Shown one piece after another: positions 1 through 64,000 of a stretch of 64,000 bases of DNA. This DNA comes from Geomonas azotofigens (GTDB lineage: Bacteria; Desulfobacterota; Desulfuromonadia; Geobacterales; Geobacteraceae). The notes beneath the pieces are model-generated. The model had not been told where the DNA came from and ran no database searches. It saw nothing but the letters and a program-made list of their open reading frames with translations. The stretch lies in assembly GCF_018919395.1 (NCBI RefSeq), contig NZ_JAHLME010000003.1, forward strand, positions 248,001-312,000, given 5' to 3'. Made by a program: the position numbers and the translations under genes. How positions within the stretch are numbered: the stretch's first letter is position 1; every line of letters starts with the position of its first letter.

Positions 1-153
1 GCCTCGGCAAGCCAGGAGATGCTGCGCATCCTGCAGCGTTTTCCCGACGACGAGCGCCGCGCCATCGGCGAGCGCGCCCGCGCCCGGGTGCTGCAGTCCC
101 ACTCGGCCGCCTGCCGCGCCGAGGAACTCGAGGAGTACCTGACCGCGCTGTGA
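1..153 (+). CDS. C-terminal end of a probable CgeB-like glycosyltransferase (partial)
   Basis: An open frame enters from the left edge and stops with TGA at 151-153. The 50 visible residues (ERRAIGERARARVLQSHSAA...EELEEYL) look like the C-terminal helix of GT4/CgeB-type glycosyltransferases, which commonly end in an R-A-R-x-R-V-L-x-x-H-[ST]-A-x-x-R-A pattern. A CgeB-family gene directly before a methyltransferase of the next type is a known arrangement, which supports the call. Only the tail is visible, so the family is an inference. Confidence 0.4.
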   Translation, partial: ASASQEMLRILQRFPDDERRAIGERARARVLQSHSAACRAEELEEYLTAL

Positions 154-167
154 AAGAGAGGAAACGG

Positions 168-947
168 ATGACCCACGCCAAACCGAGAACCGTGGAAGAC
201 GACATCAGGGACCTTTCCCCCTGGTTCCACAACCTGCACCTCCCCGACGGCACCGAAACCGCCCCTGACCATTTCCTGGGTGACTTTCCCCGTTTCAAGT
301 GGCGCGAGATATCGGCGTGCGTCCCCGAGGACCTGACCGGGTGGAGCGCCCTCGACATCGGATGCAACGCGGGTTTTTATTCCTTCGAGCTGGCACGCCG
401 CGGCGCCCGGGTGCTCGGCATCGACTGCGACAACCACTACCTCGACCAGGCCAACTGGGCCGCAGGGCACTACGGCCTGCAGCACCTGGTGGAATTCCGC
501 CAGATGCAGGTCTACGACCTCGCCCGGGTGAAGGGGAAGTTCGACCTGGTGCTGTTCATGGGGGTGTTCTACCACCTGCGCTACCCGATGCTGGCGCTCG
601 ACATCGTGGCGCAGAAGGCGGCCGGGCTCATGCTGTTCCAGACCATCACCATGCCCGGCCGCGCGGTCGCCGGACAGCCCGACTTCTGGATCAACGAACG
701 CGAAGCGCTGCACGACGAGGGGTGGCCCAAGATGGCCTTCATCGAGGAGCGCTTCGCCGGGGACCCGACCAACTGGTGGATCGCCAACCACGCCGGGGTG
801 GAGGCGATGCTCCGCTCGGCGGGGCTCAAGATCGCCGGGCATCCCGGCGACGAGATCTACCTCTGCCACCCCGACCCGGAGCACCCTTCCTGCATGACCA
901 CCTGGAACCGCTCTGAATACCTCTCGGCCACCAACGCCGGCGAATAG
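168..947 (+). CDS. SAM-dependent methyltransferase, TIGR04290-like
   Basis: A 259-residue class I methyltransferase. The SAM-binding motif I is visible as ALDIGCNAGFYSFELARRGA, followed by VLGIDCDNHYLDQA (motif II acidic end) and FDLVLFMGVFYHLRYPMLALD (motif IV/post-motif with the F-Y-H-L signature). The ATG at 168 is preferred over an in-frame GTG at 150 because AGAGAGG lies about 6 bases before it. The gene begins 14 bases after the upstream glycosyltransferase fragment, so the two are probably one operon that modifies a sugar or glycan. Family resemblance to TIGR04290 is from memory of that family; the substrate is unknown. Confidence 0.75.
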   Translation: MTHAKPRTVEDDIRDLSPWFHNLHLPDGTETAPDHFLGDFPRFKWREISACVPEDLTGWSALDIGCNAGFYSFELARRGARVLGIDCDNHYLDQANWAAGHYGLQHLVEFRQMQVYDLARVKGKFDLVLFMGVFYHLRYPMLALDIVAQKAAGLMLFQTITMPGRAVAGQPDFWINEREALHDEGWPKMAFIEERFAGDPTNWWIANHAGVEAMLRSAGLKIAGHPGDEIYLCHPDPEHPSCMTTWNRSEYLSATNAGE

Positions 948-1045
948 CCGGCGTCGCCTTCGGCTGCTCCGCTCCCCGCCACGCAACCGGCCGATTTGCC
1001 GTTTGAATCAAGGTATACACAACCAGCGCGCACTTTTTGTGTTTA

Positions 1046-1069
1046 CGCTATAGCGTTTATGATATAACG
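1046..1069. promoter_or_regulatory. ModE-like operator upstream of the modE gene
   Basis: A 24-base inverted repeat CGCTATA-N10-TATAACG. Arm sequence and overall 24-base length match the known enterobacterial ModE box layout (CGTTATA-N10-YATAACG). It sits about 135 bases before the ModE-type regulator gene, suggesting autoregulation by molybdate or tungstate. The match is seen directly; the function is inferred from the family. Confidence 0.6.
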
Positions 1070-1204
1070 TTGAGTCCGTAACGAGAGAGGCGGGTAGCAT
1101 TCCCGGACTTTACTCTCAGTGATATCACCGTATACTGGGCCGATACCTGCAGATGCCTGTGCAAGAAGACTCGTCACAGTCTCTGCTTCTACACGAGGTG
1201 TGCA

Positions 1205-2017
1205 TTGAGTCGTAGCGCAAAAAGCGGCATAGAGCTCGAAGGGGCTCTCTGGTTTCACAAGGATGAGCAGAAGTTCCTGGGACTGGACCGGATCGCGCTC
1301 TTGAGTAGGATCGACGAGCTCGGTTCCATCACCAAGGCGGCCAAGGCCGTCGGCATCAGTTACAAGAACGCCTGGGACCTGGTCAACATGATCAACAACC
1401 TCGCGGAAAAGCCGCTGGTGGAGCGGGTGACCGGCGGCAAAGGGGGAGGGGGGACGACCCTCACCGCCTACGGCAAGGAAGTGGTCAAGCAGTACGGCGT
1501 GCTCCAGGAAGAGCACCGGAGGTTCCTGGAGAACCTGGAGGGAAGGCTCGGCGACAGCGCCAGCCTGTACCGGCTTTTGAGGAGGATATCCATGAAGGTA
1601 AGTGCCCGTAACGTTTTGTCCGGAACCATCACCAAGATAACCAAGGGTGCGGTCAACGCGGAGGTGACCTTGGCCCTCACCGGCGGCGCGCCGCTGGTCG
1701 CCGTGATCACCAACGGCGCCGTCGAAAACCTCGCTCTCAAGGAGGGAAGCTCGGCCTACGCCATCATCAAGGCCAGCTCGGTCATGGTCGGCACCGACCT
1801 GCACGACGCGAAGATCAGCGCCCGTAACGTCATGTGCGGCACCGTGGCCAAGATCGTGGAAGGTCCGGTTTCCACCGAGGTCGACGTCGAGGTGGGAGGG
1901 GGCAACACCATCAGCGCGGTCATCACCCACGAAAGCGGCACGAGCCTCGGCCTCAAGGTCGGCGCCCACGCCTGCACCCTGTTCAAGGCCTCCAGCGTCA
2001 TCCTCGGGGTGAGTTGA
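1205..2017 (+). CDS. modE: ModE-type molybdate/tungstate-responsive regulator with two Mop (TOBE) domains
   Basis: A 270-residue transcription factor. Residues about 10-110 form a LysR-like winged helix (LDRIALLSRIDELGSITKAA, AVGISYKNAWDLVNMINNL, the typical ModE helix). Residues about 130-200 and 205-270 are two tandem Mop/TOBE oxyanion-binding domains, each starting K-x-S-A-R-N-V and ending K-A-S-S-V. This is the full ModE architecture. The start is TTG with ACGAGGTG just upstream. It lies before the tungstate uptake genes tupABC and behind a ModE-like palindrome, so it probably represses uptake when oxyanion is bound. Whether it prefers tungstate or molybdate cannot be read from the sequence. 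Confidence 0.9.
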   Translation: MSRSAKSGIELEGALWFHKDEQKFLGLDRIALLSRIDELGSITKAAKAVGISYKNAWDLVNMINNLAEKPLVERVTGGKGGGGTTLTAYGKEVVKQYGVLQEEHRRFLENLEGRLGDSASLYRLLRRISMKVSARNVLSGTITKITKGAVNAEVTLALTGGAPLVAVITNGAVENLALKEGSSAYAIIKASSVMVGTDLHDAKISARNVMCGTVAKIVEGPVSTEVDVEVGGGNTISAVITHESGTSLGLKVGAHACTLFKASSVILGVS

Positions 2018-2021
2018 CGTG

Positions 2022-2054
2022 AAAGGGGGGAAGGGCTGTGCCGTTCCCCCCTTT
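2022..2054 (+). terminator. Rho-independent terminator after modE
   Basis: An 11-bp perfect stem AAAGGGGGGAA / TTCCCCCCTTT with an 11-base loop and a T-run at 2052-2056. It separates modE from tupABC, so the two are probably independent transcripts. Confidence 0.8.
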
Positions 2055-2086
2055 TTCAGGCCACCCGCTGTAGCAAGCACACCATA

Positions 2087-2100
2087 ACGGTTGGTACCGT
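2087..2100. promoter_or_regulatory. Small inverted repeat before tupA, possible operator
   Basis: ACGGT-TGGT-ACCGT lies 33 bases before the tupA start, where a repressor site would be expected. It does not match the ModE box well, so the binding protein is unknown. Could be chance. Confidence 0.3.
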
Positions 2101-2132
2101 AGCAGGGTGAACATCATAAAAGGAGTTTGACA

Positions 2133-2999
2133 ATGACCCGAATTTTCAGAATCTTGCCGCTGTTTGTCGCACTGTTCCTGCTCTCCGCAGTCGCCTCGGT
2201 CTCCACCGGGTGGGCCGCCGAGCAGAAGAACCTGATCCTCGCCACCACCACCTCGACCCAGGATTCCGGCCTTCTGGACGTGCTGATCCCGATCTTCGAG
2301 AAGCAGACCGGCTACTTCGTCAAGACCATCTCGGTGGGGAGCGGCCAGGCCATGAAGATGGGGGAAAAGGGTGAGGCGGACGTGCTCCTGGTGCACTCCC
2401 CGGACGCGGAGAAGAAGTTCGTGGCCGAGGGCTTCGGCGTGAACCGCAAGCTCGTCATGCACAACGACTTCATCGTGCTGGGACCGGCCAACGACCCGGC
2501 CAGGATCCGCGGCGCCAAGACCGCCGCCGACGCGCTGAAGAACATCGCCAAGACCAACGCGCTCTGGCTCTCCCGCGGCGACAACTCCGGCACCCACGCG
2601 AAAGAGAAGGGGCTCTTCAAGGCCGCCGGCATCAACCCGGAAGGTCAGAAGTGGTTCCAGCAGACCGGCCTGGGCATGGGCGAGACCCTGAACGTCGCCG
2701 CAGAGAAGAAGGGGTACCTCCTGGCTGACCGCGGCACCTACCTCGCGCTCAACAAGAAGGCGCACCTGGGGCTGGAAATCATGGTCCAGGGCGAGCCGAA
2801 GCTCCTCAACATCTACCACGTCATCGAGGTGAACCCGGCCAAGTGGCCCAAGGTGAACAGCGCCGGCGCCAGGGCCTTCGCCGACTTCATGGTCTCCAGG
2901 AAGACCCAGGATATCATCTCCACCTTCGGCAAGAAGGAGTTCGGCTCCCCGCTCTTCTTCCCGGATGCCGGCAAGAAACCGGATTCACTGGGGCTGTAA
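2133..2999 (+). CDS. tupA: Tungstate ABC transporter, periplasmic binding protein
   Basis: A 288-residue periplasmic binding protein with a signal peptide (hydrophobic residues about 8-27, cleavage near STGWAAEQ). The TupA hallmark TTTSTQDSGLLDVL follows directly, then VGSGQAMKMGEKGEADVLLVHSP and the SRGDNSGTHAKE oxyanion loop, all typical of TupA/WtpA-like tungstate binders. ATG at 2133 has AAAGGAG 7 bases upstream. It captures tungstate in the periplasm for TupBC; its stop abuts the tupB start with no gap. Tungstate would feed W-containing oxidoreductases, common in anaerobes of this group. Substrate preference over molybdate is inferred from family. Confidence 0.9.
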   Translation: MTRIFRILPLFVALFLLSAVASVSTGWAAEQKNLILATTTSTQDSGLLDVLIPIFEKQTGYFVKTISVGSGQAMKMGEKGEADVLLVHSPDAEKKFVAEGFGVNRKLVMHNDFIVLGPANDPARIRGAKTAADALKNIAKTNALWLSRGDNSGTHAKEKGLFKAAGINPEGQKWFQQTGLGMGETLNVAAEKKGYLLADRGTYLALNKKAHLGLEIMVQGEPKLLNIYHVIEVNPAKWPKVNSAGARAFADFMVSRKTQDIISTFGKKEFGSPLFFPDAGKKPDSLGL

Positions 3000-3698
3000 A
3001 TGGACGTAATTCTCGAAGGTCTCACCAAGGCGTTCCAGCTCCTCGCGTCGCTCGACCGCGAGGTGCTGGGCATCGCCTTGCTGTCACTCAAGGTTTCCGG
3101 GCTCGCCACGCTCTTCTCGCTGGTGATCGGTCTTTCCGTGGGGACGCTGGTGGCGCTCACCAGCTTCCCCGGCAAGAAGATCCTGGTGAGCGTGGTGAAC
3201 ACGGGGATGGGGCTGCCGCCGGTGGTGGTGGGCCTCTTCGTGTCCATCATGCTCTGGAGAAACGGTCCTTTAGGATACCTGGAGCTCCTCTACACCCCGA
3301 CCGCCATCGTCATCGCCCAGACCGTGATCGCGACCCCCATCGTCATGGGGGTCACCATCGGCGCCATGCAGAACCTCCCGGCGAACCTGAGGCTGCAGAT
3401 CCTCGCCCTGGGCGCGACCCGCGTGCAGCTGGTCTGGATGCTGATCAAGGAGGCGCGACTGCCGCTCATGGCCGGCGTCATGGCCGGCTTCGGCGGGGTC
3501 ATCTCCGAGGTGGGCGCCTCCATCATGGTCGGCGGCAACGTGAGGGGCTACACCCGCGTCCTCACCACCGCGACGGTGATGGAAACGGGAAGGGGCAACT
3601 TCGACATGGCCATTGCCCTGTCGGTGATCCTTCTGCTATTCTGCTTCGCCGTCAACTACATCCTCACCTACATCCAGCAGCGGGAAAGACCAAGATGA
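3000..3698 (+). CDS. tupB: Tungstate ABC transporter, permease
   Basis: A 232-residue inner-membrane permease with about five to six hydrophobic segments. The EAA-type loop that contacts the ATPase is visible near residues 125-160 (LRLQILALGATRVQLVWMLIKEARLPLMAGV). The start follows the tupA stop immediately, and the gene ends in an ATGA overlap with tupC, so translation is coupled. It moves tungstate released by TupA across the inner membrane. Confidence 0.9.
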   Translation: MDVILEGLTKAFQLLASLDREVLGIALLSLKVSGLATLFSLVIGLSVGTLVALTSFPGKKILVSVVNTGMGLPPVVVGLFVSIMLWRNGPLGYLELLYTPTAIVIAQTVIATPIVMGVTIGAMQNLPANLRLQILALGATRVQLVWMLIKEARLPLMAGVMAGFGGVISEVGASIMVGGNVRGYTRVLTTATVMETGRGNFDMAIALSVILLLFCFAVNYILTYIQQRERPR

Positions 3699-4795
3699 CG
3701 CAGCAACCAAACCTGCTTGACCTGAAAGGGCTGAGGGTTGATCGAGGCGGCGTGACCGTGCTCGACGTACCCTCTTTTTCTTTGTGCCAAAACGAGTTCG
3801 TCTCGCTGATCGGCCCCAACGGCGCCGGCAAGTCAACCCTGCTCCTGTCGCTTTTGGGGCTCATGAAGCGGCAGACCGGCACCGTAACCTATCGGGGGAG
3901 CGCCGTCACCTCCCAGGCCCAGTGGCTCGACCTGCGCCGCCGCACCGCCATGGTGCTGCAGGAGCCGCTTCTGTTCGACAGCACCGTCTTCGACAACGTG
4001 GCCAGCGGCTTGAAGCTCAGGGGGCTTGGGCGCGCCGAGATCAAGAGCCGGGTCGCGACCTACCTGGAGCGCTTCAACCTCGCCCACATGGCGCAGCGCT
4101 CGGCGCGCAGGCTCTCCGGCGGTGAGGCCCGGCGGGTGAGCCTCGCGCGCGCCTTCGCCGTGGAGCCCGAGGTGATTTTCTTCGACGAGCCCTTCGCCAA
4201 TCTCGACCCGCCCACCAGGCAGGCGCTCACCGAGGACATGGACCGCATCATCCGTGACCGGGGCATCGCGGCCATCCTGGTCACCCACGATCAGTCCGAG
4301 GCGCTCAGGATGTCGCAGCGCATCGTGGTGATGAACCGCGGCAGCATCGTGCAGCAGGGGACGCCGGCCGCCGTCATGAACCATCCGGTCAACGAATTCG
4401 TGGCCAACTTCGTAGGGATGGAAACCATCCTGGAGGGGGAGGTGGTCAGTAACCGGCAGCAGCAGTTGGCGGTCCGGGTCGCCGGCCGGGAGATCGACAC
4501 GGTGGGGGACGAAGCGCCCGGCGTGCAGGTGTACTGCTGCATCCGCCCCGAGAATGTCACGGTGACGGTCGGGCATCCCGAGGAAAAAAGCAGCGCCAGG
4601 AACCACTTCCAGGGGCGCATCGTCGAAATCGCCGCCATGGGGCCGTTTCTGAAGCTGCGGCTCGACTGCGGGTTCCCGCTCACCGCCTACGTTACCCGCG
4701 AGTCGTTCACCGAACTGGCGCTGTACGAGGGGATGGAGATCCACGCCTCCTTCAAGGCCACCTCCGTTCATCTCATCTCCAGGCGGGCGGCGTAA
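3695..4795 (+). CDS. tupC: Tungstate ABC transporter, ATP-binding protein with C-terminal TOBE-like domain
   Basis: A 366-residue ABC ATPase. Walker A GPNGAGKST lies at residues 40-48, the signature RLSGGEARRVSLARA near 140, Walker B VIFFDEPFANLD near 163 and the H-loop THD near 200. Residues about 240-366 form an extra domain with a TOBE-like strand pattern (IRPENVTVTVG, VTRESFTELALYEGMEIHASFKATSVHLI), which in molybdate transporters binds oxyanion and can inhibit transport. The ATG overlaps the tupB stop (ATGA). No missing catalytic residue is seen. Confidence 0.88.
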   Translation: MTQQPNLLDLKGLRVDRGGVTVLDVPSFSLCQNEFVSLIGPNGAGKSTLLLSLLGLMKRQTGTVTYRGSAVTSQAQWLDLRRRTAMVLQEPLLFDSTVFDNVASGLKLRGLGRAEIKSRVATYLERFNLAHMAQRSARRLSGGEARRVSLARAFAVEPEVIFFDEPFANLDPPTRQALTEDMDRIIRDRGIAAILVTHDQSEALRMSQRIVVMNRGSIVQQGTPAAVMNHPVNEFVANFVGMETILEGEVVSNRQQQLAVRVAGREIDTVGDEAPGVQVYCCIRPENVTVTVGHPEEKSSARNHFQGRIVEIAAMGPFLKLRLDCGFPLTAYVTRESFTELALYEGMEIHASFKATSVHLISRRAA

Positions 4796-4871
4796 TTAGC
4801 GCTTTGCAAATGATCGCTTGTGCCTTATATTCCTACCTGTTTTGCCAACAGGAGGATCAGGAGGATAACGC

Positions 4872-5207
4872 ATGAAAAACGCCCGTACCGTGATTGTCTC
4901 GCTCTCCGTCGTGATGCTGGCCGCCCCCGCCTTTGCCGATGGTGACACCATGAGGTGCAAGGGTGGCATCGTGTCGGTCGGCGACTCCGCGGGAGAGGTG
5001 CTCGCCAAGTGCGGCCAGCCCGCCACCACCACTCAGAGTTCCAAGAAGGTGGTGCAGAAGGATCAGCCGTACGCCTCGACCAAGACCATCACCAACATCA
5101 TCGTCGACAACTGGATCTTCAACTTCGGTCGCAACGAATTCCAGTACCAGCTCGAGTTGCAGGACGGCCGGGTCTCCCGCATCCAGAGCCTCGATTACGG
5201 CTACTGA
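4872..5207 (+). CDS. Secreted DUF2845 protein
   Basis: A 111-residue protein with a signal peptide (residues 1-22, cleavage after APAFA). The mature part carries the DUF2845 pattern MRCKGGIVSVGDSAGEVLAKCGQPATT, with two cysteines that may pair, and a C-terminal NEFQYQLELQDGRVSRIQSLDYGY strand pair. ATG has AGGAGGAT upstream. The function of this family is not known; the protein is probably periplasmic. It is monocistronic between tupC and mntP. Confidence 0.8.
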   Translation: MKNARTVIVSLSVVMLAAPAFADGDTMRCKGGIVSVGDSAGEVLAKCGQPATTTQSSKKVVQKDQPYASTKTITNIIVDNWIFNFGRNEFQYQLELQDGRVSRIQSLDYGY

Positions 5208-5221
5208 GCCTCGTGACGCGT

Positions 5222-5345
5222 GCCTCCTCCCTCTCCCTCTGGGAAGGGGCGGGGTGAGGGCATTTAAACGAGGAATCAGTGACCCGTATGGCAGCGCCCC
5301 CACCCGGCCTGCGGCCACCCTCTCCCGCAGGGCGAGGAGATGGAC
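5222..5345. repeat. GC-rich intergenic inverted repeat region
   Basis: The interval between the DUF2845 gene and mntP has a CCTCCCTCTCCCTC...GGGGTGAGGG block near 5224-5250 and a roughly complementary CCACCCTCTCCCGCAGGGCGAGGAG block near 5318-5340. This looks like one of the dispersed G/C-rich intergenic repeats common in bacteria. No second copy lies in this window, so repeat status is inferred. No yybP-ykoY manganese riboswitch was recognised. Confidence 0.3.
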
Positions 5346-5378
5346 TGCGCCGGGAAACTGACTAACGCTGGAGTTTTA

Positions 5379-5942
5379 ATGGATTGGATCAGCATTTTGG
5401 GCATCGCCCTGGCCCTGGCCATGGATGCCTTCGCCGTCGCCCTGGCTACCGGCGCGGTATTGAACCCGGTCACCGGGCGGCACCTGTTCCGCCTCGGCTT
5501 TCATTTCGGCCTGTTCCAGGCGCTCATGCCCATCGCGGGGTGGCTGCTCGGCCTCACGGTCCAGAAGTGGATCACCGCCTATGACCACTGGATCGCCTTC
5601 GCCCTCCTGGCCTACGTCGGTGGCAGGATGATCGTCGAGGCCTTCGAGGAGGACGATGACACCTCGCCGTCGGACCCGACCAAGGGGCTCACCATGGTGA
5701 TGCTCTCGGTCGCCACCAGCATCGACGCCTTCGCCGTGGGCCTGTCGTTGGCCATGCTCGGGGTGAGCGTTTGGGTTCCTTCCGTGATCATCGGCCTGGT
5801 CGCCGGGGTCCTGACCGTCACCGGGATGCTCCTGGGGCGCCGGCTCGGGGACAACTGGGGCAAGCGCGTCGAGGTCTGCGGCGGTATCGTGCTCTGCCTG
5901 ATCGGGCTCAAGATCCTCCTGGAGCACACGCTCTTGAAGTGA
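5379..5942 (+). CDS. mntP: Manganese efflux pump MntP
   Basis: A 187-residue inner-membrane protein with six hydrophobic segments in two similar halves. Each half starts with the MntP signature: LGIALALAMDAFAVALATG at about residues 6-24 and LSVATSIDAFAVGLSLAML at about 107-125, with the conserved D-A-F-A acidic residues that handle Mn2+. ATG at 5379 has GGAG 5 bases upstream. It exports excess manganese from the cytoplasm. Full length for the family, with both motifs intact. Confidence 0.92.
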   Translation: MDWISILGIALALAMDAFAVALATGAVLNPVTGRHLFRLGFHFGLFQALMPIAGWLLGLTVQKWITAYDHWIAFALLAYVGGRMIVEAFEEDDDTSPSDPTKGLTMVMLSVATSIDAFAVGLSLAMLGVSVWVPSVIIGLVAGVLTVTGMLLGRRLGDNWGKRVEVCGGIVLCLIGLKILLEHTLLK

Positions 5943-6120
5943 AAAAAATAGAAGTTGTTGCCCCCCGCTTACGCTCTCTGTCCATTCCAAGTTGTGCAAG
6001 TCTTATTGCTGTGAACGTATAAATAAGCTTGAACTGTCATAAAAGCCCAGTATATTTTCCCAATCAAAGTAGCCGCTCGTCCGAACCTGATGTAAGAACT
6101 GGTCTGTAACAGAGGGCCGA

Positions 6121-7839
6121 GTGACAGATTCTCTGAACCCCAGCGAAGAACTGTATCGCTTCATCATCGATACGATCCCCCAGATCGTCTGGACCGCCAC
6201 GCCCGATGGCGCCCAGGACTTCGCGAACCTGCGCTGGTACGAGTTCAACGGCCTGATTCCCGGCGAGCCCGACCCCGAGCCATGGCGCAGCATCCTCCAT
6301 CCCGACGACGTCGAAATCACCGCCCGGAAATGGAAACACTCCCTGGAGACGGGTGAGCCTTACAGCTGCCTGCACCGCAACCGGAGGTTCGACGGCCAGT
6401 ACCGCTGGGTCCTGTCGCGGGCCGTCGCGCAGAAGGACGCGGACGGCCGCATCGTGCGCTGGATCGGCAGCGGCACCGACATCACCGAACAGAAGGTGGC
6501 CGAGGCCGAGCTGATCAGGTACCGGGACCACCTGGAAGACCTGGTCCGGGAGCGGACCGAGGAGCTGGTGGCGGCCAAGGAGCGGGCGGAGGTGGCCACC
6601 CGCGCCGTCCTCGAGGCCAACGACCAGCTGGAAATGCGGGTCGAGGCCCGCACTGCGGAGCTGAGAAGGACGGAACGGGAACTGCGCCAGGCGCAGAAGA
6701 TGGAAGCCATCGGCACGCTCGCCGCCGGTATCGCCCACGACTTCAACAACATCCTCACCTCTATTCTCGGCTTTACCGACATGGTGCTGCACAAGGTGCC
6801 CGAGGGGGGTACCGGTCGGGCGGAGATGCAGCAGGTCTTCATCGCGGCGCAGCGGGCGGCGGACCTGGTGCGGCAGATCCTCAGTTTCAGCAGGCACAGC
6901 GAACAGGAAAGAAAGCCGGTGCACTTCTCAGGCGTCATCGACGACGCCTTCCGGCTGCTGCGCCCCTCGCTCCCCACCTCGATCGCCATGGTCAAGGATG
7001 TCGATGTTCCTTCCGATGCCGACAAGGTACTCGCCGATCCCACCCAGTTGCACCAGGTGCTGATGAACCTCTGCACCAACGCGGCCCACGCCATGCTGCC
7101 GGAAGGCGGCACCCTCACCGTCTCGCTGCACGCTGTCCCGGCAGGTTCTCCCCTGCTCGCCCCATACCCCTTCCTGGCCCCCGTGGATCACCTGCACCTG
7201 TTGGTGCGCGACACCGGACGCGGCATGGAAAGCCGCATACTGGAGCGGATCTTCGATCCCTACTTCACCACCAAGCCCGCGGGGGAGGGGACCGGCCTCG
7301 GTCTGGCCGTGGTGCAGGGGATCGTCAAGAACCACGGCGGCGTGATCGTGGTGCACAGCGAGCCGGGGGGTGGAACCTGCTTCGAGGTGTTCCTGCCGGC
7401 GGTTTCCCTGGAGATTCAGCGCGAAGAGGAACTGCCCGAGCAACTGCTGCAGGGAAGCGAGCGCATCCTGTTCGTGGATGACGAGGAGTCGCTCACGGTA
7501 CTCGGGCAGGGGATCCTGGAGAACCTGGGCTACAGCGTGGTCATTGCCAGTAACAGCGTGGCTGCGCTCGATCTCTTCCGCGCCGATCCCTCGGGCTTCG
7601 ACCTCGTCATCACCGACCTCACCATGCCCGGGCTGTCCGGGAAGGCGTTGGCCAGGGAGATCACGACGCTGCGCCCCGACATTCCCATCATCCTCTGCAC
7701 CGGGTACAAAGAGACCGTCGACGAAAGGGATGCCGAGTACGGTATCCGCGCCTGCCTGATGAAGCCGTACACGTCGAGGACCCTGGGGCGGACCATCCGA
7801 CAGGTGCTGGATCAAAAAAGCGATTCGCGTGAGCCATAA
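6121..7839 (+). CDS. Hybrid sensor histidine kinase with PAS and C-terminal receiver domain
   Basis: A 572-residue soluble kinase without a membrane segment. A PAS_3-type domain covers residues about 10-125 (YRFIIDTIPQIVWTATPDG; YRWVLSRAVAQKD...GTDITEQ), followed by a coiled coil (130-195). HisKA has the phospho-acceptor His206 in GIAHDFNNIL. HATPase motifs are an N-box (LMNLCTNAAHAM), G1 (RDTGRGM) and G2 (EGTGLGLAV). The receiver domain (about 448-565) has FVDDEE and phospho-acceptor Asp499 in DLVITDLTMPG. The start is GTG. No output gene is adjacent, so the partner is unknown; the receiver may act as a phosphate sink or relay. Confidence 0.88.
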   Translation: MTDSLNPSEELYRFIIDTIPQIVWTATPDGAQDFANLRWYEFNGLIPGEPDPEPWRSILHPDDVEITARKWKHSLETGEPYSCLHRNRRFDGQYRWVLSRAVAQKDADGRIVRWIGSGTDITEQKVAEAELIRYRDHLEDLVRERTEELVAAKERAEVATRAVLEANDQLEMRVEARTAELRRTERELRQAQKMEAIGTLAAGIAHDFNNILTSILGFTDMVLHKVPEGGTGRAEMQQVFIAAQRAADLVRQILSFSRHSEQERKPVHFSGVIDDAFRLLRPSLPTSIAMVKDVDVPSDADKVLADPTQLHQVLMNLCTNAAHAMLPEGGTLTVSLHAVPAGSPLLAPYPFLAPVDHLHLLVRDTGRGMESRILERIFDPYFTTKPAGEGTGLGLAVVQGIVKNHGGVIVVHSEPGGGTCFEVFLPAVSLEIQREEELPEQLLQGSERILFVDDEESLTVLGQGILENLGYSVVIASNSVAALDLFRADPSGFDLVITDLTMPGLSGKALAREITTLRPDIPIILCTGYKETVDERDAEYGIRACLMKPYTSRTLGRTIRQVLDQKSDSREP

Positions 7840-7850
7840 GGAGGTCAGGC

Positions 7851-8291
7851 ATGTGGAACTACGTAACCCAGGCCCTCACCGCGCTGGTGAGCTTCGCTTT
7901 CATGGTGCTGTTCATGACCGCCGCGGTCAAACGCGGCGTCTCGGTCCAGTTCTCCATGCTGGTGCTCTCGCTGGTGCTCACGGTTAGCTTCGCCGCCTGG
8001 TCGGCGGGTGACTGGGGGATGTGGCCGGCCTGGAAGTCGGCGCTGCCCCTGCTTATCGCGGCGGGAGCCTGCAGCGTGCTCGGCAACTGGGCCATGTTCC
8101 TCGCCACCTCGTCGAGCGCCAACGCGGGGTACGCGCTGGCCATCATCGGCTGCCAGTCTGCCCTGGTGCTCTTGCTCTCCTGGTGGTTCCTGGGGGGCGA
8201 GATGCACTGGCTGCGACTGGTGGGGATCGCGACCTGCATCCTGGGCGTGGTGATCATCAGCTGGCCGGTCGCCCCGGCGGTGAAGGGGTAG
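7851..8291 (+). CDS. Single-EamA-domain membrane protein
   Basis: A 146-residue protein with four to five hydrophobic helices and a single EamA-like domain (the final helices AGYALAIIGCQSALVLLLSWWFLGG...LVGIATCILGVVIISWP are typical of drug/metabolite transporter half-repeats). AAGGAGG lies 7 bases before the ATG. Such short EamA proteins are thought to pair into full transporters; the substrate is unknown. It follows the histidine kinase by 11 bases and may be cotranscribed. Confidence 0.75.
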   Translation: MWNYVTQALTALVSFAFMVLFMTAAVKRGVSVQFSMLVLSLVLTVSFAAWSAGDWGMWPAWKSALPLLIAAGACSVLGNWAMFLATSSSANAGYALAIIGCQSALVLLLSWWFLGGEMHWLRLVGIATCILGVVIISWPVAPAVKG

Positions 8292-8300
8292 CGGGGAAGG

Positions 8301-8576
8301 TCAGGCGGTGCGGGGGGAGGTGTCGGGCCAGGCCGTGGTGATGTGCAGCCCGGCGCGGCGCTCGCGGCAGGTCACGGTGAGGGTGGCGGGGGTGACCGCC
8401 TCGATGATGAGCGTCTCGCCGCGCAGCACCGCCAGGCGGGTTCCCTCCTGCAGGCAGTAGTCGCGGGTGTCCGAGGAGCGGGTGAGCCAGATCGCCCCGG
8501 CGACCAGCGACAGCGATTCGATGGCGTCATCGGTTCGCAGGGTGACAATCTCTCCTTCAGCCAATAGGTAGCGCAT
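8301..8576 (-). CDS. DUF2917 family protein
   Basis: A 91-residue protein with the DUF2917 pattern: a cupin-like strand set containing GEIVTLRTDDAIESLSLVAGAIWLTRSSDTRDYCLQEGTRLAVLRGETLIIEA (described in parts: a G-x-I-W-L-T-R core and a D-Y-x-L-x-x-G turn). AGAGGAGGT lies about 4-5 bases before its ATG. The family has no firm function. It is convergent with the EamA gene and has a 200-base leader upstream. Confidence 0.75.
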   Translation of the reverse strand: MRYLLAEGEIVTLRTDDAIESLSLVAGAIWLTRSSDTRDYCLQEGTRLAVLRGETLIIEAVTPATLTVTCRERRAGLHITTAWPDTSPRTA

Positions 8577-8676
8577 ACAAACCTCCTCTTAGAACTTCTC
8601 TCAAAACGCTCATCCGGGAACTTCTGAGCCACTATCTTATGTTCACGAAGCAGATGGTGGTGGGGTGCAGCAAAGA

Positions 8677-8712
8677 GCAAATCCCCCCTGTCCCCTTCGC
8701 AAAGGGGGGGAC
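8677..8712. repeat. Short G/C intergenic inverted repeat
   Basis: CCCCTT-CGCA-AAGGGG inside an ATCCCCCCTGTCCCC...GGGGGGG block. This type of sequence is often a dispersed intergenic repeat; only one copy is visible here, so the call is tentative. Confidence 0.25.
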
Positions 8713-8776
8713 GCCAGAGCACATGTACCTCTCGTGGTCACACTCCCACACTTCTCGAAATTCTCAGACGGACCCC

Positions 8777-9754
8777 TCAAAACCGGGTCCGGTAGGCGAG
8801 AGGGGTGACGCCGATGTCCCGGATGAAGGTGCGCCGCATCTGCTCGGCGCTGGTAAAGCCGCTGTCACGGGCGACCCGCTCCAGGGGCAGGGTGGTCTCC
8901 TCCAACAGGGCGACCGAGCGCTCCAGCCGGAGCTGGTCCAGGTACCTGGCCGGCGTCTTTCCCGTTTCGCGCAAGAACACCCGGGCGAAGTTGCGCGGAC
9001 TCATCGCCGCCCTTTGCGCCAGGTCCTCCACCGTCGCCTTGCTGCACGGGTTCTCCCTGAGCCAGGCGAGGAGCGGCGCCATCTGTCCCCCCTCGACCAT
9101 CTGGGCCCGGAGCTGGGTGCTGAACTGGGCCTGGCCCCCCGGGCGCTTCAGGAACATCACCAGGCGCCGCGCCACCGCGAGCGCCGTCTTCCTCCCGAAA
9201 TCTTCCTCCACCAGGGCGAGCGCCAGGTCCATCCCCGCAGTCACCCCCGCCGACGTCGCCACCGAACCGTCGCGCGTGTAGATGGCGTCGTTCTCCACCA
9301 GCACCTCCGGGTAGTCGCGCCGCAGCCGCTCCAGGTCCATCCAGTGGGTGGTGGCCCGCTTCCCCTTTAACAGTCCCGCCTCGGCCAGGATCAGTGCCCC
9401 CGTGCAGACCGAGACCAGACGCCGCGCCCGCGGCCCCTCCATCGCCAGCCAGGAGATGAATCCTTCGTCCTTCATGACCTTGTCCAAAGCATCGTCCGGG
9501 CTTCCCGGAACCAAGATGGTGTCCGCCCTTTCAGCAATGTCCTGCCAGGCGTGGTCCGCCACGATGCGCACCCCCGGGCAGGTGCTGAAGGGGCCCGCCT
9601 TGTCCGCCAGGATCACGACCCGGTACCCCGGGCGCTGCGGCTCCATCTCGCCCAGGCAGCGGTTCAGCATGTTGAAGACCTCGATGGGCCCGGTTACGTC
9701 TAAGAGTTCAGCCCCTTCGTAGCCTGCTACCGCGATAGTGATAGGCGCGTCCAT
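8777..9754 (-). CDS. GlxA-family transcriptional regulator (DJ-1/PfpI domain plus AraC HTH)
   Basis: A 325-residue regulator. Residues about 5-180 form a DJ-1/PfpI-like amidase-fold domain (ITIAVAGYEGAELLDVTGPIEVF; the nucleophile-elbow VCTGALILAEAGLLKGKRATTHW retains the cysteine). Residues about 220-320 form an AraC DNA-binding domain (VEDLAQRAAMSPRNFARVFLRETGKTPARYL and ERVARDSGFTSAEQMRRTFIRDIGVTPLAYRTRF). ATG at 9754 has GGGAGGTG upstream. GlxA proteins regulate varied metabolic genes; the ligand is unknown. No divergent metabolic operon is seen next to it. Confidence 0.88.
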   Translation of the reverse strand: MDAPITIAVAGYEGAELLDVTGPIEVFNMLNRCLGEMEPQRPGYRVVILADKAGPFSTCPGVRIVADHAWQDIAERADTILVPGSPDDALDKVMKDEGFISWLAMEGPRARRLVSVCTGALILAEAGLLKGKRATTHWMDLERLRRDYPEVLVENDAIYTRDGSVATSAGVTAGMDLALALVEEDFGRKTALAVARRLVMFLKRPGGQAQFSTQLRAQMVEGGQMAPLLAWLRENPCSKATVEDLAQRAAMSPRNFARVFLRETGKTPARYLDQLRLERSVALLEETTLPLERVARDSGFTSAEQMRRTFIRDIGVTPLAYRTRF

Positions 9755-9951
9755 GGCACCTCCCGTTTCAGTCGTTGCTAGCCTGCCGGAATCATTGCAC
9801 AACACCCGTTCACGTTCAAGGACAACGAACCAGCAGATCCTGCCATTTTTGCGCAAGACCCACAGACCGACTGTCGTCGCAAGTCACACAGCAGGAGGGA
9901 GTCCGGGCTGTGGGCTTGACATGGTGAAACCATTTCGCTACTATTCCTGCC

Positions 9952-10179
9952 ATGCCAACCATCATCCGCTTTAGTACAAGCAGGTTGACCATCTACCCCA
10001 ATGAACACGGTACACCTCACTTCCATTTGGAATTCATGGACGGTGACCGTTGCTCTGTTGCTATTGAGACGTTGGAGATATTGGTTGGTATCGTGAACCC
10101 GGCAAAGAAGATGGCCGAAGCTATGACGTGGGCGAATCAGGCTCTGCTGCTTGCTAAATGGGAGGAAATAACCAGATGA
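9952..10179 (+). CDS. DUF4160 protein (first gene of a two-gene module)
   Basis: A 75-residue protein with the DUF4160 signature: MPTIIRF near the N-terminus, then I-Y-x-N-E-H-x-x-P-H-F-H and a tail A-x-x-W-A-x-x-x-x-x-L-L-x-x-W. The gene ends in an ATGA overlap with the next gene. DUF4160/DUF2442 pairs are common, are often in accessory regions and have been suggested to be toxin-antitoxin-like, but the function is not established. Base composition is lower in GC than the neighbours, in line with acquisition by transfer. Confidence 0.8.
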   Translation: MPTIIRFSTSRLTIYPNEHGTPHFHLEFMDGDRCSVAIETLEILVGIVNPAKKMAEAMTWANQALLLAKWEEITR

Positions 10180-10619
10180 ACAAACCGCCACGGATCGAAG
10201 AAGTTACTGCAACGGCACCTGCCAGTCTCGAAATTCGCTGGACTACCGGTGAAACCATGCAAGCTGATATCGGCGACTGGTTGGCCCGCTTCACTCTCCT
10301 GATGCCGATCAAAGATCCAAAACTCTTTGCCACGGCTCACGTAGGTTGGTATGGGCACAGCGTTGCATGGGGAGACGACATCGAACTCGGCGCCGACGAA
10401 CTCTACAATCGCTGCAAGGCGCAGGCAGGTGAACCCTCTCCCGGGGAGTTCAATGAGTGGATGAAGCGCAACGATCTTTCGTTGTCAACCGCTGCAGAGG
10501 CACTTGGCATGACACGCAGGATGATCACTCATTACCGAACCGGTAGTAAGCCGATACCTCGCAGCATCTGGCTCGCCTGCATCGGGTGGGAGACCATAAA
10601 GCACAGGAATGCGGCGTGA
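10176..10619 (+). CDS. DUF2442 protein fused to a helix-turn-helix
   Basis: A 147-residue protein. Residues 1-85 match DUF2442 (R-W-x-x-G-E, a strand-rich region and LPI-like KDPKLFATAHVGWYGHSVAWGDDIELGADELY). Residues about 95-147 contain an XRE-like helix-turn-helix (LSLSTAAEALGMTRRMITHYRTGSKPIP). The start at 10176 overlaps the DUF4160 stop, with GGAGG about 10 bases upstream; an in-frame ATG at 10158 is less likely. The fusion suggests the module can bind DNA and regulate itself. Role unknown. Confidence 0.8.
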   Translation: MNKPPRIEEVTATAPASLEIRWTTGETMQADIGDWLARFTLLMPIKDPKLFATAHVGWYGHSVAWGDDIELGADELYNRCKAQAGEPSPGEFNEWMKRNDLSLSTAAEALGMTRRMITHYRTGSKPIPRSIWLACIGWETIKHRNAA

Positions 10620-10640
10620 TTAACGAGAGGATACAGAAGC

Positions 10641-10672
10641 AAAAAGCCCCGTCCGTTCGGACGGGGCTTTTT
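10641..10672. terminator. Bidirectional rho-independent terminator
   Basis: A 14-bp perfect stem (AAAAAGCCCCGTCC / GGACGGGGCTTTTT) with a GTTC loop. It lies between the convergent DUF2442-HTH and ferritin-like genes and has T-runs on both strands. Confidence 0.9.
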
Positions 10673-10689
10673 GTATATCGATGGTTCAG

Positions 10690-11193
10690 CTACCCCTTCA
10701 TCGCCCCCACCAGCAACTCGTAGTCCTCCAGCAGCGACTGCAGGTCTTCCTCGTGCTCGACCTCCTGCTGCAGGATGGTGAGCACCATGTTGTAGGTGAC
10801 CGGATCCTTCTCGCGGGTCAGGTCCAAAAGCCGCTTGTACACCCCGATGGCGCACTGCTCCCCCTTGATGTTCTGCTCCAGGATGGTCTTCACGAAGGGA
10901 TCGTCCGGCGCGTCGTAGCCGCAGTTGGTGAACTTGTACCACTCTTCGGGTTTGGTGACCGGGGACCCGCCCAGCTGGATGATGCGCAGCGCCACCATGT
11001 CGGCATGGGCCAGCTCCTCGGTGGCATGCACCAAAAGCTCGGCGCCGACCGCGTCCTTCATCGGCCCCTTCACCAGCTTGGCACCCAGCCAGTACTGGTA
11101 GTAGGCGAACCACTCGTCGCAGAAGGCGCGGTTCAACAGCGTCAGGAGTTCCTCGACGTCCATGCCGACTATTTCACGTCCCTTTGATCCCAT
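10690..11193 (-). CDS. Ferritin-like diiron protein
   Basis: A 167-residue four-helix-bundle protein. Diiron ligands appear in the expected order: E in RAFCDEWFAYYQYW, ExxH in TEELAHADM, E in NIKGEQCAIGVY and ExxH in EVEHEEDLQ. This matches bacterioferritin/Dps-like families. AAGGAG lies 8 bases before the ATG at 11193, which is preferred over the ATG at 11199 that is too close to it. It probably stores iron or detoxifies iron and peroxide in the cytoplasm. No neighbour indicates regulation, and no clear Fur box was recognised. Confidence 0.8.
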   Translation of the reverse strand: MGSKGREIVGMDVEELLTLLNRAFCDEWFAYYQYWLGAKLVKGPMKDAVGAELLVHATEELAHADMVALRIIQLGGSPVTKPEEWYKFTNCGYDAPDDPFVKTILEQNIKGEQCAIGVYKRLLDLTREKDPVTYNMVLTILQQEVEHEEDLQSLLEDYELLVGAMKG

Positions 11194-11419
11194 ACCCATA
11201 TCTCCTTTGGTCGTTTCTGTGTCTTTGGGGAATAGCGCAGACTCAAAGGAGTATACTGGCGCTTTGTCATTGCGCAATCGCCCTCTGTGTCTCCCGCGAC
11301 ACCATCAAACAGGTTGACCCTGCTTCTGTGTTGGCGTATAGCTCATGAGTGACGCACACCGTCTACCAGAGGCCGGATCGAGCCGTCCGGCAATCACGTC
11401 TGTCAGCAAGGAAGGCAAA

Positions 11420-13039
11420 GTGAAGAAGAAGATCGCAGGACTGTCCCCGCTGCCGCAGGAAATCCCCGCTCCCTATCGCATAGAAAAACCAATCCGTCAG
11501 GACTACTACCTGATCGGCGGAGAGCTGCGCCGCTGGGATGGCCCCATGCAGGAGGTGCTCTCCCCGGTGCAGGTACTCGAGGCCGGCGAGCCGAAGGCGC
11601 AGAGGGTAGGGGAGGCGCCCGCGCTTTCCGTGGCGGCGTCGCTTGAGGCGCTCGACGTCGCCGTCGAGGCCTACGACAACGGCCGGGGCGCCTGGCCCAC
11701 CATGTCGGTCGGTGAGCGCATCAGCTGCGTGACCTGCTTCAGCCGCGCCGTGCAGGCAAAGCGCGCCGAGGTGGTGAAACTCCTGATGTGGGAGATAGGC
11801 AAATCGCTCCAGGAGGCGGAGGCCGAGTTCGACCGGGCGCTCGCCTACCTGAAGGACACCGTCGAGGCGCTCAAGGAACTGGACCGCGTCTCGTCGCGCT
11901 TCGTGATCCAGCAGGGGATCATCGGCCAGATCCGCCGCGCCCCCCTGGGCGTCGTGCTCTGCATGGGCCCCTACAACTTCCCCCTGTACGAGACCTTCAC
12001 CACGCTGATCCCGTCGCTGGTCATGGGCAACACCATCATCCTAAAGCCCCCCCGCTTCGGGATACTTCTGTTCGAGCCGCTTCTGGCAGCCTTCCGCGAC
12101 TGCTTCCCGGCCGGCGTGGTCAACACCGTGTACGGCGACGGCGAGGTTGTGCTCCCCCCCCTGATGGCGACCGGCCGCGTCGACGTCCTGGGCTTCATCG
12201 GCACGAGCCGCGTGGCCGACGCCTTGCGCGCGAGCCATCCGCGTCCGCACCGGCTGCGCTGCGTGCTCGGCCTCGACGCCAAGAACCCGGCCATCATCCT
12301 TCCCGACGCGGACCTCGACCTCGCCGTCGAGGAGTGCGTCTCCGGCGCCCTGGGCTTCAACGGCCAGCGCTGCACCGCGCTCAAGATCATCTTCGTGCAC
12401 CGCGCCATCGCCGAGCCGTTCCTGGAGGGGATGGCGCGGGGGATCGCGGCGCTCAAGTGCGGCGTTCCCTGGCAGGAAGGGGTCGCCATCACCGCGCTCC
12501 CCGAGCCGGAGAAGCCCGAGTACCTGGAGGGGCTTTTAAGAGACGCCGAGGCCTATGGCGCCCGCGTGGTCAACCCCGGCGGCGGCACGCGAAGCGGCTC
12601 CTTCTTCTACCCGGCCCTTTTGTACCCGGTGACCGACCGGATGCGGGTCTACCACGAGGAGCAGTTCGGCCCGGTGGTCCCGGTGGTGGTCTACGACGAC
12701 CTGAAGGAGACCATCGACTACGTGGTGCGCTCCAACTACGGCCAGCAGGCGAGCATCTTCGGCCGGAACGAGGAGCAGCTGTCGCAGCTGATCGACGCCC
12801 TGGTGAACCAGGTCTGCCGCATCAACATCAACAGCAAGTGCCAGAGAAGCCCGGACAGCTTCCCCTTCAACGGCCGCAAGAACTCCGCCGAGGGGACCCA
12901 GTCCGTCGCCGACGCCCTGCGCGTCTTCTCGATCAGGATCGTGGTCGCCGCCCGGGAGACCGACGCCAACCGCGACATCATCACGGGCATCGTGAAGGAA
13001 AGAAAATCCCACTTCCTCTCCACCGATTACATCCTCTGA
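11420..13039 (+). CDS. gapN: GapN-like NADP-dependent glyceraldehyde-3-phosphate dehydrogenase / aldehyde dehydrogenase
   Basis: About 539 residues from the GTG at 11420, chosen for AAGGAAGG 4-5 bases upstream; an in-frame ATG at 11345 lacks a ribosome site. ALDH landmarks are present: the MGPYNFPLYE loop with the catalytic-site Asn, IILKPP, the FIGTSR NAD(P)-binding turn and the nucleophile Cys in FNGQRCTALK. The motif that usually reads LELGGK, with the general-base Glu, reads VLGLDAKNPAII here. The ALDH11/GapN subfamily assignment rests on overall resemblance (long N-terminal extension, HEEQFGPVVPV). It would oxidise glyceraldehyde-3-P directly to 3-phosphoglycerate with NADPH gain. Confidence 0.75.
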   Translation: MKKKIAGLSPLPQEIPAPYRIEKPIRQDYYLIGGELRRWDGPMQEVLSPVQVLEAGEPKAQRVGEAPALSVAASLEALDVAVEAYDNGRGAWPTMSVGERISCVTCFSRAVQAKRAEVVKLLMWEIGKSLQEAEAEFDRALAYLKDTVEALKELDRVSSRFVIQQGIIGQIRRAPLGVVLCMGPYNFPLYETFTTLIPSLVMGNTIILKPPRFGILLFEPLLAAFRDCFPAGVVNTVYGDGEVVLPPLMATGRVDVLGFIGTSRVADALRASHPRPHRLRCVLGLDAKNPAIILPDADLDLAVEECVSGALGFNGQRCTALKIIFVHRAIAEPFLEGMARGIAALKCGVPWQEGVAITALPEPEKPEYLEGLLRDAEAYGARVVNPGGGTRSGSFFYPALLYPVTDRMRVYHEEQFGPVVPVVVYDDLKETIDYVVRSNYGQQASIFGRNEEQLSQLIDALVNQVCRININSKCQRSPDSFPFNGRKNSAEGTQSVADALRVFSIRIVVAARETDANRDIITGIVKERKSHFLSTDYIL

Positions 13040-13045
13040 CGGGGT

Positions 13046-15658
13046 TCAGCTCGTGGCGGGAGTGACGGGGCGGGGGGAGTGTTTGAGGTAGGGAACGATC
13101 TCCTCCGGCGGGAGGGGGCGGCTGAAGTAGTAACCCTGCACGATGTCGCAGCGCTGCCCAAGGAGGAAGCGGCACTGGGCCTCGGTTTCCACCCCCTCGG
13201 CGACGACTTCCTTGCCCAGGGTGTGTGCGAGCGCGATGGTTGCCGCGGCGATTTCGGCGTCGTCGGTGTCGGTGTCGATGTCCTGCACGAAGGAGCGGTC
13301 GATCTTCAACCGGTGCACCGGAAAGAGTTTTAGGTAGCTCAGCGACGAGTAGCCGGTGCCGAAATCGTCGATGGCCAGTTCCACCCCCATCTCCCTCAAG
13401 CCGCGCAGGTGCAGGATGGCCTCCGCAGGGTTGTCCATCGCCGAACTCTCGGTTATCTCCAGCTCCAGGAGGTTCGCGGCGATCCCGGTCTCGCGGAGGA
13501 TCTCCAGCAACAGGGCGGGGAGGTTGTTTTGCCGGAACTGGCGCGCCGAGAGGTTGACCGATACCCTGAGTGGCGGCAGCCCCGCCTCGAGCCAGCTGGC
13601 GAGCTGGCGACAGGCGGCTTTCAGCGCCAGCTCTCCTATGGCGACGATCATACCGGTTTCTTCAGCCACCGGGATGAAGCGGTCCGGCGTCACCAGCCCG
13701 TGGGCCGGGTGCTGCCAGCGCAAAAGCGCCTCCACCCCGACCACCCGTCCGCTGCTCATCTCCACCTGCGGCTGGTAATGCAGCAGGAATTCGCCCCGCT
13801 CGATGGCCACCCTCAGGTCCCCTTCCAGGACCAGTCTTTCCTGCACCGTCTCGTTCATCTCCTGGGTGAAAAACTGGAAGTTGTTACGCCCGCCGGCCTT
13901 GGCGTGGTACATGGCGAGGTCCGCGTTCTTCATGAGTTCCTGGACCGTCTCGCCGTCGTCCGGGAAGATGCTGATGCCGATGCTCGGGGTGACGCTCAGC
14001 TCGTGACCTTCGACGTAGTAGCTCTGGGAGAGGGCATGCTGGATCTTCCCGATCGCGTGCGCCGTCGAGACGTTGGAGCGGATCAGGGGGAGCCCCACCA
14101 CGAACTCGTCTCCGCCCAGCCGTGCCACGATGTCCGCGCTGCGTACCGATTCCAGGAGGCGCCCCGCCACCTGGAAGAGCAGGTGGTCGCCCACGTGGTG
14201 CCCCAGGGAATCGTTGATGTTCTTGAACCGGTCCAGGTCGATGAAGATCAGTGCCAGCCGGTTGGAGCAGCGCTTGGCGAGTTCCAGGGAGTGCCCCAGC
14301 CGCGCCATCAGGCTGAAACGGTTGGGGAGCTTGGTGACGGGGTCGTAGTGGGCCAGGTACTCGATCTTCTGGGCGTGCTGTTCCCGTTCTTGCAGGCGGC
14401 GTGACGTCTCTTCGAGGAGTGCCCGCTCCACCTCGAGCCTCTGGTCCTCGCGGCTCATGTTGCCGAGCGCGAAGGAGATGTCCGCCCCCATCTGGCGCAA
14501 CAGTTCCACCTGTGGGCGGTCGAAGTAGTTTTTCTTGTCCGCGTAGAGGGTGAGGGCCCCGATGATGCGTCCCTCCTGCTGCAACGCGATGCTCGCCGAG
14601 GCGCGGATGCCGTAGGCTCTGCCACGCTCGTGCCAGGGGGCGGTGATGGCGGCGTCAAGGAAGTCGTTGCAGATGTAGAAACTGCCGTTCTTGATCGCGC
14701 TGGCCGTCGGGCCGCTCCCGGTCGGTTCCTGGTCCAGGGTGATGGTGACGCCGTTTAGGTAGGCGGTGGTCCCCCGCGCGGCGGCCACCCGCAACGCGGT
14801 CCCGGCATCGTTCACCAGCCCCACCCAGGCGAGCTTGAAGCAGCCGTGGTCGACGGCGATGCGGCAGAAGTCATGGAACAGCGATTCCCGGTCCTTGATG
14901 TGCACCACGGCCTTGCTCGTCTCCGAGAGCACCGAGTGCAGCCGGTTCAGCCTCCGCACGCATTCCTCGGCGCTTTCCCGGTCGGCTATCTCCTGTCTGA
15001 GCTCGTTGATGGTGTTTCTGAGTTCCCCGGTCCGCTTGGCGACCCTCGTCTCCAGCTCCTCGTTCAGCCTTCTGAGCGCGTCCTGCGTCTTCGAGATCTT
15101 CTGGTTCTTCTCCACGGCGAGTTCGTAGGTGGCCAGCAAAAGGTCGATGATCTGCGGCTTCGAGGCGGTGATGGCGTACCGGTTGCCGTAGTAGTTGCAA
15201 CTGACCGTGCCGTCCTCGGCGGCGACGCAGCACCCCTGGTCACGCCGCAGGGCGGCGGCGACGCGGGAGAGCAGGATGTCCTTGTGGTAAGGCTTGGAGA
15301 TGAAATAGTTGGCCCCGGCCTCGAGACTGCGCAGCACGTGGGTAGGGTCATTGAGGTGTGTGAGCAGGATGACCGGGAGCTGGCTGGCCTGCTTGAGCCC
15401 CCTGATCCGGCGGCACAGTTCGAAACCGTCGATGTCGGGCATGAGGACGTCGGAGATGACCAGGTCCGGCGCCGTCGCGTCGATCACCAGCAGGGCCTCG
15501 GTGGCGTCATGGCAGCCCAGCACGCGGTATCCCTCAGCCGACAGCAGGTGTTCCAACAGCTTCGCCTGCGTCGGGCTGTCGTCGACGAGCAGTATGGTGC
15601 ACCCCTCCGCCGCTTCCTGCCGGTCCGATCGCCGTGCGTCTTTGGTGGCGCTAGCCAT
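13046..15658 (-). CDS. c-di-GMP signalling protein: REC-GAF-GGDEF-EAL
   Basis: An 870-residue cytoplasmic protein. The receiver domain is at residues 20-140 (ILLVDDS; Asp70 in DLVISDVLMPD). A coiled coil spans about 170-240 and a GAF domain about 245-400 (GIRASASIALQQEGRIIGALTLYADKKNYF). The diguanylate cyclase domain has an intact active site RLGGDEFVVG (about 520). The EAL phosphodiesterase domain has intact GVEALLRWQHP, DDFGTGYSSLSYL, KIDRSFVQDI and EGVETEAQ. Both catalytic signatures look functional, so net activity is undecidable from sequence. ATG at 15658 has GGGGGAAGAG before it. It may tune c-di-GMP for motility versus matrix; the flagellin and EPS genes lie further right in this window. 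Confidence 0.9.
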   Translation of the reverse strand: MASATKDARRSDRQEAAEGCTILLVDDSPTQAKLLEHLLSAEGYRVLGCHDATEALLVIDATAPDLVISDVLMPDIDGFELCRRIRGLKQASQLPVILLTHLNDPTHVLRSLEAGANYFISKPYHKDILLSRVAAALRRDQGCCVAAEDGTVSCNYYGNRYAITASKPQIIDLLLATYELAVEKNQKISKTQDALRRLNEELETRVAKRTGELRNTINELRQEIADRESAEECVRRLNRLHSVLSETSKAVVHIKDRESLFHDFCRIAVDHGCFKLAWVGLVNDAGTALRVAAARGTTAYLNGVTITLDQEPTGSGPTASAIKNGSFYICNDFLDAAITAPWHERGRAYGIRASASIALQQEGRIIGALTLYADKKNYFDRPQVELLRQMGADISFALGNMSREDQRLEVERALLEETSRRLQEREQHAQKIEYLAHYDPVTKLPNRFSLMARLGHSLELAKRCSNRLALIFIDLDRFKNINDSLGHHVGDHLLFQVAGRLLESVRSADIVARLGGDEFVVGLPLIRSNVSTAHAIGKIQHALSQSYYVEGHELSVTPSIGISIFPDDGETVQELMKNADLAMYHAKAGGRNNFQFFTQEMNETVQERLVLEGDLRVAIERGEFLLHYQPQVEMSSGRVVGVEALLRWQHPAHGLVTPDRFIPVAEETGMIVAIGELALKAACRQLASWLEAGLPPLRVSVNLSARQFRQNNLPALLLEILRETGIAANLLELEITESSAMDNPAEAILHLRGLREMGVELAIDDFGTGYSSLSYLKLFPVHRLKIDRSFVQDIDTDTDDAEIAAATIALAHTLGKEVVAEGVETEAQCRFLLGQRCDIVQGYYFSRPLPPEEIVPYLKHSPRPVTPATS

Positions 15659-15977
15659 CTCTTCCCCCACGTGATGCTCAGCAGGTAACTGGCACGCTCG
15701 TGCCGCGGGGTTCGCCGCCCCGAGCCATTGCCCCGCAGTGGGGGCGCACCCCCCGCCGTTTGCGGACTTTTTATTAATATCGTTTTATTTTTATCTGGCA
15801 AGGATGAAAGTCCGACCAGAGCGGGCGGATGATTCGAGCGATGGCGAGATCACCCTGTGTGACAGGTGTTGCCGGCGTTGGTGAGTTTGTGAATTTTGTG
15901 CGGCAGGAACGAAAATGCTCCAGGTGTGTTCGCGCTTTCGCTGACACGGATCCTGGAGCATTCGTCGTTTTGAAAAT
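15659..15977. other. Intergenic region without a gene
   Basis: About 320 bases between the GGDEF-EAL gene and the tRNA. It holds the tRNA terminator hairpin; nothing else was recognised. Small open frames here run through the tRNA and are not credible. Confidence 0.6.
15914..15960 (-). terminator. Terminator downstream of tRNA-Arg
   Basis: A 9-bp stem TGCTCCAGG / CCTGGAGCA with a 27-base loop. Read on the minus strand it is followed by TTTTCG, consistent with rho-independent termination of the tRNA transcript. Confidence 0.6.
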
Positions 15978-16054
15978 GGTGGGCGAGATGGGATTCGAAC
16001 CCATGACCCCTGGCTTCGGAGGCCAGTACTCTATCCAACTGAGCTACCCGCCCG
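15978..16054 (-). tRNA. tRNA-Arg(CCG)
   Basis: A 77-base cloverleaf on the minus strand. The acceptor arm GGGCGGG pairs with CTCGCCC (one G-T), the discriminator is A, and CCA is encoded. The D-arm is GCTCAGTTGGATAGAG, the anticodon loop CTCCGAA gives anticodon CCG (arginine, codon CGG), and the T-arm GGGTTCGAATCCC is canonical. No integrase or attachment repeat is seen beside it. Confidence 0.93.
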
Positions 16055-16131
16055 GGAAAGAACTCATTACTACACTATTTTGAGAACCAACTCAAGATGA
16101 AACTTTAAAAAAAGCGCTAGCCTTGGTCGGC

Positions 16132-16830
16132 TCACTTCGGCATTGAGGCGTACACCGGGACGGTGATTTCCTTCTTCTGCGGATGACTGGTGGTGATATG
16201 CAGGTACCCGCTCAGTATTTTCGCCTCGGGTTTCGCCTGCACCGAAATCTCGATCGTGCCGCTCTCTCCAGGCTTCAACTCGGCTTTCCTGATGGTCGGC
16301 CTGATCTGCAACGAGGAGGAGGTGACGCTCACGTTCAGCAGCTTCACGGTGACGTTACTGTTGTTGGTGACGCTCACCTTGGCCAGGGTGGCGGTGCCGC
16401 CGCTCACCGCGCCGAGACTCACCTGCCGCGGCGTCACCTGCAACTGCTCGAGCACCGTCCCCTCGATGGTGAAGGTGTAGACCGGGGTCTTGCCGGCGTT
16501 GCTGCTGAGGGTGACGGTCTTATGCACCTTTCCGGAGAACGAGCCGGAATCGAAGGTGACCTCGAGTTCGGCGCTTTTCCCGGGGGAGACGACCGAGGTG
16601 GAGGGCTTGGCGGCGGTGCAACCGCAGGAGGCTTCGAGCTTCTTGATCTGCAAAGGAGCATCGCCGGTGTTCTTGATGGTAAAGGTGTGCTGGACTTTCT
16701 TACCCTGGGCGACGGAGCCGAAGTTGAAAGTGCCGGCTTCGACCATCAATTCCGGTGCCGCAAAGGCGAGGGTGGCTTCGCAAAGGATCGCGATCAAAAG
16801 CAAAGGGTACACAACGCGTAGGTGTTTCAT
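16132..16830 (-). CDS. Secreted DUF1573 protein
   Basis: A 232-residue protein with a signal peptide (residues 1-24, cleavage after LAFA). The DUF1573 (ASH/MSP-like Ig fold) signature is clear: GTFNFGSVAQGKKVQHTFTIKNTGDAPLQI, then the conserved ASCGCTAA cysteine pair. A second beta-sandwich of about 100 residues follows. ATG at 16830 is preferred because GAGGA lies 5 bases upstream; the ATG at 16842 lacks a site. Likely periplasmic or surface; the role of the family is unknown. It is divergent from the zinc-ribbon gene. Confidence 0.82.
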   Translation of the reverse strand: MKHLRVVYPLLLIAILCEATLAFAAPELMVEAGTFNFGSVAQGKKVQHTFTIKNTGDAPLQIKKLEASCGCTAAKPSTSVVSPGKSAELEVTFDSGSFSGKVHKTVTLSSNAGKTPVYTFTIEGTVLEQLQVTPRQVSLGAVSGGTATLAKVSVTNNSNVTVKLLNVSVTSSSLQIRPTIRKAELKPGESGTIEISVQAKPEAKILSGYLHITTSHPQKKEITVPVYASMPK

Positions 16831-16985
16831 GGTGTTCCTCATATAGTTTCGCTGGGATGCGGCACACCGGGTATTTATACCACAAAGGTGTCGGAGCGAC
16901 CAGAATGATTGACACTATAATTTGCTTCTGTTATAGGAAACCGTTGAGAAAATTAATGGAAGATCCAAAACATCCGGAGGGGTCG

Positions 16986-18998
16986 ATGATTCTCCAATGC
17001 GACCAGTGCAATACGAAGTTCAGACTCGACGATTCCAAGCTGAAGCCGGGCGGCGTGAAAGTCCGCTGCTCCAAGTGCCGGCACGTTTTCGTAGCCGGTG
17101 CCGAGCAGAAGGCGGAAGAGTCGGACTTCGATGCGCTGTTGTCCGGACTCGGGGCCCCAACCCCGGCGCAGGCTGGAGAGCATCCGCCCGCCGCGCAGAC
17201 CACCCAGGAACCGTCACCTCCCGAACTAGGAGCTGAGGCCACCCAAACGCAACAGGATACCCTTCCCGATTTCGGGTTCGAGCCCCAACCCGCCTCCGCG
17301 CCGACCGTGGCCGCAGGTGCGGAGGCTGCCGGCGCGGATGACTTCGATTTCGGCGACATGAACCTGGAGACGGGCACGCCGGCTGGTAAGGAAGCTCCCG
17401 CACCCGCCGACGGCGCCTTCGACGAGTTCGAGTTCAGCGAGGAGCCGGTCGCAGCCGCACCGAGCGCCCCGGCGACGTCGAATCTTGATTTCGGCGAACT
17501 CTCCTTCGATGAGACCCCGCCCGCTGCCCAGGCGGAGTCCGCCCCGGCAGCCACGGCTTCCTCACTCGACTTCGGCGAGCTTTCCTTCGATGAACCCGCC
17601 CCGGCGGCGAAGGAGGAGGCAAAGCCCGCGGCTGCAGATGCGCTGGAGTTCGGCGAACTCTCCTTTGACGAGCCCGCACCCGCTGCGAAGGAGGAGGCTG
17701 CGACCACTACCCCGCCCGCCGAGGACGCCTTTGATTTCGGCGAGTTCTCCTTCGAGGAGAGTTCCGCACCGGTCCAGGAAGCCCCCCCGGAGGCGCCTGC
17801 CGCAGCGGATTTCGGCGAGTTCTCTTTTGAGGAGAGCCCCGCGCCGGAGAAGGCGGAGGCCGCACCCGCCGCGGAATCCCCGGTTGAATTCGGTGATTTC
17901 TCCTTCGACGAGCCGGCAGCTGCTCCGAAGGAAGAACCTGCCCCCGCTGCCTCCGGCGACTCCTTTGATTTTGGCGACTTCTCGTTCGAGGAGCCGGCAC
18001 CTGCCGCCCGGGAAGAGCTGGCCGGGCCGGAGGCGGGATCCTTCTCGTTCGAAGAGGGTGCCGCGGCCGAGGCGCCCGCCGAGGAAGCGGCCGAAGCGAG
18101 CGCTTTCGCTCCCGAGAGTGTGAAGGCTGCCGCGCCGGTGCAGGACGAGGAATTCAGCTTCGGTGACTTCTCTTTTCCCGATGCTGCCAAGGCCGAGCCC
18201 GAACGCGAGGAAGCCGTTCCGGCCGCGGTTGCCGCCGCTGGACTCGCGGGAGCCGCTGCGGTCGGCGCAGCCCTCGACAAGGAGGAGCCGGCAGCCGCCG
18301 GTGAGACCTCCGAGCCCAAGCCCGCGGCCAAGTCCTCCCTCGACTTCAGCTTCGGCGACAAGCCGTTCGCCGCCGCCGTCCCCGAGGAAGGGTTCGATGA
18401 CGAACTCCCGCCGCTGTCGATCTCGTCGAGGCGCAAGGGGCGTTCCGCCCTCACCATCGCGATCGTCGCGATCTGCGTGGTCGTCGTGCTGGCGCTGAGC
18501 GGCGCCGGGTTGTACCTGCTGCAAAGCGGCCCGGAGGCGATGAAGAAACTGGACCAGTTCGGCATCGGTTTCGTCGCGAAGTGGTTCGGGATGGAGGTCC
18601 CCGAGGAGGGGCGCATCACCATCAAGAACGCACTGGCTTCCTTCCACCAGAACAAGGAGGCCGGCGAACTCTTCGTGGTGAACGGCGAAGCGGTCAACTC
18701 GTTCCGCAAGGCGCGCGCCTCCATCCAGGTGAAGGTGAGCATCTTCGACAAGGCGGGCAAGGTGCTGCTGCAAAAGACCGCCTACTGCGGCAACCGCCTC
18801 TCCGCGGAGCAGTTGAGCACGCTCCCCATGACCAAGATCGAGTCGATCATGAACAACCAGTTCGGTGACTCGCTCTCCAACCTCGGCGTCAAGCCGGACC
18901 AGTCCATCGGCTTCGTGGTGGCCATCGCCAACGTGCCCAAGGAGGCCGCCGATTTCGGGGTCGAAGTGGTCGGCTCCACGGTGGCCGCAGGACAGTAG
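16986..18998 (+). CDS. Zinc-ribbon / DUF3426 membrane protein with acidic FGxxSFxE repeats
   Basis: A 670-residue protein. The N-terminus is an MJ0042-type zinc ribbon (Cys5-x2-Cys8 ... Cys28-x2-Cys31). Residues about 60-450 are Ala/Pro/Glu-rich and acidic, carrying at least eight copies of a motif F-G-[ED]-[LF]-S-F-[DE]-E spaced about 25-35 residues. One transmembrane helix lies near 486-512 (LTIAIVAICVVVVLALSGAGLYLL), followed by a DUF3426 domain (about 525-670). GGAGGGG lies upstream of the ATG at 16986. Such proteins sit in the inner membrane with the zinc ribbon in the cytoplasm; function is not known. The repeats suggest a flexible tether or binding platform. Confidence 0.82.
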   Translation: MILQCDQCNTKFRLDDSKLKPGGVKVRCSKCRHVFVAGAEQKAEESDFDALLSGLGAPTPAQAGEHPPAAQTTQEPSPPELGAEATQTQQDTLPDFGFEPQPASAPTVAAGAEAAGADDFDFGDMNLETGTPAGKEAPAPADGAFDEFEFSEEPVAAAPSAPATSNLDFGELSFDETPPAAQAESAPAATASSLDFGELSFDEPAPAAKEEAKPAAADALEFGELSFDEPAPAAKEEAATTTPPAEDAFDFGEFSFEESSAPVQEAPPEAPAAADFGEFSFEESPAPEKAEAAPAAESPVEFGDFSFDEPAAAPKEEPAPAASGDSFDFGDFSFEEPAPAAREELAGPEAGSFSFEEGAAAEAPAEEAAEASAFAPESVKAAAPVQDEEFSFGDFSFPDAAKAEPEREEAVPAAVAAAGLAGAAAVGAALDKEEPAAAGETSEPKPAAKSSLDFSFGDKPFAAAVPEEGFDDELPPLSISSRRKGRSALTIAIVAICVVVVLALSGAGLYLLQSGPEAMKKLDQFGIGFVAKWFGMEVPEEGRITIKNALASFHQNKEAGELFVVNGEAVNSFRKARASIQVKVSIFDKAGKVLLQKTAYCGNRLSAEQLSTLPMTKIESIMNNQFGDSLSNLGVKPDQSIGFVVAIANVPKEAADFGVEVVGSTVAAGQ

Positions 18999-19021
18999 GG
19001 AAAACAATCAACCAGCGATAA

Positions 19022-19049
19022 AAAAAGGCCGGCATATGCCGGCCTTTTT
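19022..19049. terminator. Bidirectional terminator between convergent genes
   Basis: A perfect palindrome AAAAAGGCCGGCA-TA-TGCCGGCCTTTTT between the zinc-ribbon gene and the convergent amidase gene. Confidence 0.9.
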
Positions 19050-19070
19050 GCGTTTGTGGTGCCAGGTGGC

Positions 19071-20336
19071 TCACCCCTTGTTCAGGGTGGTGATGTACCC
19101 CTTGATCCCGGCGAGGATGCCGTCCGCCGTGAGCGCCTGGTAGTGCGGGTCCTTGAGCTTCTGCTCGTCGCGATCGTTGCTTAAAAACGCGGTCTCCACG
19201 AGGATGCTGGGCATGGTGGCGCCCACCAGGACGTAGAAGGGGCCCTGCTTGACGCCGAGGTTCTTCACCGTGGGGTAGCCGGTCTGCGCCTTCTTGTAGA
19301 GCGCCTTTTGCACCTCGTCGGCCAGGTGCGCGGAGTCGTTCAGCTTGTAGTTGGCCATCAGGTCGAAGAGGATGGCCTGCAGCGTGCTGACCTTTTCCAG
19401 CGAGGTCCCGTTCTCCTTGGCGGCGAGCTGGGCCACCTTCTCGGTCTTGGCGAGGTTCAGGTAGTAGGTCTCGATGCCGTTGGCGTTGCGGTTGAGCGAG
19501 GCGTTGGCGTGGATCGAGACGAAGAGGTCGGCACCCACCTTGTTGGCGATGGCGGTCCGCTCCTGCAGCTCGATGAACACGTCGGTGGACCGGGTCATGA
19601 CGACGTCGATGCCCAACTCCTCCCGTACCTTCTGGGCCAGGTCCAGGCCGATCTGCAGCACGATGTCCTTTTCCCGGGTCCCCGACGGGCTCACCGCCCC
19701 GGGGTCATGCCCGCCGTGCCCCGGGTCGATCACGATCCTGCGGATGCGCCCCGGCTTGAACTTCGCCTGCTTTGCTTTCTCCGCCGGCTTGGTCTTTTCC
19801 GGAGGGTTGATCTTTTCGACGCTTTTCGGCTCGGCCGGGGCGCTCTCGATGACCTCCTTGGAGGCGGAGATCTCCTGGCGGCGATCCCCCTTAACGTCAA
19901 TGATGACGCGGTAGGGGTCGGAGAAGGTGAAGACCTTGTACTCCTTGATGCTGTCCAGGTCGAGCACCACGCGCACGGTGGAGGCTGCGAACTGGGCGAT
20001 GCGCACGCTCTTCAACAACCCGTCGCCGATGGTGAGGTCCTTGACGCCGGGGTTGAGGTGGGTCCCCTGCAGGTCGAGGTAGAGCCGGTTGGGGAGCTTG
20101 TGGTGCTCGAAACGCACCTCCTGGTCCAGGGTGATCGACACCCTGGTGTAATCCGGGGTGGACCAGTGCTTCAACTCGGTGACCGGCACCAGGGGGGCGC
20201 CGGGGGCGGCCTGGGCGGTGCCGTTCCAAAGGGGCGCGAGCAGCAAGGAGCCCTGCGCCGCCACGGCCCGGCAGGCAAGCCAGCGACAGTAGGGGGCGGC
20301 AAGCCCCAGGTATTTGACGAATTCCCTGCGCTTCAT
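19071..20336 (-). CDS. N-acetylmuramoyl-L-alanine amidase (AMIN + Amidase_3), Tat-type signal
   Basis: A 421-residue AmiC-like enzyme. The N-terminus KRREFVKYLG carries a twin-arginine motif before a hydrophobic stretch, as in E. coli AmiA/AmiC, which are Tat substrates. An AMIN domain follows (about 55-155, with YTRVSITLDQEVRFEHHKLPNRLYLDL). Amidase_3 is at about 200-415, with the zinc ligands in IDPGHGGHDPGA, an ERTAIANKVGADLFVSIHANA segment and VETAFLSN. It cleaves the amide between MurNAc and the stem peptide in the periplasm, typically during cell separation. It lies just before mutS on the same strand. No key residue is missing. Confidence 0.88.
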   Translation of the reverse strand: MKRREFVKYLGLAAPYCRWLACRAVAAQGSLLLAPLWNGTAQAAPGAPLVPVTELKHWSTPDYTRVSITLDQEVRFEHHKLPNRLYLDLQGTHLNPGVKDLTIGDGLLKSVRIAQFAASTVRVVLDLDSIKEYKVFTFSDPYRVIIDVKGDRRQEISASKEVIESAPAEPKSVEKINPPEKTKPAEKAKQAKFKPGRIRRIVIDPGHGGHDPGAVSPSGTREKDIVLQIGLDLAQKVREELGIDVVMTRSTDVFIELQERTAIANKVGADLFVSIHANASLNRNANGIETYYLNLAKTEKVAQLAAKENGTSLEKVSTLQAILFDLMANYKLNDSAHLADEVQKALYKKAQTGYPTVKNLGVKQGPFYVLVGATMPSILVETAFLSNDRDEQKLKDPHYQALTADGILAGIKGYITTLNKG

Positions 20337-20362
20337 GCGGCTTGACCTCTCGTCGGTGCCAT

Positions 20363-22972
20363 TTAGATCATCCTCTTCAGTTCGTCCACCAGGTTCAACG
20401 CCTCAAGCGGCGTCAACAGCGCCACCTCCACGCCTTTAAGTCGCTCCCGGATCAGGTCCTCGCCCGCGCCGAAGAGCGAGAGCTGGGGGGAGGGGGGCGG
20501 GTTCTTCTTGCCGCGCGCGAGCCTCGGCACGCCACCCTCGCCGTACTCACCCTTCTCCAGGTTGGCGAGGATCTCCTTGGCACGGTCGATCACGGCCTGG
20601 GGGAGCCCGGCCAGGCGAGCCACCTGGATGCCGTAGGAGTGCGAGGCGCCGCCGGGGACGATCTTTCTCAGGAAGATGATGCGTTCGTTCCACTCGCGGA
20701 CCGCGATGTTGAAGTTCTTGATGCCGGGGCGGGTGACGGCGAGCTCGGTGAGCTCGTGGTAGTGCGTCGCGAAGAGCGTCTTGGCCGCGTGCGCCTTGTT
20801 GTCGTGCAGGAACTCGGCGACGGCCCAGGCGATGGAGACGCCGTCGAAGGTGGAAGTGCCGCGGCCGATCTCGTCCAGGATCACCAGGCTCTTCGCGGTG
20901 GCCCCCCTCAAGATCGCCGCGCTCTCCATCATCTCGACCATGAAGGTGGAGTGGCCGCGCGCCAGGTTGTCCGAGGCCCCGACACGGGTGAAGATGCGGT
21001 CCACCAGCGGGATGCGCGCCCTCTCGGCCGGCACGAAGCTCCCCATCTGCGCCATCAGGGTGATCAGGGCCACCTGGCGCATGAAGGTCGACTTACCGGC
21101 CATGTTGGGGCCGGTGATGATGATGAGCTGGTTCTCGCCGTTGTCGAGCAGGGTGTCGTTGGGGACGAAGCGCTCGGAGGAATACATGTCCTCGATGACC
21201 GGGTGCCTCCCCTCGGTGATGGAGAGCTCGCTCCCGTCGTGCACCTCGGGGCGGCAGTACCCCTTGTCGTGGGCGAGTTCCGCCAGGGAGGCCAGGACGT
21301 CCAGGCAGGCCAGGCGGTCGGCGCTCCTGGCGATTCTTTCCCCCTGCGCCGCTGCCGCCTCGCGCACCTCCTGGAACAGGTTGAACTCGAGGTCCTTGAT
21401 ACGGTCCTCGGCTCCGAGCACCTTCTCCTCGTATTCCTTTAGCTCCGGGGTGATGTAGCGCTCGGCGTTGGCCAGGGTCTGGCGCCTGATATAGTCCTCG
21501 GGGATGGCGGAGACGTTGGCCTTGGTCACCTCGATGTAATAGCCGAACACCTTGTTGTAGCGGATCTTCAGCGAGGAAATCCCGGTGCGCCCCTTTTCCT
21601 GGGCTTCAAGCCGCGCGATGAACCCCTTACCCTCGCGGCTGATGGCGCGCAGCTCGTCCAGCTCGGCGTTGTAGCCGTCGGCGATGATGCCGCCGTCGCG
21701 CAGCACGAAGGGGGGATCATCGACGATGGCGCGGGTGATCAGGTCGCAGATCTCGGCAAGCGGGTCGATGCCGTCGTTCAACTCCTTCAAGAGGGGCGCG
21801 GCCAGGGCCGCCACCTGCTCCTTGATGGCAGGCAGGCGGGAGAGCGACGCCTTGAGCGCCGCCAGGTCCTTGGCCGACGCCGAGGCGAGGCTGATGCGCC
21901 CGTTCAGCCGCTCCAGGTCGTAGACCCCGGACAGAAGCGTCTTAAGCTCGGCGCGCACCCCGGGGAACTCGATCAGCTCCTGCAGCGCGTCCTGGCGGCC
22001 GCGGATCTTCTCCTGGTCCATAAGCGGGTAGTTGATCCACTGCTTGAGCTTACGCCCCCCCATGGCGGTGACGGTCCGGTCCATGAGCCCAAGGAGCGAT
22101 CCCTTCCTCTTGCCGTCGGCAATGGTCTGGGTCAGCTCCAGGTTGCGCCGGGTCGACTCGTCCAGGAGCAGGTGCTGGTTTTGGTTGTAGGGGGTGATGC
22201 CGGTTACGTGCGGGGCGTTCCCCTTCTGGGTGTCGACCAGGTAGTGCAGCACGGCGCCGGCGGCGAGGAGCGCGACCGGCAGGGCATGGCAGCCGAGCGT
22301 CTCGGCGGTGGCCCCCTTGAACTGGTTGCCGATCAGGCGGTTACAGTAGTCGCTGTCGTAGACCCACTCCTCGAAGTAGGTGACGCTGCGGTCGGCGGCG
22401 GCTTGCGCCATCTCCTTGGCCCGTTGCGGCTCCCGGAAGGCGGAGGGGAGGATGATCTCGCGCGGCGCGATGCAGGCCACCTCGGCCAGTGCCGCCTGCA
22501 GTCCGGAAAGTTCGGTGACCCGGAACTCGCCGGTGGAGAGGTCCAGGTAGGAGAGGCCGTAGCAGTCGCCGTCGCAGCAAAGGGCCAGGAGGTAGTTGTT
22601 TTCCTTGGGGGAAAGCGACGCGTCCTCGACCACGAGACCGGGGGTGATCACCTTGACCACCTCGCGCTTCACGATCCCCTTGGCGAGCTTTGGGTCCTCC
22701 GCCTGTTCGCAGATGGCGACCTTCTCGCCCGCCTCAACCAGTTTGGCGATGTAGGGGGCGCAGGAGTGGTAGGGGACTCCGCAGAGGGGAACCTCGGAAC
22801 CGTCGGCGTTCTTGTTGCGCGAGGTGAGGGTGATACCGAGAATGCGGGAAGCCTTCACCGCGTCGTCCAGGAACATCTCGTAGAAGTCGCCGCATCTAAA
22901 GAAGAGGATGGCGTCGGGGTGTTCTGCCTTAATCTCGAGGAACTGCCGCATCATGGGCGTCATTTCAGACAT
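20363..22972 (-). CDS. mutS: DNA mismatch repair protein MutS
   Basis: An 869-residue MutS1. The mismatch-reading Phe-x-Glu is visible in the N-terminal [11 protein letters not shown] (mutS_I domain: [10 protein letters not shown]). The core/lever and clamp domains follow. The ATPase has Walker [50 protein letters not shown] (described by its parts: the IFTRVGASD signature) and [13 protein letters not shown] as Walker B. ATG at 22972 is the first Met giving the [20 protein letters not shown] start typical of MutS. It recognises mismatches and small loops for MutL-directed repair. Full length and apparently intact. Confidence 0.96.
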
Positions 22973-23258
22973 TTGGAAACCTTTTCGGGGGAAGAGAAAC
23001 GCGGGGCATCTTAACAAAATCGCAGGGGCATGTAAAGCTTCCGCACCCCGCAAAGTCGCGGTATTTCCCGCCTCCGGGACGAAAGCGACATTTTTTCATC
23101 TCCTCTCTGGAGCTTTACGGCAAATATCTTAAAATTGCCTAATGTTTTTTGCGGTGCCCGGGGCGCGGCGGCGTGCAAGGCCGCGGATACCCGGCCAACG
23201 GTGACGCACGCGACAGCGGACCGGCACCACCAGGGAGTGCCGGTAAGGGAGGTGCAGC

Positions 23259-24545
23259 ATGGGGCATGAACGCAAGATCTCGGTGGTGGGGTTGGGCTAC
23301 GTGGGGTTGCCGGTAGCGGTGGCCTTCGGCAAGGTGCGGCGCACCATCGGCTTTGACATCAGTACGAGACGGATCGACGAGCTGCGCTCGGGGTGCGACC
23401 GGACTGGCGAGGTCCCGGCCGAGGAACTGGTCCGCGCGCAGATCTGCTACACCAACAGGATCGATGACCTGCGCGAGGCGGATTTCCACGTGGTGGCCGT
23501 TCCCACGCCGGTCGATCCGGCCAACCAGCCGGACCTCACCTTGCTCTGCGGTGCCTCCGAGACGGTTGGGAAGGCGCTCAAGAAGGGAGACATCGTGGTC
23601 TACGAGTCCACCGTCTACCCCGGCGTCACCGAGGAGATCTGCGTGCCGATCCTGGAGCGGGTCTCGGGGATGAAGAGCCCCGAGGACTTCACCGTCGGGT
23701 ACAGCCCGGAGCGGATCAACCCCGGCGACCGGGAACATACTTTCACCAGCATCCTCAAGGTCGTCTCAGGACAGGACACCCGCACCCTGGACGTGATCGC
23801 GTCGGTGTACTCCGAGGTGGTGGTCCCGGGGGTGCACCGTGCCCCCTCCATCAAGGTCGCCGAGGCGGCCAAGGTCATCGAGAACACCCAGCGCGACTTG
23901 AACATCGCCCTCATGAACGAGCTGGCCCTCATCTTCGACCGGCTCGGCATCGACACCAGCGAGGTGCTGGCAGCGGCGGGGAGCAAGTGGAACTTCCTCA
24001 ACTTCAAGCCGGGGCTCGTCGGGGGGCACTGCATCGGGGTCGACCCGTACTACCTCACCTACCAGGCGGAGAAGATCGGGTACATCCCGCAGGTGATCCT
24101 GGCCGGCCGGCGCATCAACGACGGCATGGGGAAATTCGTGGCGCAGCGCGCGGTCAAGGAGATCATCCGGGCCGGGCACCACGTGCTCGGCTCCTACGTC
24201 ACGGTGCTGGGACTCACCTTCAAGGAGAACTGCCCCGACCTCAGGAACTCCAAGGTGGTGGATATCCTCAACGAGCTCGGGGACTACGGCCTGAAGGTCC
24301 AGGTCTGCGACCCGATGGCGGATCCTCAGGAAGCCCGGAGCGCCTACGGCGTGACCCTCAAGCAACCGGACCGGCTGCAGCCGGCGGTGGCGGTCATCGT
24401 CGCGGTGGCCCATGACGCCTACCGGCAGTGGACGCCGGCCAAGTTTGCGAGCCTCATGGTCGAGAACCCGGTCCTGATCGACGTGAAGGGGATATACGAC
24501 CCGAGGCAAATGGCGGCCGCCGGGATCAGGGTTTGGTGCCTGTGA
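23259..24545 (+). CDS. Nucleotide sugar dehydrogenase, TviB/WbpA type
   Basis: A 428-residue UDP-sugar 6-dehydrogenase. The N-terminal Rossmann motif is VVGLGYVGLPVA. The substrate region contains GYSPERINPGD and AAKVIENTQRDLNIALMNE, and the catalytic Cys258 is in VGGHCIGVDPYYL. The C-terminal UDP-binding part is LGLTFKENCPDLRNSKVVD. The GYSPERINPGD and GGHCIGVDPYY variants favour UDP-N-acetylhexosamine dehydrogenases (TviB, WbpA/WbpO) over UDP-glucose dehydrogenase. It would oxidise UDP-HexNAc to the uronate for polysaccharide synthesis. It starts a three-gene group with a c-di-AMP synthase-like gene and a glycosyltransferase. Confidence 0.88.
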   Translation: MGHERKISVVGLGYVGLPVAVAFGKVRRTIGFDISTRRIDELRSGCDRTGEVPAEELVRAQICYTNRIDDLREADFHVVAVPTPVDPANQPDLTLLCGASETVGKALKKGDIVVYESTVYPGVTEEICVPILERVSGMKSPEDFTVGYSPERINPGDREHTFTSILKVVSGQDTRTLDVIASVYSEVVVPGVHRAPSIKVAEAAKVIENTQRDLNIALMNELALIFDRLGIDTSEVLAAAGSKWNFLNFKPGLVGGHCIGVDPYYLTYQAEKIGYIPQVILAGRRINDGMGKFVAQRAVKEIIRAGHHVLGSYVTVLGLTFKENCPDLRNSKVVDILNELGDYGLKVQVCDPMADPQEARSAYGVTLKQPDRLQPAVAVIVAVAHDAYRQWTPAKFASLMVENPVLIDVKGIYDPRQMAAAGIRVWCL

Positions 24546-24561
24546 GGGCGTGGAGGGCTGG

Positions 24562-25899
24562 ATGAGAGAGGGACACAGCTACCCAAGGGAACTGGTTGCC
24601 TTCATCTACGCCAGGTGGCGCGACGAGCCCTTCGTGGACCGGGTCTGCGGCGGGGGGGAGCAGGGGAGCCTGCAACTCCCCGAGCGCGCGGTGCTGGAGC
24701 AGGTCATCTCCACCTGCTACCAGGCGAGCCTGCTGCGTGAGGAAGAGCGCCCGGTCATGTTCCGGCTCATCATCAGGGACTCCTACCTCTTCCCTGCCCA
24801 GGAGGGTCCTCCCACCGGGATGCACCGCCTCATCTTCTCCAGGACGCGCCCCTTCAACGAGTATGAACTGCACCGGCTGGCTCCCGCCGCCGACTTCTAC
24901 CGGACCCTGATCGGCATCTTCATCGACCCCGCTCTGGGCGCCCAGATCTGGGGGCTGCTCCACTCCGGGACCCGCTGGATGCACGCCGTCTACGGTGGCC
25001 GCAAGACCTCTCCACCCATGCCGCCGAGCCTCGTGGTCTACGTCACCGGCCCCGGTCAGATCTCGGTTTGCATCGGGGACGAGATCATCGCCTCGTTGAA
25101 CGGTGGACAGATCAACTGTCCAACCCTAGACGTCTTCAACTCCGGCTGGATGAGAAAAAGCCTCGCCCCCTTGAACGACGAGACCTTCGCCCTGCACCGC
25201 ACGGCACGCCAGCGCTCCGAGCGCCCTTGGGCCGACCTCGACCCCGAGTTGGGCAGCAAGATCGGGCAGCAGGCCATTCGCCGCATCATCAGCGTTATCA
25301 GGAATTCCAACCACGGGGGACTGCTGGTCTACCTGCCGGCCGAGATGGCCGAGGAGATCATGGAACAGAACCCGTACCTGACCTTGAAGTATCAGTTCCT
25401 TGAATTCGATTCGCGGCAGCGCTTCCTCTCGCTCACCCTGCGCATCATGAATACCCTGGCCGAGATCAACGGGGCCGCGGTGGCGGAGGGGAGGACGGTA
25501 GGGTGGAGCGAGTACGTCAACAGCAAGAATGAGAACATCGCACTTCTGGACGAGGCGATCTTCGACGTGGCCCATTTCATCGCGGCGCTCTCCGCCGTGG
25601 ACGGCGCGGTGGTCATCACCAAGCGGCAGGAACTGCTGGGGTTCGGCGGGGTCATCTCGGGGGACCTGGACAGTGTGGGGATGGTGGCGCACGCCCTGGA
25701 CACGGAGGGGGAGCAGTGCGAGTCGGTCCTGAGTGAAGGGGTGGGGACCAGGCACCGCGCTGCCTACCGTCTGTGCCAGAGGCTGCACCAGGCCATCGCC
25801 ATCGTCATCTCCCAGGACGAGAGCGTCCAGATCGTGCGCTGGCATAACGGTTCGGTCACCTACTGGGACCAGGTTCCCACCGGTGTGCCGGGATTTTAG
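24562..25899 (+). CDS. Putative diadenylate cyclase (DACNV-type sensor plus DAC domain)
   Basis: A 445-residue soluble protein. The C-terminal domain (about 300-445) has the two diadenylate cyclase signatures: D-G-A at 347-349 (SAVDGAVVIT) followed by a G-F-G-G turn, and G-T-R-H-R-A-A at 395-401, then an AIVISQDESVQIVRWHNG strand like the S-x-x-S/E region. The spacing matches DisA/CdaA. The N-terminal about 300 residues resemble the DACNV sensor region described for predicted DAC proteins. It would make c-di-AMP from two ATP. ATG at 24562 has GGAGGG upstream. It lies 16 bases after the sugar dehydrogenase and 21 bases before a glycosyltransferase. DAC identity is from motifs, not a search. 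Confidence 0.75.
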   Translation: MREGHSYPRELVAFIYARWRDEPFVDRVCGGGEQGSLQLPERAVLEQVISTCYQASLLREEERPVMFRLIIRDSYLFPAQEGPPTGMHRLIFSRTRPFNEYELHRLAPAADFYRTLIGIFIDPALGAQIWGLLHSGTRWMHAVYGGRKTSPPMPPSLVVYVTGPGQISVCIGDEIIASLNGGQINCPTLDVFNSGWMRKSLAPLNDETFALHRTARQRSERPWADLDPELGSKIGQQAIRRIISVIRNSNHGGLLVYLPAEMAEEIMEQNPYLTLKYQFLEFDSRQRFLSLTLRIMNTLAEINGAAVAEGRTVGWSEYVNSKNENIALLDEAIFDVAHFIAALSAVDGAVVITKRQELLGFGGVISGDLDSVGMVAHALDTEGEQCESVLSEGVGTRHRAAYRLCQRLHQAIAIVISQDESVQIVRWHNGSVTYWDQVPTGVPGF

Positions 25900-25920
25900 C
25901 GAAAATCGGGAGAGCACGTC

Positions 25921-27090
25921 ATGGCAAGCGATATCAACGTGGTTTTCATGGGGAAGTTCGGGTACCCCGCGGGCATGGCGTCCACCAAGAGGATCCAGCA
26001 CTTCCTGGATTACCTGAACGGCGTCTCGGCCAGCACCAAGGTGCTGCAGCTAAGGGCCACCGGGGCGGTCGCGGCCGAGGAGCGGGCGGGGAACTATCTT
26101 GGCACCGACTACCTGCGCATCGGCGCCGACATCAAACTGGACCTCACGCTGATCCCGGCATTGTTCAGGTACCACAGGGAAGGGATCGCCGCTCTGCGAC
26201 GGTGGCGGGTCGCCGCAGGGAAGAACGTACTCTACAGCTACGGTGGCGTCACCGTCGAAAGCGTGTTCTTGATCCTGGCGGCCAAACGCCTTGGATACCG
26301 CGTCATCTTCGACATCGTCGAGGACAACACGTTCATCGACGACAAGCTGAGCCTCCCCGGCAAACTCCGGTGGCTGGCTGGCGAGGTGTTGGACCGGTTC
26401 TTCCTGGGGCTCGCCGACGGCGTGGTGGTGATCTCCAACTATCTCAAGGACCTCTACGGCAGGAAGGTGGCCGCGTCGGTGCCGTTGTGCCTGATCCCGA
26501 TTTCGGCGAAATGCGAGGCGGAGAGTCGCGCGGGGAGGGAACCGGGGCCGATGAAGGTGGTCTATGCCGGATCCTTCGCCAAGAAGGACGGCATCGAGCA
26601 GCTCCTGGACGCCTTCGAGAGTGTCCAGGAAAAGAAGGGGAACTGCATCCTGATGCTGTGCGGCACCGGCACCAGCGTGAAGCTGTACCAGCCGCGCATC
26701 GCCGCCAATCCCGCCATACAGTACGTCGGCTACCTGGAGGACACGGCCTTCTACCAGTTCCTGCAGGGGGCCGATGTGCTGTGCGTCACCCGGACCGGCT
26801 CGACCTACGCCAATGCCGGTTTCCCCTTCAAGCTTGGCGAGTACCTCGCCACCGGCAACCCGGTCATCGTCTCCGACGTGGGCGACGTCCGGCGTTACCT
26901 AAGCCACATGGAGGACGCCATCATCGTGGAGCCGGGCAACGTCACGGCGATCGCGGGCGCCCTCGAATACTGCCTCGACCACCCGGAAACGGCGGCGAAG
27001 ATCGGCCTGAGCGGGGCCGACAAATGCAGGCGCTACTTCGACCCGACCGCCAACGGCCGGTTGTTGCTGCAACTGATACGAAAGCTGTGA
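25921..27090 (+). CDS. GT4-like glycosyltransferase
   Basis: A 389-residue GT-B protein. The donor-side motif is visible: VVYAGSFAKKDGIEQLLDAF, LMLCGTG, VGYLEDTAFYQFLQGADVLCVTR and the E-x7-E-like FPFKLGEYLATGNPVIVSDVGDVRRYL. The N-terminal half contains VVVISNYLKDLYG, typical before the hinge. A GGGAG sequence precedes the ATG. It probably adds a sugar from a nucleotide donor, possibly the uronate made by the enzyme two genes upstream. It ends the three-gene group. Confidence 0.82.
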   Translation: MASDINVVFMGKFGYPAGMASTKRIQHFLDYLNGVSASTKVLQLRATGAVAAEERAGNYLGTDYLRIGADIKLDLTLIPALFRYHREGIAALRRWRVAAGKNVLYSYGGVTVESVFLILAAKRLGYRVIFDIVEDNTFIDDKLSLPGKLRWLAGEVLDRFFLGLADGVVVISNYLKDLYGRKVAASVPLCLIPISAKCEAESRAGREPGPMKVVYAGSFAKKDGIEQLLDAFESVQEKKGNCILMLCGTGTSVKLYQPRIAANPAIQYVGYLEDTAFYQFLQGADVLCVTRTGSTYANAGFPFKLGEYLATGNPVIVSDVGDVRRYLSHMEDAIIVEPGNVTAIAGALEYCLDHPETAAKIGLSGADKCRRYFDPTANGRLLLQLIRKL

Positions 27091-27156
27091 CGCCTCACCC
27101 GCGGGCGGGTGCTGTCACCGCTAAACCCTGCCCGGCGTAAGGGCCCGGCGGAGCGG

Positions 27157-28386
27157 TCAGTCCGCATCGACGTTACGCACCCCCTCCGGCTTCCAGGCCG
27201 GCGAGATGACCTTCGCGCCGCATTCCTTGCCCAGGAGGGTGCCGAAGGTTACCGAAAAATCACCGAATTTGTTGTTGACGTTGTCCATGGCGCTCGCCAC
27301 GAGCGCCTTTTTTCGTTCGCTCTCGAACAGCGGCAGCTGTTCCGCCTGGTGGGTGAGGTTGGTGATGCGCACCCCCAAAAGGCGCACCGGCTGGGCCAAT
27401 TCGAGCTGGTCCAGGATCTGTACCGCGTCCCGGTAGATCTCGTCGCTGTTGTTGGTGGGGGCCGAACGGCTCACCTGGCGGGAGAAGGTGGTGAAGTCGG
27501 GGTAGCGGACGGTCAGGGTCACCGTCTTGCCGGTAACCCGGTATTTCCTGGCCCTTCGTCCCACCATTTCCGAGAGCTGCAAAAGTACCGCCAGTATCTC
27601 CGAGCGCTGGCAGAGGTCGGTATCCAGCGTGGTGCTGTGACCGACGCTTTTGACCTCCTCGGCCTCCTCCTCGGGCACCACCGGCGCGTCGTCCACCCCG
27701 AGCCCCATGTAGTGCAGCCTCTCCCCGGTCACCCCGAACTTCTTTTTCAGGATATGCACGGGGAATCGCGCCAGTTCGCCGCAGGTTCTGATGCCGAATC
27801 CCGCCAGCTGCTGATGGGTTTTCGCCCCGATGCCGCACAGCTGCTGGATCGGCAGCCGCTCCATGACCCGGGCGACCTGGTCCGGCGCGATCACGGTGAG
27901 TCCGTCCGGCTTCTGCATGTCCGAGGCCAGCTTGGCGAGGAGCTTGTTGGGGGCGATTCCCACCGAGCAGGTGAGGCCGAAGCGATCGCGGATGCGCTCC
28001 TTGATCATCCCGGCGATCGCCTCGGCGGAGCCGAAGAGGCTCAGGCTGCCGGTCACGTCCAGGAACGCCTCGTCGATGGAGAACACCTCCACCAGCGGGG
28101 TGTACTCGCGCATGATGGCGATGATCTGCTTCGAGGTGTAGCTGTACTTCTTGTTGTTGCCGACCACGAAGATCAGCTCCGGGCACTTCTGGCGCGCCTC
28201 CCAGCTGTTCATGCCGGTTTTCACGCCGAAGGCGCGTGCCTCGTAGGAGCAGGTGGTGATGATGGTGCGCTTGGCGGCGCCGATCACCGCGACCGGTTTC
28301 CCCTGCAGGGCGGGGTTCGACTGCTGCTCCACCGACGCGAAGAAGGCGTTCATGTCGATGTGCATGATGATCCTGTGCTCTGCCAC
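27157..28386 (-). CDS. dinB: DNA polymerase IV (Y-family)
   Basis: A 409-residue translesion polymerase. Catalytic motifs: MHIDMNAFFASVE (first metal Asp), CSYEARAFGVKTGM, VEVFSIDEAFLDVTG (Asp-Glu of the active site) and the helix-hairpin-helix LCGIGAKTHQQLAGFGIRTCGELA. The little-finger domain follows. The start is GTG, 4 bases after the upstream small gene, with GAGGAG inside that gene's end. It is in an operon with lexA and so should be damage-inducible. The C-terminal tail is long, as in other DinB of this group; a beta-clamp motif may be LPLF near QAEQLPLFESE. Confidence 0.93.
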   Translation of the reverse strand: MAEHRIIMHIDMNAFFASVEQQSNPALQGKPVAVIGAAKRTIITTCSYEARAFGVKTGMNSWEARQKCPELIFVVGNNKKYSYTSKQIIAIMREYTPLVEVFSIDEAFLDVTGSLSLFGSAEAIAGMIKERIRDRFGLTCSVGIAPNKLLAKLASDMQKPDGLTVIAPDQVARVMERLPIQQLCGIGAKTHQQLAGFGIRTCGELARFPVHILKKKFGVTGERLHYMGLGVDDAPVVPEEEAEEVKSVGHSTTLDTDLCQRSEILAVLLQLSEMVGRRARKYRVTGKTVTLTVRYPDFTTFSRQVSRSAPTNNSDEIYRDAVQILDQLELAQPVRLLGVRITNLTHQAEQLPLFESERKKALVASAMDNVNNKFGDFSVTFGTLLGKECGAKVISPAWKPEGVRNVDAD

Positions 28387-28389
28387 GTG

Positions 28390-28635
28390 CTACCGCTCCT
28401 CGACCCCCACGAGGGTCCAGTTCTGATCGGAGGTGTCGTACACCAGCTCATAGAGGTTGCTGTGGTCGCAGACCGCGAAGTGCAGGCGGTTGGCGCTCCC
28501 CACCGAGTCCTTCCAGAAGTAGGAGAGGTGGCTGACCACGCACTTTTGCCGGCGCCATTCGAACCAGACCGGCCGGATGCCGGCGCCGGGGGCGAAGATG
28601 GCCGCCACCCGAATGCTGTCGCACAGGCGCTGCAT
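28390..28635 (-). CDS. Small conserved-looking protein between lexA and dinB
   Basis: An 81-residue protein, ATG at 28635 with GGAG 7 bases upstream, inside the end of lexA. It has the pattern W-F-E-W-R-R-Q-K-C...H-L-S-Y-F-W-K-D...F-A-V-C-D-H-S-N-L-Y-E-L-V-Y-D, rich in aromatic residues, and a strand-rich C-terminus ending WTLVGVEER. No known family is recognised. Its position, 4 bases after lexA and 3 bases before dinB, makes it part of the SOS operon. A role in DNA damage tolerance is inferred from context only. Confidence 0.6.
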   Translation of the reverse strand: MQRLCDSIRVAAIFAPGAGIRPVWFEWRRQKCVVSHLSYFWKDSVGSANRLHFAVCDHSNLYELVYDTSDQNWTLVGVEER

Positions 28636-28639
28636 GAAA

Positions 28640-29245
28640 TTACTCCATCTGCCGGTAGATGCCAACTACTTTCCCGACGATGGAGACCTCGCCGTCACCT
28701 TCCTCGATGAAGATGGGTTCGTAGTTGGGGTTCTCCGGCTGCAGGCGAATCCGGTTCGCCTCCCGGTAAAAGCGCTTCAAGGTCGCCTCCCCCGCCACCA
28801 TGGCGACCACGATGTCCCTGTTGTTGGCGTCAGGCTGCGGGCGCACCAGCGCCAGGTCCCCCTCCTTTATGTGGGCGTGGATCATGGAGTCCCCCTTGAC
28901 GCGCAGGAAGAAGGTCCCCCCCTTGTCCAACTGCGAGCGGTCGATGGTGAAGTGCCCCTCCACGTCCTCGATGGCGGGGTGCAGCGCTCCCGCCCGCACC
29001 GTCCCCACGATGGGAAGGCTCGCCCCCTGTCCCTGGCTGTTCAGCGTGATACCCCTGGTGCTCCCCTCCTGGCGGCGCAGGTACCCCTTCTTCTCCAGGG
29101 CCTCCAGGTGCTTCAGCACGCCGAGGGTGCCGCTCACGCCGAGTCGCGCACCGATCTCGCGCAGGGTGGGAGGATAGCCGTTGGCCTCGACGTGCCGGAC
29201 TATGATATCCAGCACTTCCTGTTGTCTTGATGTGAGCTGCTCCAT
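28640..29245 (-). CDS. lexA: SOS repressor LexA
   Basis: A 201-residue LexA. The winged helix is at 1-65 (TSRQQEVLDIIVRHVEANGY, PTLREIGARLGVSGTLGVLKHLEALEKKGYLRR). The self-cleavage site is Ala85-Gly86 in TVRAGALHP. The catalytic Ser120 is in VKGDSMIHAHI and Lys157 in AGEATLKRFY. ATG at 29245 has AAGGAGG 6 bases upstream. It represses its own operon (lexA, a small gene, dinB) until RecA-stimulated cleavage. The recognition helix differs from the E. coli type (GVSGTLGVLKHLEAL), in line with a non-enterobacterial operator. Confidence 0.95.
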   Translation of the reverse strand: MEQLTSRQQEVLDIIVRHVEANGYPPTLREIGARLGVSGTLGVLKHLEALEKKGYLRRQEGSTRGITLNSQGQGASLPIVGTVRAGALHPAIEDVEGHFTIDRSQLDKGGTFFLRVKGDSMIHAHIKEGDLALVRPQPDANNRDIVVAMVAGEATLKRFYREANRIRLQPENPNYEPIFIEEGDGEVSIVGKVVGIYRQME

Positions 29246-29267
29246 CGCTGCCTCCTTCAGGTTGTCT

Positions 29268-29296
29268 GATGGTAACCTTACCAGATGGTAACCATC
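29268..29296. promoter_or_regulatory. Putative LexA operator (tandem GATGGTAACC)
   Basis: Two copies of GATGGTAACC start 16 bases apart (29268 and 29284); the second sits in a perfect palindrome GATGGT-A-ACCATC. They lie 23 bases before the lexA start. GGTTACC-type elements fit the GGTT...ACC character of operators reported for Geobacter LexA, but the exact published spacing is not matched here, so this is a candidate. Confidence 0.55.
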
Positions 29297-29413
29297 CCCT
29301 GTCAATATCAAAATGTAGACCTCGCCGGCTTCTTGAGTATTAGTGTTTTCCAATTATAGTGTAGCGGTGTTCGGGGACACCCGGCGTCAGCCAAGCTCGA
29401 AACGGAGGCAGAC

Positions 29414-30778
29414 ATGGCGAGAGAACTCTGTGTGGGAATCTGGGTGGGACTGTGGGGGAGGAGTGGCGTGGACAGGGACGATGGGGGCGTAGAGCGGTGG
29501 CCCGGGGGGCGAGGCGTGACACGGTGGCGCCGACGCGGCGTGCTGCCCGCCGTGGCGCGTACGACCTGCCTGCTCCTGCTTTCGTACTCGCTTTGCCTCG
29601 CGGCAGAGGAGCCGGTGTACCACACCCCGCTTGCCGGCGAGGCGAAGCGGGTGACGTTCATGGGTCGGCAGGTCGATATTCCCGCGGTGGACCGCGCCGA
29701 CATGACCTCCATCACGGTGGGGGCCTCGCTCCTGGCGCCCGCGCAGGGGCAGAGCCCGATCATCCCGGTGGCCGCCCTGTACCATCGGCGCATCACCGAT
29801 CAGAGCTACCGCCGGGCCATGGTGGCGGTCTTCGTGAACGAGCTCGATTACCTGCGCGACCTCGGCGGATGGGACCTCGTGGCGCAGTTCGAGAACGACA
29901 CGCTGCCGGTTGCGGGAAGGGAACTGCGCGACGGCGAGGAGGTCCGCGGCACCGCGCTCTACCACGGCATCCTGCTCGGCTCGCTCGGTGCCGGCTGGCG
30001 CCGCCCGGTCGCTCCCTTCCAGGTCGACAACGACCTCAGGGTGCAGCTGGTGGCGCGGGGAGGCTACTTCTACGCCCACCCCGAAAAGGACACGGCGCCC
30101 GGTCTCTGGGTCCCCCCCAACACCCCGCTCTACGGGGCGAGGCTGCGCTGCCGTTACGACGGGCTGCGCCGAAACCTCCTGGAGTTACCTCACGAGGGGG
30201 TGGCGACCGGCTTCGATGTCGACTACCTGCACCGGGACAGGTGGCGCGGCGAGGGGGGAGGGGCCGATCGCGGCGACCATGACTATGCCCAGGTGGAGGG
30301 GCACCTGGTGGCGGCAACCGGGGTGCCGGGGCTCTCCGAACGCAACCGGTTCCTGCTGAGCCTGTACGGCGGCTTTACGGCGCTCGGAAAGGGTGACCGC
30401 TTCAACGCCTTCCGCCTCAACGGGGCTCCCTTTCCCAGTGAGCAATACGACCTCGCCTGGCCGCACTACTCCGGGGTGATCTACGACCGGGTGCTGGCCC
30501 GGGGCTACGCCACCGCCAGCGCCGGCTTCCGTCGCGAGCTCACCTTCTTCCTCTACCTGAGTACGCTGGGGTCCTATATCTGGGCGGACCGCTCCAGCGC
30601 CGTCGGCAACAACCGGGTCGACTTCGACGAGATGCACGGCGCGGCCGCCACCGTGGCCCTGGACAGCGCCTTCGTCTGGGATTCTTCGCTCTACCTGGCC
30701 TGGAGCTGGGAGTCGGGGGTGATGCGCAACGGCCGCTCGGGCAACGGCGTCACGCTGATGTGGAACAAGCTGTTCTGA
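29414..30778 (+). CDS. Predicted outer-membrane beta-barrel protein of unknown family
   Basis: Up to 454 residues. From residue about 75 on it shows alternating polar/hydrophobic strands with many aromatic ends (for example GDRFNAFRLNGAPFPSEQYDLAWPHYSGV, FRRELTFFLYLSTLGSYIWADRSS) and ends in WNKLF, a barrel-type C-terminal Phe. The signal sequence (TTCLLLLSYSLCLAAEE) is at about 48-64 from the ATG at 29414, which has a strong GGAGG site. A GTG at 29516 would place it at a normal N-terminus, so the true start is uncertain. No family is recognised; it probably sits in the outer membrane. Confidence 0.65.
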   Translation: MARELCVGIWVGLWGRSGVDRDDGGVERWPGGRGVTRWRRRGVLPAVARTTCLLLLSYSLCLAAEEPVYHTPLAGEAKRVTFMGRQVDIPAVDRADMTSITVGASLLAPAQGQSPIIPVAALYHRRITDQSYRRAMVAVFVNELDYLRDLGGWDLVAQFENDTLPVAGRELRDGEEVRGTALYHGILLGSLGAGWRRPVAPFQVDNDLRVQLVARGGYFYAHPEKDTAPGLWVPPNTPLYGARLRCRYDGLRRNLLELPHEGVATGFDVDYLHRDRWRGEGGGADRGDHDYAQVEGHLVAATGVPGLSERNRFLLSLYGGFTALGKGDRFNAFRLNGAPFPSEQYDLAWPHYSGVIYDRVLARGYATASAGFRRELTFFLYLSTLGSYIWADRSSAVGNNRVDFDEMHGAAATVALDSAFVWDSSLYLAWSWESGVMRNGRSGNGVTLMWNKLF

Positions 30779-30828
30779 GGGAAAACTTGCAATCGGCGGG
30801 GAATGGCCTTAATCTGGCACAGCCCCCC

Positions 30829-31692
30829 TCACGGGGAGGGGAAGCTGACCAGGTAGTCGACGGCATCGGGAGAGGCCTTCCCCCCGGTGAATTCCTTGAT
30901 CTCGGGCATCACCGCGAGGGTGGAGAGCTTGGCGCCGTTGCGGGAGAGCTGCTCCGGGACGGCGTTTTTCACCGCGTGCCAGACCCCGGCGAGCACCACG
31001 ATCTTGGTCTTGGGCTCCTTCTTCAGGTACCGGTTGATGTTCATGGCCATGCCGGAGTTGCGCACGGTCTGGGCTTCGCAGAAGTACTCGAAGACGCGAC
31101 CTTTGGCCACGTGCTTGAAGACCTCCCCGAAGGACTGCTTCAAAAACTCCGTGTGCGGGTTGTTGAGGTCGCACATGGTCCCCTCGGGGAGATTCTTGCG
31201 CTCCTCCGGGGTGAGCGAGGCGTAGCCACCGCGCGATACCTTGATCACCAGCTCCTTGGGGACGTTCAGGGCGATCATCGGGATCTTGTTTTCCCGGGCG
31301 AACAGGAAGATGTCGCGGTAAAGGCGCCAGTCGTAGGACCAGTTCCTGGCGAATACGGGGCGGAAATCCGCCTCGGACATGGTTCCGGCTACGAAGGCGT
31401 CCAACTCCTTTTGGCAGTCCGACTGCATCACCTCCACCCCTATCGCCAATGGCTGTTTGCGCGTCTTGAGCTCGCGGATCACCTCCAGCTGCAGCTCGTG
31501 GTGCGGCGCCTGGTCGTGCACCTCCCCGATCAGTACCAGGTCGGCCGCTTCGGCTTTGGCGATAAGCTGCTGCAGCGTCACGGACTGGCGGTCGCTGACG
31601 CGGGTGATGGTCTGGCCGGCGCGGGCGCTCAGGGGGAGCGTCAAGGTGCAGAGGATGACGAAGATCAGGGCGATGGTCTTGGGCATGGTCAT
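30829..31692 (-). CDS. ChaN-like heme-binding/TIKI-superfamily protein
   Basis: A 287-residue secreted protein, signal peptide at 1-25 (cleavage after ARA). It carries the ChaN pattern VLIGEVHDQAPHHELQLEVI, GVEVMQSDCQKELD, W-x-x-Y and a late GVWHAVKNAVPEQL. ChaN proteins bind heme dimers and are usually lipoproteins; no lipobox cysteine is seen here, so this one is probably soluble in the periplasm. It may act in iron or heme handling. It is convergent with the barrel gene. Confidence 0.75.
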   Translation of the reverse strand: MTMPKTIALIFVILCTLTLPLSARAGQTITRVSDRQSVTLQQLIAKAEAADLVLIGEVHDQAPHHELQLEVIRELKTRKQPLAIGVEVMQSDCQKELDAFVAGTMSEADFRPVFARNWSYDWRLYRDIFLFARENKIPMIALNVPKELVIKVSRGGYASLTPEERKNLPEGTMCDLNNPHTEFLKQSFGEVFKHVAKGRVFEYFCEAQTVRNSGMAMNINRYLKKEPKTKIVVLAGVWHAVKNAVPEQLSRNGAKLSTLAVMPEIKEFTGGKASPDAVDYLVSFPSP

Positions 31693-31827
31693 CTGGGGTC
31701 CTCGGGTCCGTTGGAATGGGAAGCTGCAGCCTACACCAACGACGCTTAGATCACAACTTTAATTGCTTCTCGCCCGACGCTGCGAGAGGCGCCAGGGCGC
31801 GGGGTGCCGTGCCGCCAGGAGGTGCTT

Positions 31828-33873
31828 GTGAGGCTTTTAACGGTGCTGTCTTTCCTTGTTGTCACGCTGCTTGCCGCCGCGTCCCCCCGCATCGCCGCTG
31901 CGACCGGGGCTCCCGCCGTGCTGAGCCAGGAGATCGCGGTCAGTCTCGATCCACCGCGTCACGAGCTACGCGGAGAGAGCCGCATCGTCTTCGCGCCGGG
32001 CAGCCGCGCGGTGCGACTGAGGCTCGCCAGGGAGGCCCGGGTGGCGTCGGTCCGCTGCGGCGGCCGCGACCTCCCCTTCACCTTCCGCTCCGGCGCCATC
32101 GATCTGGAACTGCCCCCCGGGGAGGAGAGCGTGGCGGTCTCCTACCGGGCGAGCTTCAACGACCAGGTTTCCCGCCACCCGGCGGCGGGCGAGGACCCAA
32201 GTTACGGCGTCAACGCGGCCATCGGCAGCGAGGGGACCTTCCTGGGGGGGGGCGCCCATTGGTACCCGGTCCCGGAACAGGTCCCGGCCAGCCGCACCAT
32301 CACCATCACGGCGCCGGCCGGAATCGAAGCGGTGACCTTCGGCGCCCGGCTCTCCAGGGAGACCTCCGGCGGTGCAACCCGGTCGAAGTGGCAGGAGGCG
32401 AGGCCGGTGGGTGGACTGTCGCTGTGCGCGGGGCCCTACCTGGTCGAGGAACGAAAGGCGGCGGGGGTGACGCTGTACAGCTACTTCTACCGCGACAACG
32501 CCGAACTCGCGCCGCGCTACCTCGATGCCGCCGCGAAATACCTCACCCTGTACCAGGAGCTCTTCGGTCCCTATCCCTTCGAGAAGTTCGCCGTGGTGGA
32601 GAACTTCTTTCCCACCGGCTACGGGTTCCCCTCCTTCACCCTCCTGGGGGGCTCGGTGATCAGGCTCCCCTTCATCGTCGACACCAGCCTGCCGCACGAG
32701 ATCGCCCATTCCTGGTGGGGCAACGGCATAGACGTCGACCTGTCCGAGGGGAACTGGTGCGAGGGGCTGGTCACCTACCTGGCCGATTACCTCTTGAAGG
32801 AGCGCCGCTCTCTGGCCGAGGCGGCGGAATACCGCAGGCAGCTCCTGATCGATTACGCTTCGTTGGTGACTCCGGAAAACGAGTTCCCCCTGACCGCCTT
32901 CGTGAGCCGCAACGATCCCCCCTCACGCGCCATCGGCTACGGCAAGGCGGCCATGGTGTTCCACATGATCCGCTCCCGGGTCGGCGACGAGCCCTTCTTC
33001 GCCGCGCTCAAGGACCTCGCGCGGCAGCGGATGTACCGCTCCGCCACCTGGAGCGACCTTTTGCGCGCCTTCGCGCAACGCTCCGGCAAGGATCTCTCCG
33101 ACTTTAGGGCGCTGATCGAGCGGAAGGGGGGGGCGCGGCTCTCCCTGGACGACGCGCGGAGCAGCCAGCACGGCGCAGCTTGGCAAGTGGTGGGAGAGGT
33201 GAGACAAGCCTCCCCGTACTTCGCGCAGGGGGTGCCTTTACGCCTGGAGACCTCGGCGGGGGCGCTCTCCCGGCTCATCCCGGTTTCCGCGCGGCAAGCG
33301 ACACCCTTCGACGTGGCCGCGCCAGGGGAGCCCCGGCGCCTGCTCCTCGACCCGGACGCCGAGATCTTCCGTATCCTCTCGCCCGGCGAGATCCCCGCCA
33401 CGGTGAACAGCGTCAAGGGGGCCGCCAATCTCATCGGGGTGGTCACCAGGGGGTGCCGAACCGACCGGGGGAGCTTGCGCGCCTTCCTCGCCTCGCTCTC
33501 CCAGGGGAGGGCAGCGATCGTGGACGAGAGCGAACTGGGTCCGGAGCAGGCGGCGGGGCATGATCTCCTTTTTTGCGGGGTCCCCGCCGACGCCTCGCTC
33601 CTGCCTGCGGGCGCCGAACCGGTCCCCCCCGGGGAGACGGGGCAGCCGGACAGCCTGCGCTTCACGGTGCTGCAGCGGCGCGCCCCAGCCAAGGGGGTGG
33701 TGGCGCTGTTCGAGCCAGGCTCGGCGGCCGCGGCGGCCCAGTACGGCCCCAAGGTGACCCACTACGGCAAATACGGCGTCCTCTTCTTTTCCGGCGGCAC
33801 CAACCGTCGCAAGGCGACCGCTGCGGCCGCCGACGCGGAGGTGGTGGTGCGCTTCCCCGTGCAGGCCCCGTAG
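31828..33873 (+). CDS. M1-family-like zinc metallopeptidase with a long C-terminal extension
   Basis: A 681-residue exported protein, signal peptide at 1-25 (LLTVLSFLVVTLLAAASPRIAAA). The gluzincin site is HEIAHSWWGN (His290, Glu291, His294) with the second Glu in NWCEGLVTYLADYL, as in M1 aminopeptidases. A Y-G-K-A-A-M-V-F-H-M segment follows. The usual GAMEN exopeptidase motif is replaced by GYGFPSFTLLGGSV before the zinc site, so aminopeptidase activity is uncertain. Residues about 450-681 have no recognised domain. The start is GTG at 31828 with AGGAGGT 4 bases upstream. Confidence 0.8.
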   Translation: MRLLTVLSFLVVTLLAAASPRIAAATGAPAVLSQEIAVSLDPPRHELRGESRIVFAPGSRAVRLRLAREARVASVRCGGRDLPFTFRSGAIDLELPPGEESVAVSYRASFNDQVSRHPAAGEDPSYGVNAAIGSEGTFLGGGAHWYPVPEQVPASRTITITAPAGIEAVTFGARLSRETSGGATRSKWQEARPVGGLSLCAGPYLVEERKAAGVTLYSYFYRDNAELAPRYLDAAAKYLTLYQELFGPYPFEKFAVVENFFPTGYGFPSFTLLGGSVIRLPFIVDTSLPHEIAHSWWGNGIDVDLSEGNWCEGLVTYLADYLLKERRSLAEAAEYRRQLLIDYASLVTPENEFPLTAFVSRNDPPSRAIGYGKAAMVFHMIRSRVGDEPFFAALKDLARQRMYRSATWSDLLRAFAQRSGKDLSDFRALIERKGGARLSLDDARSSQHGAAWQVVGEVRQASPYFAQGVPLRLETSAGALSRLIPVSARQATPFDVAAPGEPRRLLLDPDAEIFRILSPGEIPATVNSVKGAANLIGVVTRGCRTDRGSLRAFLASLSQGRAAIVDESELGPEQAAGHDLLFCGVPADASLLPAGAEPVPPGETGQPDSLRFTVLQRRAPAKGVVALFEPGSAAAAAQYGPKVTHYGKYGVLFFSGGTNRRKATAAAADAEVVVRFPVQAP

Positions 33874-33985
33874 CACGGTCACCGGCGCCTTCCCCGTCGC
33901 GGGGGGGCGCCGGTACTCCCTCCCAATACCTCTTCCAGTTGATCCCATCGCAGTTTTTCGTTGACTTTTTCGAATGAAAAAATAT

Positions 33986-34012
33986 TTAAGTTATACTTCC
34001 CCAGGTCGATAA
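33986..34012 (+). promoter_or_regulatory. Sigma-28 (FliA) promoter of the flagellin gene
   Basis: TTAAGTTA-N11-GTCGATAA, against the FliA consensus TAAAGTTT-N11-GCCGATAA. Thirteen of 16 positions match with exact spacing. It lies about 127 bases before the flagellin start. Confidence 0.75.
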
Positions 34013-34138
34013 GCAGACTATCGTGCGTGCGGAGGAGGCGCCGAACTGGCCACTCTGCGACCTTTTTCCGTGCGGGACCACGCCACGGTTGGAAAACCAC
34101 CGGCAGAACGCCGGGTCGCCCAGAAAAGGAGTAACGCC

Positions 34139-34957
34139 ATGACCGTTAGTGACATCTCTTTGACCGCCGGCATGAGGACCAACCTGCTCTACCTGCAGAA
34201 CACCAGCCAGCTTCTGAACCGGACCCAGCAGAGGCTTTCCTCGGGCAAACAGGTCAACAGCGCCCTGGACAACCCGACCAACTACTTCGCTGCGCAAAAC
34301 GCGAACCAGCGCGCCAGCGACCTCTCCGACCGCAAGGACGGCATGTCGGAGGCGGTGCAGACCGTCAACGCCACCAACGCCGGCATCACCGCCATCACCG
34401 GCCTGATCAACGCAGCCAAAGGCGTGGCCCAGTCCGCACTTTCCACCAGCGACACCACCGTCCAGTCGAAACTGGCCAACCAGTACAACACCATCCGCAG
34501 CCAGATCGACAACCTCTCCTCCGACTCCGGCTACCGCGGTCTCAACCTGTTGAGCAGCATCAACACCCTCACGGTGAACTTTAACGAGGATGCCAGCTCG
34601 ACCCTCGACGTAGTGGGTTTTCTGGCCAACTCAGGCGGCCTGAGCCTCAGCGCGGCCAGCAACAACTGGCAGACCGTTTCCGATATCACCACCGATACCG
34701 CGAAGATGGATACCGCCATCTCGACCCTCAGGGTCAACACCCAGGCCCTGGCCGCCAACCTGAACATCATCACCACGCGGCAAAGCTTCACCAACGAGAT
34801 GATCAACACCCTGCAGACCGGTGCCGACAACCTGACCCTCGCCGACATGAACGAGGAAGGCGCCAACATGCTCATGCTGCAGACCCGCCAGTCACTGGGC
34901 ACCACCTCGCTGAGCCTATCCTCGTCTGCAGCCCAGTCCATCCTCAAGCTGTTCTAG
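34139..34957 (+). CDS. fliC: Flagellin
   Basis: A 272-residue flagellin. The N-terminal D0/D1 helix has the pattern Q-x-L-L-N-R-T-Q-Q-R-L-S-S-G-K-x-V-N-S-A-x-D-N-P, and the C-terminal helix has E-E-G-A-N-M-L-M-L-Q-T-R-Q-x-L-G...Q-S-I-L-K-L-F. The variable centre (about 140-180) is very short, so the filament surface would be almost bare. ATG has AAAGGAG 5 bases upstream, and a sigma-28-like promoter is upstream. No other flagellar structural gene is nearby, so this is a solitary filament gene. Confidence 0.9.
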   Translation: MTVSDISLTAGMRTNLLYLQNTSQLLNRTQQRLSSGKQVNSALDNPTNYFAAQNANQRASDLSDRKDGMSEAVQTVNATNAGITAITGLINAAKGVAQSALSTSDTTVQSKLANQYNTIRSQIDNLSSDSGYRGLNLLSSINTLTVNFNEDASSTLDVVGFLANSGGLSLSAASNNWQTVSDITTDTAKMDTAISTLRVNTQALAANLNIITTRQSFTNEMINTLQTGADNLTLADMNEEGANMLMLQTRQSLGTTSLSLSSSAAQSILKLF

Positions 34958-34966
34958 CCTCTCCGG

Positions 34967-34993
34967 GCGGGATGGTACAGCCATCCCGCTTTT
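34967..34993 (+). terminator. Terminator after flagellin
   Basis: A 9-bp stem GCGGGATGG-TACAG-CCATCCCGC followed by TTTT. Confidence 0.85.
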
Positions 34994-35013
34994 CCCCGGG
35001 ATAAGGAGCGGGT

Positions 35014-35247
35014 ATGAAAAAATCACTGCTTACGCCGGCGTGCCTCCTGCTCCAGGGGGGGGCGCCGACCGGGAGCAACCCCGGCTTGCCTGTCGCGGCG
35101 GCAACGGCAGGGGAAGACGGCGAATGCGCCGTAGGTCTCAGGGAGGAAGCGGCCAACATGCGGCGTCTGGTCCAGGCCCAGCAGAAAGCGCAGACGCCCT
35201 TGGCGGACTCGTCGATACAGGCCCGCGTGGTCCTGGGACAGTTCTAG
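35014..35247 (+). CDS. Small flagellin-tail-like protein (possible flagellin remnant)
   Basis: A 77-residue ORF with a good ribosome site (AAGGAG 6 bases before ATG). Its last 34 residues (from E-E-A-A-N-M) align without gaps to the last 34 residues of the adjacent flagellin (E-E-G-A-N-M): 14 of 34 are identical, including E-E-x-A-N-M-x-x-L, Q, T-x-L and the final Phe. The first about 43 residues (MKKSLLTPACLLLQGGAPTG...) do not look like flagellin. It may be the decayed 3' end of a duplicated flagellin gene or a real short helper protein. Function unknown. Confidence 0.5.
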   Translation: MKKSLLTPACLLLQGGAPTGSNPGLPVAAATAGEDGECAVGLREEAANMRRLVQAQQKAQTPLADSSIQARVVLGQF

Positions 35248-35379
35248 CGTGGCGGGGTAACTCCATGACAACCTGCATGTTTTGGGTAAAAGGGGTCTGA
35301 TAATTGCAGACGCTTCAACTAAAAGAGTCATAACCAGAAACTGGGCTGGGGGCAAACGCCGCAGCGCGAGGGGGCGGTT

Positions 35380-35583
35380 ATGCTGGTGCAAGTGAATTGG
35401 ACAAATAAGAGGTACGACTACGTAAAGGACTACATGTTGGACAGCCTGATCAAGGCCGGTGTCGTGGCGCGATTCCTGCGTTCCTCCGGTTGGGTGACCG
35501 TGGGGGTCGATCCGATCCGGGCTACCAGCAAGAAAAATTACAACGGTCCGGAAAGACGGCACATGGGAAGGGCTGCTGCGTAA
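35380..35583 (+). CDS. Small GPERR-motif protein
   Basis: A 67-residue protein with the pattern Y-D-Y-V-K-D-Y-M-L-D-x-L-I-x-x-G...F-x-R-S-S-G-W-V-T-V-G-x-D-P-I-R and a C-terminal Y-N-G-P-E-R-R. The GPERR tail is seen in many small proteins of Geobacter-like bacteria and near PilZ-type or signalling genes, but no function is known. The ribosome site is weak (GAGGGGG). Downstream are inverted repeats and a terminator. Confidence 0.6.
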   Translation: MLVQVNWTNKRYDYVKDYMLDSLIKAGVVARFLRSSGWVTVGVDPIRATSKKNYNGPERRHMGRAAA

Positions 35584-35593
35584 TGTGGTCGGA

Positions 35594-35610
35594 TGTCGGG
35601 TTATTTTACA
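35594..35610 (-). promoter_or_regulatory. 17-bp motif, relaxed copy
   Basis: On the minus strand TGTAAAATAACCCGACA, one base from TGTAAAG-N5-CGACA. See the copies at 36889, 37027 and 43096. Confidence 0.5.
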
Positions 35611-35625
35611 GGAGCCGTTGACTTG

Positions 35626-35642
35626 TGTCGGGACAATTGACA
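35626..35642 (-). promoter_or_regulatory. 17-bp motif, weaker copy
   Basis: On the minus strand TGTCAATTGTCCCGACA; it fits the relaxed form TGTNAA-N6-CGACA. It also forms one arm of a TGTCGGG/CCCGACA inverted repeat. Confidence 0.4.
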
Positions 35643-35697
35643 GTACCCGACAATAGGTGAGCGGGAAGTTTCACTTGTTCGAAATTGCGTTTAATAA

Positions 35698-35725
35698 GGC
35701 GATGCCTGCTGGGCATCGCCTTTTT
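35698..35725 (+). terminator. Rho-independent terminator
   Basis: Stem GGCGATGCC / GGCATCGCC with a short loop and TTTTT. It ends the GPERR transcript or an unrecognised small RNA starting near 35.6 kb. Confidence 0.85.
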
Positions 35726-35983
35726 GTTTCAACGGTAAGGCTGGGTTGGATTTCGCGGCCTTGCCGCGGATGGCCAGTATGAGGAAACCGGTACAAAAGA
35801 GCATCGTGGGGCGGTTGCAGGGCCCGGATGGGAGCGGTGGAGGCGGGCCAGGCGTTGATTCCAAGTACTGGCGGGGCGACTATGTACTACAGGTGTGTGC
35901 TGAAGTCGAAGCTGTTCAGAACCCCCGGGCCCAGGAACAGTACATGTGTCGGCTGAGGGGGAACGCGTTGTCTGTGCATAAAA

Positions 35984-36018
35984 GATAAGGGCGTGGCAGA
36001 AGAAGCAACGCCCTTATC
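35984..36018 (-). terminator. Terminator of the PEP-CTERM gene
   Basis: An 11-bp stem GATAAGGGCGT / ACGCCCTTATC, followed on the minus strand by TTTTAT. It lies 86 bases past the PEP-CTERM stop. Confidence 0.75.
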
Positions 36019-36103
36019 CTATCAATCGTCTTGACATCATCCGTCCTCATGCAGATTGTGCAGAACGTGCAAGTCCGAGCATATCGACGACAATTGCATG
36101 TAA

Positions 36104-36760
36104 TTACGCTTCTTTGTTCATGCGGCGCTTCCCGAAGACGGCCAGTCCCAGCATGCCAACCCCAAGCAGCATCACCGTTCCAGGCTCAGGAACCGGCGGC
36201 GTTTCCTTCAGGTATGAGAAATCGATCTGTTTTACCTCTTTGAAACTTTCGTCTTCAGTGGTGAAGATCATAACTGATTTCAGCCAGTCACCATCGTTCG
36301 AAACGACACCGATTCTGCCGATGTCGGCGTTCGCTTTGAATTCGCCATATTCGAAATCCCACACCACGTCGAAGGCGTCCAGCACTTTGACATATATGAA
36401 ACCATCTTGGACCAGCTGTGCCCTGAACGAAAAATCGCCGTATTTGGTGTCATCCGCAGGTGTAAAGGTCAGGGCCGTGAGCAGACCCTCTTTTATTGGT
36501 TTGATGTTGGCGTAGCCACTCCCGGTGTCTACAGTGCCGGTTGTGGATACATCTATTATTGTACCCTTATCAGGATCATTCGATCCGACACTACCGGAGA
36601 AAAGGCTGACGTCCTTGTTAGCATCGATGATGTAAAATTTTTCACCGCCAGGATCAGTATCTTTTACAAAAGAATACGCATGCACACTAGCAGCACCCAC
36701 AAGTAAGTTAAGCACGAAGAGGATAGCGACATACTTGGTAACTTTAGCCAATGTTTTCAT
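36104..36760 (-). CDS. PEP-CTERM sorting-domain protein
   Basis: A 218-residue exported protein with a signal peptide (1-28, cleavage after VHA). The C-terminus is a classic PEP-CTERM tail: V-P-E-P-G-T, then a hydrophobic helix MLLGVGMLGLAVFG and the basic end KRRMNKEA. The middle is strand-rich and Asp/Gly-rich, with no known domain. It is a predicted substrate of exosortase A (xrtA, 56241-57071), which recognises such tails. Base composition is AT-richer than the neighbours. The upstream region has a sigma-54-like promoter and the 17-bp motif. Confidence 0.88.
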   Translation of the reverse strand: MKTLAKVTKYVAILFVLNLLVGAASVHAYSFVKDTDPGGEKFYIIDANKDVSLFSGSVGSNDPDKGTIIDVSTTGTVDTGSGYANIKPIKEGLLTALTFTPADDTKYGDFSFRAQLVQDGFIYVKVLDAFDVVWDFEYGEFKANADIGRIGVVSNDGDWLKSVMIFTTEDESFKEVKQIDFSYLKETPPVPEPGTVMLLGVGMLGLAVFGKRRMNKEA

Positions 36761-36825
36761 ACACTCCTCCTTATAGTTTTCTTCTCTCCTGTTGTATCAA
36801 TGCCCCGGACTTATATACCGGAATA

Positions 36826-36841
36826 TGCAGTAAGGGTGCCG
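36826..36841 (-). promoter_or_regulatory. Sigma-54-like promoter of the PEP-CTERM gene
   Basis: On the minus strand CGGCAC-N5-CTGCA, against the -24/-12 consensus TGGCAC-N5-TTGCW. GG and GC are present at exact 10-base spacing. The start codon lies 66 bases downstream. Confidence 0.6.
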
Positions 36842-36888
36842 CTTGTAATGTGTTGTTATCTTTACAGAAAAATAGACGCGATTTTTTG

Positions 36889-36905
36889 TGTAAAGTAAAT
36901 CGACA
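36889..36905 (+). promoter_or_regulatory. 17-bp motif TGTAAAG-N5-CGACA, copy A
   Basis: TGTAAAGTAAATCGACA, 48 bases upstream of the -24 element. Position and repetition suggest a binding site for a sigma-54 enhancer-binding activator (PrsR would be the expected one in XrtA systems). Confidence 0.6.
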
Positions 36906-36975
36906 AGAAATGGTTCCCGAAAAGGGGAGGAGCGACCCACCAAACTGCTCAGTGGAGGCCGGATTTCTCAGTGGA

Positions 36976-37022
36976 GGCGGGCCTTCGGAGCTTACGGGCG
37001 GTAACGGCTAAGGAGGCCCGCC
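36976..37022. repeat. Nested hairpin
   Basis: Outer stem GGCGGGCCT / AGGCCCGCC (9 bp) enclosing an inner TTAC-GGGCG-GTAA hairpin flanked by AGC/GCT. No T-run, so it is not a simple terminator. Confidence 0.5.
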
Positions 37023-37026
37023 CGAG

Positions 37027-37043
37027 TGTAAAGAAGGCCGACA
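37027..37043 (+). promoter_or_regulatory. 17-bp motif TGTAAAG-N5-CGACA, copy B
   Basis: TGTAAAGAAGGCCGACA, in the same orientation as copy A and 138 bases further upstream. It lies between the end of the CAAX-like gene and the PEP-CTERM promoter. Confidence 0.55.
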
Positions 37044-37131
37044 AGGCTTTCGGGTCTCTCCTGTTGTCGGGGGCAGGACCAACCGATGCCTTGCCGATTT
37101 CTTGAATTGTCATGATTCACGGGAGAGTTGG

Positions 37132-37845
37132 CTACCAGAGGTACCACTTGCCGGTTGCCAGGACGTAGCAGGCGAGGGCGAGGTTCGTGACGGCATGGGC
37201 GAGGACACAGAGGATGATGCTGCGGGTCCGGTAACAGATGATGTTGTAGATGGCGCCGGCCGCCATGCCGGCGACGATCAGGTGGTGTTCCAGTCCGAAA
37301 AGGACCGTGGTGAACAGGAAGGAGGGCCAACTGAAGTCACCGATCCGCACCGACCAGAATCGTGGGCGAATGAGGTAACGCAGCAGGAACGAGCGCCAGA
37401 AAAGTTCCTCCATGACCGGGACGACGAGCACGGCTCCAACGACGCGCAGGCCGGTCATCACGACTCGCACCGCTCCCTCGGGCAGAAGCGCCGGCGCGAA
37501 AGGGGGGGGGGGTGGGGCCACCTGGACGGTCCAGGTGATGGATATCCAGACGACGAAGGTGACCACCCCGGCGAGCACGACCGCGGCGCTCCTTTTCAGG
37601 TCGCGCAGGTCTTCCAGGCGCAGTTCAAGGTACTTGTCGCGGCAGACGACAAGGAGCGCCGCCACGGAAAGAATCTTGACCGGGTACAGGTAAAGGTGTG
37701 CCGCGGGGGGGATCAGCAGCGCACCCGCCTGCTGTAGCACGCCCAGCGCCTCCTGAATGGCGATGAACCCCATGTACAGCGCGAAGGGGAGGACGCGGCA
37801 GACCGCCTCTCCGTTAAACCGTGTCTGGGGCTGGGCGTGGACCAT
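37132..37845 (-). CDS. Exosortase-associated CAAX-protease-like membrane protein (TIGR03008-like)
   Basis: A 237-residue membrane protein with about seven hydrophobic segments. The CPBP/ABI catalytic motifs are present: EELFWRSFLLR (motif 1), FGLEHH (motif 2) and HAVTNLALA (motif 3). Its N-terminal layout fits the CAAX-related family that co-occurs with PEP-CTERM/exosortase systems. It may process PEP-CTERM proteins after exosortase cleavage or act in maturation; this is not established. It is encoded between the first PEP-CTERM gene and the FemAB operon, transcribed leftward. Confidence 0.78.
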   Translation of the reverse strand: MVHAQPQTRFNGEAVCRVLPFALYMGFIAIQEALGVLQQAGALLIPPAAHLYLYPVKILSVAALLVVCRDKYLELRLEDLRDLKRSAAVVLAGVVTFVVWISITWTVQVAPPPPPFAPALLPEGAVRVVMTGLRVVGAVLVVPVMEELFWRSFLLRYLIRPRFWSVRIGDFSWPSFLFTTVLFGLEHHLIVAGMAAGAIYNIICYRTRSIILCVLAHAVTNLALACYVLATGKWYLW

Positions 37846-38176
37846 GGTTCTCCCTTTGAGCGAGGTTTCGGCCGGAGCGCGGGAGTAATTTTAGCAGGGA
37901 CAGGAAGAAATGAAAGCGCAAATGTAAACAGTGGCTTACTATGTTATGACAATAATAAATAATTAATCTATCTCGTGCAAATACTGCGCTGTATTTGATA
38001 GATACAACCCGACCGCGGCTCTCTCATTGGCGAATATAAATAGTAGTTTAGTTAACTTGATCTTAGCAAGCTTCATTGTAGACTTTACACCATCAACCAG
38101 CAAACGTTTCCGAGACAACCGGCCCATGTCCCCGAGAGTGTACCCTTAGGCGCAGGTCCTATCACGGCAAGAGGCA
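37846..38176. other. AT-rich divergent promoter region
   Basis: About 330 bases between the CAAX-like gene and the FemAB operon. The centre (about 37920-38100) is markedly AT-rich. A CTTTACA half-site of the 17-bp motif is at 38083-38089. No clear sigma-54 or sigma-70 promoter could be assigned. Confidence 0.5.
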
Positions 38177-39262
38177 ATGAGCGAGCTGTCCGTCACCGTC
38201 ATCGATACCCCGGAGAAACTGCAAGGGCTGGCACCTCGGTGGAACGAACTGCTCGCAGAGTCGGTGGCCTCCGGTGTGTTCCTGACCTGGGAGTGGATCA
38301 CGGCGTGGCTTGGCTGCTGCCTCGGAGAGAGGCGCGAGCTCTTCATCCTCTGCTTCACGGAGCGGGGCCGGCCGGCCGGGGTCGCTCCCTTTTACCGGGA
38401 GCGGGGGCGAGGGACGTTCGGAGTGCGCACCATCCGTTTTTTGGGGGCGCCGGAGGGGGGGAGCGACTACCTCGACGTGGTCTGCCGCAGGGGATGCGAG
38501 GACCAGGTGGCCGACGCGCTGTACCGGTTCCTCATGGGGCAGGGGAGGGGGGAGTGGGACCTGCTGCACCTGCAGGACATCCCCGCAGACTCGATTTTCC
38601 TGCTCCGTTTCCTCGAGCGGGTGGACGAGGCAGGACAGTACCTTGAGCTCGCTCCCGGTGCGTTCTGCCCCGCGCTGGAGTTGGGGGAGAGCCGGGAGGA
38701 CGGGTGGCCGCGAGCGGCTTCCAACGGCTGCCGGAGAAAGTACCAGAAGGAGCTCGCCCTGCTGGAGAGGGAGGGGGAGGTGGTTCACCTGGTGGAGGAA
38801 AACGCCGGGGCGGCGTCGCTGGAGCGCTTCTTCCGCCTCTACGGGGCTGCCTGCGGCAGGCCCGGCGCGAGACTCCTCTCCCTGCTTCAGGGGTACCTGG
38901 AGCGCGGCGGTTCTTCGGCGGGACTCAGGGTCGACACCCTGGCCTGCCAGGGGAAGGAGATCGCCTCCCTGCTCCACTTCCGTTACCGGGACTCCCTGTT
39001 CCTGTACCTGGTGGCGGTGGACAAGACGTTCAACCCCAAGGTCAGCGTCGGGCACGTGCTTCTTGGCAAGTGCATCCTTGACGCGGGGCAAAACGGGTAC
39101 CGGCGCTACGATTTTCTCAAGGGGGCCGAGCCGTACAAGTTCCACTGGGCCGCCGGCGGGCGCCGCAGCCTCCAGGTCAGGTTGTGGCGCAAGACCCCCA
39201 GGGGGGTCGCCGCGGCCTTTGTGAGGATGGCCCGCCAGGCGGGAAAGCTGCTCCTTAGGTAG
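38177..39262 (+). CDS. FemAB/GNAT-like acyltransferase (Acetyltransf_6 type)
   Basis: A 361-residue protein built like the CelD/BcsL and FemAB group: an N-terminal half (LAPRWNELLAESVASGVFLTWEWITAWLGCC; RGRPAGVAPFYRE) and a C-terminal GNAT half (LRVDTLACQGKEIASLLHFRYRDSLFLYLVAVDKTF...GHVLLGKCILDAGQNGYRRYDFLKGAEPYKFHWA). The D-F-L-K-G-x-E-P-Y-K motif is typical. Such enzymes transfer an acyl or aminoacyl group to a glycan or lipid-linked sugar. First gene of a four-gene run ending in a deacetylase, next to the XrtA operon. Substrate unknown. Confidence 0.78.
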   Translation: MSELSVTVIDTPEKLQGLAPRWNELLAESVASGVFLTWEWITAWLGCCLGERRELFILCFTERGRPAGVAPFYRERGRGTFGVRTIRFLGAPEGGSDYLDVVCRRGCEDQVADALYRFLMGQGRGEWDLLHLQDIPADSIFLLRFLERVDEAGQYLELAPGAFCPALELGESREDGWPRAASNGCRRKYQKELALLEREGEVVHLVEENAGAASLERFFRLYGAACGRPGARLLSLLQGYLERGGSSAGLRVDTLACQGKEIASLLHFRYRDSLFLYLVAVDKTFNPKVSVGHVLLGKCILDAGQNGYRRYDFLKGAEPYKFHWAAGGRRSLQVRLWRKTPRGVAAAFVRMARQAGKLLLR

Positions 39263-39281
39263 GGAGCGTGGAGGAGACGTC

Positions 39282-39803
39282 ATGCAAGGGGGCGGCAAGT
39301 GCCAGTTGCAGGTGGTGTACCACTCGGGCGGTCCCCTCACCCTTTCCGACAGGGTGAGGACCTTCGTGCTGCGTCTGAACAGCGCGCTTAAACGGCGCCT
39401 GGTGCACCACTTCAGCGCTATGGAGCAGGCGAGCGCGGCGGGGGCGTGCGCCATAAACCGGGCCGCGAACCGCCTGCTTTCCTCCCCGGGCGCCTGCTAC
39501 CAGCCTGGGGACCAGGTCGAGGTGCTCACCATGGAGGAGATCCGGCGCACCCTGGACGGCAACGGCTGCTGCGGCAGGCTGCAGTTCATGCCCGGGATGG
39601 CGCGTTTCGCGGGGACTCGGTGCACGGTCTTGAAGCCGGTGCGGACCATGTTCGATGAGCGTGCCTGGAAGATGGTCCGGGTGAAGGACACGGTGGTGCT
39701 GCGGGACGTGATCTGCGACGGTGCGGGGCTCTACGACAAGGAGGGGTGCGACCGCTGCTGCTACTACTTCTGGAAGACCGATTGGCTGCGCAAGGTGCGC
39801 TGA
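39282..39803 (+). CDS. Unknown Cys-rich protein between two FemAB-like genes
   Basis: A 173-residue cytoplasmic protein with no signal or membrane segment. The N-terminal helix region (TLSDRVRTFVLRLNSALKRRL) is followed by a strand-rich part with an SH3-like start Y-Q-P-G-D-Q-V-E-V-L-T-M-E-E-I-R-R-T-L-D and conserved-looking cysteines: G-N-G-C-C-G, T-R-C-T-V-L, and D-K-E-G-C-D-R-C-C-Y-Y-F-W-K-T-D-W-L-R-K-V. The C-terminal C-x2-C-C could bind metal. No family is recognised. It lies 19 bases after the first FemAB-like gene and 2 bases before the second, so it is in the same operon. Confidence 0.65.
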   Translation: MQGGGKCQLQVVYHSGGPLTLSDRVRTFVLRLNSALKRRLVHHFSAMEQASAAGACAINRAANRLLSSPGACYQPGDQVEVLTMEEIRRTLDGNGCCGRLQFMPGMARFAGTRCTVLKPVRTMFDERAWKMVRVKDTVVLRDVICDGAGLYDKEGCDRCCYYFWKTDWLRKVR

Positions 39804-39805
39804 CC

Positions 39806-40993
39806 ATGGCCAAGGACTCCACCCCACTCACCGTCTCGCTTGCCGACGGCTGGGAGGCGACGGCCTACCGGCAGTGGTCCTTCCCGCGGGAGTTGGCCGA
39901 GCGCTGGGACGACCTCGCGCAGGCCTACGGCGACCTCGGTGTTTTCCTCACCTTCGAGAGCTTCTCCTGCTGGTGGCACTCCTTCGGCGGCGCCGCACGC
40001 CCCCTGGTGACGGTCCTTGCCAGGGACGGAGAGGTGAAGGGGATCTTCCCCTGCCGACTGGTCACCGACGGCAAGGGGAGGAGCAGCGGGATCCGCTCCC
40101 TCGCCAACAGCGAGACCCACTGTTTCGATTTCCTGGTGGCCGAAGAGGAGCGCAGGGCGGCGCTGACCGGCTTTCTCCTCGCAGCGGCGCGGCTTTTTCC
40201 GGGCGAGACCATCACGATCGACAAGCTCCCCGCGGCCGGACCGAACACGCCCCCCCTGCTGGAGCTTCTGTCGTTAAGAAGCGGGTGCTCGCAGCACGGC
40301 TTTCACCCCAGCGCCCCCTTCCTGGAGGTGCCGCGAAGCGAGGCGGAGCTTTTGGCGCGCCTGTCGGGCAGGGTGCAGAAATCGCTGAAGCAAAGCCGGA
40401 AACGCGCGGCCCGGGAGGGGGGGGTGCTGCTGCAGGCGGTGACCGGCGGCGAATCCCTCGACGCCACCCTTTCCGAGATGTTCGAGGCCGAGTACCGCAG
40501 CTGGAAGGGGGAGGCGGGGACGGCGATCAAGTGCCGGCATGACGCGGAGAGCTACTACCGCGCCCTGGCCCGGTGGGCCGCAGAGAGCGGGTCGCTGGTG
40601 CTGTTTCTGCTCAGGCTGGACCAGCGCGTCACCGCGGCCTGCTTCTGCCTGGCCCGGGGTGGCACCATCTTCATCCTGAAGACCGGCTATGACAAGCAGT
40701 ACCGTCAGTTCACCCCTGGGCTTTTGCTGCTGGCCGAGGTGCTCACCTGGTGCCGGGAGACGGGAGGTTACCAGCTCTGTGACCTGCGCGGGGTCTGCGA
40801 GCCCTGGAAGATGGAGTGGACCGACCGGACCGGGGCGAGCGGGACGGTCAGGATCTTTCCCGCCTCGTTTTCCGGCACGCTCAGCTACCTGACCAGTTAC
40901 GGCTGGAAGGAGTTCCTGAAAAAGTTACCCCCGGTCCGCTACGGCCTCAACCGGGTCAGGCGTAAGGGCGCCTCCGCCGCGGCCGTGCCCTGA
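39806..40993 (+). CDS. Second FemAB/GNAT-like acyltransferase
   Basis: A 395-residue protein of the same class: N-terminal half (YRQWSFPRELAERWDDLAQAYGDLGVFLTFESFSCWW; VKGIFPCRL) and C-terminal half (FLLRLDQRVTAACFCLARGGTIFILKTGYDKQYRQFTPGLLLLAE; LCDLRGVCEPWKMEWT). D-L-R-G-V-x-E-P-W-K-M-E-W takes the place of the D-F-L-K-G motif of the first copy. It starts 2 bases after the unknown protein, without a strong own ribosome site, suggesting coupling. It shares only the fold with the first copy, so it is not a recent tandem duplicate. Confidence 0.76.
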   Translation: MAKDSTPLTVSLADGWEATAYRQWSFPRELAERWDDLAQAYGDLGVFLTFESFSCWWHSFGGAARPLVTVLARDGEVKGIFPCRLVTDGKGRSSGIRSLANSETHCFDFLVAEEERRAALTGFLLAAARLFPGETITIDKLPAAGPNTPPLLELLSLRSGCSQHGFHPSAPFLEVPRSEAELLARLSGRVQKSLKQSRKRAAREGGVLLQAVTGGESLDATLSEMFEAEYRSWKGEAGTAIKCRHDAESYYRALARWAAESGSLVLFLLRLDQRVTAACFCLARGGTIFILKTGYDKQYRQFTPGLLLLAEVLTWCRETGGYQLCDLRGVCEPWKMEWTDRTGASGTVRIFPASFSGTLSYLTSYGWKEFLKKLPPVRYGLNRVRRKGASAAAVP

Positions 40994-41042
40994 TGTTTTT
41001 CCTGGTTGTCGTAACTGCTGGGCCCCGAAGGGGAGGTGGATC

Positions 41043-42173
41043 ATGGTGCTGGTCATCACCATCGACACGGAAGAGGATAACTGGGGCGGTTACACGGACC
41101 GGAACTACTCGCTGGAGAACCTGAAGCGCATCCACGACCTTCAAGGCCTCTTCGACCGCTACGGCGTGCGCCCCACCTATCTGATCAACTACCCGGTCGC
41201 CACCGACCCGCTGGCGATAGAACTTTTCTCCGACCTTTTGGACCGAGGCAGGTGCGAGGTCGGCATGCACTGCCACCCCTGGAACACCCCGCCCTTCGAG
41301 GAGCCGCTCTGCTCCTTCAACAGCATGCTGTGCAACCTCCCCGAGGAACTGCAGTTCCGCAAGCTCGAGACGCTCAGAAACGCCATCCGTGACAACCTCG
41401 GCATCGCCCCGGCATCGTTTCGAGCCGGGCGCTGGGCCTTTGGCAGCGCCACTGCACGCTCGATCCAAAAGCTAGGCCTCAGGATAGACACCTCGGTCAC
41501 CTCCTATACCAGCTGGACCGACTCCAACGGCGTCGACTATAGCAGGGTCCCACCCCATCCCTACCGTTTCTCCCCCGGGGATATCTTTCTCAGCGACGAC
41601 AGCGGCGAGCTCCTGCAGTTCCCGGCCTCGGTCGGCTTCCTGCAGCACGATTTCGAGATCTGCCGCCGCGCGCACGAACTGCTGAAGAAGCAGCCACTCA
41701 AGAAATTGCGCCTGTGCGGCATCCTGGACCGGTTGAGGCTGTTGAACAAGGTGGCGCTTTCCCCCGAGACCGCCACGGGGGCCATGATGGTCAAGCTGGC
41801 CGAGCGTTTCCGGGCCCTGCGCATCGGCTACCTGAACCTGTTCTTCCACTCGAACACGCTGGTCAAGGGGCTTTCCCCCTTCAACAAGCGCGACGGCGAT
41901 ACCGAGCGTTTCTTCCACAGCCTGGAAGAGTTCCTTTGCTACGCCCGGGATACCGGGATCGAGTGCTGCACCCTGAAGGAGGTTCGCCTGGGCGACTTCT
42001 GCCCCTGCGGCAGGGAGCTGCAGGAGTGCCGGAGCGCCTCGCGGCTCCTTTTGGACGGGACCATGCCCGGCATCTTCGACACCGACAGCGTCGGCGCCCG
42101 TGCGGCGCGGGGAGGGGGCGCCGGGGACCACTCCCCGGCGCCCTGGGACCTGCCGCGCCGCGGCGGGAGGTAG
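41043..42173 (+). CDS. Polysaccharide deacetylase-like protein (CE4/NodB fold)
   Basis: A 376-residue protein. NodB-type motifs are visible: VITIDTEEDNW (motif 1, Asp), EVGMHCHPWNTPP (motif 2, H-x-H-P-W in place of H-x3-H) and FRAGRWAFG (motif 3). The pattern resembles the WalW-like branch of CE4. Residues 220-376 have no recognised domain; a C-x-C-G cluster (DFCPCGREL) lies near 315. AGGGGAGG precedes the ATG. It probably removes acetyl groups from an exopolysaccharide or its lipid-linked precursor. Last gene of the accessory operon; no signal peptide, so cytoplasmic. Confidence 0.75.
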   Translation: MVLVITIDTEEDNWGGYTDRNYSLENLKRIHDLQGLFDRYGVRPTYLINYPVATDPLAIELFSDLLDRGRCEVGMHCHPWNTPPFEEPLCSFNSMLCNLPEELQFRKLETLRNAIRDNLGIAPASFRAGRWAFGSATARSIQKLGLRIDTSVTSYTSWTDSNGVDYSRVPPHPYRFSPGDIFLSDDSGELLQFPASVGFLQHDFEICRRAHELLKKQPLKKLRLCGILDRLRLLNKVALSPETATGAMMVKLAERFRALRIGYLNLFFHSNTLVKGLSPFNKRDGDTERFFHSLEEFLCYARDTGIECCTLKEVRLGDFCPCGRELQECRSASRLLLDGTMPGIFDTDSVGARAARGGGAGDHSPAPWDLPRRGGR

Positions 42174-42214
42174 GGCGTGTCACTCCTGTCCGCTGCTGTC
42201 GTCGCCCGGATGTG

Positions 42215-42973
42215 TCAGGCGTTTTTGCGCCGCTTGCCGTAGATGGCCAGGCCGAGGAAGCCCGTGCCCAGAAGGAGCATGGTCCCCGGCTCCGGAACCG
42301 GCGCGACCGATTCCACCATGAGCACCAGGTCGTTGTAGTCCCGGTCGCCGCCGCCATAGGTGTCCTCGAAACCGAACACGTACTCGTTGGGGAGCCACGG
42401 GGTATAGGCCGGACTGCCGGGAAGGCACACCTCTCCCCCTTGGCTCGCGTAGGCCACCATGTGGTCGAACCCGTCGCCGTTGCGGGTGGTGTCGCTGTAG
42501 AAGATATTGGCGCCGTTGTCGAAGTAAAAGCCGAATACGTTGGAGTCGAAGCGGTGGTCGGTGAAGGTTTTGCGCGCGTAGTCGGCGACGGTCAAGGTGA
42601 GGTCCGGGTCGAAACTGAAGGAAACCCTGGTGCCCGCTCCGGCTCTCCCGCTGAAGAGTTCGGCCCTGTTGTTGACGTTGCTCGCGTCGTAGATCCCGAA
42701 GCTGTTCACGTCGGCGTTGCCGGCGATCTCGAGGATCATGGTCGCCGACGACGTGCCGCATCCCCCGGTGGTCCACAGGGCGTCCTTCCGGTCCGACATG
42801 TAGTCGGTGAAGGCGTTGACGCGGCTTACGCCTCCCGCCGTGATGCCGTCGAGGATCTGCTGCATGTTGAATTCAGAGCCGTCTCCCCCCCCTGAGGGGT
42901 TGATGGCAGTTGCGGTCGCGCTGTTCGCTGCCAAACAGAGCACCGCGGCAAGTGTTGCTGCTAGTCGTTTCAT
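42215..42973 (-). CDS. PEP-CTERM protein with DUF4114 domain
   Basis: A 252-residue exported protein: signal peptide 1-23 (LAATLAAVLCLAANSATATA). A DUF4114 core is near 190-225: Y-V-F-G-F-E-D-T-Y-G-G-G-D-R-D-Y-N-D-L-V, an Asp-rich turn likely to bind calcium. The C-terminal sorting tail is V-P-E-P-G-T, MLLLGTGFLGLAIYG and KRRKNA. Predicted substrate of exosortase A. AAGGAGG lies 6 bases upstream of ATG. Its promoter looks sigma-54-dependent. DUF4114 PEP-CTERM proteins are thought to be matrix proteins. Confidence 0.9.
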   Translation of the reverse strand: MKRLAATLAAVLCLAANSATATAINPSGGGDGSEFNMQQILDGITAGGVSRVNAFTDYMSDRKDALWTTGGCGTSSATMILEIAGNADVNSFGIYDASNVNNRAELFSGRAGAGTRVSFSFDPDLTLTVADYARKTFTDHRFDSNVFGFYFDNGANIFYSDTTRNGDGFDHMVAYASQGGEVCLPGSPAYTPWLPNEYVFGFEDTYGGGDRDYNDLVLMVESVAPVPEPGTMLLLGTGFLGLAIYGKRRKNA

Positions 42974-43015
42974 CGTTGGCCTCCTTGGTGTGTATTAATT
43001 TGCGTTCGCCAATGA

Positions 43016-43031
43016 AGCAACGGGCGTGCCA
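43016..43031 (-). promoter_or_regulatory. Sigma-54 promoter of the DUF4114/PEP-CTERM gene
   Basis: On the minus strand TGGCAC-GCCCG-TTGCT, a full match to TGGCAC-N5-TTGCW. It lies 43 bases before the start codon. Confidence 0.82.
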
Positions 43032-43095
43032 TGCCCTCCACCGTGCTGAAACTGCGCCGTTTACCACGGCGCGGGTGAGTGGGCCTGGCAGCGGA

Positions 43096-43112
43096 TGTAA
43101 AGATTCCCGACA
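43096..43112 (+). promoter_or_regulatory. 17-bp motif TGTAAAG-N5-CGACA, copy C
   Basis: TGTAAAGATTCCCGACA, 65 bases upstream of the -24 element of the leftward sigma-54 promoter, same orientation relative to it as copy A. Likely activator site. Confidence 0.6.
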
Positions 43113-43334
43113 GATGGCGGTGACGGGGGGGGCAGTGTAAGCATGTTTGTATAAAATAATGTGTTGCGGCTTATTAATGCGAGTGCCTAAAGAGAGGGCT
43201 GATGCCCTGAACCGCCGGCTTCGAACTTTCATTCCTGTATGAAAAAACACGATAGTTGAACAGGTTTGCTCTTATCTGCACCCCCCTTGTCACTCAGGTC
43301 GATAAATTATTTTGCTTGCGTTTTCGCCATTAAG

Positions 43335-43351
43335 TGTTAAATTTTTCGACA
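43335..43351 (+). promoter_or_regulatory. 17-bp motif, relaxed copy before the XrtA operon
   Basis: TGTTAAATTTTTCGACA fits TGTNAA-N6-CGACA and lies 64 bases before the prsT-like start. Confidence 0.4.
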
Positions 43352-43414
43352 CAGATTTTAATGTTTTTAAGCTCACTGTTTGGCGGCGCTTACTGCCTTT
43401 GTGGAGGTTTCGCT

Positions 43415-46054
43415 GTGAGAATATCGCTCCTACTTCTGGTTGTCGTCGCGACGTGTGCTGCCTGTGGCAGCAAGACCAAAGAGACCCTCTATGAGGAGGG
43501 GGTGAAACAGATGCAGTCCAACCCGAGCGCGGCGGTGGTTTACCTGAAAAACGCCCTCGAAAAGGACGCGAACTTCTTCGAGGCGCGCTTCCAGCTCGGC
43601 AAGGCGTACGCCGCACTGGGGAAGGCGGAGCAGGCTGAAAAGGAGTTCAACAAGGTTCTCACGCAGAACCCCTCCCGGGACGAGGTGGTCCTGGAACTCG
43701 CCAGGCTGGCCAGCGCCACCGGCAAGGGGGAGCGCGCCGCGGAGCTGTCGCTGCAGTACCTCTCCCGGCATCCGGGAAGCCCCGAGGGGCTCGAGGTCGC
43801 CGGTGAGGCGCACGCCGCGGGCAAAAAGTACCAGGAGGCGCTCTCATTTTTGACCCGCGCCCTGAAGGAGGACCCCGGGCGCGCTTCGGCCCGGCTCGCC
43901 CTGGCCACGGTGCAGCTCGCCATGGGGCGGCGCGACCAGGCGGGGCAGGAGCTGAACCAACTACTCGCCGCCGATCCGCGCAACCTCAAGGCGCTCTACA
44001 TGCTTGGGAGCCTGGAGCTGGCCGCCGGTAACAGGGACCGGGCCGCCGCGACCTACCAGCGGATCATCACGCTGGACCAGAAGCAGGTCGCCGCGCGCTT
44101 CAGGCAAGGGGGGATCTGGCTCGAGCAGGGTGAGGCCGGCAAGGCGGAGGCGGCAGCCGACGGGCTTATCAAGGATTTCCCCACGCGGGGGGACGGCTAT
44201 CTCCTGAAGGGGATGGTCGGCTACTACCGGAAGAACTACACCGACGCCATCGCGCAGTTGCAGCAGTCCAACAAGCTTGGCCCCACCCTGGAGGCCTACC
44301 GCTTCCTGGGGCTTTCCTACTACAGCAAGGGGGAACTGGAGACCGCACTCTCCCAGTTCCGCGTCATCCTGGACCGGGTGCCCGATTCCCGGCGCGCCCG
44401 CCTCATGACCGCCCAGATCCTGCTGATGCAGAAGCGGACCGACGACGCCGTGGCCGAGCTGAAGAAGGTCCTCGCCACCAACGATGCCGATGCAACGGCG
44501 CACAACCTTTTGGGGAGCGCCTACGTGCTCCAGGGTGAGTTCGATGAAGGGATGCGCGAGCTGGACCGGGCGACCAGGCTCGACCCAAAGCAGGTGAGCG
44601 CGTATCTAAGGAAGGGGGCGCTTTATTTCAGCAAGGGGAAGGAAGCCCAGGGGGAGAGCGAGCTTTTGAGCGCCGTGAAGGCCTCCCCCGACGCGCTGAC
44701 CGGAAGGCTCCTCCTTGCCTCGCACTACCGGCGCCTTGGCAAGAGCGACAAGGCGGCGTCCCTTTTGAAAGCCGGGCTCACCGGCGGGAAGGGTGACGCC
44801 CCGCTGTACAACGCGCTTGCCGCGCTGCAGCTCTCCGCTGGGAAGAAGGACCAGGCGGTGGCAAGCCTCGAGGCCGCCAAGAAGGCGGACCCGCTCCTGG
44901 CCGCGAGCTACCAGCTTCTGGCCGGCTACTACGCCTCCCTGGCCGACTACCAAAAGGCGATAGCCGAGCTGACCCTGCTGCAGTCGAGGGTCCCCGGCAA
45001 CCTCCAGGCGCTCCTCGGGCTCGCCTCGCTGAACGCCGTTGCCGGCAGGGACGCCGATACGCTGGCCTGGTACCAGAAGGCGACCGCGACCGGCAAGATC
45101 GAAGCGTACCTGGCGCTTGCCGCATACCAGCAGATGAAAGCGCCGCAAAAGGCGCTTGCCACCCTGGACGAGGCGATCAAGCGCGAACCGCGTGCCGCGG
45201 CGCCCCTCGAGGCGAAGGGACGCCTGCTGCTGGCCCAGGGGGAGCCGCAGAAGGCGCTCAGGGTCTTCGAGGAGCTCTCCGCCCTCGATGAGGAGCGCGG
45301 TGCCTTCCTGATGGTCGCCGCCTACCTCGCCATGAAGCAAAAGGGCAAGGCCGTGGAGCAGGCCAAGGGTTACATCGCGCGCCACCCCGACTCCGCGCGG
45401 GGCTACCTCCTTCTGGCCAAGGTGTACCAGGGAACCGGCGACACCGCCTCGGCTCTCGCCCAGGCATCGCGTGCCGTCCAGATCGACCCGGCAAGCGTCC
45501 AGGCCCGCATCCTCCAGGGGGAGTTGCAGCGCGCCAGGAGGGACTACCCGGCCGCGCTCGCCTCCTTCCAGGGGGCGCTCAAGGTGCAGCCCGACTCGGT
45601 GCCGGCCCGCTTCGCCCTCGCCTCGCTTCTGGAGGAAAGCGGCAAGAAGCGGGAGGCGGCACAAAAGTATCGGGCCATCGTGGAGCTAAACCCAAGCTAC
45701 GCCCCGGCGCTCAACAACCTGGCCTACTTGAGCGCCGACGGCTACGGCAGCAAGGAGCAGGCGCTGCGCTACGCCATCGACGCCTACCGCCTGGAACCGG
45801 GCAACCCCGTCGTCACCGATACCGTGGGGTACGCCCTGTACCGCAACGGTCGCAGCCAGGACGCGGTCAAGGTGCTGGAGCGGGCGGCGGCGCTGCTGCC
45901 GAAGGATCCGACGGTGCGCTATCACCTGGGGCTTGCCTACCACCAGGCGGGAGACCGCGCCCGTTCCCAGAAGGCGCTGCAGGACTCCCTCTCCCTTGGG
46001 GAATACCCGGACAGCACGGCGGCGAGGACCCTCCTGGCCCAGTTGAAGCGCTAG
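43415..46054 (+). CDS. prsT: PrsT-like TPR-repeat lipoprotein of the XrtA/PEP-CTERM system
   Basis: An 879-residue protein composed almost wholly of TPR repeats (about 22; typical A-x3-Y-x2-A-L-x7-P units, for example FFEARFQLGKAYAALGKAEQAEKEF). The N-terminus is a lipoprotein signal (VRISLLLLVVVATCAACGSK). The start GTG at 43415 has GGAGG 7 bases upstream; an open frame continues to 43334 but lacks a site. PrsT proteins head XrtA exopolysaccharide operons and are thought to scaffold export or assembly in the periplasm, as PelB or BcsC TPR regions do. Length is typical for the family. Confidence 0.85.
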   Translation: MRISLLLLVVVATCAACGSKTKETLYEEGVKQMQSNPSAAVVYLKNALEKDANFFEARFQLGKAYAALGKAEQAEKEFNKVLTQNPSRDEVVLELARLASATGKGERAAELSLQYLSRHPGSPEGLEVAGEAHAAGKKYQEALSFLTRALKEDPGRASARLALATVQLAMGRRDQAGQELNQLLAADPRNLKALYMLGSLELAAGNRDRAAATYQRIITLDQKQVAARFRQGGIWLEQGEAGKAEAAADGLIKDFPTRGDGYLLKGMVGYYRKNYTDAIAQLQQSNKLGPTLEAYRFLGLSYYSKGELETALSQFRVILDRVPDSRRARLMTAQILLMQKRTDDAVAELKKVLATNDADATAHNLLGSAYVLQGEFDEGMRELDRATRLDPKQVSAYLRKGALYFSKGKEAQGESELLSAVKASPDALTGRLLLASHYRRLGKSDKAASLLKAGLTGGKGDAPLYNALAALQLSAGKKDQAVASLEAAKKADPLLAASYQLLAGYYASLADYQKAIAELTLLQSRVPGNLQALLGLASLNAVAGRDADTLAWYQKATATGKIEAYLALAAYQQMKAPQKALATLDEAIKREPRAAAPLEAKGRLLLAQGEPQKALRVFEELSALDEERGAFLMVAAYLAMKQKGKAVEQAKGYIARHPDSARGYLLLAKVYQGTGDTASALAQASRAVQIDPASVQARILQGELQRARRDYPAALASFQGALKVQPDSVPARFALASLLEESGKKREAAQKYRAIVELNPSYAPALNNLAYLSADGYGSKEQALRYAIDAYRLEPGNPVVTDTVGYALYRNGRSQDAVKVLERAAALLPKDPTVRYHLGLAYHQAGDRARSQKALQDSLSLGEYPDSTAARTLLAQLKR

Positions 46055-46070
46055 CCGTTTTAGAGAAGCC

Positions 46071-47453
46071 ATGGATCTGCGCATTCCCTTTTACATCTGC
46101 ATCGACGCGGTGCTGGCCCTGATGTCGCTGGTACTGGCAGCCGGGGTCCGCTTCGGCCGGTTCACCCAGCGCGGGGACTGGGATCCCGCCACCGGGGCGA
46201 GAGCCGGCGCCATCTTCGTCCTGGTGGCGCTGTTCTCCTCGTACCTGATGGAGGTCTACACCCTCCCCAGGGACAGCAGAAAGCGCGACATCCTCGCCAC
46301 CTGCGTCCAGGGGGGATGCGCCGCCTTCTTCTTCCTCTCGGTGGTGTACTACCTCGCCCCGGAACTGATGCTCGGGCGCGGTGTGCTCTTCTTTGCGCTC
46401 GGCTTTTTCGTGCTGTTCCAGTTCGCCTGGTACGCAACCTCAGGAATCGGGGCGCGCAGGGTCCCCTTCTCCAAGCGGGTCCTGATCCTCGGCTCGGGCG
46501 ACCTTGCCTGCCAGCTCGGGGGGCTTTTGGATTCCCAGCCGGGGCCGTTCACCCTGGCGGGGTACCTCGAGTGCGAGGGGGGGGACCGCCCGGTCGGGAC
46601 GGTGCACCAGCATGAGGTCTTCGGCTCCCAGATCGTCCCCTGGTCCGGCGAACTGCTGCAGACAGCGCTGGAACACAAGGCGTCGACCATCGTGGTGGCA
46701 CTCGCGGAGAGGCGCGGCGTGCTCCCCCTGCAGGAGATGATGCGCTGCAAGCTAAACGGCGTCGAGGTGCTGGACGCCCCGGCTTTCTACGAGATGATCC
46801 AGGGCAAGCTCCTCCTGGAGGAGATGACCCCCTCCTTCATCATCTTCTCCAGCGGCTTTCACCGCAGCGCCTTCGCCAAGGTGTACAAGCCGGCCATGGA
46901 CGTCATCCTGTCGCTTACCGGGCTCATCCTGGCCGCGCCGCTGTTCCCGTTCGTCGCCCTGGCCATCAAACTGGACTCGCCGGGGCCGCTGTTTTTCAAG
47001 CAGGTCCGGGTGGGGAAGGGGGAGCGCAATTTCACCCTTTACAAGTTCCGCTCCATGCGGGTGGACGCCGAGCGCGAAGGGGCCGTGTGGGCGGCCAGAA
47101 ACGACGCGCGCATCACCCGGGTGGGCTCCTTCCTGAGGAACTCGCGCATCGACGAGCTCCCCCAGCTCTACAACGTGCTCAAAGGGGACATGAGCTTCAT
47201 CGGTCCCCGCCCAGAGCGCCCCGAGTTCGTGGAGGACCTAAAGCGCGACATCTACTACTACTCGAAGCGCCACACCATAAAGCCAGGGCTCACCGGCTGG
47301 GCCCAGGTGCGCTACCCCTACGGCGCCACGGTGCAGGACGCCATGGAGAAATTGCGCTACGACCTGTACTACATCAAGAACCTCTCCTTCCTCCTGGACA
47401 TGGAGATCCTCTTCGAGACGGTGAAGGTGGTCCTGTTCGGCCGCGGCAGGTAG
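46071..47453 (+). CDS. Initiating sugar transferase of the XrtA system (TIGR03013-like)
   Basis: A 460-residue polyprenyl-phosphate glycosyl-1-phosphate transferase. Five hydrophobic segments (residues 1-125), a nucleotide-binding-like CoA/Rossmann domain (VLILGSGDLACQL), a membrane anchor (VILSLTGLILAAPLFPFVALAI) and the bacterial sugar transferase core: D-S-P-G-P-L-F-F-K-Q-x-R-V-G, F-x-L-Y-K-F-R-S-M, N-S-R-I-D-E-L-P-Q-L-Y-N-V-L-K-G-D-M-S-F-I-G-P-R-P and KPGLTGWAQV. It loads the first sugar-1-phosphate on undecaprenyl phosphate at the inner membrane. Starts 16 bases after prsT. Confidence 0.92.
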   Translation: MDLRIPFYICIDAVLALMSLVLAAGVRFGRFTQRGDWDPATGARAGAIFVLVALFSSYLMEVYTLPRDSRKRDILATCVQGGCAAFFFLSVVYYLAPELMLGRGVLFFALGFFVLFQFAWYATSGIGARRVPFSKRVLILGSGDLACQLGGLLDSQPGPFTLAGYLECEGGDRPVGTVHQHEVFGSQIVPWSGELLQTALEHKASTIVVALAERRGVLPLQEMMRCKLNGVEVLDAPAFYEMIQGKLLLEEMTPSFIIFSSGFHRSAFAKVYKPAMDVILSLTGLILAAPLFPFVALAIKLDSPGPLFFKQVRVGKGERNFTLYKFRSMRVDAEREGAVWAARNDARITRVGSFLRNSRIDELPQLYNVLKGDMSFIGPRPERPEFVEDLKRDIYYYSKRHTIKPGLTGWAQVRYPYGATVQDAMEKLRYDLYYIKNLSFLLDMEILFETVKVVLFGRGR

Positions 47454-47492
47454 GTTGACAAGGCGGCCGGCGTGCCGCATCGGGAGGAAGTC

Positions 47493-48296
47493 ATGAGAGT
47501 CGCGGTTTTGCTGCTGGTGCTCCTTTTGTTCCTCGCCCCCTTGAGCGCGAGGGGCGCGGACTACGTGATCGGGGAAGGGGATAGCCTCGATATTTCCGTC
47601 TGGGGGGTTAAGGAACTGAACTTCCCGGTGAAGGTCCGCCCCGACGGCAAGATCACGGTGCCTGGGCTCGGGGAGGTGGTGGCGAGCGGTTCCACCCCGA
47701 GCCAGCTCCAGACCATGCTGGGTGGGCGCCTGAAGGAACTGGTGAAGAACCCCATCGTCACCGTGACGGTCCGGGAGATCACCAACTCCAAGGTCTACAT
47801 CTTCGGCTCCGGCGTCAAGGCCAGCGTCTACGACCTCTCGAGGCGCACCACGATTTTGCAGCTTCTGTGCATGCTTCCGGAGGTGAAGTCGGCCGATCTG
47901 AGAAACGCCTACCTGTTGCGCGAGGGGAAGAAGTTGACGGTCGACCTGCACCGTCTCTTCGTCCAGGGGGACACCAGCCAGGACCTCCTGCTCGCGAGCA
48001 ACGACTCGCTGTTCGTGCCGCTTCTGACCGACCGAAGCGTCTACGTGCTCGGGGCGGTCAACGCGCCCAAATCGATCGAATACCGCGAAGGGATGAAGGT
48101 GATGGAGGCGATCCTCGAGGCGGGAGGCTTCACCAAGTTCGCGGACCAAAACGACGTGGTGGTCAGGAGGAAGGAGGGGGAGCAGTCCCGCTCCCTGGAG
48201 GTGAAGGCCAAAAAACTCTTCAAGGAGGGGGACCTCTCCCAGAACATCGACCTGAAGGCCGGGGATTACGTCCTGGTCAAGGAAGCCTTTTTCTAG
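47493..48296 (+). CDS. Polysaccharide export protein (Poly_export/SLBB), XrtA-associated
   Basis: A 267-residue exported protein. Signal peptide 1-22 (VAVLLLVLLLFLAPLSARG). A Poly_export domain begins YVIGEGDSLDISVWG and VRPDGKITVPGLGEV; two SLBB-like parts follow (KVYIFGSGVKASVYDL; SVYVLGAVNAPKSIEY). No lipobox cysteine is seen, unlike Wza, so membrane anchoring differs or needs a partner. GGGAGG lies 7 bases upstream of ATG. It would form or gate the outer part of the export channel. Confidence 0.88.
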   Translation: MRVAVLLLVLLLFLAPLSARGADYVIGEGDSLDISVWGVKELNFPVKVRPDGKITVPGLGEVVASGSTPSQLQTMLGGRLKELVKNPIVTVTVREITNSKVYIFGSGVKASVYDLSRRTTILQLLCMLPEVKSADLRNAYLLREGKKLTVDLHRLFVQGDTSQDLLLASNDSLFVPLLTDRSVYVLGAVNAPKSIEYREGMKVMEAILEAGGFTKFADQNDVVVRRKEGEQSRSLEVKAKKLFKEGDLSQNIDLKAGDYVLVKEAFF

Positions 48297-48313
48297 CGGA
48301 CAGGAGGTAAGCC

Positions 48314-49804
48314 GTGCAGGAATCGGAATACAGGAAGTACATACAGCTCGTGGCCAGGCGCAAGGAGCTCTTCGTGGTGAGTGCCCTGGTCATCATGACC
48401 GTGGTCTTTCTGGTGAGCTACCTCTTGCCAAGAAAGTACGAATCGTCGAGCACGGTATTCATCGAGAAGAACGTGATCTCCGACCTGGTGAAGGGGCTCA
48501 CGGTGACCCCCTCCATGGACGACACCATCAGCGTCCTCACCTACGCCATCACCAGCCGCACCCTGCTCACCAGGGTGGTGGACAGCCTGGACATGAACCT
48601 CGGCAAGGAGGGGAGCGAGGAGCTCATCAAGGACGTGCAGAAGAACCTGACCGTCAAGGTGAAGGAGAAGAACAACCTCTTCACCATCTCCTTCGTGCAC
48701 AACGACCCGCGCATCGCGCGCGACCTTGTGAACACGCTGGTCAGGTTCTACATCGAGGAGAAGACCTCCTCCAAGCGGGGTGAGTCCTACGGCGCCACCA
48801 AGTTCCTCTCCGAGCAGATCCAGACCTTCAACCAGAAGCTGCAGCAGGCCGAGGACGGGGTGAACAGCTACAAGAGGTCGCAGGGGGGAGTGATCGCCAT
48901 CGACGAGGGGAAGCTCTTCGAGGAGATCAACGTGGCCCAGCAAAAGCTCTACGATCTCGAACTGAGGCGCCGCCAACTGGAGGGGATGCGGCAGGTCACC
49001 AGGAAGGCCAACGATCCCATGCAGGCCAGGCTATTCGCGCTGCAGAAGAAGCTGGACGACCTGCGGGTGCAGTACACGGACAGCTATCCCGAAGTGCTCA
49101 CCGTAAAGGGTGACATCGAGGCGGTCCGGGAGCAGATGAAGGCGCGCGGGGCCGCCGAGTCCCAGCCACTTGACCCGCAGGAGATGGCCAAGATCGACTC
49201 CGAGATCGCCGCCCTCAGGGTGACCGAGGCCGGCCTCAGGCGCCACATCGCCACCAACCGGGCCACCCTGCAGAGGATCCCCGAGGCGAAGGCTGGGCTT
49301 GCCAAGCTCGAAGTGGAGCGGGAAAACCAGAAGAAGATCTACGACGAGCTCTACTCAAGGCACGGCCAGTCCGAGGTCAGCAAGCAGATGGAGGTGCAGG
49401 ACAAGTCCACCACCTTCCGCGTCATCGACCCGGCGGTGCTTCCCACCCGCCCCGCGAGCCCCAACCGCCTTGCCATCATGCTGCTCGGCATCGCAGGCGG
49501 GGTGGCGGGAAGCCTGTTCCTGCTGGTCATGCTGGACCAGCTGGACGCATCGGCCAAGGACGTGGATTTCGCCAAGTCGCTGGGAGCGCCGCTGCTCGCG
49601 GTGGTGCCGCGCATGCGGGTGAGCGAGGAGGTGGCCCGGGCGCGCAGGAAGAGCCAGGGGGTGTTTGCCGTCGCCGCGCTGTATTTCCTGCTCCTTTTGG
49701 CGTTCCCGGCCATGGAGCTCATGGGGCTTCCCTACATGGACCGGGTCCTGGACCGGACCACCCAGGCGGTGTCCCCCCAGGGGGGCAAGGGGCTTGTGCG
49801 CTGA
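48314..49804 (+). CDS. Chain-length determinant (Wzz-like) of the XrtA system
   Basis: A 496-residue inner-membrane polysaccharide co-polymerase. Wzz N-terminal helix: RKELFVVSALVIMTVVFLVSYLLPRKYESSSTVFI. A long periplasmic coiled coil (about 160-380), the P-x2-P-x4-P pattern before the second helix (PAVLPTRPASPNRLAI) and two more hydrophobic segments near the C-terminus. It matches the exosortase-associated chain-length family (TIGR03007-like). The start is GTG with AGGAGG upstream. It sets polymer length and interacts with the tyrosine kinase encoded next. Confidence 0.88.
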   Translation: MQESEYRKYIQLVARRKELFVVSALVIMTVVFLVSYLLPRKYESSSTVFIEKNVISDLVKGLTVTPSMDDTISVLTYAITSRTLLTRVVDSLDMNLGKEGSEELIKDVQKNLTVKVKEKNNLFTISFVHNDPRIARDLVNTLVRFYIEEKTSSKRGESYGATKFLSEQIQTFNQKLQQAEDGVNSYKRSQGGVIAIDEGKLFEEINVAQQKLYDLELRRRQLEGMRQVTRKANDPMQARLFALQKKLDDLRVQYTDSYPEVLTVKGDIEAVREQMKARGAAESQPLDPQEMAKIDSEIAALRVTEAGLRRHIATNRATLQRIPEAKAGLAKLEVERENQKKIYDELYSRHGQSEVSKQMEVQDKSTTFRVIDPAVLPTRPASPNRLAIMLLGIAGGVAGSLFLLVMLDQLDASAKDVDFAKSLGAPLLAVVPRMRVSEEVARARRKSQGVFAVAALYFLLLLAFPAMELMGLPYMDRVLDRTTQAVSPQGGKGLVR

Positions 49805-49839
49805 CCTGACCGACTTCAGCCTGACAAAGCGAGGGTTAT

Positions 49840-50670
49840 ATGAGCAGAATCGAAATGGCAATGGAAAAAGCGGCGCGTCAGAGGCAGCAGGGGGAGGTCG
49901 AGCCCGCGCGGCAAGTGCCACGGGCGCCCGCCGCGCACACGCTTCCCCCGCAGGTCCCGGCGGCACGGGTCCTTTCCCCGGAAAACCCCTTCCTGGTCAC
50001 CATCCACGAACCGCACAGCCAGGCGGCGGAGGAGTACAGAAAGCTCAAGAGCGTGCTGGTGAAGCTGACCGACGGCAACCCCTTCAAAAACGCCATCATG
50101 GTCACGAGCTCGGTCCCCGGCGAGGGGAAATCGCTGACCTCGCTGAACCTCGCGGTCAGCCTCGCCCAGGGGCTCGACCACACGGTGCTCCTCGTGGACG
50201 CCGACCTGCGCCGCCCCTCCCTGCACCACTACCTGGGCTTCGAGCCGCGGGCGGGGCTCGCCGACATCCTCAAGGGGGAGGCGGCGATCGAGGACGCCAT
50301 CATCCAGACCGGCATCGGCAAGTTAGCCGTGATCGGCAGCGGCGCCCCGGTCGAGAACCCGGTCGAGCTTTTCACCTCGCAGAAGATGCGGGCCCTCGTG
50401 GACGAGCTCAAGGCGCGCTACCCGGACCGCTACCTCATCTTCGACACCTCGCCGGTGCTCCTCTTCGCCGAGAGCCGCTCGCTGGCCTCGGTGGTGGACG
50501 GCGTCGTGTTCGTGGTCATGGAGCGCCTGGCCAGCCAGGCCCAGATCAAGGAGGCCTACGACCATCTCAAGGGGGCGGTGCTCGGCGTGGTCTACAACGG
50601 GGCCGAGTCGGCCCTGAAGGACCAGCGCTACAGCTATTCAAGGTACTACGAGGCCCAGCCGCAGTCTTAG
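49840..50670 (+). CDS. XrtA-associated tyrosine autokinase (BY-kinase)
   Basis: A 276-residue cytoplasmic BY-kinase. Walker A VTSSVPGEGKSLTSLNLA, Walker A' VLLVDADLRRP, Walker B YLIFDTSPVLLF. The C-terminal tyrosine cluster Y-S-Y-S-R-Y-Y-E is the autophosphorylation site. The N-terminal about 60 residues are Pro/Gln-rich and unstructured. It couples with the upstream chain-length protein to control polymerisation and export. Starts 36 bases after it. Confidence 0.9.
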   Translation: MSRIEMAMEKAARQRQQGEVEPARQVPRAPAAHTLPPQVPAARVLSPENPFLVTIHEPHSQAAEEYRKLKSVLVKLTDGNPFKNAIMVTSSVPGEGKSLTSLNLAVSLAQGLDHTVLLVDADLRRPSLHHYLGFEPRAGLADILKGEAAIEDAIIQTGIGKLAVIGSGAPVENPVELFTSQKMRALVDELKARYPDRYLIFDTSPVLLFAESRSLASVVDGVVFVVMERLASQAQIKEAYDHLKGAVLGVVYNGAESALKDQRYSYSRYYEAQPQS

Positions 50671-50688
50671 CCGGGGGGGCTAACAGAC

Positions 50689-51843
50689 ATGTACGAAGCG
50701 TTCTTCAGTTTCAAGAAAAAGCCGTTTGAACTGGTGCCGGACCCGGACTTCATCTACCTCTCCCGCTCCCACAAGAAGGCGGTTACCTACCTCGACTACG
50801 GCATCCGGGAACGGGCGGGCTTTCTGCTTCTGACCGGCGACGTGGGGAGCGGCAAGACCACGCTCATCCGCGACCTGATCGGGAAGAAGTACGAGCGTGC
50901 GGTGCTCGCCAAGGTTTTCAACACCCGCGTCAGCGTCGAGCAGCTCCTGAGCATGATAAACGACGACTTCGGCCTTGAGGTTGACGGCAAGGACAAGGTG
51001 GCGCTGCTTCGCGACCTGAACGATTTCCTGCTGGAACAGTACGCCGCCGGCAACCACCCCATCCTGATCATCGACGAGGCTCAGAACCTTGAGGCGGGGC
51101 TTTTGGAGGAGGTGCGCCTGCTCTCAAACCTGGAGAGCTCGCACAACAAGCTTTTGCAGATCATCCTGGTGGGGCAGCCCGAACTGCGCGAGACCATGGC
51201 GAGCCCGGGGCTTATGCAACTGCGCCAGCGCATCAGCGTGAGTTGTCACCTGCACGCCCTGGGGAGGGAGGAGACCGAGGCCTACATCCGCCACCGCCTG
51301 GAGGTGGCGGGAAACCGGGAGGCGGTCAGCTTCGCCCAGGAGGCGCTGGACCAGATCTATCACTTCAGCCGCGGCATCCCCCGCCTGGTGAACATCATCT
51401 GCGACTTCCTCATGCTCGCCGCCTTCGCCGACGAGACACGGGCCATCTCCGAGGAGATGACCCGCGAGGTGGCCCAGGACCTCGACTTCGAGAGGACCTA
51501 CTGGGGAGTCGCGCCGGCGCCGCCCCGGGAGGCCGACGCCACGCGCTCCGTGGAACGGGGGGGCGCGCTGGAGCGGATCGAGAGGCGCCTGGACGCCATC
51601 GACGGCGAGCTGGGCGCGCGGCTTCAGGGGGCGCTTAGCGGGGTAGAGCAGGGGATGCAGCTGATGCAGGCGGAGTTTTCCGGCCGGATCGGGAAACAGG
51701 ACCGGCAGGTCGCCGAGCTCGGGGAGAAGGTGGAGACCGTCTCCTGCGCCATAGAGAGCCTGGTGCTCTCCTCGCCCGCCCGTCCCGCCGCGGTGAGCTT
51801 CGCGCGGCGCCTCATGGGGTTCGGCACGGGGGGGAAGAAATGA
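50689..51843 (+). CDS. XrtA-associated ExeA-like ATPase (TIGR03015-like)
   Basis: A 384-residue AAA ATPase. The N-terminus MYEAFFSFKKKPFELVPDPDFIYLS is the ExeA/GspA pattern. Walker A TGDVGSGKTTL, Walker B ILIIDEAQNL, sensor region LVGQPELRE and R-I-S-V-S-C-H-L. A tail of about 100 residues forms a coiled coil. No membrane helix and no peptidoglycan-binding domain. It may help assemble the secretion apparatus; its exact role is unknown. Ends in an ATGA overlap with the outer-membrane barrel gene. Confidence 0.87.
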   Translation: MYEAFFSFKKKPFELVPDPDFIYLSRSHKKAVTYLDYGIRERAGFLLLTGDVGSGKTTLIRDLIGKKYERAVLAKVFNTRVSVEQLLSMINDDFGLEVDGKDKVALLRDLNDFLLEQYAAGNHPILIIDEAQNLEAGLLEEVRLLSNLESSHNKLLQIILVGQPELRETMASPGLMQLRQRISVSCHLHALGREETEAYIRHRLEVAGNREAVSFAQEALDQIYHFSRGIPRLVNIICDFLMLAAFADETRAISEEMTREVAQDLDFERTYWGVAPAPPREADATRSVERGGALERIERRLDAIDGELGARLQGALSGVEQGMQLMQAEFSGRIGKQDRQVAELGEKVETVSCAIESLVLSSPARPAAVSFARRLMGFGTGGKK

Positions 51844-53081
51844 AGCCCTCGACCCTGACCACGCTCTTCGCAGCGGCCGCGCTGCCGCTTTTCGCACACG
51901 CCGGCGCCGGCGCCGCCGAGTTCCGCTTCACCCCCTCGCTGGTAGTCGGGGAGGAGTACAACGACAACCTGTTCCAGAGCTCGACCCGCCCGGTCACCGA
52001 GTACGTGACCCGGGTGCAGCCAAACCTCGCACTGAAAGGCGAGGGGGGAGGGGTCAAGGCCGACCTCTCCTACGGGTTCGACTACCGCTACTTCGCCAGG
52101 AACAGCCGCGCCGACCAGTTCGACCACCGTGCCGCCCTGGCGGCCGGGTTCGGCGCGACGGGGGACTTTTTGCACCTGGACCTCTCCGACACCTACAGCC
52201 GCGTCTCCGCCAACGTGGCCCGCGACGTGACCGCCGAGAGCCTCGTGGTGAGCCAGACCCTGCAAAACAGCGCCCTCGTCTCCCCCTACCTCACCTGGCA
52301 CCTCCCCGGCAACTCGACGCTCGTCACCGGCTACCGCTACCGTGACGTCCGCTACTGGGGGGGGAGCGGGGTGGACAAGACCGAGCACGACGGCTACGCG
52401 ACCTGGAGCCGCGAATTGACCGAGGGGCTCGTGCTGAGCGCCCAGTACAGCTACGCGAGGGTCAAGTCCGACGTGAACAGCCTCGACCGGCACGAGACCT
52501 ACTTGGGGCTTCGCTACGACCGGGCCACCGGGAGCTTTATCTACGGCAACCTGGGCTACGACTGGCAGAGCTTCGACAACGGCAGAAATACCGCCGATCC
52601 CTTCTGGGACGTCGGCGCGAGCCGCGACTTCGGTTTTCTGGTCGCCGCCCTGGGCACCAAGGTGCAGTACACCGAGGACCCGGAGACCATCTCCACGAGG
52701 AACGTGAGCCACTACGCCACCTTGAGCCGGAACTTCTCTCGCGGCCTTGCGAGCTTCAACGCCTCGTATTCGAAGTACGACAAGCAGGCGCTACCCGGGC
52801 GCGACGTGCAGAAGAAGGTGTTCCTTGGGCTTAACGGGCGCTACGACCTGCGCACGGACCTGGGGGTCACCCTGAACCTCTCCGGGGACCGCCTGTCCCG
52901 CTCCCTCGGGGGCGAGTTTCCCTATCACCTCTACGGCAACGTTGGGCTCGACTACACCCTGAGCACGCATGCGGTACTCGCGGCGAACTACAGCTACATC
53001 AGCTACCGCAACGACCTTGGGAGCACCAAGGGGGGGACCGACGTGAACCGCGTCATCGTCGAGCTGAGGCTGTCCCGGTGA
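51840..53081 (+). CDS. XrtA-associated outer-membrane beta-barrel
   Basis: A 413-residue exported protein. Signal peptide 1-22 (cleavage after GAGA). The rest is amphipathic beta strands ending in aromatic residues (VVGEEYNDNLFQSS; ADLSYGFDYRYFARNSR; TLVTGYRYRDVRYWG), closing with VELRLSR. It fits the exosortase-associated beta-barrel family (TIGR03016-like). ATG overlaps the ATPase stop and its own stop overlaps the deacetylase GTG. Likely the outer-membrane pore for the polysaccharide. Confidence 0.82.
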   Translation: MKPSTLTTLFAAAALPLFAHAGAGAAEFRFTPSLVVGEEYNDNLFQSSTRPVTEYVTRVQPNLALKGEGGGVKADLSYGFDYRYFARNSRADQFDHRAALAAGFGATGDFLHLDLSDTYSRVSANVARDVTAESLVVSQTLQNSALVSPYLTWHLPGNSTLVTGYRYRDVRYWGGSGVDKTEHDGYATWSRELTEGLVLSAQYSYARVKSDVNSLDRHETYLGLRYDRATGSFIYGNLGYDWQSFDNGRNTADPFWDVGASRDFGFLVAALGTKVQYTEDPETISTRNVSHYATLSRNFSRGLASFNASYSKYDKQALPGRDVQKKVFLGLNGRYDLRTDLGVTLNLSGDRLSRSLGGEFPYHLYGNVGLDYTLSTHAVLAANYSYISYRNDLGSTKGGTDVNRVIVELRLSR

Positions 53082-53971
53082 CGCTTTTAAATGCCCTCAC
53101 CGTCGACGTCGAGGACTACTTCCAGGTCTCCGCCTTCGCGCGCCACGTGGACCGCGGCGACTGGGACAACTACCCGCTGCGGGTGGAGCACAATACCGCC
53201 CGGGTGCTCGACCTCTTCGACCGCTTCGGCGTGAAGGGGACCTTCTTCGTGCTCGGGTGGGTGGCCAGGCGCTGCCCCGCCCTGGTGCGCAGCATCCGGG
53301 ACCGGGGGCACGAGATCGCCTGCCACGGCTTCGGGCACCAGCTGATCTACGACCTCGACGCGGCGGCATTCAGGGAGGACGTGCGAAGCGCCAAGGCCCT
53401 TTTGGAGGACACCGCCGGCTGCCGGGTGCGCGGCTACCGCGCCCCTAGTTACTCGATCACGGCGCGATCGCTTTGGGCCCTGGACGTCCTCATCGAGGAG
53501 GGGTTCGAGTTCGACTCCAGCGTTTTCCCGGTCTACCACGACATCTACGGCCTGCCCGGCGCGCCGCGATTTCCGCACCTGATCCGGCGCCCGGCGGGGG
53601 TGATCAGGGAGTTCCCGCTCACCACCTACCCGCTGCGCCTTGCAGGTCGGGAGTACCTGCTCCCTGTGGCGGGGGGAGGGTACCTGAGGCTTTTCCCCGC
53701 CTCCTTCCTGGCCCGCTGCATCGGCTCGATCAACGGCAGGGAAGGGGAACCCGCGGTGCTCTACTTCCACCCCTGGGAGCTCGACCCGGACCAGCCCCGC
53801 ATCCGGGCCGGAGCCAGGAGCCGCTTCAGGCACTACCTGAACCTGAAGCGGACCGAGGGGAAGCTGAGCAGCCTCCTTGCCGGGCTCGATTTCGGCACCA
53901 TGAGCGAGTCCATTGCGGCGCGCTACGGGGAGGACGCGCTGCCGGCGGCGCCCCATGGGGCGTACCCGTGA
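53078..53971 (+). CDS. XrtA-associated polysaccharide deacetylase
   Basis: A 297-residue NodB-fold protein. Motif 1 is LTVDVEDYFQVSAFA (catalytic Asp-x-Glu-Asp), motif 2 HEIACHGFGHQ (metal His pair), motif 3 RGYRAPSYSI, and a later His in VLYFHPWELDPDQPR. This is the TIGR03006-like deacetylase of exosortase systems. GTG start overlaps the barrel stop (GTGA). No signal peptide, so probably cytoplasmic, on a lipid-linked precursor. Confidence 0.9.
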   Translation: MTLLNALTVDVEDYFQVSAFARHVDRGDWDNYPLRVEHNTARVLDLFDRFGVKGTFFVLGWVARRCPALVRSIRDRGHEIACHGFGHQLIYDLDAAAFREDVRSAKALLEDTAGCRVRGYRAPSYSITARSLWALDVLIEEGFEFDSSVFPVYHDIYGLPGAPRFPHLIRRPAGVIREFPLTTYPLRLAGREYLLPVAGGGYLRLFPASFLARCIGSINGREGEPAVLYFHPWELDPDQPRIRAGARSRFRHYLNLKRTEGKLSSLLAGLDFGTMSESIAARYGEDALPAAPHGAYP

Positions 53972-55002
53972 GCGGGGTCACCGTCGAGCTCTACCGGGGG
54001 GACGGCGTGGAGTGGGATCGCTTCGTCGCCACCCAACCCGGGGCGACCAGCTACCACCGCTACCTCTGGAAGGACGTGGTGCATAAAAGCTTCGGGCACA
54101 CCGGGTACTACCTGATGGCCCGACGGGGCGCCGAGCCGGTCGGGGTGCTGCCGCTGTTCCACATGAAAAGCGTGTTCTTTGGCAACTTCCTGGTCTCGGT
54201 CCCCTTCTTCAACTACGGCGGGGTGCTGGCTGGCGACCCCGCCGCGGTGCAGCCCCTTCTGGATGAGGGGGCAAACGTCATGGCGCGCTGCCGCGCCACG
54301 CACCTTGAGCTGCGCCACCTGGGGGCGCCGCTCGCCGGGCTCGCCACGCGCAGCCACAAGGTCACCATGATCCTCGACCTCGCGGCGGAGTTGGACAACC
54401 AGTGGCGCGGCTTCGACCCCAAGCTGCGCAACCAGGTGCGCAAGGCCCAGAAAAGCGGCCTCCATGTGGTGACCGGCGGCCCCGAGCTTTTGGACGGCTT
54501 CTACCGGGTGTTCTGCCGCAACATGCGCGACCTGGGGACCCCCGTTTACGGCCGGGAATTCTTCGAGAACGTGCTCCGGGCGCCGGATGCCCGGGCGCGT
54601 GTCGTCTCGGTGCTGCGGGGCGGGGAGACGGTCGCCTCCGGCATCATGACGCGGTTCCGGGACGCGGTAGAGGTACCCTGGGCCTCCTCGATCCGGGACT
54701 ACCGGGAGCTCTGTCCCAACAACCTGCTCTACTGGGAGGCGATCCGCCTGGCCATCGAGGAGGGTGCGCTCTGCTTCGATTTCGGGCGCTCCACGCCGGG
54801 CGAGGGTACCTACCAGTTCAAGAAGCAGTGGGGCGCCCGCGCCGTCGCGCTGCACTGGCAGTACCTGCTCGCTCCGGGGGCGCACCTCCCCGATCTGAAC
54901 CCCTCGAACCCCAAGTTCCGAATGGCCGTCGAGGGGTGGCGCAGGCTTCCCGTGGCGCTCACGAGGTTCCTGGGACCGGCCATCGTCAGGAACATACCCT
55001 AG
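53968..55002 (+). CDS. XrtA-associated FemAB-like protein
   Basis: A 344-residue FemAB-type acyltransferase. Landmarks: TSYHRYLWKDVVHKSFGHTGYYL, FFGNFLVSVPFFNYGG, LRNQVRKAQKSGL, MRDLGTPVYGREFFENVL and FDFGRSTPGEGTYQFKKQWGA. It fits the TIGR03019-like family found in XrtA operons. GTG start overlaps the deacetylase stop (GTGA), hence the true start is inside the longer open frame. It may aminoacylate a sugar on the precursor. Confidence 0.88.
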   Translation: MSGVTVELYRGDGVEWDRFVATQPGATSYHRYLWKDVVHKSFGHTGYYLMARRGAEPVGVLPLFHMKSVFFGNFLVSVPFFNYGGVLAGDPAAVQPLLDEGANVMARCRATHLELRHLGAPLAGLATRSHKVTMILDLAAELDNQWRGFDPKLRNQVRKAQKSGLHVVTGGPELLDGFYRVFCRNMRDLGTPVYGREFFENVLRAPDARARVVSVLRGGETVASGIMTRFRDAVEVPWASSIRDYRELCPNNLLYWEAIRLAIEEGALCFDFGRSTPGEGTYQFKKQWGARAVALHWQYLLAPGAHLPDLNPSNPKFRMAVEGWRRLPVALTRFLGPAIVRNIP

Positions 55003-55012
55003 AGGAGGGGCG

Positions 55013-56209
55013 ATGCGCATCGGCAGAACACTCCCCCCGGCGGCGGCGCCCCTCTCCCTCAAGGAGGTCATCTCCGGAGTAGCTGCCCTTTTCGACGGGG
55101 AGAGGGCCATCGAGAGGTTCGAGGCGGAGTTGAAGCAATACTACGCGGTCCCGTACGTCTTTCTGCTGAGTTCCGGGCAGGCGGCCCTGGCCGTCATCCT
55201 GACCGCCCTGAAGCAGGCGAGACCGGGACGGGACGAGGTCATCATTCCCGCCTACACCTGCTACTCGGTCCCGGCCGCCGTGGTGAGGGCGGGGCTCAGG
55301 GTGCGTCCCTGCGACATCGACCCGCGCACCCTTGACTTCGACTGGGAGCGGCTGGAAGAGGCCCTCAAGGGGGAGCGCGTCCTGTGCGCCGTCGCGACCC
55401 ACCTTTTCGGCGTACCCGCCGACGTCGGGCGCCTGAAAGCCTTGGCCTCCCGACACGGCGTCGCGGTGGTCGAGGATGCGGCGCAGGCCATGGGGGGGGA
55501 GGTCGCCGGGAGCAAGGTCGGCACCCTGGGCGACGTGGCCCTCTTCAGTCTCGGGCGCGGCAAGGGGCTTTGCACCGTATCCGGCGGCATCATCCTGGCC
55601 GGCAGCGGCCCCTTGGGCCGTGCCATCGAGCACGACGTGTCGACGCTGCCGCGCGAAGGGTGGACCGACGCCCTGAAGGCTTTATGCTACGCGCTCGCGC
55701 TCATGGTACTGGTCCGTCCTTCCCTGTTCTGGCTTCCCAAGGGTCTTCCCTTTCTGGGGCTCGGGGAGACGGTGTTCGACCCGGGGTTCGTAATGAAGCG
55801 GTTGGGAACCTTCCAGGCGGGGCTAGCGCGAGGGTGGCGTGAGAAAATCGCCAGGCTGCGCGATACGCGTCTTCGCCACGCCGCCTTTTTGGAGCAGGCC
55901 GGCGTCGCCGCGGCGGTCTCCTTCAAGGGGGCGTTGCCGGACCTGGTGCGTTTCCCCGTTTTGGCGGAGGATCCTGAGATGAGGAAGTGGCTGATCGAGA
56001 AAAGCGAAGAGCAGGGGCTGGGCGTGACGGGGGGGTACCCGGAGGCGGTGACCCGGATCCGTGAGCTCCAGGGGGCGCTGGCGGAGGGAGCGGCGCCGCA
56101 GGCTGAGCAGGTAGCCCGGCGGATCGTGTCGCTGCCGGTCCATCCGCTGGTCACTCAGCGCGACCTGGAGCGCATCGCGGCGCTGTTCAGGGGTGGGAAC
56201 GGTCAATAA
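55013..56209 (+). CDS. DegT/DnrJ/EryC1 aminotransferase-like protein
   Basis: A 398-residue PLP enzyme. The sugar aminotransferase pattern is present: FLLSSGQAALAVILTAL, EVIIPAYTCYSVPAAVVRAG, VEDAAQAMGGE and the lysine region LFSLGRGKGL (Schiff-base Lys in G-R-G-K-G in place of the common S-x-x-x-K-x-x). About 45 residues in the middle (YALALMVLVRPSLFWLP) are unusually hydrophobic. It may add an amino group to a keto sugar. Starts 11 bases after the FemAB-like gene; the open frame of the next gene overlaps its end. Confidence 0.83.
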   Translation: MRIGRTLPPAAAPLSLKEVISGVAALFDGERAIERFEAELKQYYAVPYVFLLSSGQAALAVILTALKQARPGRDEVIIPAYTCYSVPAAVVRAGLRVRPCDIDPRTLDFDWERLEEALKGERVLCAVATHLFGVPADVGRLKALASRHGVAVVEDAAQAMGGEVAGSKVGTLGDVALFSLGRGKGLCTVSGGIILAGSGPLGRAIEHDVSTLPREGWTDALKALCYALALMVLVRPSLFWLPKGLPFLGLGETVFDPGFVMKRLGTFQAGLARGWREKIARLRDTRLRHAAFLEQAGVAAAVSFKGALPDLVRFPVLAEDPEMRKWLIEKSEEQGLGVTGGYPEAVTRIRELQGALAEGAAPQAEQVARRIVSLPVHPLVTQRDLERIAALFRGGNGQ

Positions 56210-56240
56210 CAGGGCGCCGGTAACGAGACAGGGGATGGCG

Positions 56241-57071
56241 ATGGCACTGGCACGAAACGACAAGATCAAGCTGGCTTTGCTGCTCATGCTGTGGTTTGTG
56301 GTCATCTCGCCCGTGCTGCCCGAGATGGTGCGGGAGTGGTCCGGCCATTCCGACAACAACCACGGCTTCCTGGTGCCGCTCATCGCGCTCTACCTTGTCT
56401 GGCAGAAAAAGGAGGAGCTTGCCGGCGCGGGGATGGAGAGCTCCCGGTGGGGGTGGGTGGTACTGGTGGCGGGGCTGGTGTCATTTTTGTTGAGTCTCGC
56501 CGGCGGTGTTGCCTTCACTGCCCGGGTGGCGGTGGTTATATCGCTTCTGGGGCTCGTCTGGTACTGCACCGGGGCACGCTGGACCAAGGTGCTCGCTTTC
56601 CCGGTGCTGTTTCTTCTTTTCATGATCCCGGTGCCGGTCTCCGTGATCGGCATGGTCTCCATGCCGCTGCAGCTCATGGCCACCAAGCTTTCCGCCCAGA
56701 TCATCCAGCACCTTTCCATCCCGGTGTACCGCGAAGGAAACATGCTCTACTTCGTGGGGACCCAGCTTGAGGTTGCCGAGGCCTGCAGCGGGGTCCGTTC
56801 CATCATGTCGCTCACCATGCTGGGGACCATCTTCGCCTACATGTCCAGAACGGGGTGGGGCAGGCGCATTGCGCTGGTGCTTGCCGCCATACCGATCGCC
56901 ATGGCCGCCAACATCCTGAGGATCACCGGTACCGGTGTCCTTGCCAACTTCTACGGGGACCGGGTAGCCCGCGGTTTTCTCCACGAGTTTTCCGGGCTGG
57001 TGGTTTTCGCCTTCGGCCTGGCCGTCCTCGGGGTTTTGTACACCCTGCTGAACAGCAAAAAGGTGGCGTGA
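56241..57071 (+). CDS. xrtA: Exosortase A
   Basis: A 276-residue membrane transpeptidase-like sorting enzyme with about eight helices. Catalytic residues: Cys182 in EVAEACSGVRS, Arg227 in NILRITGTGVLA and His248 in FLHEFSG. The N-terminal GHSDNNHGFLVPLIALYLVW is typical of exosortase. ATG at 56241 is preferred for the spacing to AGGGG; ATG 56235 is possible. It cleaves the PEP-CTERM tail near the V-P-E-P motif and probably links the protein to a glycan or lipid. Substrates in this window: 36104-36760 and 42215-42973. Overlaps epsI by one base. Confidence 0.93.
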   Translation: MALARNDKIKLALLLMLWFVVISPVLPEMVREWSGHSDNNHGFLVPLIALYLVWQKKEELAGAGMESSRWGWVVLVAGLVSFLLSLAGGVAFTARVAVVISLLGLVWYCTGARWTKVLAFPVLFLLFMIPVPVSVIGMVSMPLQLMATKLSAQIIQHLSIPVYREGNMLYFVGTQLEVAEACSGVRSIMSLTMLGTIFAYMSRTGWGRRIALVLAAIPIAMAANILRITGTGVLANFYGDRVARGFLHEFSGLVVFAFGLAVLGVLYTLLNSKKVA

Positions 57072-57733
57072 TGCGAAATGCAAGCTTCATCACCGCGTTA
57101 ATCCTGCTGCTTTTGACCGGCGTAGCCAGTACCCTGATGGCGTATCGGCCCGTTCCCGTGGTGGTCGCCACCAACCTGGAAAAGATACCGATGGAGATCG
57201 ACGGTTACCGTGCCGTCGAGGACACCTTTCCCGAGTCCGTGTACAAGGAGTTGAACGCCGACAAGCACGTCTACCGCCACTACCGCTCCCCCGACGGCAG
57301 CGTCATCGATCTCTACATCGGCTACTACGGGACGGCGAAGGGAGGACGCACCGGGCACAACCCGTATGCATGCCTGCCGGGAGCAGGAGCTGCAATAGTA
57401 GATACCGGCATTGTCGATTTAAAGCAGTTGAGCACCAACAGGACAGTCCCTGTTAACTATATATTGGCTCATACAGATGATGGTAATCTGGTGATGGTCC
57501 ACTGGTACCAGACCGCTCGGGATAAAGTAGTTTCGAGTGGGTGGAGTCAAAACCTGCAGCGGTTGAAGGGACGCCTTTTGCACAACAGGAGCGATGGTGC
57601 ATTTATACGAGTCAGCATCTCGGCTACAGATAAAGACCTTGCTACGCAGAAAGAGAAGGCAGTGCGGTTTTCTGCAACCGTCTTGAATATCGTTCCTTCC
57701 TACTGGCCTCTTGAGGAGACTGTAGGTCACTAG
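57071..57733 (+). CDS. epsI: EpsI family protein (DUF3485), with a composition break
   Basis: A 220-residue protein with an N-terminal membrane anchor (FITALILLLLTGVASTLMA). DUF3485 pattern: P-M-E-I-D-G-Y, YKELNADKHVYRHYRSPDGSVIDLYIGYY, the conserved H-N-P-Y-A-C-L-P-G-A-G and V-H-W-Y-Q. EpsI sits next to exosortase A and may be a fused domain in some exosortases. Codons up to about 57380 are GC-rich like the operon; from about 57400 (aaagcagttgagcacc...) third positions become AT-rich although the protein stays intact. It may mark a recombination joint. Confidence 0.88.
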   Translation: MRNASFITALILLLLTGVASTLMAYRPVPVVVATNLEKIPMEIDGYRAVEDTFPESVYKELNADKHVYRHYRSPDGSVIDLYIGYYGTAKGGRTGHNPYACLPGAGAAIVDTGIVDLKQLSTNRTVPVNYILAHTDDGNLVMVHWYQTARDKVVSSGWSQNLQRLKGRLLHNRSDGAFIRVSISATDKDLATQKEKAVRFSATVLNIVPSYWPLEETVGH

Positions 57734-57766
57734 CTCCACTTCTTTACTGCAGGTAGGACGGTTCGT

Positions 57767-59242
57767 ATGTTCCCAAAGCTGAAAGGTAAAGCGAAGTTTC
57801 TTTTCGAGGCAGATGGCACAATCAAAGAGCGAACCATCAGGAGCGGGATCTGGATCAGCATGGCTTCAGGCCTGGTTCGGGTCTTCGAGTTCGTTCGTTC
57901 AATGGTGCTTGCGAGGCTTCTGCTACCGGAACTCTTCGGGATCATGGCCATTGTTCTCTTTGTAATGGGGGCTGTCAATGTAGTCACAAGTACCAGCTTC
58001 AAGTCCGCCCTGATCTATCGCCAGGATGACATAGAAGACGCAGCCAACACAGCCTGGACGTTGAACATCATCAGAGGTGGCTTGCTCTTCGTCATCCTGC
58101 TCATACTTGCACCGGCAGTTGCCACATTTTACAAGGAATCAGTACTTAATTCTGCCATACGATTCATAGCTTTTTCACTTCTTATCGAATCGTTTGGAAA
58201 CATCAACACTGTCGTTTATGAGAAGGAGTTAAACTATCGACGGATTACCATTGCGAAAATTTTTACCAGCGTCATAAATATCGCAACGGTTCTGATCCTC
58301 GCCTGGGTTTATAGGAACATATGGGCTTTGCTGGTTGGTAGCCTGATGAGCAGTTGTTTCAATACCATCACTACGTACATAATTCAGACCAAAAAGCCAA
58401 GACTGTGCTTCGACAAGAAACTTGCAGCAGAGCTGTTCCATTATGGAAAATTTGTCACCGGCACCAGTATATTAGTATTCTTCACCTTGACAGCTGCTGA
58501 TGTCGTGCTTGGGAAACTGCTGACTTTTCGGGAGTTAGGTTATTATAGCTACGCTTTCACCATAGCTAATTTGCCAACAACACATATCACGGCGGTCATT
58601 TCAGAGATCGTTTTTTCGGCCTACAACGCCATCAAGTCGGATACGGAGAAGTTGATCTCTGCGTTCCAGAAGATCTTCAAATTTATAGCGATAGTTGCAG
58701 TACCTGCAGGGTTTGGAATATACGCGCTTTCGGGGGAAATCGTTCTCTACATTCTGGGACCGGGGTGGCAACCAACTCTAGCTCCACTTCGAGTTTTGAT
58801 CATCTTTGGCGTGATTAGATCGCTTGCCGCGACTACTGGGCCTATTCTAACGGCGATTGGAAAACCGAACGTTATGTTCTGGATCGTCCTCTTTAAGTTT
58901 TGTCTTATCGTATGCTTATTGTACCCATTAATAACGTTTTATGGCACAGTTGGGGCAGCTCTCGCTCTGACCATTCCAATAGTGATCGAGCAATTCGCCC
59001 TGTGGTACATGATTAAAAAGGCCTTTAGTGTAAGTCTGCTCCCTTTTATAGCCACAGTTATTCGAGTCTCCTGTTTCTCGCTTTTGATGCTTGCAGCTAT
59101 AGAGATGTTGAAGGTCTTAGTCCCTGTAACGTCCTTGCTATACATATTTCTGAACGTGGTGTTTGGGGTTGTGGTGTACGGGGCTTTGGTGTGGTTACTG
59201 GATAAAGAGAGTGTCAAAGATCTAGGTGCATTGCGGAGGTGA
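57767..59242 (+). CDS. Oligosaccharide flippase (Wzx-like, MOP superfamily)
   Basis: A 491-residue protein with about 12-14 hydrophobic helices. Typical start: GIWISMASGLVRVFEFVRSMVLARLLLPELFGIMAIVLF. It would flip undecaprenyl-linked repeat units to the periplasm. Base composition is clearly lower in GC than the XrtA operon. It starts the variable glycan part. Confidence 0.88.
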   Translation: MFPKLKGKAKFLFEADGTIKERTIRSGIWISMASGLVRVFEFVRSMVLARLLLPELFGIMAIVLFVMGAVNVVTSTSFKSALIYRQDDIEDAANTAWTLNIIRGGLLFVILLILAPAVATFYKESVLNSAIRFIAFSLLIESFGNINTVVYEKELNYRRITIAKIFTSVINIATVLILAWVYRNIWALLVGSLMSSCFNTITTYIIQTKKPRLCFDKKLAAELFHYGKFVTGTSILVFFTLTAADVVLGKLLTFRELGYYSYAFTIANLPTTHITAVISEIVFSAYNAIKSDTEKLISAFQKIFKFIAIVAVPAGFGIYALSGEIVLYILGPGWQPTLAPLRVLIIFGVIRSLAATTGPILTAIGKPNVMFWIVLFKFCLIVCLLYPLITFYGTVGAALALTIPIVIEQFALWYMIKKAFSVSLLPFIATVIRVSCFSLLMLAAIEMLKVLVPVTSLLYIFLNVVFGVVVYGALVWLLDKESVKDLGALRR

Positions 59243-59245
59243 TGG

Positions 59246-60142
59246 ATGGATATCTCTATAGTTATACCTACTTATAACAATTCCCGGCGTTTGATGCTAA
59301 CCTTGTCACACTTTGCCGAATGGGTTAAGTTTCCTGATGCCGGCGTTGAACTGGTGGTAGTGAATAACAACTCTCGAGACGATACCGATGAGGTAGTTAG
59401 AGCCTTCGTGGGAAGGTTGCCAATTAAACTGGTGGTAGAACCTCGCCAAGGGATAAGTCGTGCCAAAAACGCAGGAATCGCCAATGCTGCTGGCAAGTTG
59501 CTGATTTTTACCGATGACGACGTAATGCCAGGGCCTATGTGGGTGGAGGCTTATTGGGAAGCCTATCTTCGAGACTCCAAGCACTATTTTTGGGGGGGAA
59601 GTGTTATATCAGATTTTGAAGCAGGTCCGCCGAACGCTGAAATTCTTAAATTTGCTCCCCCTTCAGTTTCAGGTATGGACTTGGGAGCGGTTCAGCGTTG
59701 CATTGAACCTCCTGAATATTTCATCGGTGCTAATTGGGCCTGTCCACGTGAGGCACTGCGCGACGTCGGAGTGTTCAACGAATCCCTCGGTCTTAATCCA
59801 TCCCAACCAAACCCTATGGTCGGTGAAGAAACGGATCTGATGGATCGACTCAGGTGCAACGGGTACCGAGGATGGTACTTGCCCGAAGCTACTGTTCATC
59901 ACTTTGTTCCCAGTTCGAAAGGTACCGTGAAGCATGTAGCTGATAGGAAAGAAGGGTTTGGGTACTACAGTCATCTGGGGAAAGCGACGCCGCGGTGGGC
60001 ATATCGTTCCTACATAGAGAACGGAATCAAGAGCTTCTTCTACCGGATTTTCGGCAAGGACCACTCAGCGGAATACATACTGTACAAGGAAGCAAAGGGA
60101 GTCTTGAGGGCCGCGCGTGCAAATCTGATGCGGAGGAATTAG
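59246..60142 (+). CDS. GT2 glycosyltransferase
   Basis: A 298-residue GT-A enzyme: SIVIPTYNNSRRLMLTL, VVNNNSRDDTDEVV, RAKNAGIANAAGKLLIFTDDDVMPGPMW with the D-D-D metal motif, and a late VGEETDLMDRLRCNG with E-D/E. GGAGGTG precedes the ATG; it starts 3 bases after the flippase stop. Likely adds one sugar of the repeat unit. AT-rich compared with the operon upstream. Confidence 0.88.
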   Translation: MDISIVIPTYNNSRRLMLTLSHFAEWVKFPDAGVELVVVNNNSRDDTDEVVRAFVGRLPIKLVVEPRQGISRAKNAGIANAAGKLLIFTDDDVMPGPMWVEAYWEAYLRDSKHYFWGGSVISDFEAGPPNAEILKFAPPSVSGMDLGAVQRCIEPPEYFIGANWACPREALRDVGVFNESLGLNPSQPNPMVGEETDLMDRLRCNGYRGWYLPEATVHHFVPSSKGTVKHVADRKEGFGYYSHLGKATPRWAYRSYIENGIKSFFYRIFGKDHSAEYILYKEAKGVLRAARANLMRRN

Positions 60143-60170
60143 CCATTACGGTTAAATTCCTTTAGGTAAT

Positions 60171-60797
60171 CCCCCGGCTTTGCCGGGGGACTCACAACGT
60201 TCGACAGTTCCTGAAAAATAGAGAAGCCTCCCTAACCGTGAACCGCTCAAAGATCACGAGAAAAGGAGGCCTCTCTTGGACGACAGCAGAGTTTATGTCA
60301 CTCGAAGTGGGAATGCAAGTGTCATGTTGTATGGATACCGAAGGGGCGCCGAAAGGTGCTGTACGGACGGCTACGTAAGCATTTGGGCGATGTATTGCAC
60401 ACTCTTGCAAGGCAGAAAGAATGCCAGATACTCGAAGGGCATCTGTGTAACGATCATGTTCATGTGCTGATATCGATACCACCGAAGTACTCCATTGCGC
60501 AGGTTATTGGTTTCATCAAAGGTAAGAGTGCCATTCATGTGGCAAGATCGTACCTTGGGCAGAAGAAGAACTTCAACTGGATGAGCTTTTGGGCACGCGG
60601 CTATTTCGTTTCAACTGTTGGCGCAGGTGAGGATTTTATCCGCACCTACATCAACCAGCAGGAGATAGAAGATAAGCGGCTCGACCAACTGACAATGTTT
60701 AACGAAGGATGACCACCGGTAGGTGGTCAGAAAATCTTTTGAGCTAACCGCTTTGAGCGGTCCACGATTTTAATAAAGCCCCCGGCTCTGCCGGGGG
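60171..60797 (+). mobile_element. IS200/IS605-type element with matching end hairpins
   Basis: The left end has a hairpin CCCCCGGC-TTT-GCCGGGGG (60171-60189), the right end CCCCCGGC-TCT-GCCGGGGG (60779-60797). Such subterminal imperfect palindromes, without terminal inverted repeats, are recognised by Y1 HUH transposases. It contains a tnpA with a frameshift. Exact element ends outside the hairpins are not determined. Confidence 0.7.
60276..60712 (+). pseudogene. tnpA: IS200/IS605 TnpA, frameshifted
   Basis: A Y1 transposase interrupted near its 5' end. The TTG at 60276 with AGGAGG upstream reads LDDSRVYVTRS, and the following sequence continues in another frame as S-K-W-E-C-K-C-H-V-V-W-I-P-K from 60302. 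From there to 60712 it is intact: the HUH motif D-H-V-H-V-L and the catalytic Tyr in R-T-Y-I-N-Q-Q-E are present. The change needs a -1 shift at about 60300. It may be dead, or expressed by frameshifting; simple decay is more likely. Confidence 0.75.
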
Positions 60798-60873
60798 ATA
60801 CTTACTGGGTGGAGCAGGCGTTTGTTTTTTTTAAAGATGGATCAGGTGGAGGGCCAGGTCGCTTCTTCTGAGA

Positions 60874-61260
60874 GTGTGGTGGATTATGAGAGGAATGTCT
60901 TTGCGAGCCGCTGTCGAGAAGGCCGAGGCAGTGTATGTGAAGCTGGAGTCGATGAAGCTTAAAGAGACGGCCAAAAAGGTGCAGAAATCAATAGTTGAGA
61001 CGCTGACCTACGATGATTTCCCTCGCGAACACAGGGTACGAATCAGGACAAACAACGCCATTGAAAGGATCATGAAGGAAATCAGGCGACGCACCAGGGT
61101 AGTCGGTGCTTTCCCGGACGGGAACTCTGCCCTGATGCTGTGCGCGGCCCGACTCCGACACATTGCCGGCACCCAATGGGGAACGAAGCGTTACCTGGAC
61201 ATTGACCTGCTAACCGAACAGGATCTGGAACTGAACTTCAGAATGGCGGAGGCAATCTAG
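60874..61260 (+). pseudogene. IS256-family transposase, C-terminal remnant
   Basis: The 128 readable residues match the C-terminal third of IS256 transposases: TLTYDDFPREHRVRIRTNNAIERIMKEIRRRTRVVGAFPDGNSALMLCAARLRHIAGTQWGTKRYLD (the conserved N-N-x-I-E-R-I-M-x-E-I-R-R-R-T-R-V-V-G-x-F-P-D-G pattern). The catalytic DDE front is missing. The apparent start codon is not a true start. The right end is interrupted by the IS630 element at the stop codon. Confidence 0.82.
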
Positions 61261-62363
61261 TGTTCCGTTCTGTTAGTTCGTTGTGTTAATTGTATGGCGC
61301 TTTCTCGCGCTCTCAGGACGGAATCGATTATGGCTTTTGCGCTCTTTGTCCACTTAAACGGCTTGGCACAGACCGCATTGTGCACCCGAATGAACCGCTG
61401 AATCTCATCCTTCAGCTCTTTGACACTGCTAAAGACGCCGCGGTAGAGCGCCCTCCGCTCTAACTGGCTGAACCATCCTTCGACTGCGTTTAGTCAGGAA
61501 GCACTCGTGGGGGTGAAGTGAAGCTTTATCCTCGGATGTTTTTCGAGCCAGGCATTAACTTCGGCAGTCTTGTGAGTGCTGCTGTTATCAAGGATCACGT
61601 GGAGGTCCAGATCCTTTGGTGTTGACCGCTCGATCTGGCGCATGAATTCAAGGAACTCTTTAGCGCGGTGACGCGAGGTCATTTTGCCCATTACCTCGCC
61701 GGTCAGTACATTGAACGCAGCATACAGGCTCGTGGTGGCGTTGCGCTTGTAATCATGAGTCCTGCGCTCCACCTGCCCTAGCTTGAGTTGCAGCATCGGC
61801 TGAGTGCGGTCAAGGGCTTGAATCTGCGTCTTCTCGTCAACGGACAGGACGACGGCATTGTTGGGAGGGTTCATGTACAGGCCCACCACGTCAATAACCT
61901 TCTCGGCAAACTGAGGATCATTGCTGATCTTGAAGGTCTGGATCCGATGAGGTTTCAGGTCTGCCGCCTACCAAATCTGCCGAACCTGCCAAGTGGTAAC
62001 GCCAGCATACTTGGCCATGAGGCGGACGCTCCAGTGAGTGGCCTCATGAGGTATTCGCTCAACCGTTAATTTCAGTACTCTCTTGGCGTCTGCCTCGCTG
62101 AGTTTCTTTGGCTGACCAGACTGAGGAAGATCAAGGAGTCCGTCGAGTCCAGCTTCAAGAAACCGCTTGCGCCACTTGTACACTGAATTAGTGGAGGTGC
62201 CGAGAGAGGCGGCGATTGAATCAGCTCTCTCATTCGCAGTACTTTTCAGTATGAAGCGAGCGCGCAGTACGAGAATTTGAGGTGTCTTATGAGACCGTAG
62301 CAGTGCCTCGATTGCCTGCCGGTCTGCTTCTGTCAATTCTATCTTTTCTGGTAACAGTGCCAT
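61257..62363 (-). pseudogene. IS630 transposase with two nonsense mutations
   Basis: One frame of 369 codons starting at ATG 62363. The N-terminal HTH is present (SIAASLGTSTNSVYKWRKRFLEAG). A TAG at 61968-61970 follows R-Q-I-W (likely from CAG), then the DDE core (VVLSVDEKTQIQALDR; LHVILDNSSTHKT), then a TGA at 61494-61496 after T-P-T-S-A-S (likely from TGG). The rest (LNAVEGWFSQLERRALYRGVF) has the final catalytic Glu. No frameshift. Both stops can come from single transitions. Confidence 0.85.
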
Positions 62364-62418
62364 AGAGGCAATATGTCATAGATTCGAAATAAGCCAAAGG
62401 ACTAACCGCTCAGAACAC
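61260..62418 (-). mobile_element. IS630-family element, inserted at TA
   Basis: About 1159 bp. Ends are inverted: left TAGTGTTCCGTTCTGTTAG, right (reverse) TAGTGTTCTGAGCGGTTAG, 14 of 19 or more identical, flanked by TA duplication (61258-61259 and 62419-62420), the IS630 rule. It contains one transposase frame with two nonsense codons. Confidence 0.82.
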
Positions 62419-62547
62419 TAGTTGGATTAGGCACTGACTGAAAAACAAAGATACGAAAAACTATTTACACTATCCTTTGCGAAAAAATTCGGCGAATACC
62501 TTTCCGAGTTGTAGACGATTTGAAGCTTTACAGGAAGAGGGTTTACA

Positions 62548-63525
62548 ATGACATTGTCCATAGCGGTTGTCATACCAGCTTATAACGCAGAGAAAACGAT
62601 AGAGACAACTATCACAAGCGTGTTGGATCAGACTGAACTTCCTCAAGAGGTGATTGTTGTTGATGATGGTTCCCAAGACGGCACAGTTGCAGTTGTGGAA
62701 AAGTTTGGTTCCGCGATCAGGTTAATACGGCAGGCAAACCTAGGATCAGCCGTTGCGAGACAGACGGGTACAACTGAAGCAAGATCTGAGTACATAGCCT
62801 ATGTTGATTCAGACGACTGGTGGCCACTAGATAAAATCTCTACTTGCAGGAAAGTTCTTGCTGCAGAAGAAGTGTTCTTCATGTTGGCTGATCTGCAACG
62901 CTGTAAGCCGCTAGGTGGACCTGGAGATTACTCGCCGCGGAACACTTCATTTTTCCCTTGGGCACATCGGTATTTCACCGAGGATACACTCTGCTCAGCG
63001 GTCGAAAATCTCTACAGGCTAGAACCAAGCATGGCCTTGCAGTTATTGCTGCGTGGTTTCCCCGTTTTCCCAAGCACTATGCTGATCAGACGAGATGTGT
63101 TCCAATCGGTTCAGGGGTGGGATTCACGTTTTAGGCGCTGCCAGGACTTTGACTTCGGATTGAGAATTACGCGCCGCTACCCTATGCATTTTCTCGATGA
63201 AGTACAAGCAATTCTTGGACTTCATGAAGGAAATACTGACGAGTATGCTTACCTCAAAAAACAAACGGAAGGGGACATAAAAGTTCTTCTTGCTCATCTT
63301 GATGCTGAACTGCCTACTACAGCATACCACGCCCAAGTTGCAAGAGCGCTAAGTTCAAAATACTGTTCTCTTGGCTATTTTTATAAGAAAACTCACAATT
63401 ATTCGTCGGCTGCTGAAAATTACCGAAAGGCTGTCGCGTTGCCCGGTCGCAGATTCCATGCCATGAGTAGATACACTCTGTTGTCTTGTCTTAACCTTTT
63501 GATAAGGTACAAACCTAATGAGTAA
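62548..63525 (+). CDS. GT2 glycosyltransferase
   Basis: A 325-residue GT-A protein: SIAVVIPAYNAEKTIETTITSVLDQT, VIVVDDGSQDGTVAVV, ANLGSAVARQTGTTEARSEYIAYVDSDDWW with the D-S-D-D metal site. A later R-C-Q-D-F-D-F-G-L-R-I segment is the ED-like acceptor motif. AT-rich. AGAGGG precedes the ATG. It is isolated from the first GT2 by the IS cluster but is on the same strand; the transcript may be split by the insertions. Confidence 0.87.
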   Translation: MTLSIAVVIPAYNAEKTIETTITSVLDQTELPQEVIVVDDGSQDGTVAVVEKFGSAIRLIRQANLGSAVARQTGTTEARSEYIAYVDSDDWWPLDKISTCRKVLAAEEVFFMLADLQRCKPLGGPGDYSPRNTSFFPWAHRYFTEDTLCSAVENLYRLEPSMALQLLLRGFPVFPSTMLIRRDVFQSVQGWDSRFRRCQDFDFGLRITRRYPMHFLDEVQAILGLHEGNTDEYAYLKKQTEGDIKVLLAHLDAELPTTAYHAQVARALSSKYCSLGYFYKKTHNYSSAAENYRKAVALPGRRFHAMSRYTLLSCLNLLIRYKPNE

Positions 63526-64000
63526 TAAAGACAATATCCTTCTGGTGGCAAATTATGATTCCGATGTCGGATATGCTTGGTGGCTCATGGAAAATTTTTG
63601 GGCGCATATCGCGAAACATTTTTCCGGAACCGATAGAAAATGCTATTTGGTGTACCCTAAGATAAATAAAGTTCCTGATATAATAAAGGATGCTTCAATT
63701 ACTCTCATTGAGTATGACTTTTCTGATAGAAGTTTGAGATCTTTTGGTAAATTGCTCAAACTTTTGTTAGAGTGCAACATTGGCTATGTGTATCTTACGG
63801 ACCGTCCTTATTACGATTGGAGGTATTTGGCCATGAGGGTGAGCGGCATCCGTAGGATTATCAATCATGACCATATGCCTGGGGAACGCCCTGAAGTTCC
63901 TCTGGTGAAGAAAATATTGAAACAATTGCTTCACCGTTGCAGCGTTTTTTCCTGCGATCTGTATATAGCTGTCTCTGAGTTCGTAAAGGAAAGGGCTATT
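63518..64000 (+). CDS. Glycosyltransferase-like protein, N-terminal part (partial)
   Basis: The ATG overlaps the GT2 end by 8 bases (ATGAGTAA), so they are coupled. The visible 161 residues begin MSNKDNILLVANYDSDVGYAWWLMENFWAHIA; later parts include GYVYLTDRPYYDWRYLAMRVSGIRRIINHDHMPGERPEVP and SCDLYIAVSEFVKERAI, which resembles the GT4 N-terminal V-x-V-S-x-x-v-k-x motif. The frame is open to the window edge. Family assignment is by pattern only. Confidence 0.65.
   Translation, partial: MSNKDNILLVANYDSDVGYAWWLMENFWAHIAKHFSGTDRKCYLVYPKINKVPDIIKDASITLIEYDFSDRSLRSFGKLLKLLLECNIGYVYLTDRPYYDWRYLAMRVSGIRRIINHDHMPGERPEVPLVKKILKQLLHRCSVFSCDLYIAVSEFVKERAI

Follow-up and report, generated by a model that had tools for sequence, protein, structure and literature searches.

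The 17-nt word that is repeated in the analyzed stretch of DNA (the window, 64 kb) is very probably the PEP-CTERM box, a predicted PrsR binding site with a proposed role in activating the genes for biofilm-matrix proteins across many environmental bacteria. The box itself is known, having been predicted since 2006, and its placements behind a GSU3473-family gene and at prsT look new.

The PEP-CTERM box in the window and beyond

A pattern scan of the window identified exact copies of TGTAAAG-N5-CGACA at 36889, 37027, and 43096, all on the plus strand, and the relaxed form TGTNAA-N6-CGACA added copies at 35594 and 35626 (minus strand) and at 43335 (plus strand). The repeated word is a real motif with six copies, which are the three exact and three relaxed ones listed in a preliminary description of this DNA; its observation that the exact copies share one orientation upstream of the two PEP-CTERM genes agreed with both the pattern scan and the gene calls. 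When up to two mismatches were allowed, TGTAAAG-N5-CGACA matched nine times in the window (2.37 expected), and TGTNAA-N6-CGACA matched six times (0.05 expected). Chance clustering of an AT-rich word is extremely improbable, as none of 100 shuffles reached either count, and it is also contradicted by the conservation and genome-wide linkage of the motif.

In the direction of the served gene, the box reads TGTCG-N6-TTTACA. Read in this way, the copies at 36889, 37027, and 43096 face the two minus-strand PEP-CTERM genes, those at 35594 and 35626 run along the plus strand, and that at 43335 points away from prsT (Table 1). The variant letters are TGTTAA at 43335 and TGTCAA at 35626. A matrix was built from 38 distinct boxes, all from other genomes, and five of the six copies were the five top-scoring places in the 64 kb (23.8-27.4 bits), whereas 20 random order-2 sequences reached 17.6 at most; the score of the 43096 box is partly circular, because the training set includes two close relatives with an identical copy of this box. 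The 35626 copy ranked eighth, with a score of 12.2. The 37027 box forms the upper member of a repeat, and the genomes G028, G029, and G038 contained a one-mismatch box 87-88 bp above their own proximal box. An Rfam search of the window and L001 detected one tRNA only.

Table 1. Features at the PEP-CTERM genes, the GSU3473-family gene, and prsT in the window; boxes are placed on the strand on which they read TGTCG-N6-TTTACA.
Feature	Position	Strand	Evidence or remark
Sigma-54-like promoter GGGTCTGATAATTGCA of GSU3473-family gene	35293..35308	+	GG and TTGC invariant in 18 genomes
GSU3473-family gene, 67 aa (67 codons)	35380..35583	+	NF045719, 89.9 bits, cut-off 40
PrsR-type box, first of tandem pair, 10 nt past stop codon	35594..35610	+	
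PrsR-type box, second of tandem pair, 32 bp on	35626..35642	+	
Terminator-like hairpin, 12 pairs, closing GSU3473 unit	35696..35722	+	such matches common by chance
First PEP-CTERM gene, 218 aa	36104..36760	-	
Sigma-54 promoter CGGCACCCTTACTGCA, 47 nt after 36889 box	36826..36841	-	9/11 consensus positions
Proximal PrsR-type box, first PEP-CTERM gene (TGTCGATTTACTTTACA)	36889..36905	-	pattern, matrix
Distal second box, first PEP-CTERM gene, 138 bp above proximal	37027..37043	-	
Second PEP-CTERM gene, 252 aa, DUF4114 + PEP-CTERM	42215..42973	-	
Sigma-54 promoter TGGCACGCCCGTTGCT, 64 nt after 43096 box	43016..43031	-	10/11 consensus positions
PrsR-type box, second PEP-CTERM gene (TGTCGGGAATCTTTACA)	43096..43112	-	pattern, matrix
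Variant box TGTCGAAAAATTTAACA at presumed prsT core promoter, facing away from prsT	43335..43351	-	
prsT, TPR lipoprotein, first gene of XrtA operon	43415..46054	+	TIGR02917, 605 bits, cut-off 312.2

The "motif 1" of proteobacterial PEP-CTERM genes was described as the putative PrsR site (Haft et al., 2006; PMC1569441). According to that paper, motifs 1 and 2 are 17 nt long, end in TTTACA at the 3' end, and are repeated in some cases; motif 1 is located at a mean of 62.8 nt (range 32-92 nt) from the sigma-54 promoter of PEP-CTERM genes, the motifs occur together with PrsR, PrsK, and PrsT, and a few additional sites that precede other genes are mentioned. Like motif 1, the copies at 36889, 37027, and 43096 are 17 nt long and end in TTTACA, the genes that they serve encode PEP-CTERM proteins, and the distance from the most 3' copy to the sigma-54 promoter falls in the range of 32-92 nt, at 47 nt (36889) and 64 nt (43096); PrsR, PrsK, and PrsT are all encoded in this genome. 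In contrast, the tandem pair behind a gene (35594/35626) and the reversed variant at prsT (43335) are unlike the order of Haft et al. (2006; PMC1569441). The proposal in the preliminary description that the motif is the operator of PrsR or a similar activator fits the published putative site, the promoter distances, and box numbers that follow PrsR, although the idea had already been published in 2006. The PEP-CTERM copies assign this genome to an already described regulon, and no new idea is needed for them.

The whole genome contained six exact copies of TGTAAAG-N5-CGACA (genome-wide box counts rest on patterns), five of which precede PEP-CTERM genes and cover four of the five TIGR02595 genes; no box was found at the fifth PEP-CTERM gene. 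A box and a sigma-54 promoter in the published order and distance were present at the two PEP-CTERM genes in the window and at two more elsewhere in the genome, with gaps of 47, 62, 64, and 87 nt. Within the genus, 46 of 108 PEP-CTERM matches had a box in the direction of the gene, compared with 12 in the opposite direction and none for two control patterns; the strict box was absent from the remaining 62, and 35 of the 46 boxed genes had a sigma-54 match within 110 nt. Outside the genus, the box was found at 10 of 20 chosen PEP-CTERM genes, and the strict box was absent from the other 10. The TTTACA end was present in 44 of 48 distinct PEP-CTERM boxes. For the analysis of helical spacing, 56 of 128 PEP-CTERM genes were boxed, and 45 of these had a promoter above the threshold of 0.75. 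The 45 gaps fell at 47-55 nt (12), 60-64 nt (25), and 72-105 nt (8), with none at 56-59, 65-71, or 77-83 nt, and when the 43 distinct gaps were jittered by up to 5 nt, none of 10000 trials was as periodic; because many gaps come from orthologues, the helical periodicity is only suggestive.

The sixth exact copy in the genome (C1) precedes a flagellin paralogue and had no sigma-54 promoter match. Among 21 flagellin upstream regions (its own and 20 from a subset fetched from relatives' matches), an identical box was found in eight and one with a one- or two-base change in three, but the box lies inside a leader conserved over its entire length. This whole-leader conservation and the lack of a sigma-54 match are counterpoints to counting C1 as a regulon member.

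The variant site at prsT

The 43335 site does not stand before a sigma-54 promoter: no match of 6/11 was found within 150 nt in the box direction, and the 260 nt before prsT contained no GG-N10-GC facing this gene. The sequence TGGCGGCGCTTACTGCC before prsT has N11 and is common to 3 of 17 genomes. The site may overlap the core promoter. In 17 Geomonas genomes, it was exact in 12, had one mismatch in two, and lacked CGACA in three. Of the 58 places matched outside the genus, 51 prsT upstream regions were examined, and a box with at most one mismatch occurred in eight in the orientation of 43335, in two in the opposite orientation, and in one for two control patterns. Only G055 had the site at the same place, and the idea that prsT generally carries a box was rejected.

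The chances are about even that the likeness at 43335 is only a part of the conserved prsT promoter, to which no PrsR binds. TGYTA is retained without CGACA in three genomes, all 12 exact prsT copies read TGTTAA, unlike most PEP-CTERM boxes, the same placement outside the genus is confined to one of the 51 upstream regions, and prsT transcription in Aquincola seemed unaffected by the loss of rpoN1 (PMC9850573). On the other hand, a matrix that excluded this genome gave the site 23.8 bits, and CGACA is retained in 14 of 17 genomes and in G055, with much of the DNA around it varying; moreover, the sigma-70 hexamers in the window are weak and absent from the strict scan, so the prsT promoter is itself uncertain. 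A tentative reading is that the 43335 variant would let PrsR modulate, and probably repress, an overlapping promoter of the housekeeping type. The earlier suggestion that one mechanism ties matrix proteins to polysaccharide export was not supported in that form, since 43335 lacks GG-N10-GC in either direction, faces away from prsT, and has lost the CGACA part in three of the 17 Geomonas genomes, and since the Aquincola prsT seemed independent of rpoN1 (PMC9850573).

The tandem pair behind the GSU3473-family gene

The 67-aa gene that precedes the tandem pair is a member of the GSU3473 family (NF045719) above the curated cut-off, and the subtype at the XrtA locus scored far above the paralogues elsewhere; four of these paralogues had no exact box. 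No mention of the family was found in the papers searched. The cassette is conserved across 18 Geomonas genomes, with two boxes in 17 and one weak box in the other, and a hairpin follows the pair in most relatives (by eye). Since the gene has its own sigma-54 promoter and the boxes follow its stop codon, the boxes lie downstream of a promoter. The pair lies 286 nt past the -12 element, beyond the whole gene; in G036, the aligned promoter is also at 286 nt, and a nearer candidate is at 260 nt. In the box direction, the pair had no sigma-54 match of at least 7/11 within 110 nt and one weak 6/11 match within 150 nt, at 99/131 nt. The pair thus does not precede a sigma-54 promoter for the gene that follows, and the conserved promoter is upstream of the pair. 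In arrangement only, the cassette is that of a downstream enhancer, with boxes beyond the start of a conserved sigma-54 promoter. Downstream sites at a sigma-54 promoter were reported for FleQ of Pseudomonas aeruginosa (PMC10723142), which is a different protein and system, whereas in Geomonas the boxes lie beyond an entire gene.

These features make it fairly probable that the pair works as an enhancer downstream of the GSU3473 sigma-54 promoter. The picture in the preliminary description, with the motif tied to matrix proteins and polysaccharide export, does not fit the pair, which goes with the GSU3473-family gene. A lesser, though appreciable, probability is that the pair does not serve this gene, and is the upstream enhancer of a lost or inverted same-strand PEP-CTERM gene or works at long range on other promoters in the locus. 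Boxes are usually upstream of promoters, traces of a PEP-CTERM end are present just past the pair in this window (by eye), and in G042 a same-strand PEP-CTERM gene preceded by TGGCAC-N5-TTGTA follows the pair (by eye). However, two boxes are kept in 17 of the 18 genomes although the next gene varies and is usually reversed, and the GSU3473 promoter is the only sigma-54-like place common to all 18 within 450 nt on both strands. Furthermore, the preceding gene stops only about 45 nt before this promoter, so that a conventional upstream site would hardly fit without entering coding DNA.

PrsR as the predicted activator

A profile search of the genome located PrsR and PrsK adjacent to each other, about 24 kb beyond the window, consistent with the earlier statement that the activator gene is not in it. 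Only one protein in the genome scored above the PrsR cut-off, and it contained receiver, sigma-54, and Fis-type domains and GAFTGA. As an NtrC-type response regulator with its partner kinase PrsK encoded alongside, PrsR would bind the boxes when phosphorylated and, through DNA looping and ATP hydrolysis via the GAFTGA loop, would open the sigma-54 polymerase at the promoters. Boxes at prsK and prsR themselves were rejected, as 33.5 kb of this region contained only two one-mismatch matches, neither with a promoter.

Among 141 genomes of the order, the 88 with PrsR contained 658 boxes vs. 118 control matches. A general word of the order was rejected as an explanation because the 41 genomes that lack both PrsR and PEP-CTERM showed control-level counts (61 vs. 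60). The 12 genomes with PEP-CTERM and no PrsR match had 66 boxes vs. 15 control matches, including 17 boxes each in G074 and G080, and boxes were found in G102 (7 vs. 1) and G140 (6 vs. 3) though these encode neither. It is improbable that another NtrC-type activator is the main binder of the box and that PrsR only travels with the system. NtrC-type proteins number in the dozens in this genome (TIGR02915 had 114 matches, a good part of which are receiver domains only), boxes occur in some genomes without a PrsR match (G042, G074, and G080), and DVU0110 and DVUA0057 of Desulfovibrio were predicted to have a common motif (PMC4641369). However, a single protein exceeded the PrsR cut-off, the box excess goes with PrsR across genomes, and the PrsR-less exceptions may reflect gaps in draft assemblies. 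In addition, all five PEP-CTERM targets predicted by Haft et al. were enriched in vitro with DVUA0057 of Desulfovibrio vulgaris by DAP-chip (PMC3333781). That regulon is similar in that a predicted PEP-CTERM regulator binds PEP-CTERM promoters; it belongs to another bacterial order (PMC3333781; PMC4641369).

The boxes provide an initial lead on how the GSU3473 family is regulated, and the pair offers a test of an activator working from behind a whole gene. It is possible, but rather unlikely, that PrsR acts in three ways in the Geomonas XrtA system: from upstream enhancers of PEP-CTERM genes, from an enhancer between the GSU3473 stop codon and the terminator, and at a site in the prsT core promoter on the housekeeping polymerase. 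If so, one sensor would activate matrix proteins while resetting both polysaccharide export and a small GSU3473-family protein, and PrsR contact with the polysaccharide operon would reveal how matrix proteins are coordinated with polysaccharide.

The box and its published counterpart

All six copies of the box in the preliminary description, three of the strict pattern TGTAAAG-N5-CGACA and three of the relaxed pattern TGTNAA-N6-CGACA, lie where it had placed them, and the relaxed pattern had six matches in the window vs. 0.05 in shuffled sequences. A log-odds matrix trained on 38 distinct boxes that precede PEP-CTERM genes in other genomes ranked five of the copies (36889, 43096, 37027, 35594, and 43335) as the top five places of the window, and the best score among 20 random sequences was 17.6 bits. 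The copy at 35626 scored low because its TTGACA end falls outside the usual letters of the training pattern; its place and spacing are conserved.

Boxes and neighboring features in the window
Feature	Position	Matrix score (bits)	Remarks
GSU3473-family gene	35380-35583		67 codons
Relaxed box, behind GSU3473-family gene	35594	24.3	
Relaxed box, behind GSU3473-family gene	35626	12.2	
Terminator-like hairpin	35696-35722		12 pairs
Strict box, first PEP-CTERM gene	36889	27.4	47 nt to sigma-54 promoter CGGCACCCTTACTGCA
Strict box, first PEP-CTERM gene	37027	24.9	
Strict box, second PEP-CTERM gene	43096	27.0	64 nt to sigma-54 promoter TGGCACGCCCGTTGCT; identical copy in two relatives inside the training set
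Relaxed box, before prsT	43335	23.8	80 nt upstream of prsT, oriented away from it

Read toward the gene that it serves, the box is TGTCG-N6-TTTACA. Haft and co-workers (2006; PMC1569441) described a 17-nt motif with TTTACA at its end, repeated in some cases, upstream of 99 of 167 proteobacterial PEP-CTERM genes and at a mean of 62.8 nt (32-92) upstream of a sigma-54 promoter; PrsR, PrsK, and PrsT were found through its phylogenetic profile. The operator suggested in the preliminary description is this published proposal (PMC1569441), and its reading of the motif at PEP-CTERM genes was correct: the motif is the known one and is well supported for these genes, with PrsR as the protein predicted to bind it. 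For Desulfovibrio vulgaris DVUA0057, DAP-chip enriched the five PEP-CTERM targets predicted by Haft and co-workers (PMC3333781), and six operons appear in the list of a later study (PMC4641369).

A single PrsR above the family cut-off was found in the genome (C12:335727-337067), 23.7 kb past the end of the window, from which the activator gene had been said to be absent. It contained receiver, sigma-54, and Fis-type HTH domains and the GAFTGA motif, and its gene is immediately preceded by that of PrsK. PrsT, an EpsB-type transferase, and XrtA, each over its cut-off, are encoded within the window. Several reading frames at 60356-62363, within the polysaccharide locus, appear to resemble transposase genes or fragments.

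Distribution in the genome, genus, and order

Five of the six strict copies in the genome precede PEP-CTERM genes, covering four of its five such genes, and the relaxed pattern had 15 matches vs. three for the pattern read backwards. Across 19 genomes of the genus Geomonas, 46 of 108 PEP-CTERM hits had a box in the direction of the gene and 12 in the opposite direction, and two control patterns gave none; 35 of the 46 had GG-N10-GC within 110 nt, counted when 7 or more of the 11 consensus positions matched. The 62 hits lacking a box include weak hits, fragments, and the fifth gene of this genome (L030 1012-1593; G000:C11:824311), which has an unusual C-terminal end. Outside the genus, 10 of 20 chosen PEP-CTERM genes had a box.

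Across 141 genomes of the order, grouped by PrsR and PEP-CTERM hits, the 88 with PrsR held 658 boxes vs. 118 control matches, the 41 with neither held 61 vs. 60, and the 12 with PEP-CTERM hits alone held 66 vs. 15. Two of these 12, G074 and G080, had 17 boxes each (eight and five PEP-CTERM hits, respectively); an assembly gap may account for their missing PrsR hit, or another activator may act there. Among genomes with neither, G102 and G140 had 7 vs. 1 and 6 vs. 3 boxes; G044, the sole genus member without PEP-CTERM, PrsR, or PrsT hits, had 2 vs. 1.

The sixth exact copy (L001 1501-1517; G000:C1:219310) precedes a paralogue of the window's flagellin-like gene, inside a leader that is conserved as a whole; this box is identical in eight genomes and had no sigma-54 match. 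The flagellin-like gene itself (34070-34957) lies beside the polysaccharide locus, and its orthologues (86-97% identity) lie beside the matching locus in most Geomonas genomes. At L015 1501-1644, a variant box TGTCGATAAGTTTAACA is followed 111 nt further by TGGCACCGTATATGCT and, by eye, a short reading frame; this locus is a possible further target.

Paired boxes behind a GSU3473-family gene

The pair at 35594/35626 starts 10 nt past the stop codon of the GSU3473-family gene and ends ahead of the hairpin. Two boxes (at most two mismatches), 31-33 bp apart, follow this stop codon in 17 of 18 Geomonas genomes, and G034 has a single box with two mismatches. A GG-N10-GC element lies 69-112 nt upstream of the start in all 18, and its GG and TTGC are the sole invariant columns above the ribosome-binding region; between this promoter and the preceding gene, whose stop codon is at 35245-35247, lie about 45 nt. 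No further GG-N10-GC place was common to all 18 within 450 nt of the GSU3473 stop codon on both strands, and one inside the small gene above was common to five. From this arrangement, we infer that the pair would act as a downstream enhancer of the GSU3473-family gene.

In the main rival reading, the pair is an enhancer of a PEP-CTERM gene, either as a relic or as a shared one; G042, where such a gene lies past the pair on the same strand, suggests this. The neighbors of the unit vary, being elsewhere a reversed PEP-CTERM gene or a reversed CAAX protease gene; in G033, G034, and G036, the CAAX gene now lies between the flagellin cluster and the unit, and promoter, gene, and boxes are kept.

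Beyond the genus, boxes likewise lie behind a GSU3473-family gene in G023. In G055 (L144 1600-2035), the gene is immediately behind prsR, with one inverted and one direct box between, and no sigma-54 match was found for these upstream boxes. Four GSU3473 paralogues at other loci had no exact box.

By eye, 35740-35800 (minus strand) resembles a decayed PEP-CTERM end, which tblastn at 1e-4 did not find in this genome; G028, G029, G036, and G038 have an intact end at the matching place. Further tandem boxes, 29 bp apart and with no sigma-54 match, lie between a CAAX protease gene start and a PEP-CTERM gene end in G031, G030, and G039 (L040 3254-3299, L042 1962-2007, and L045 1947-1992, respectively).

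The copy upstream of prsT

No GG-N10-GC was found within 150 nt of 43335 in the direction of the box or in the 260 nt upstream of prsT, where an N11 look-alike, TGGCGGCGCTTACTGCC, is common to 3 of 17 genomes. Among 17 Geomonas prsT upstream regions, TGTTAA-N6-CGACA is exact in 12 and has one mismatch in two, and only TGYTA is kept in three; outside the genus, only 1 of 51 (G055) had the site at the corresponding place. With a TTG about 17 nt above its TAA, the TGTTAA half may also serve as an extended -10 element, but the promoter hexamers are weak and a strict scan did not list them. If PrsR bound this site, it would lie across the -10 element and the start region, as a repressor does. In Aquincola, a PEP-CTERM gene was RpoN-dependent and prsT seemingly was not (PMC9850573).

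The main text of the Geobacter sulfurreducens RpoN regulon paper had no match for GSU3473 or exosortase, and the literature listings and passages covered did not describe boxes behind a GSU3473-family gene or on a prsT core promoter. Judged by genome comparison, these two additional placements of the box are conserved and unusual.
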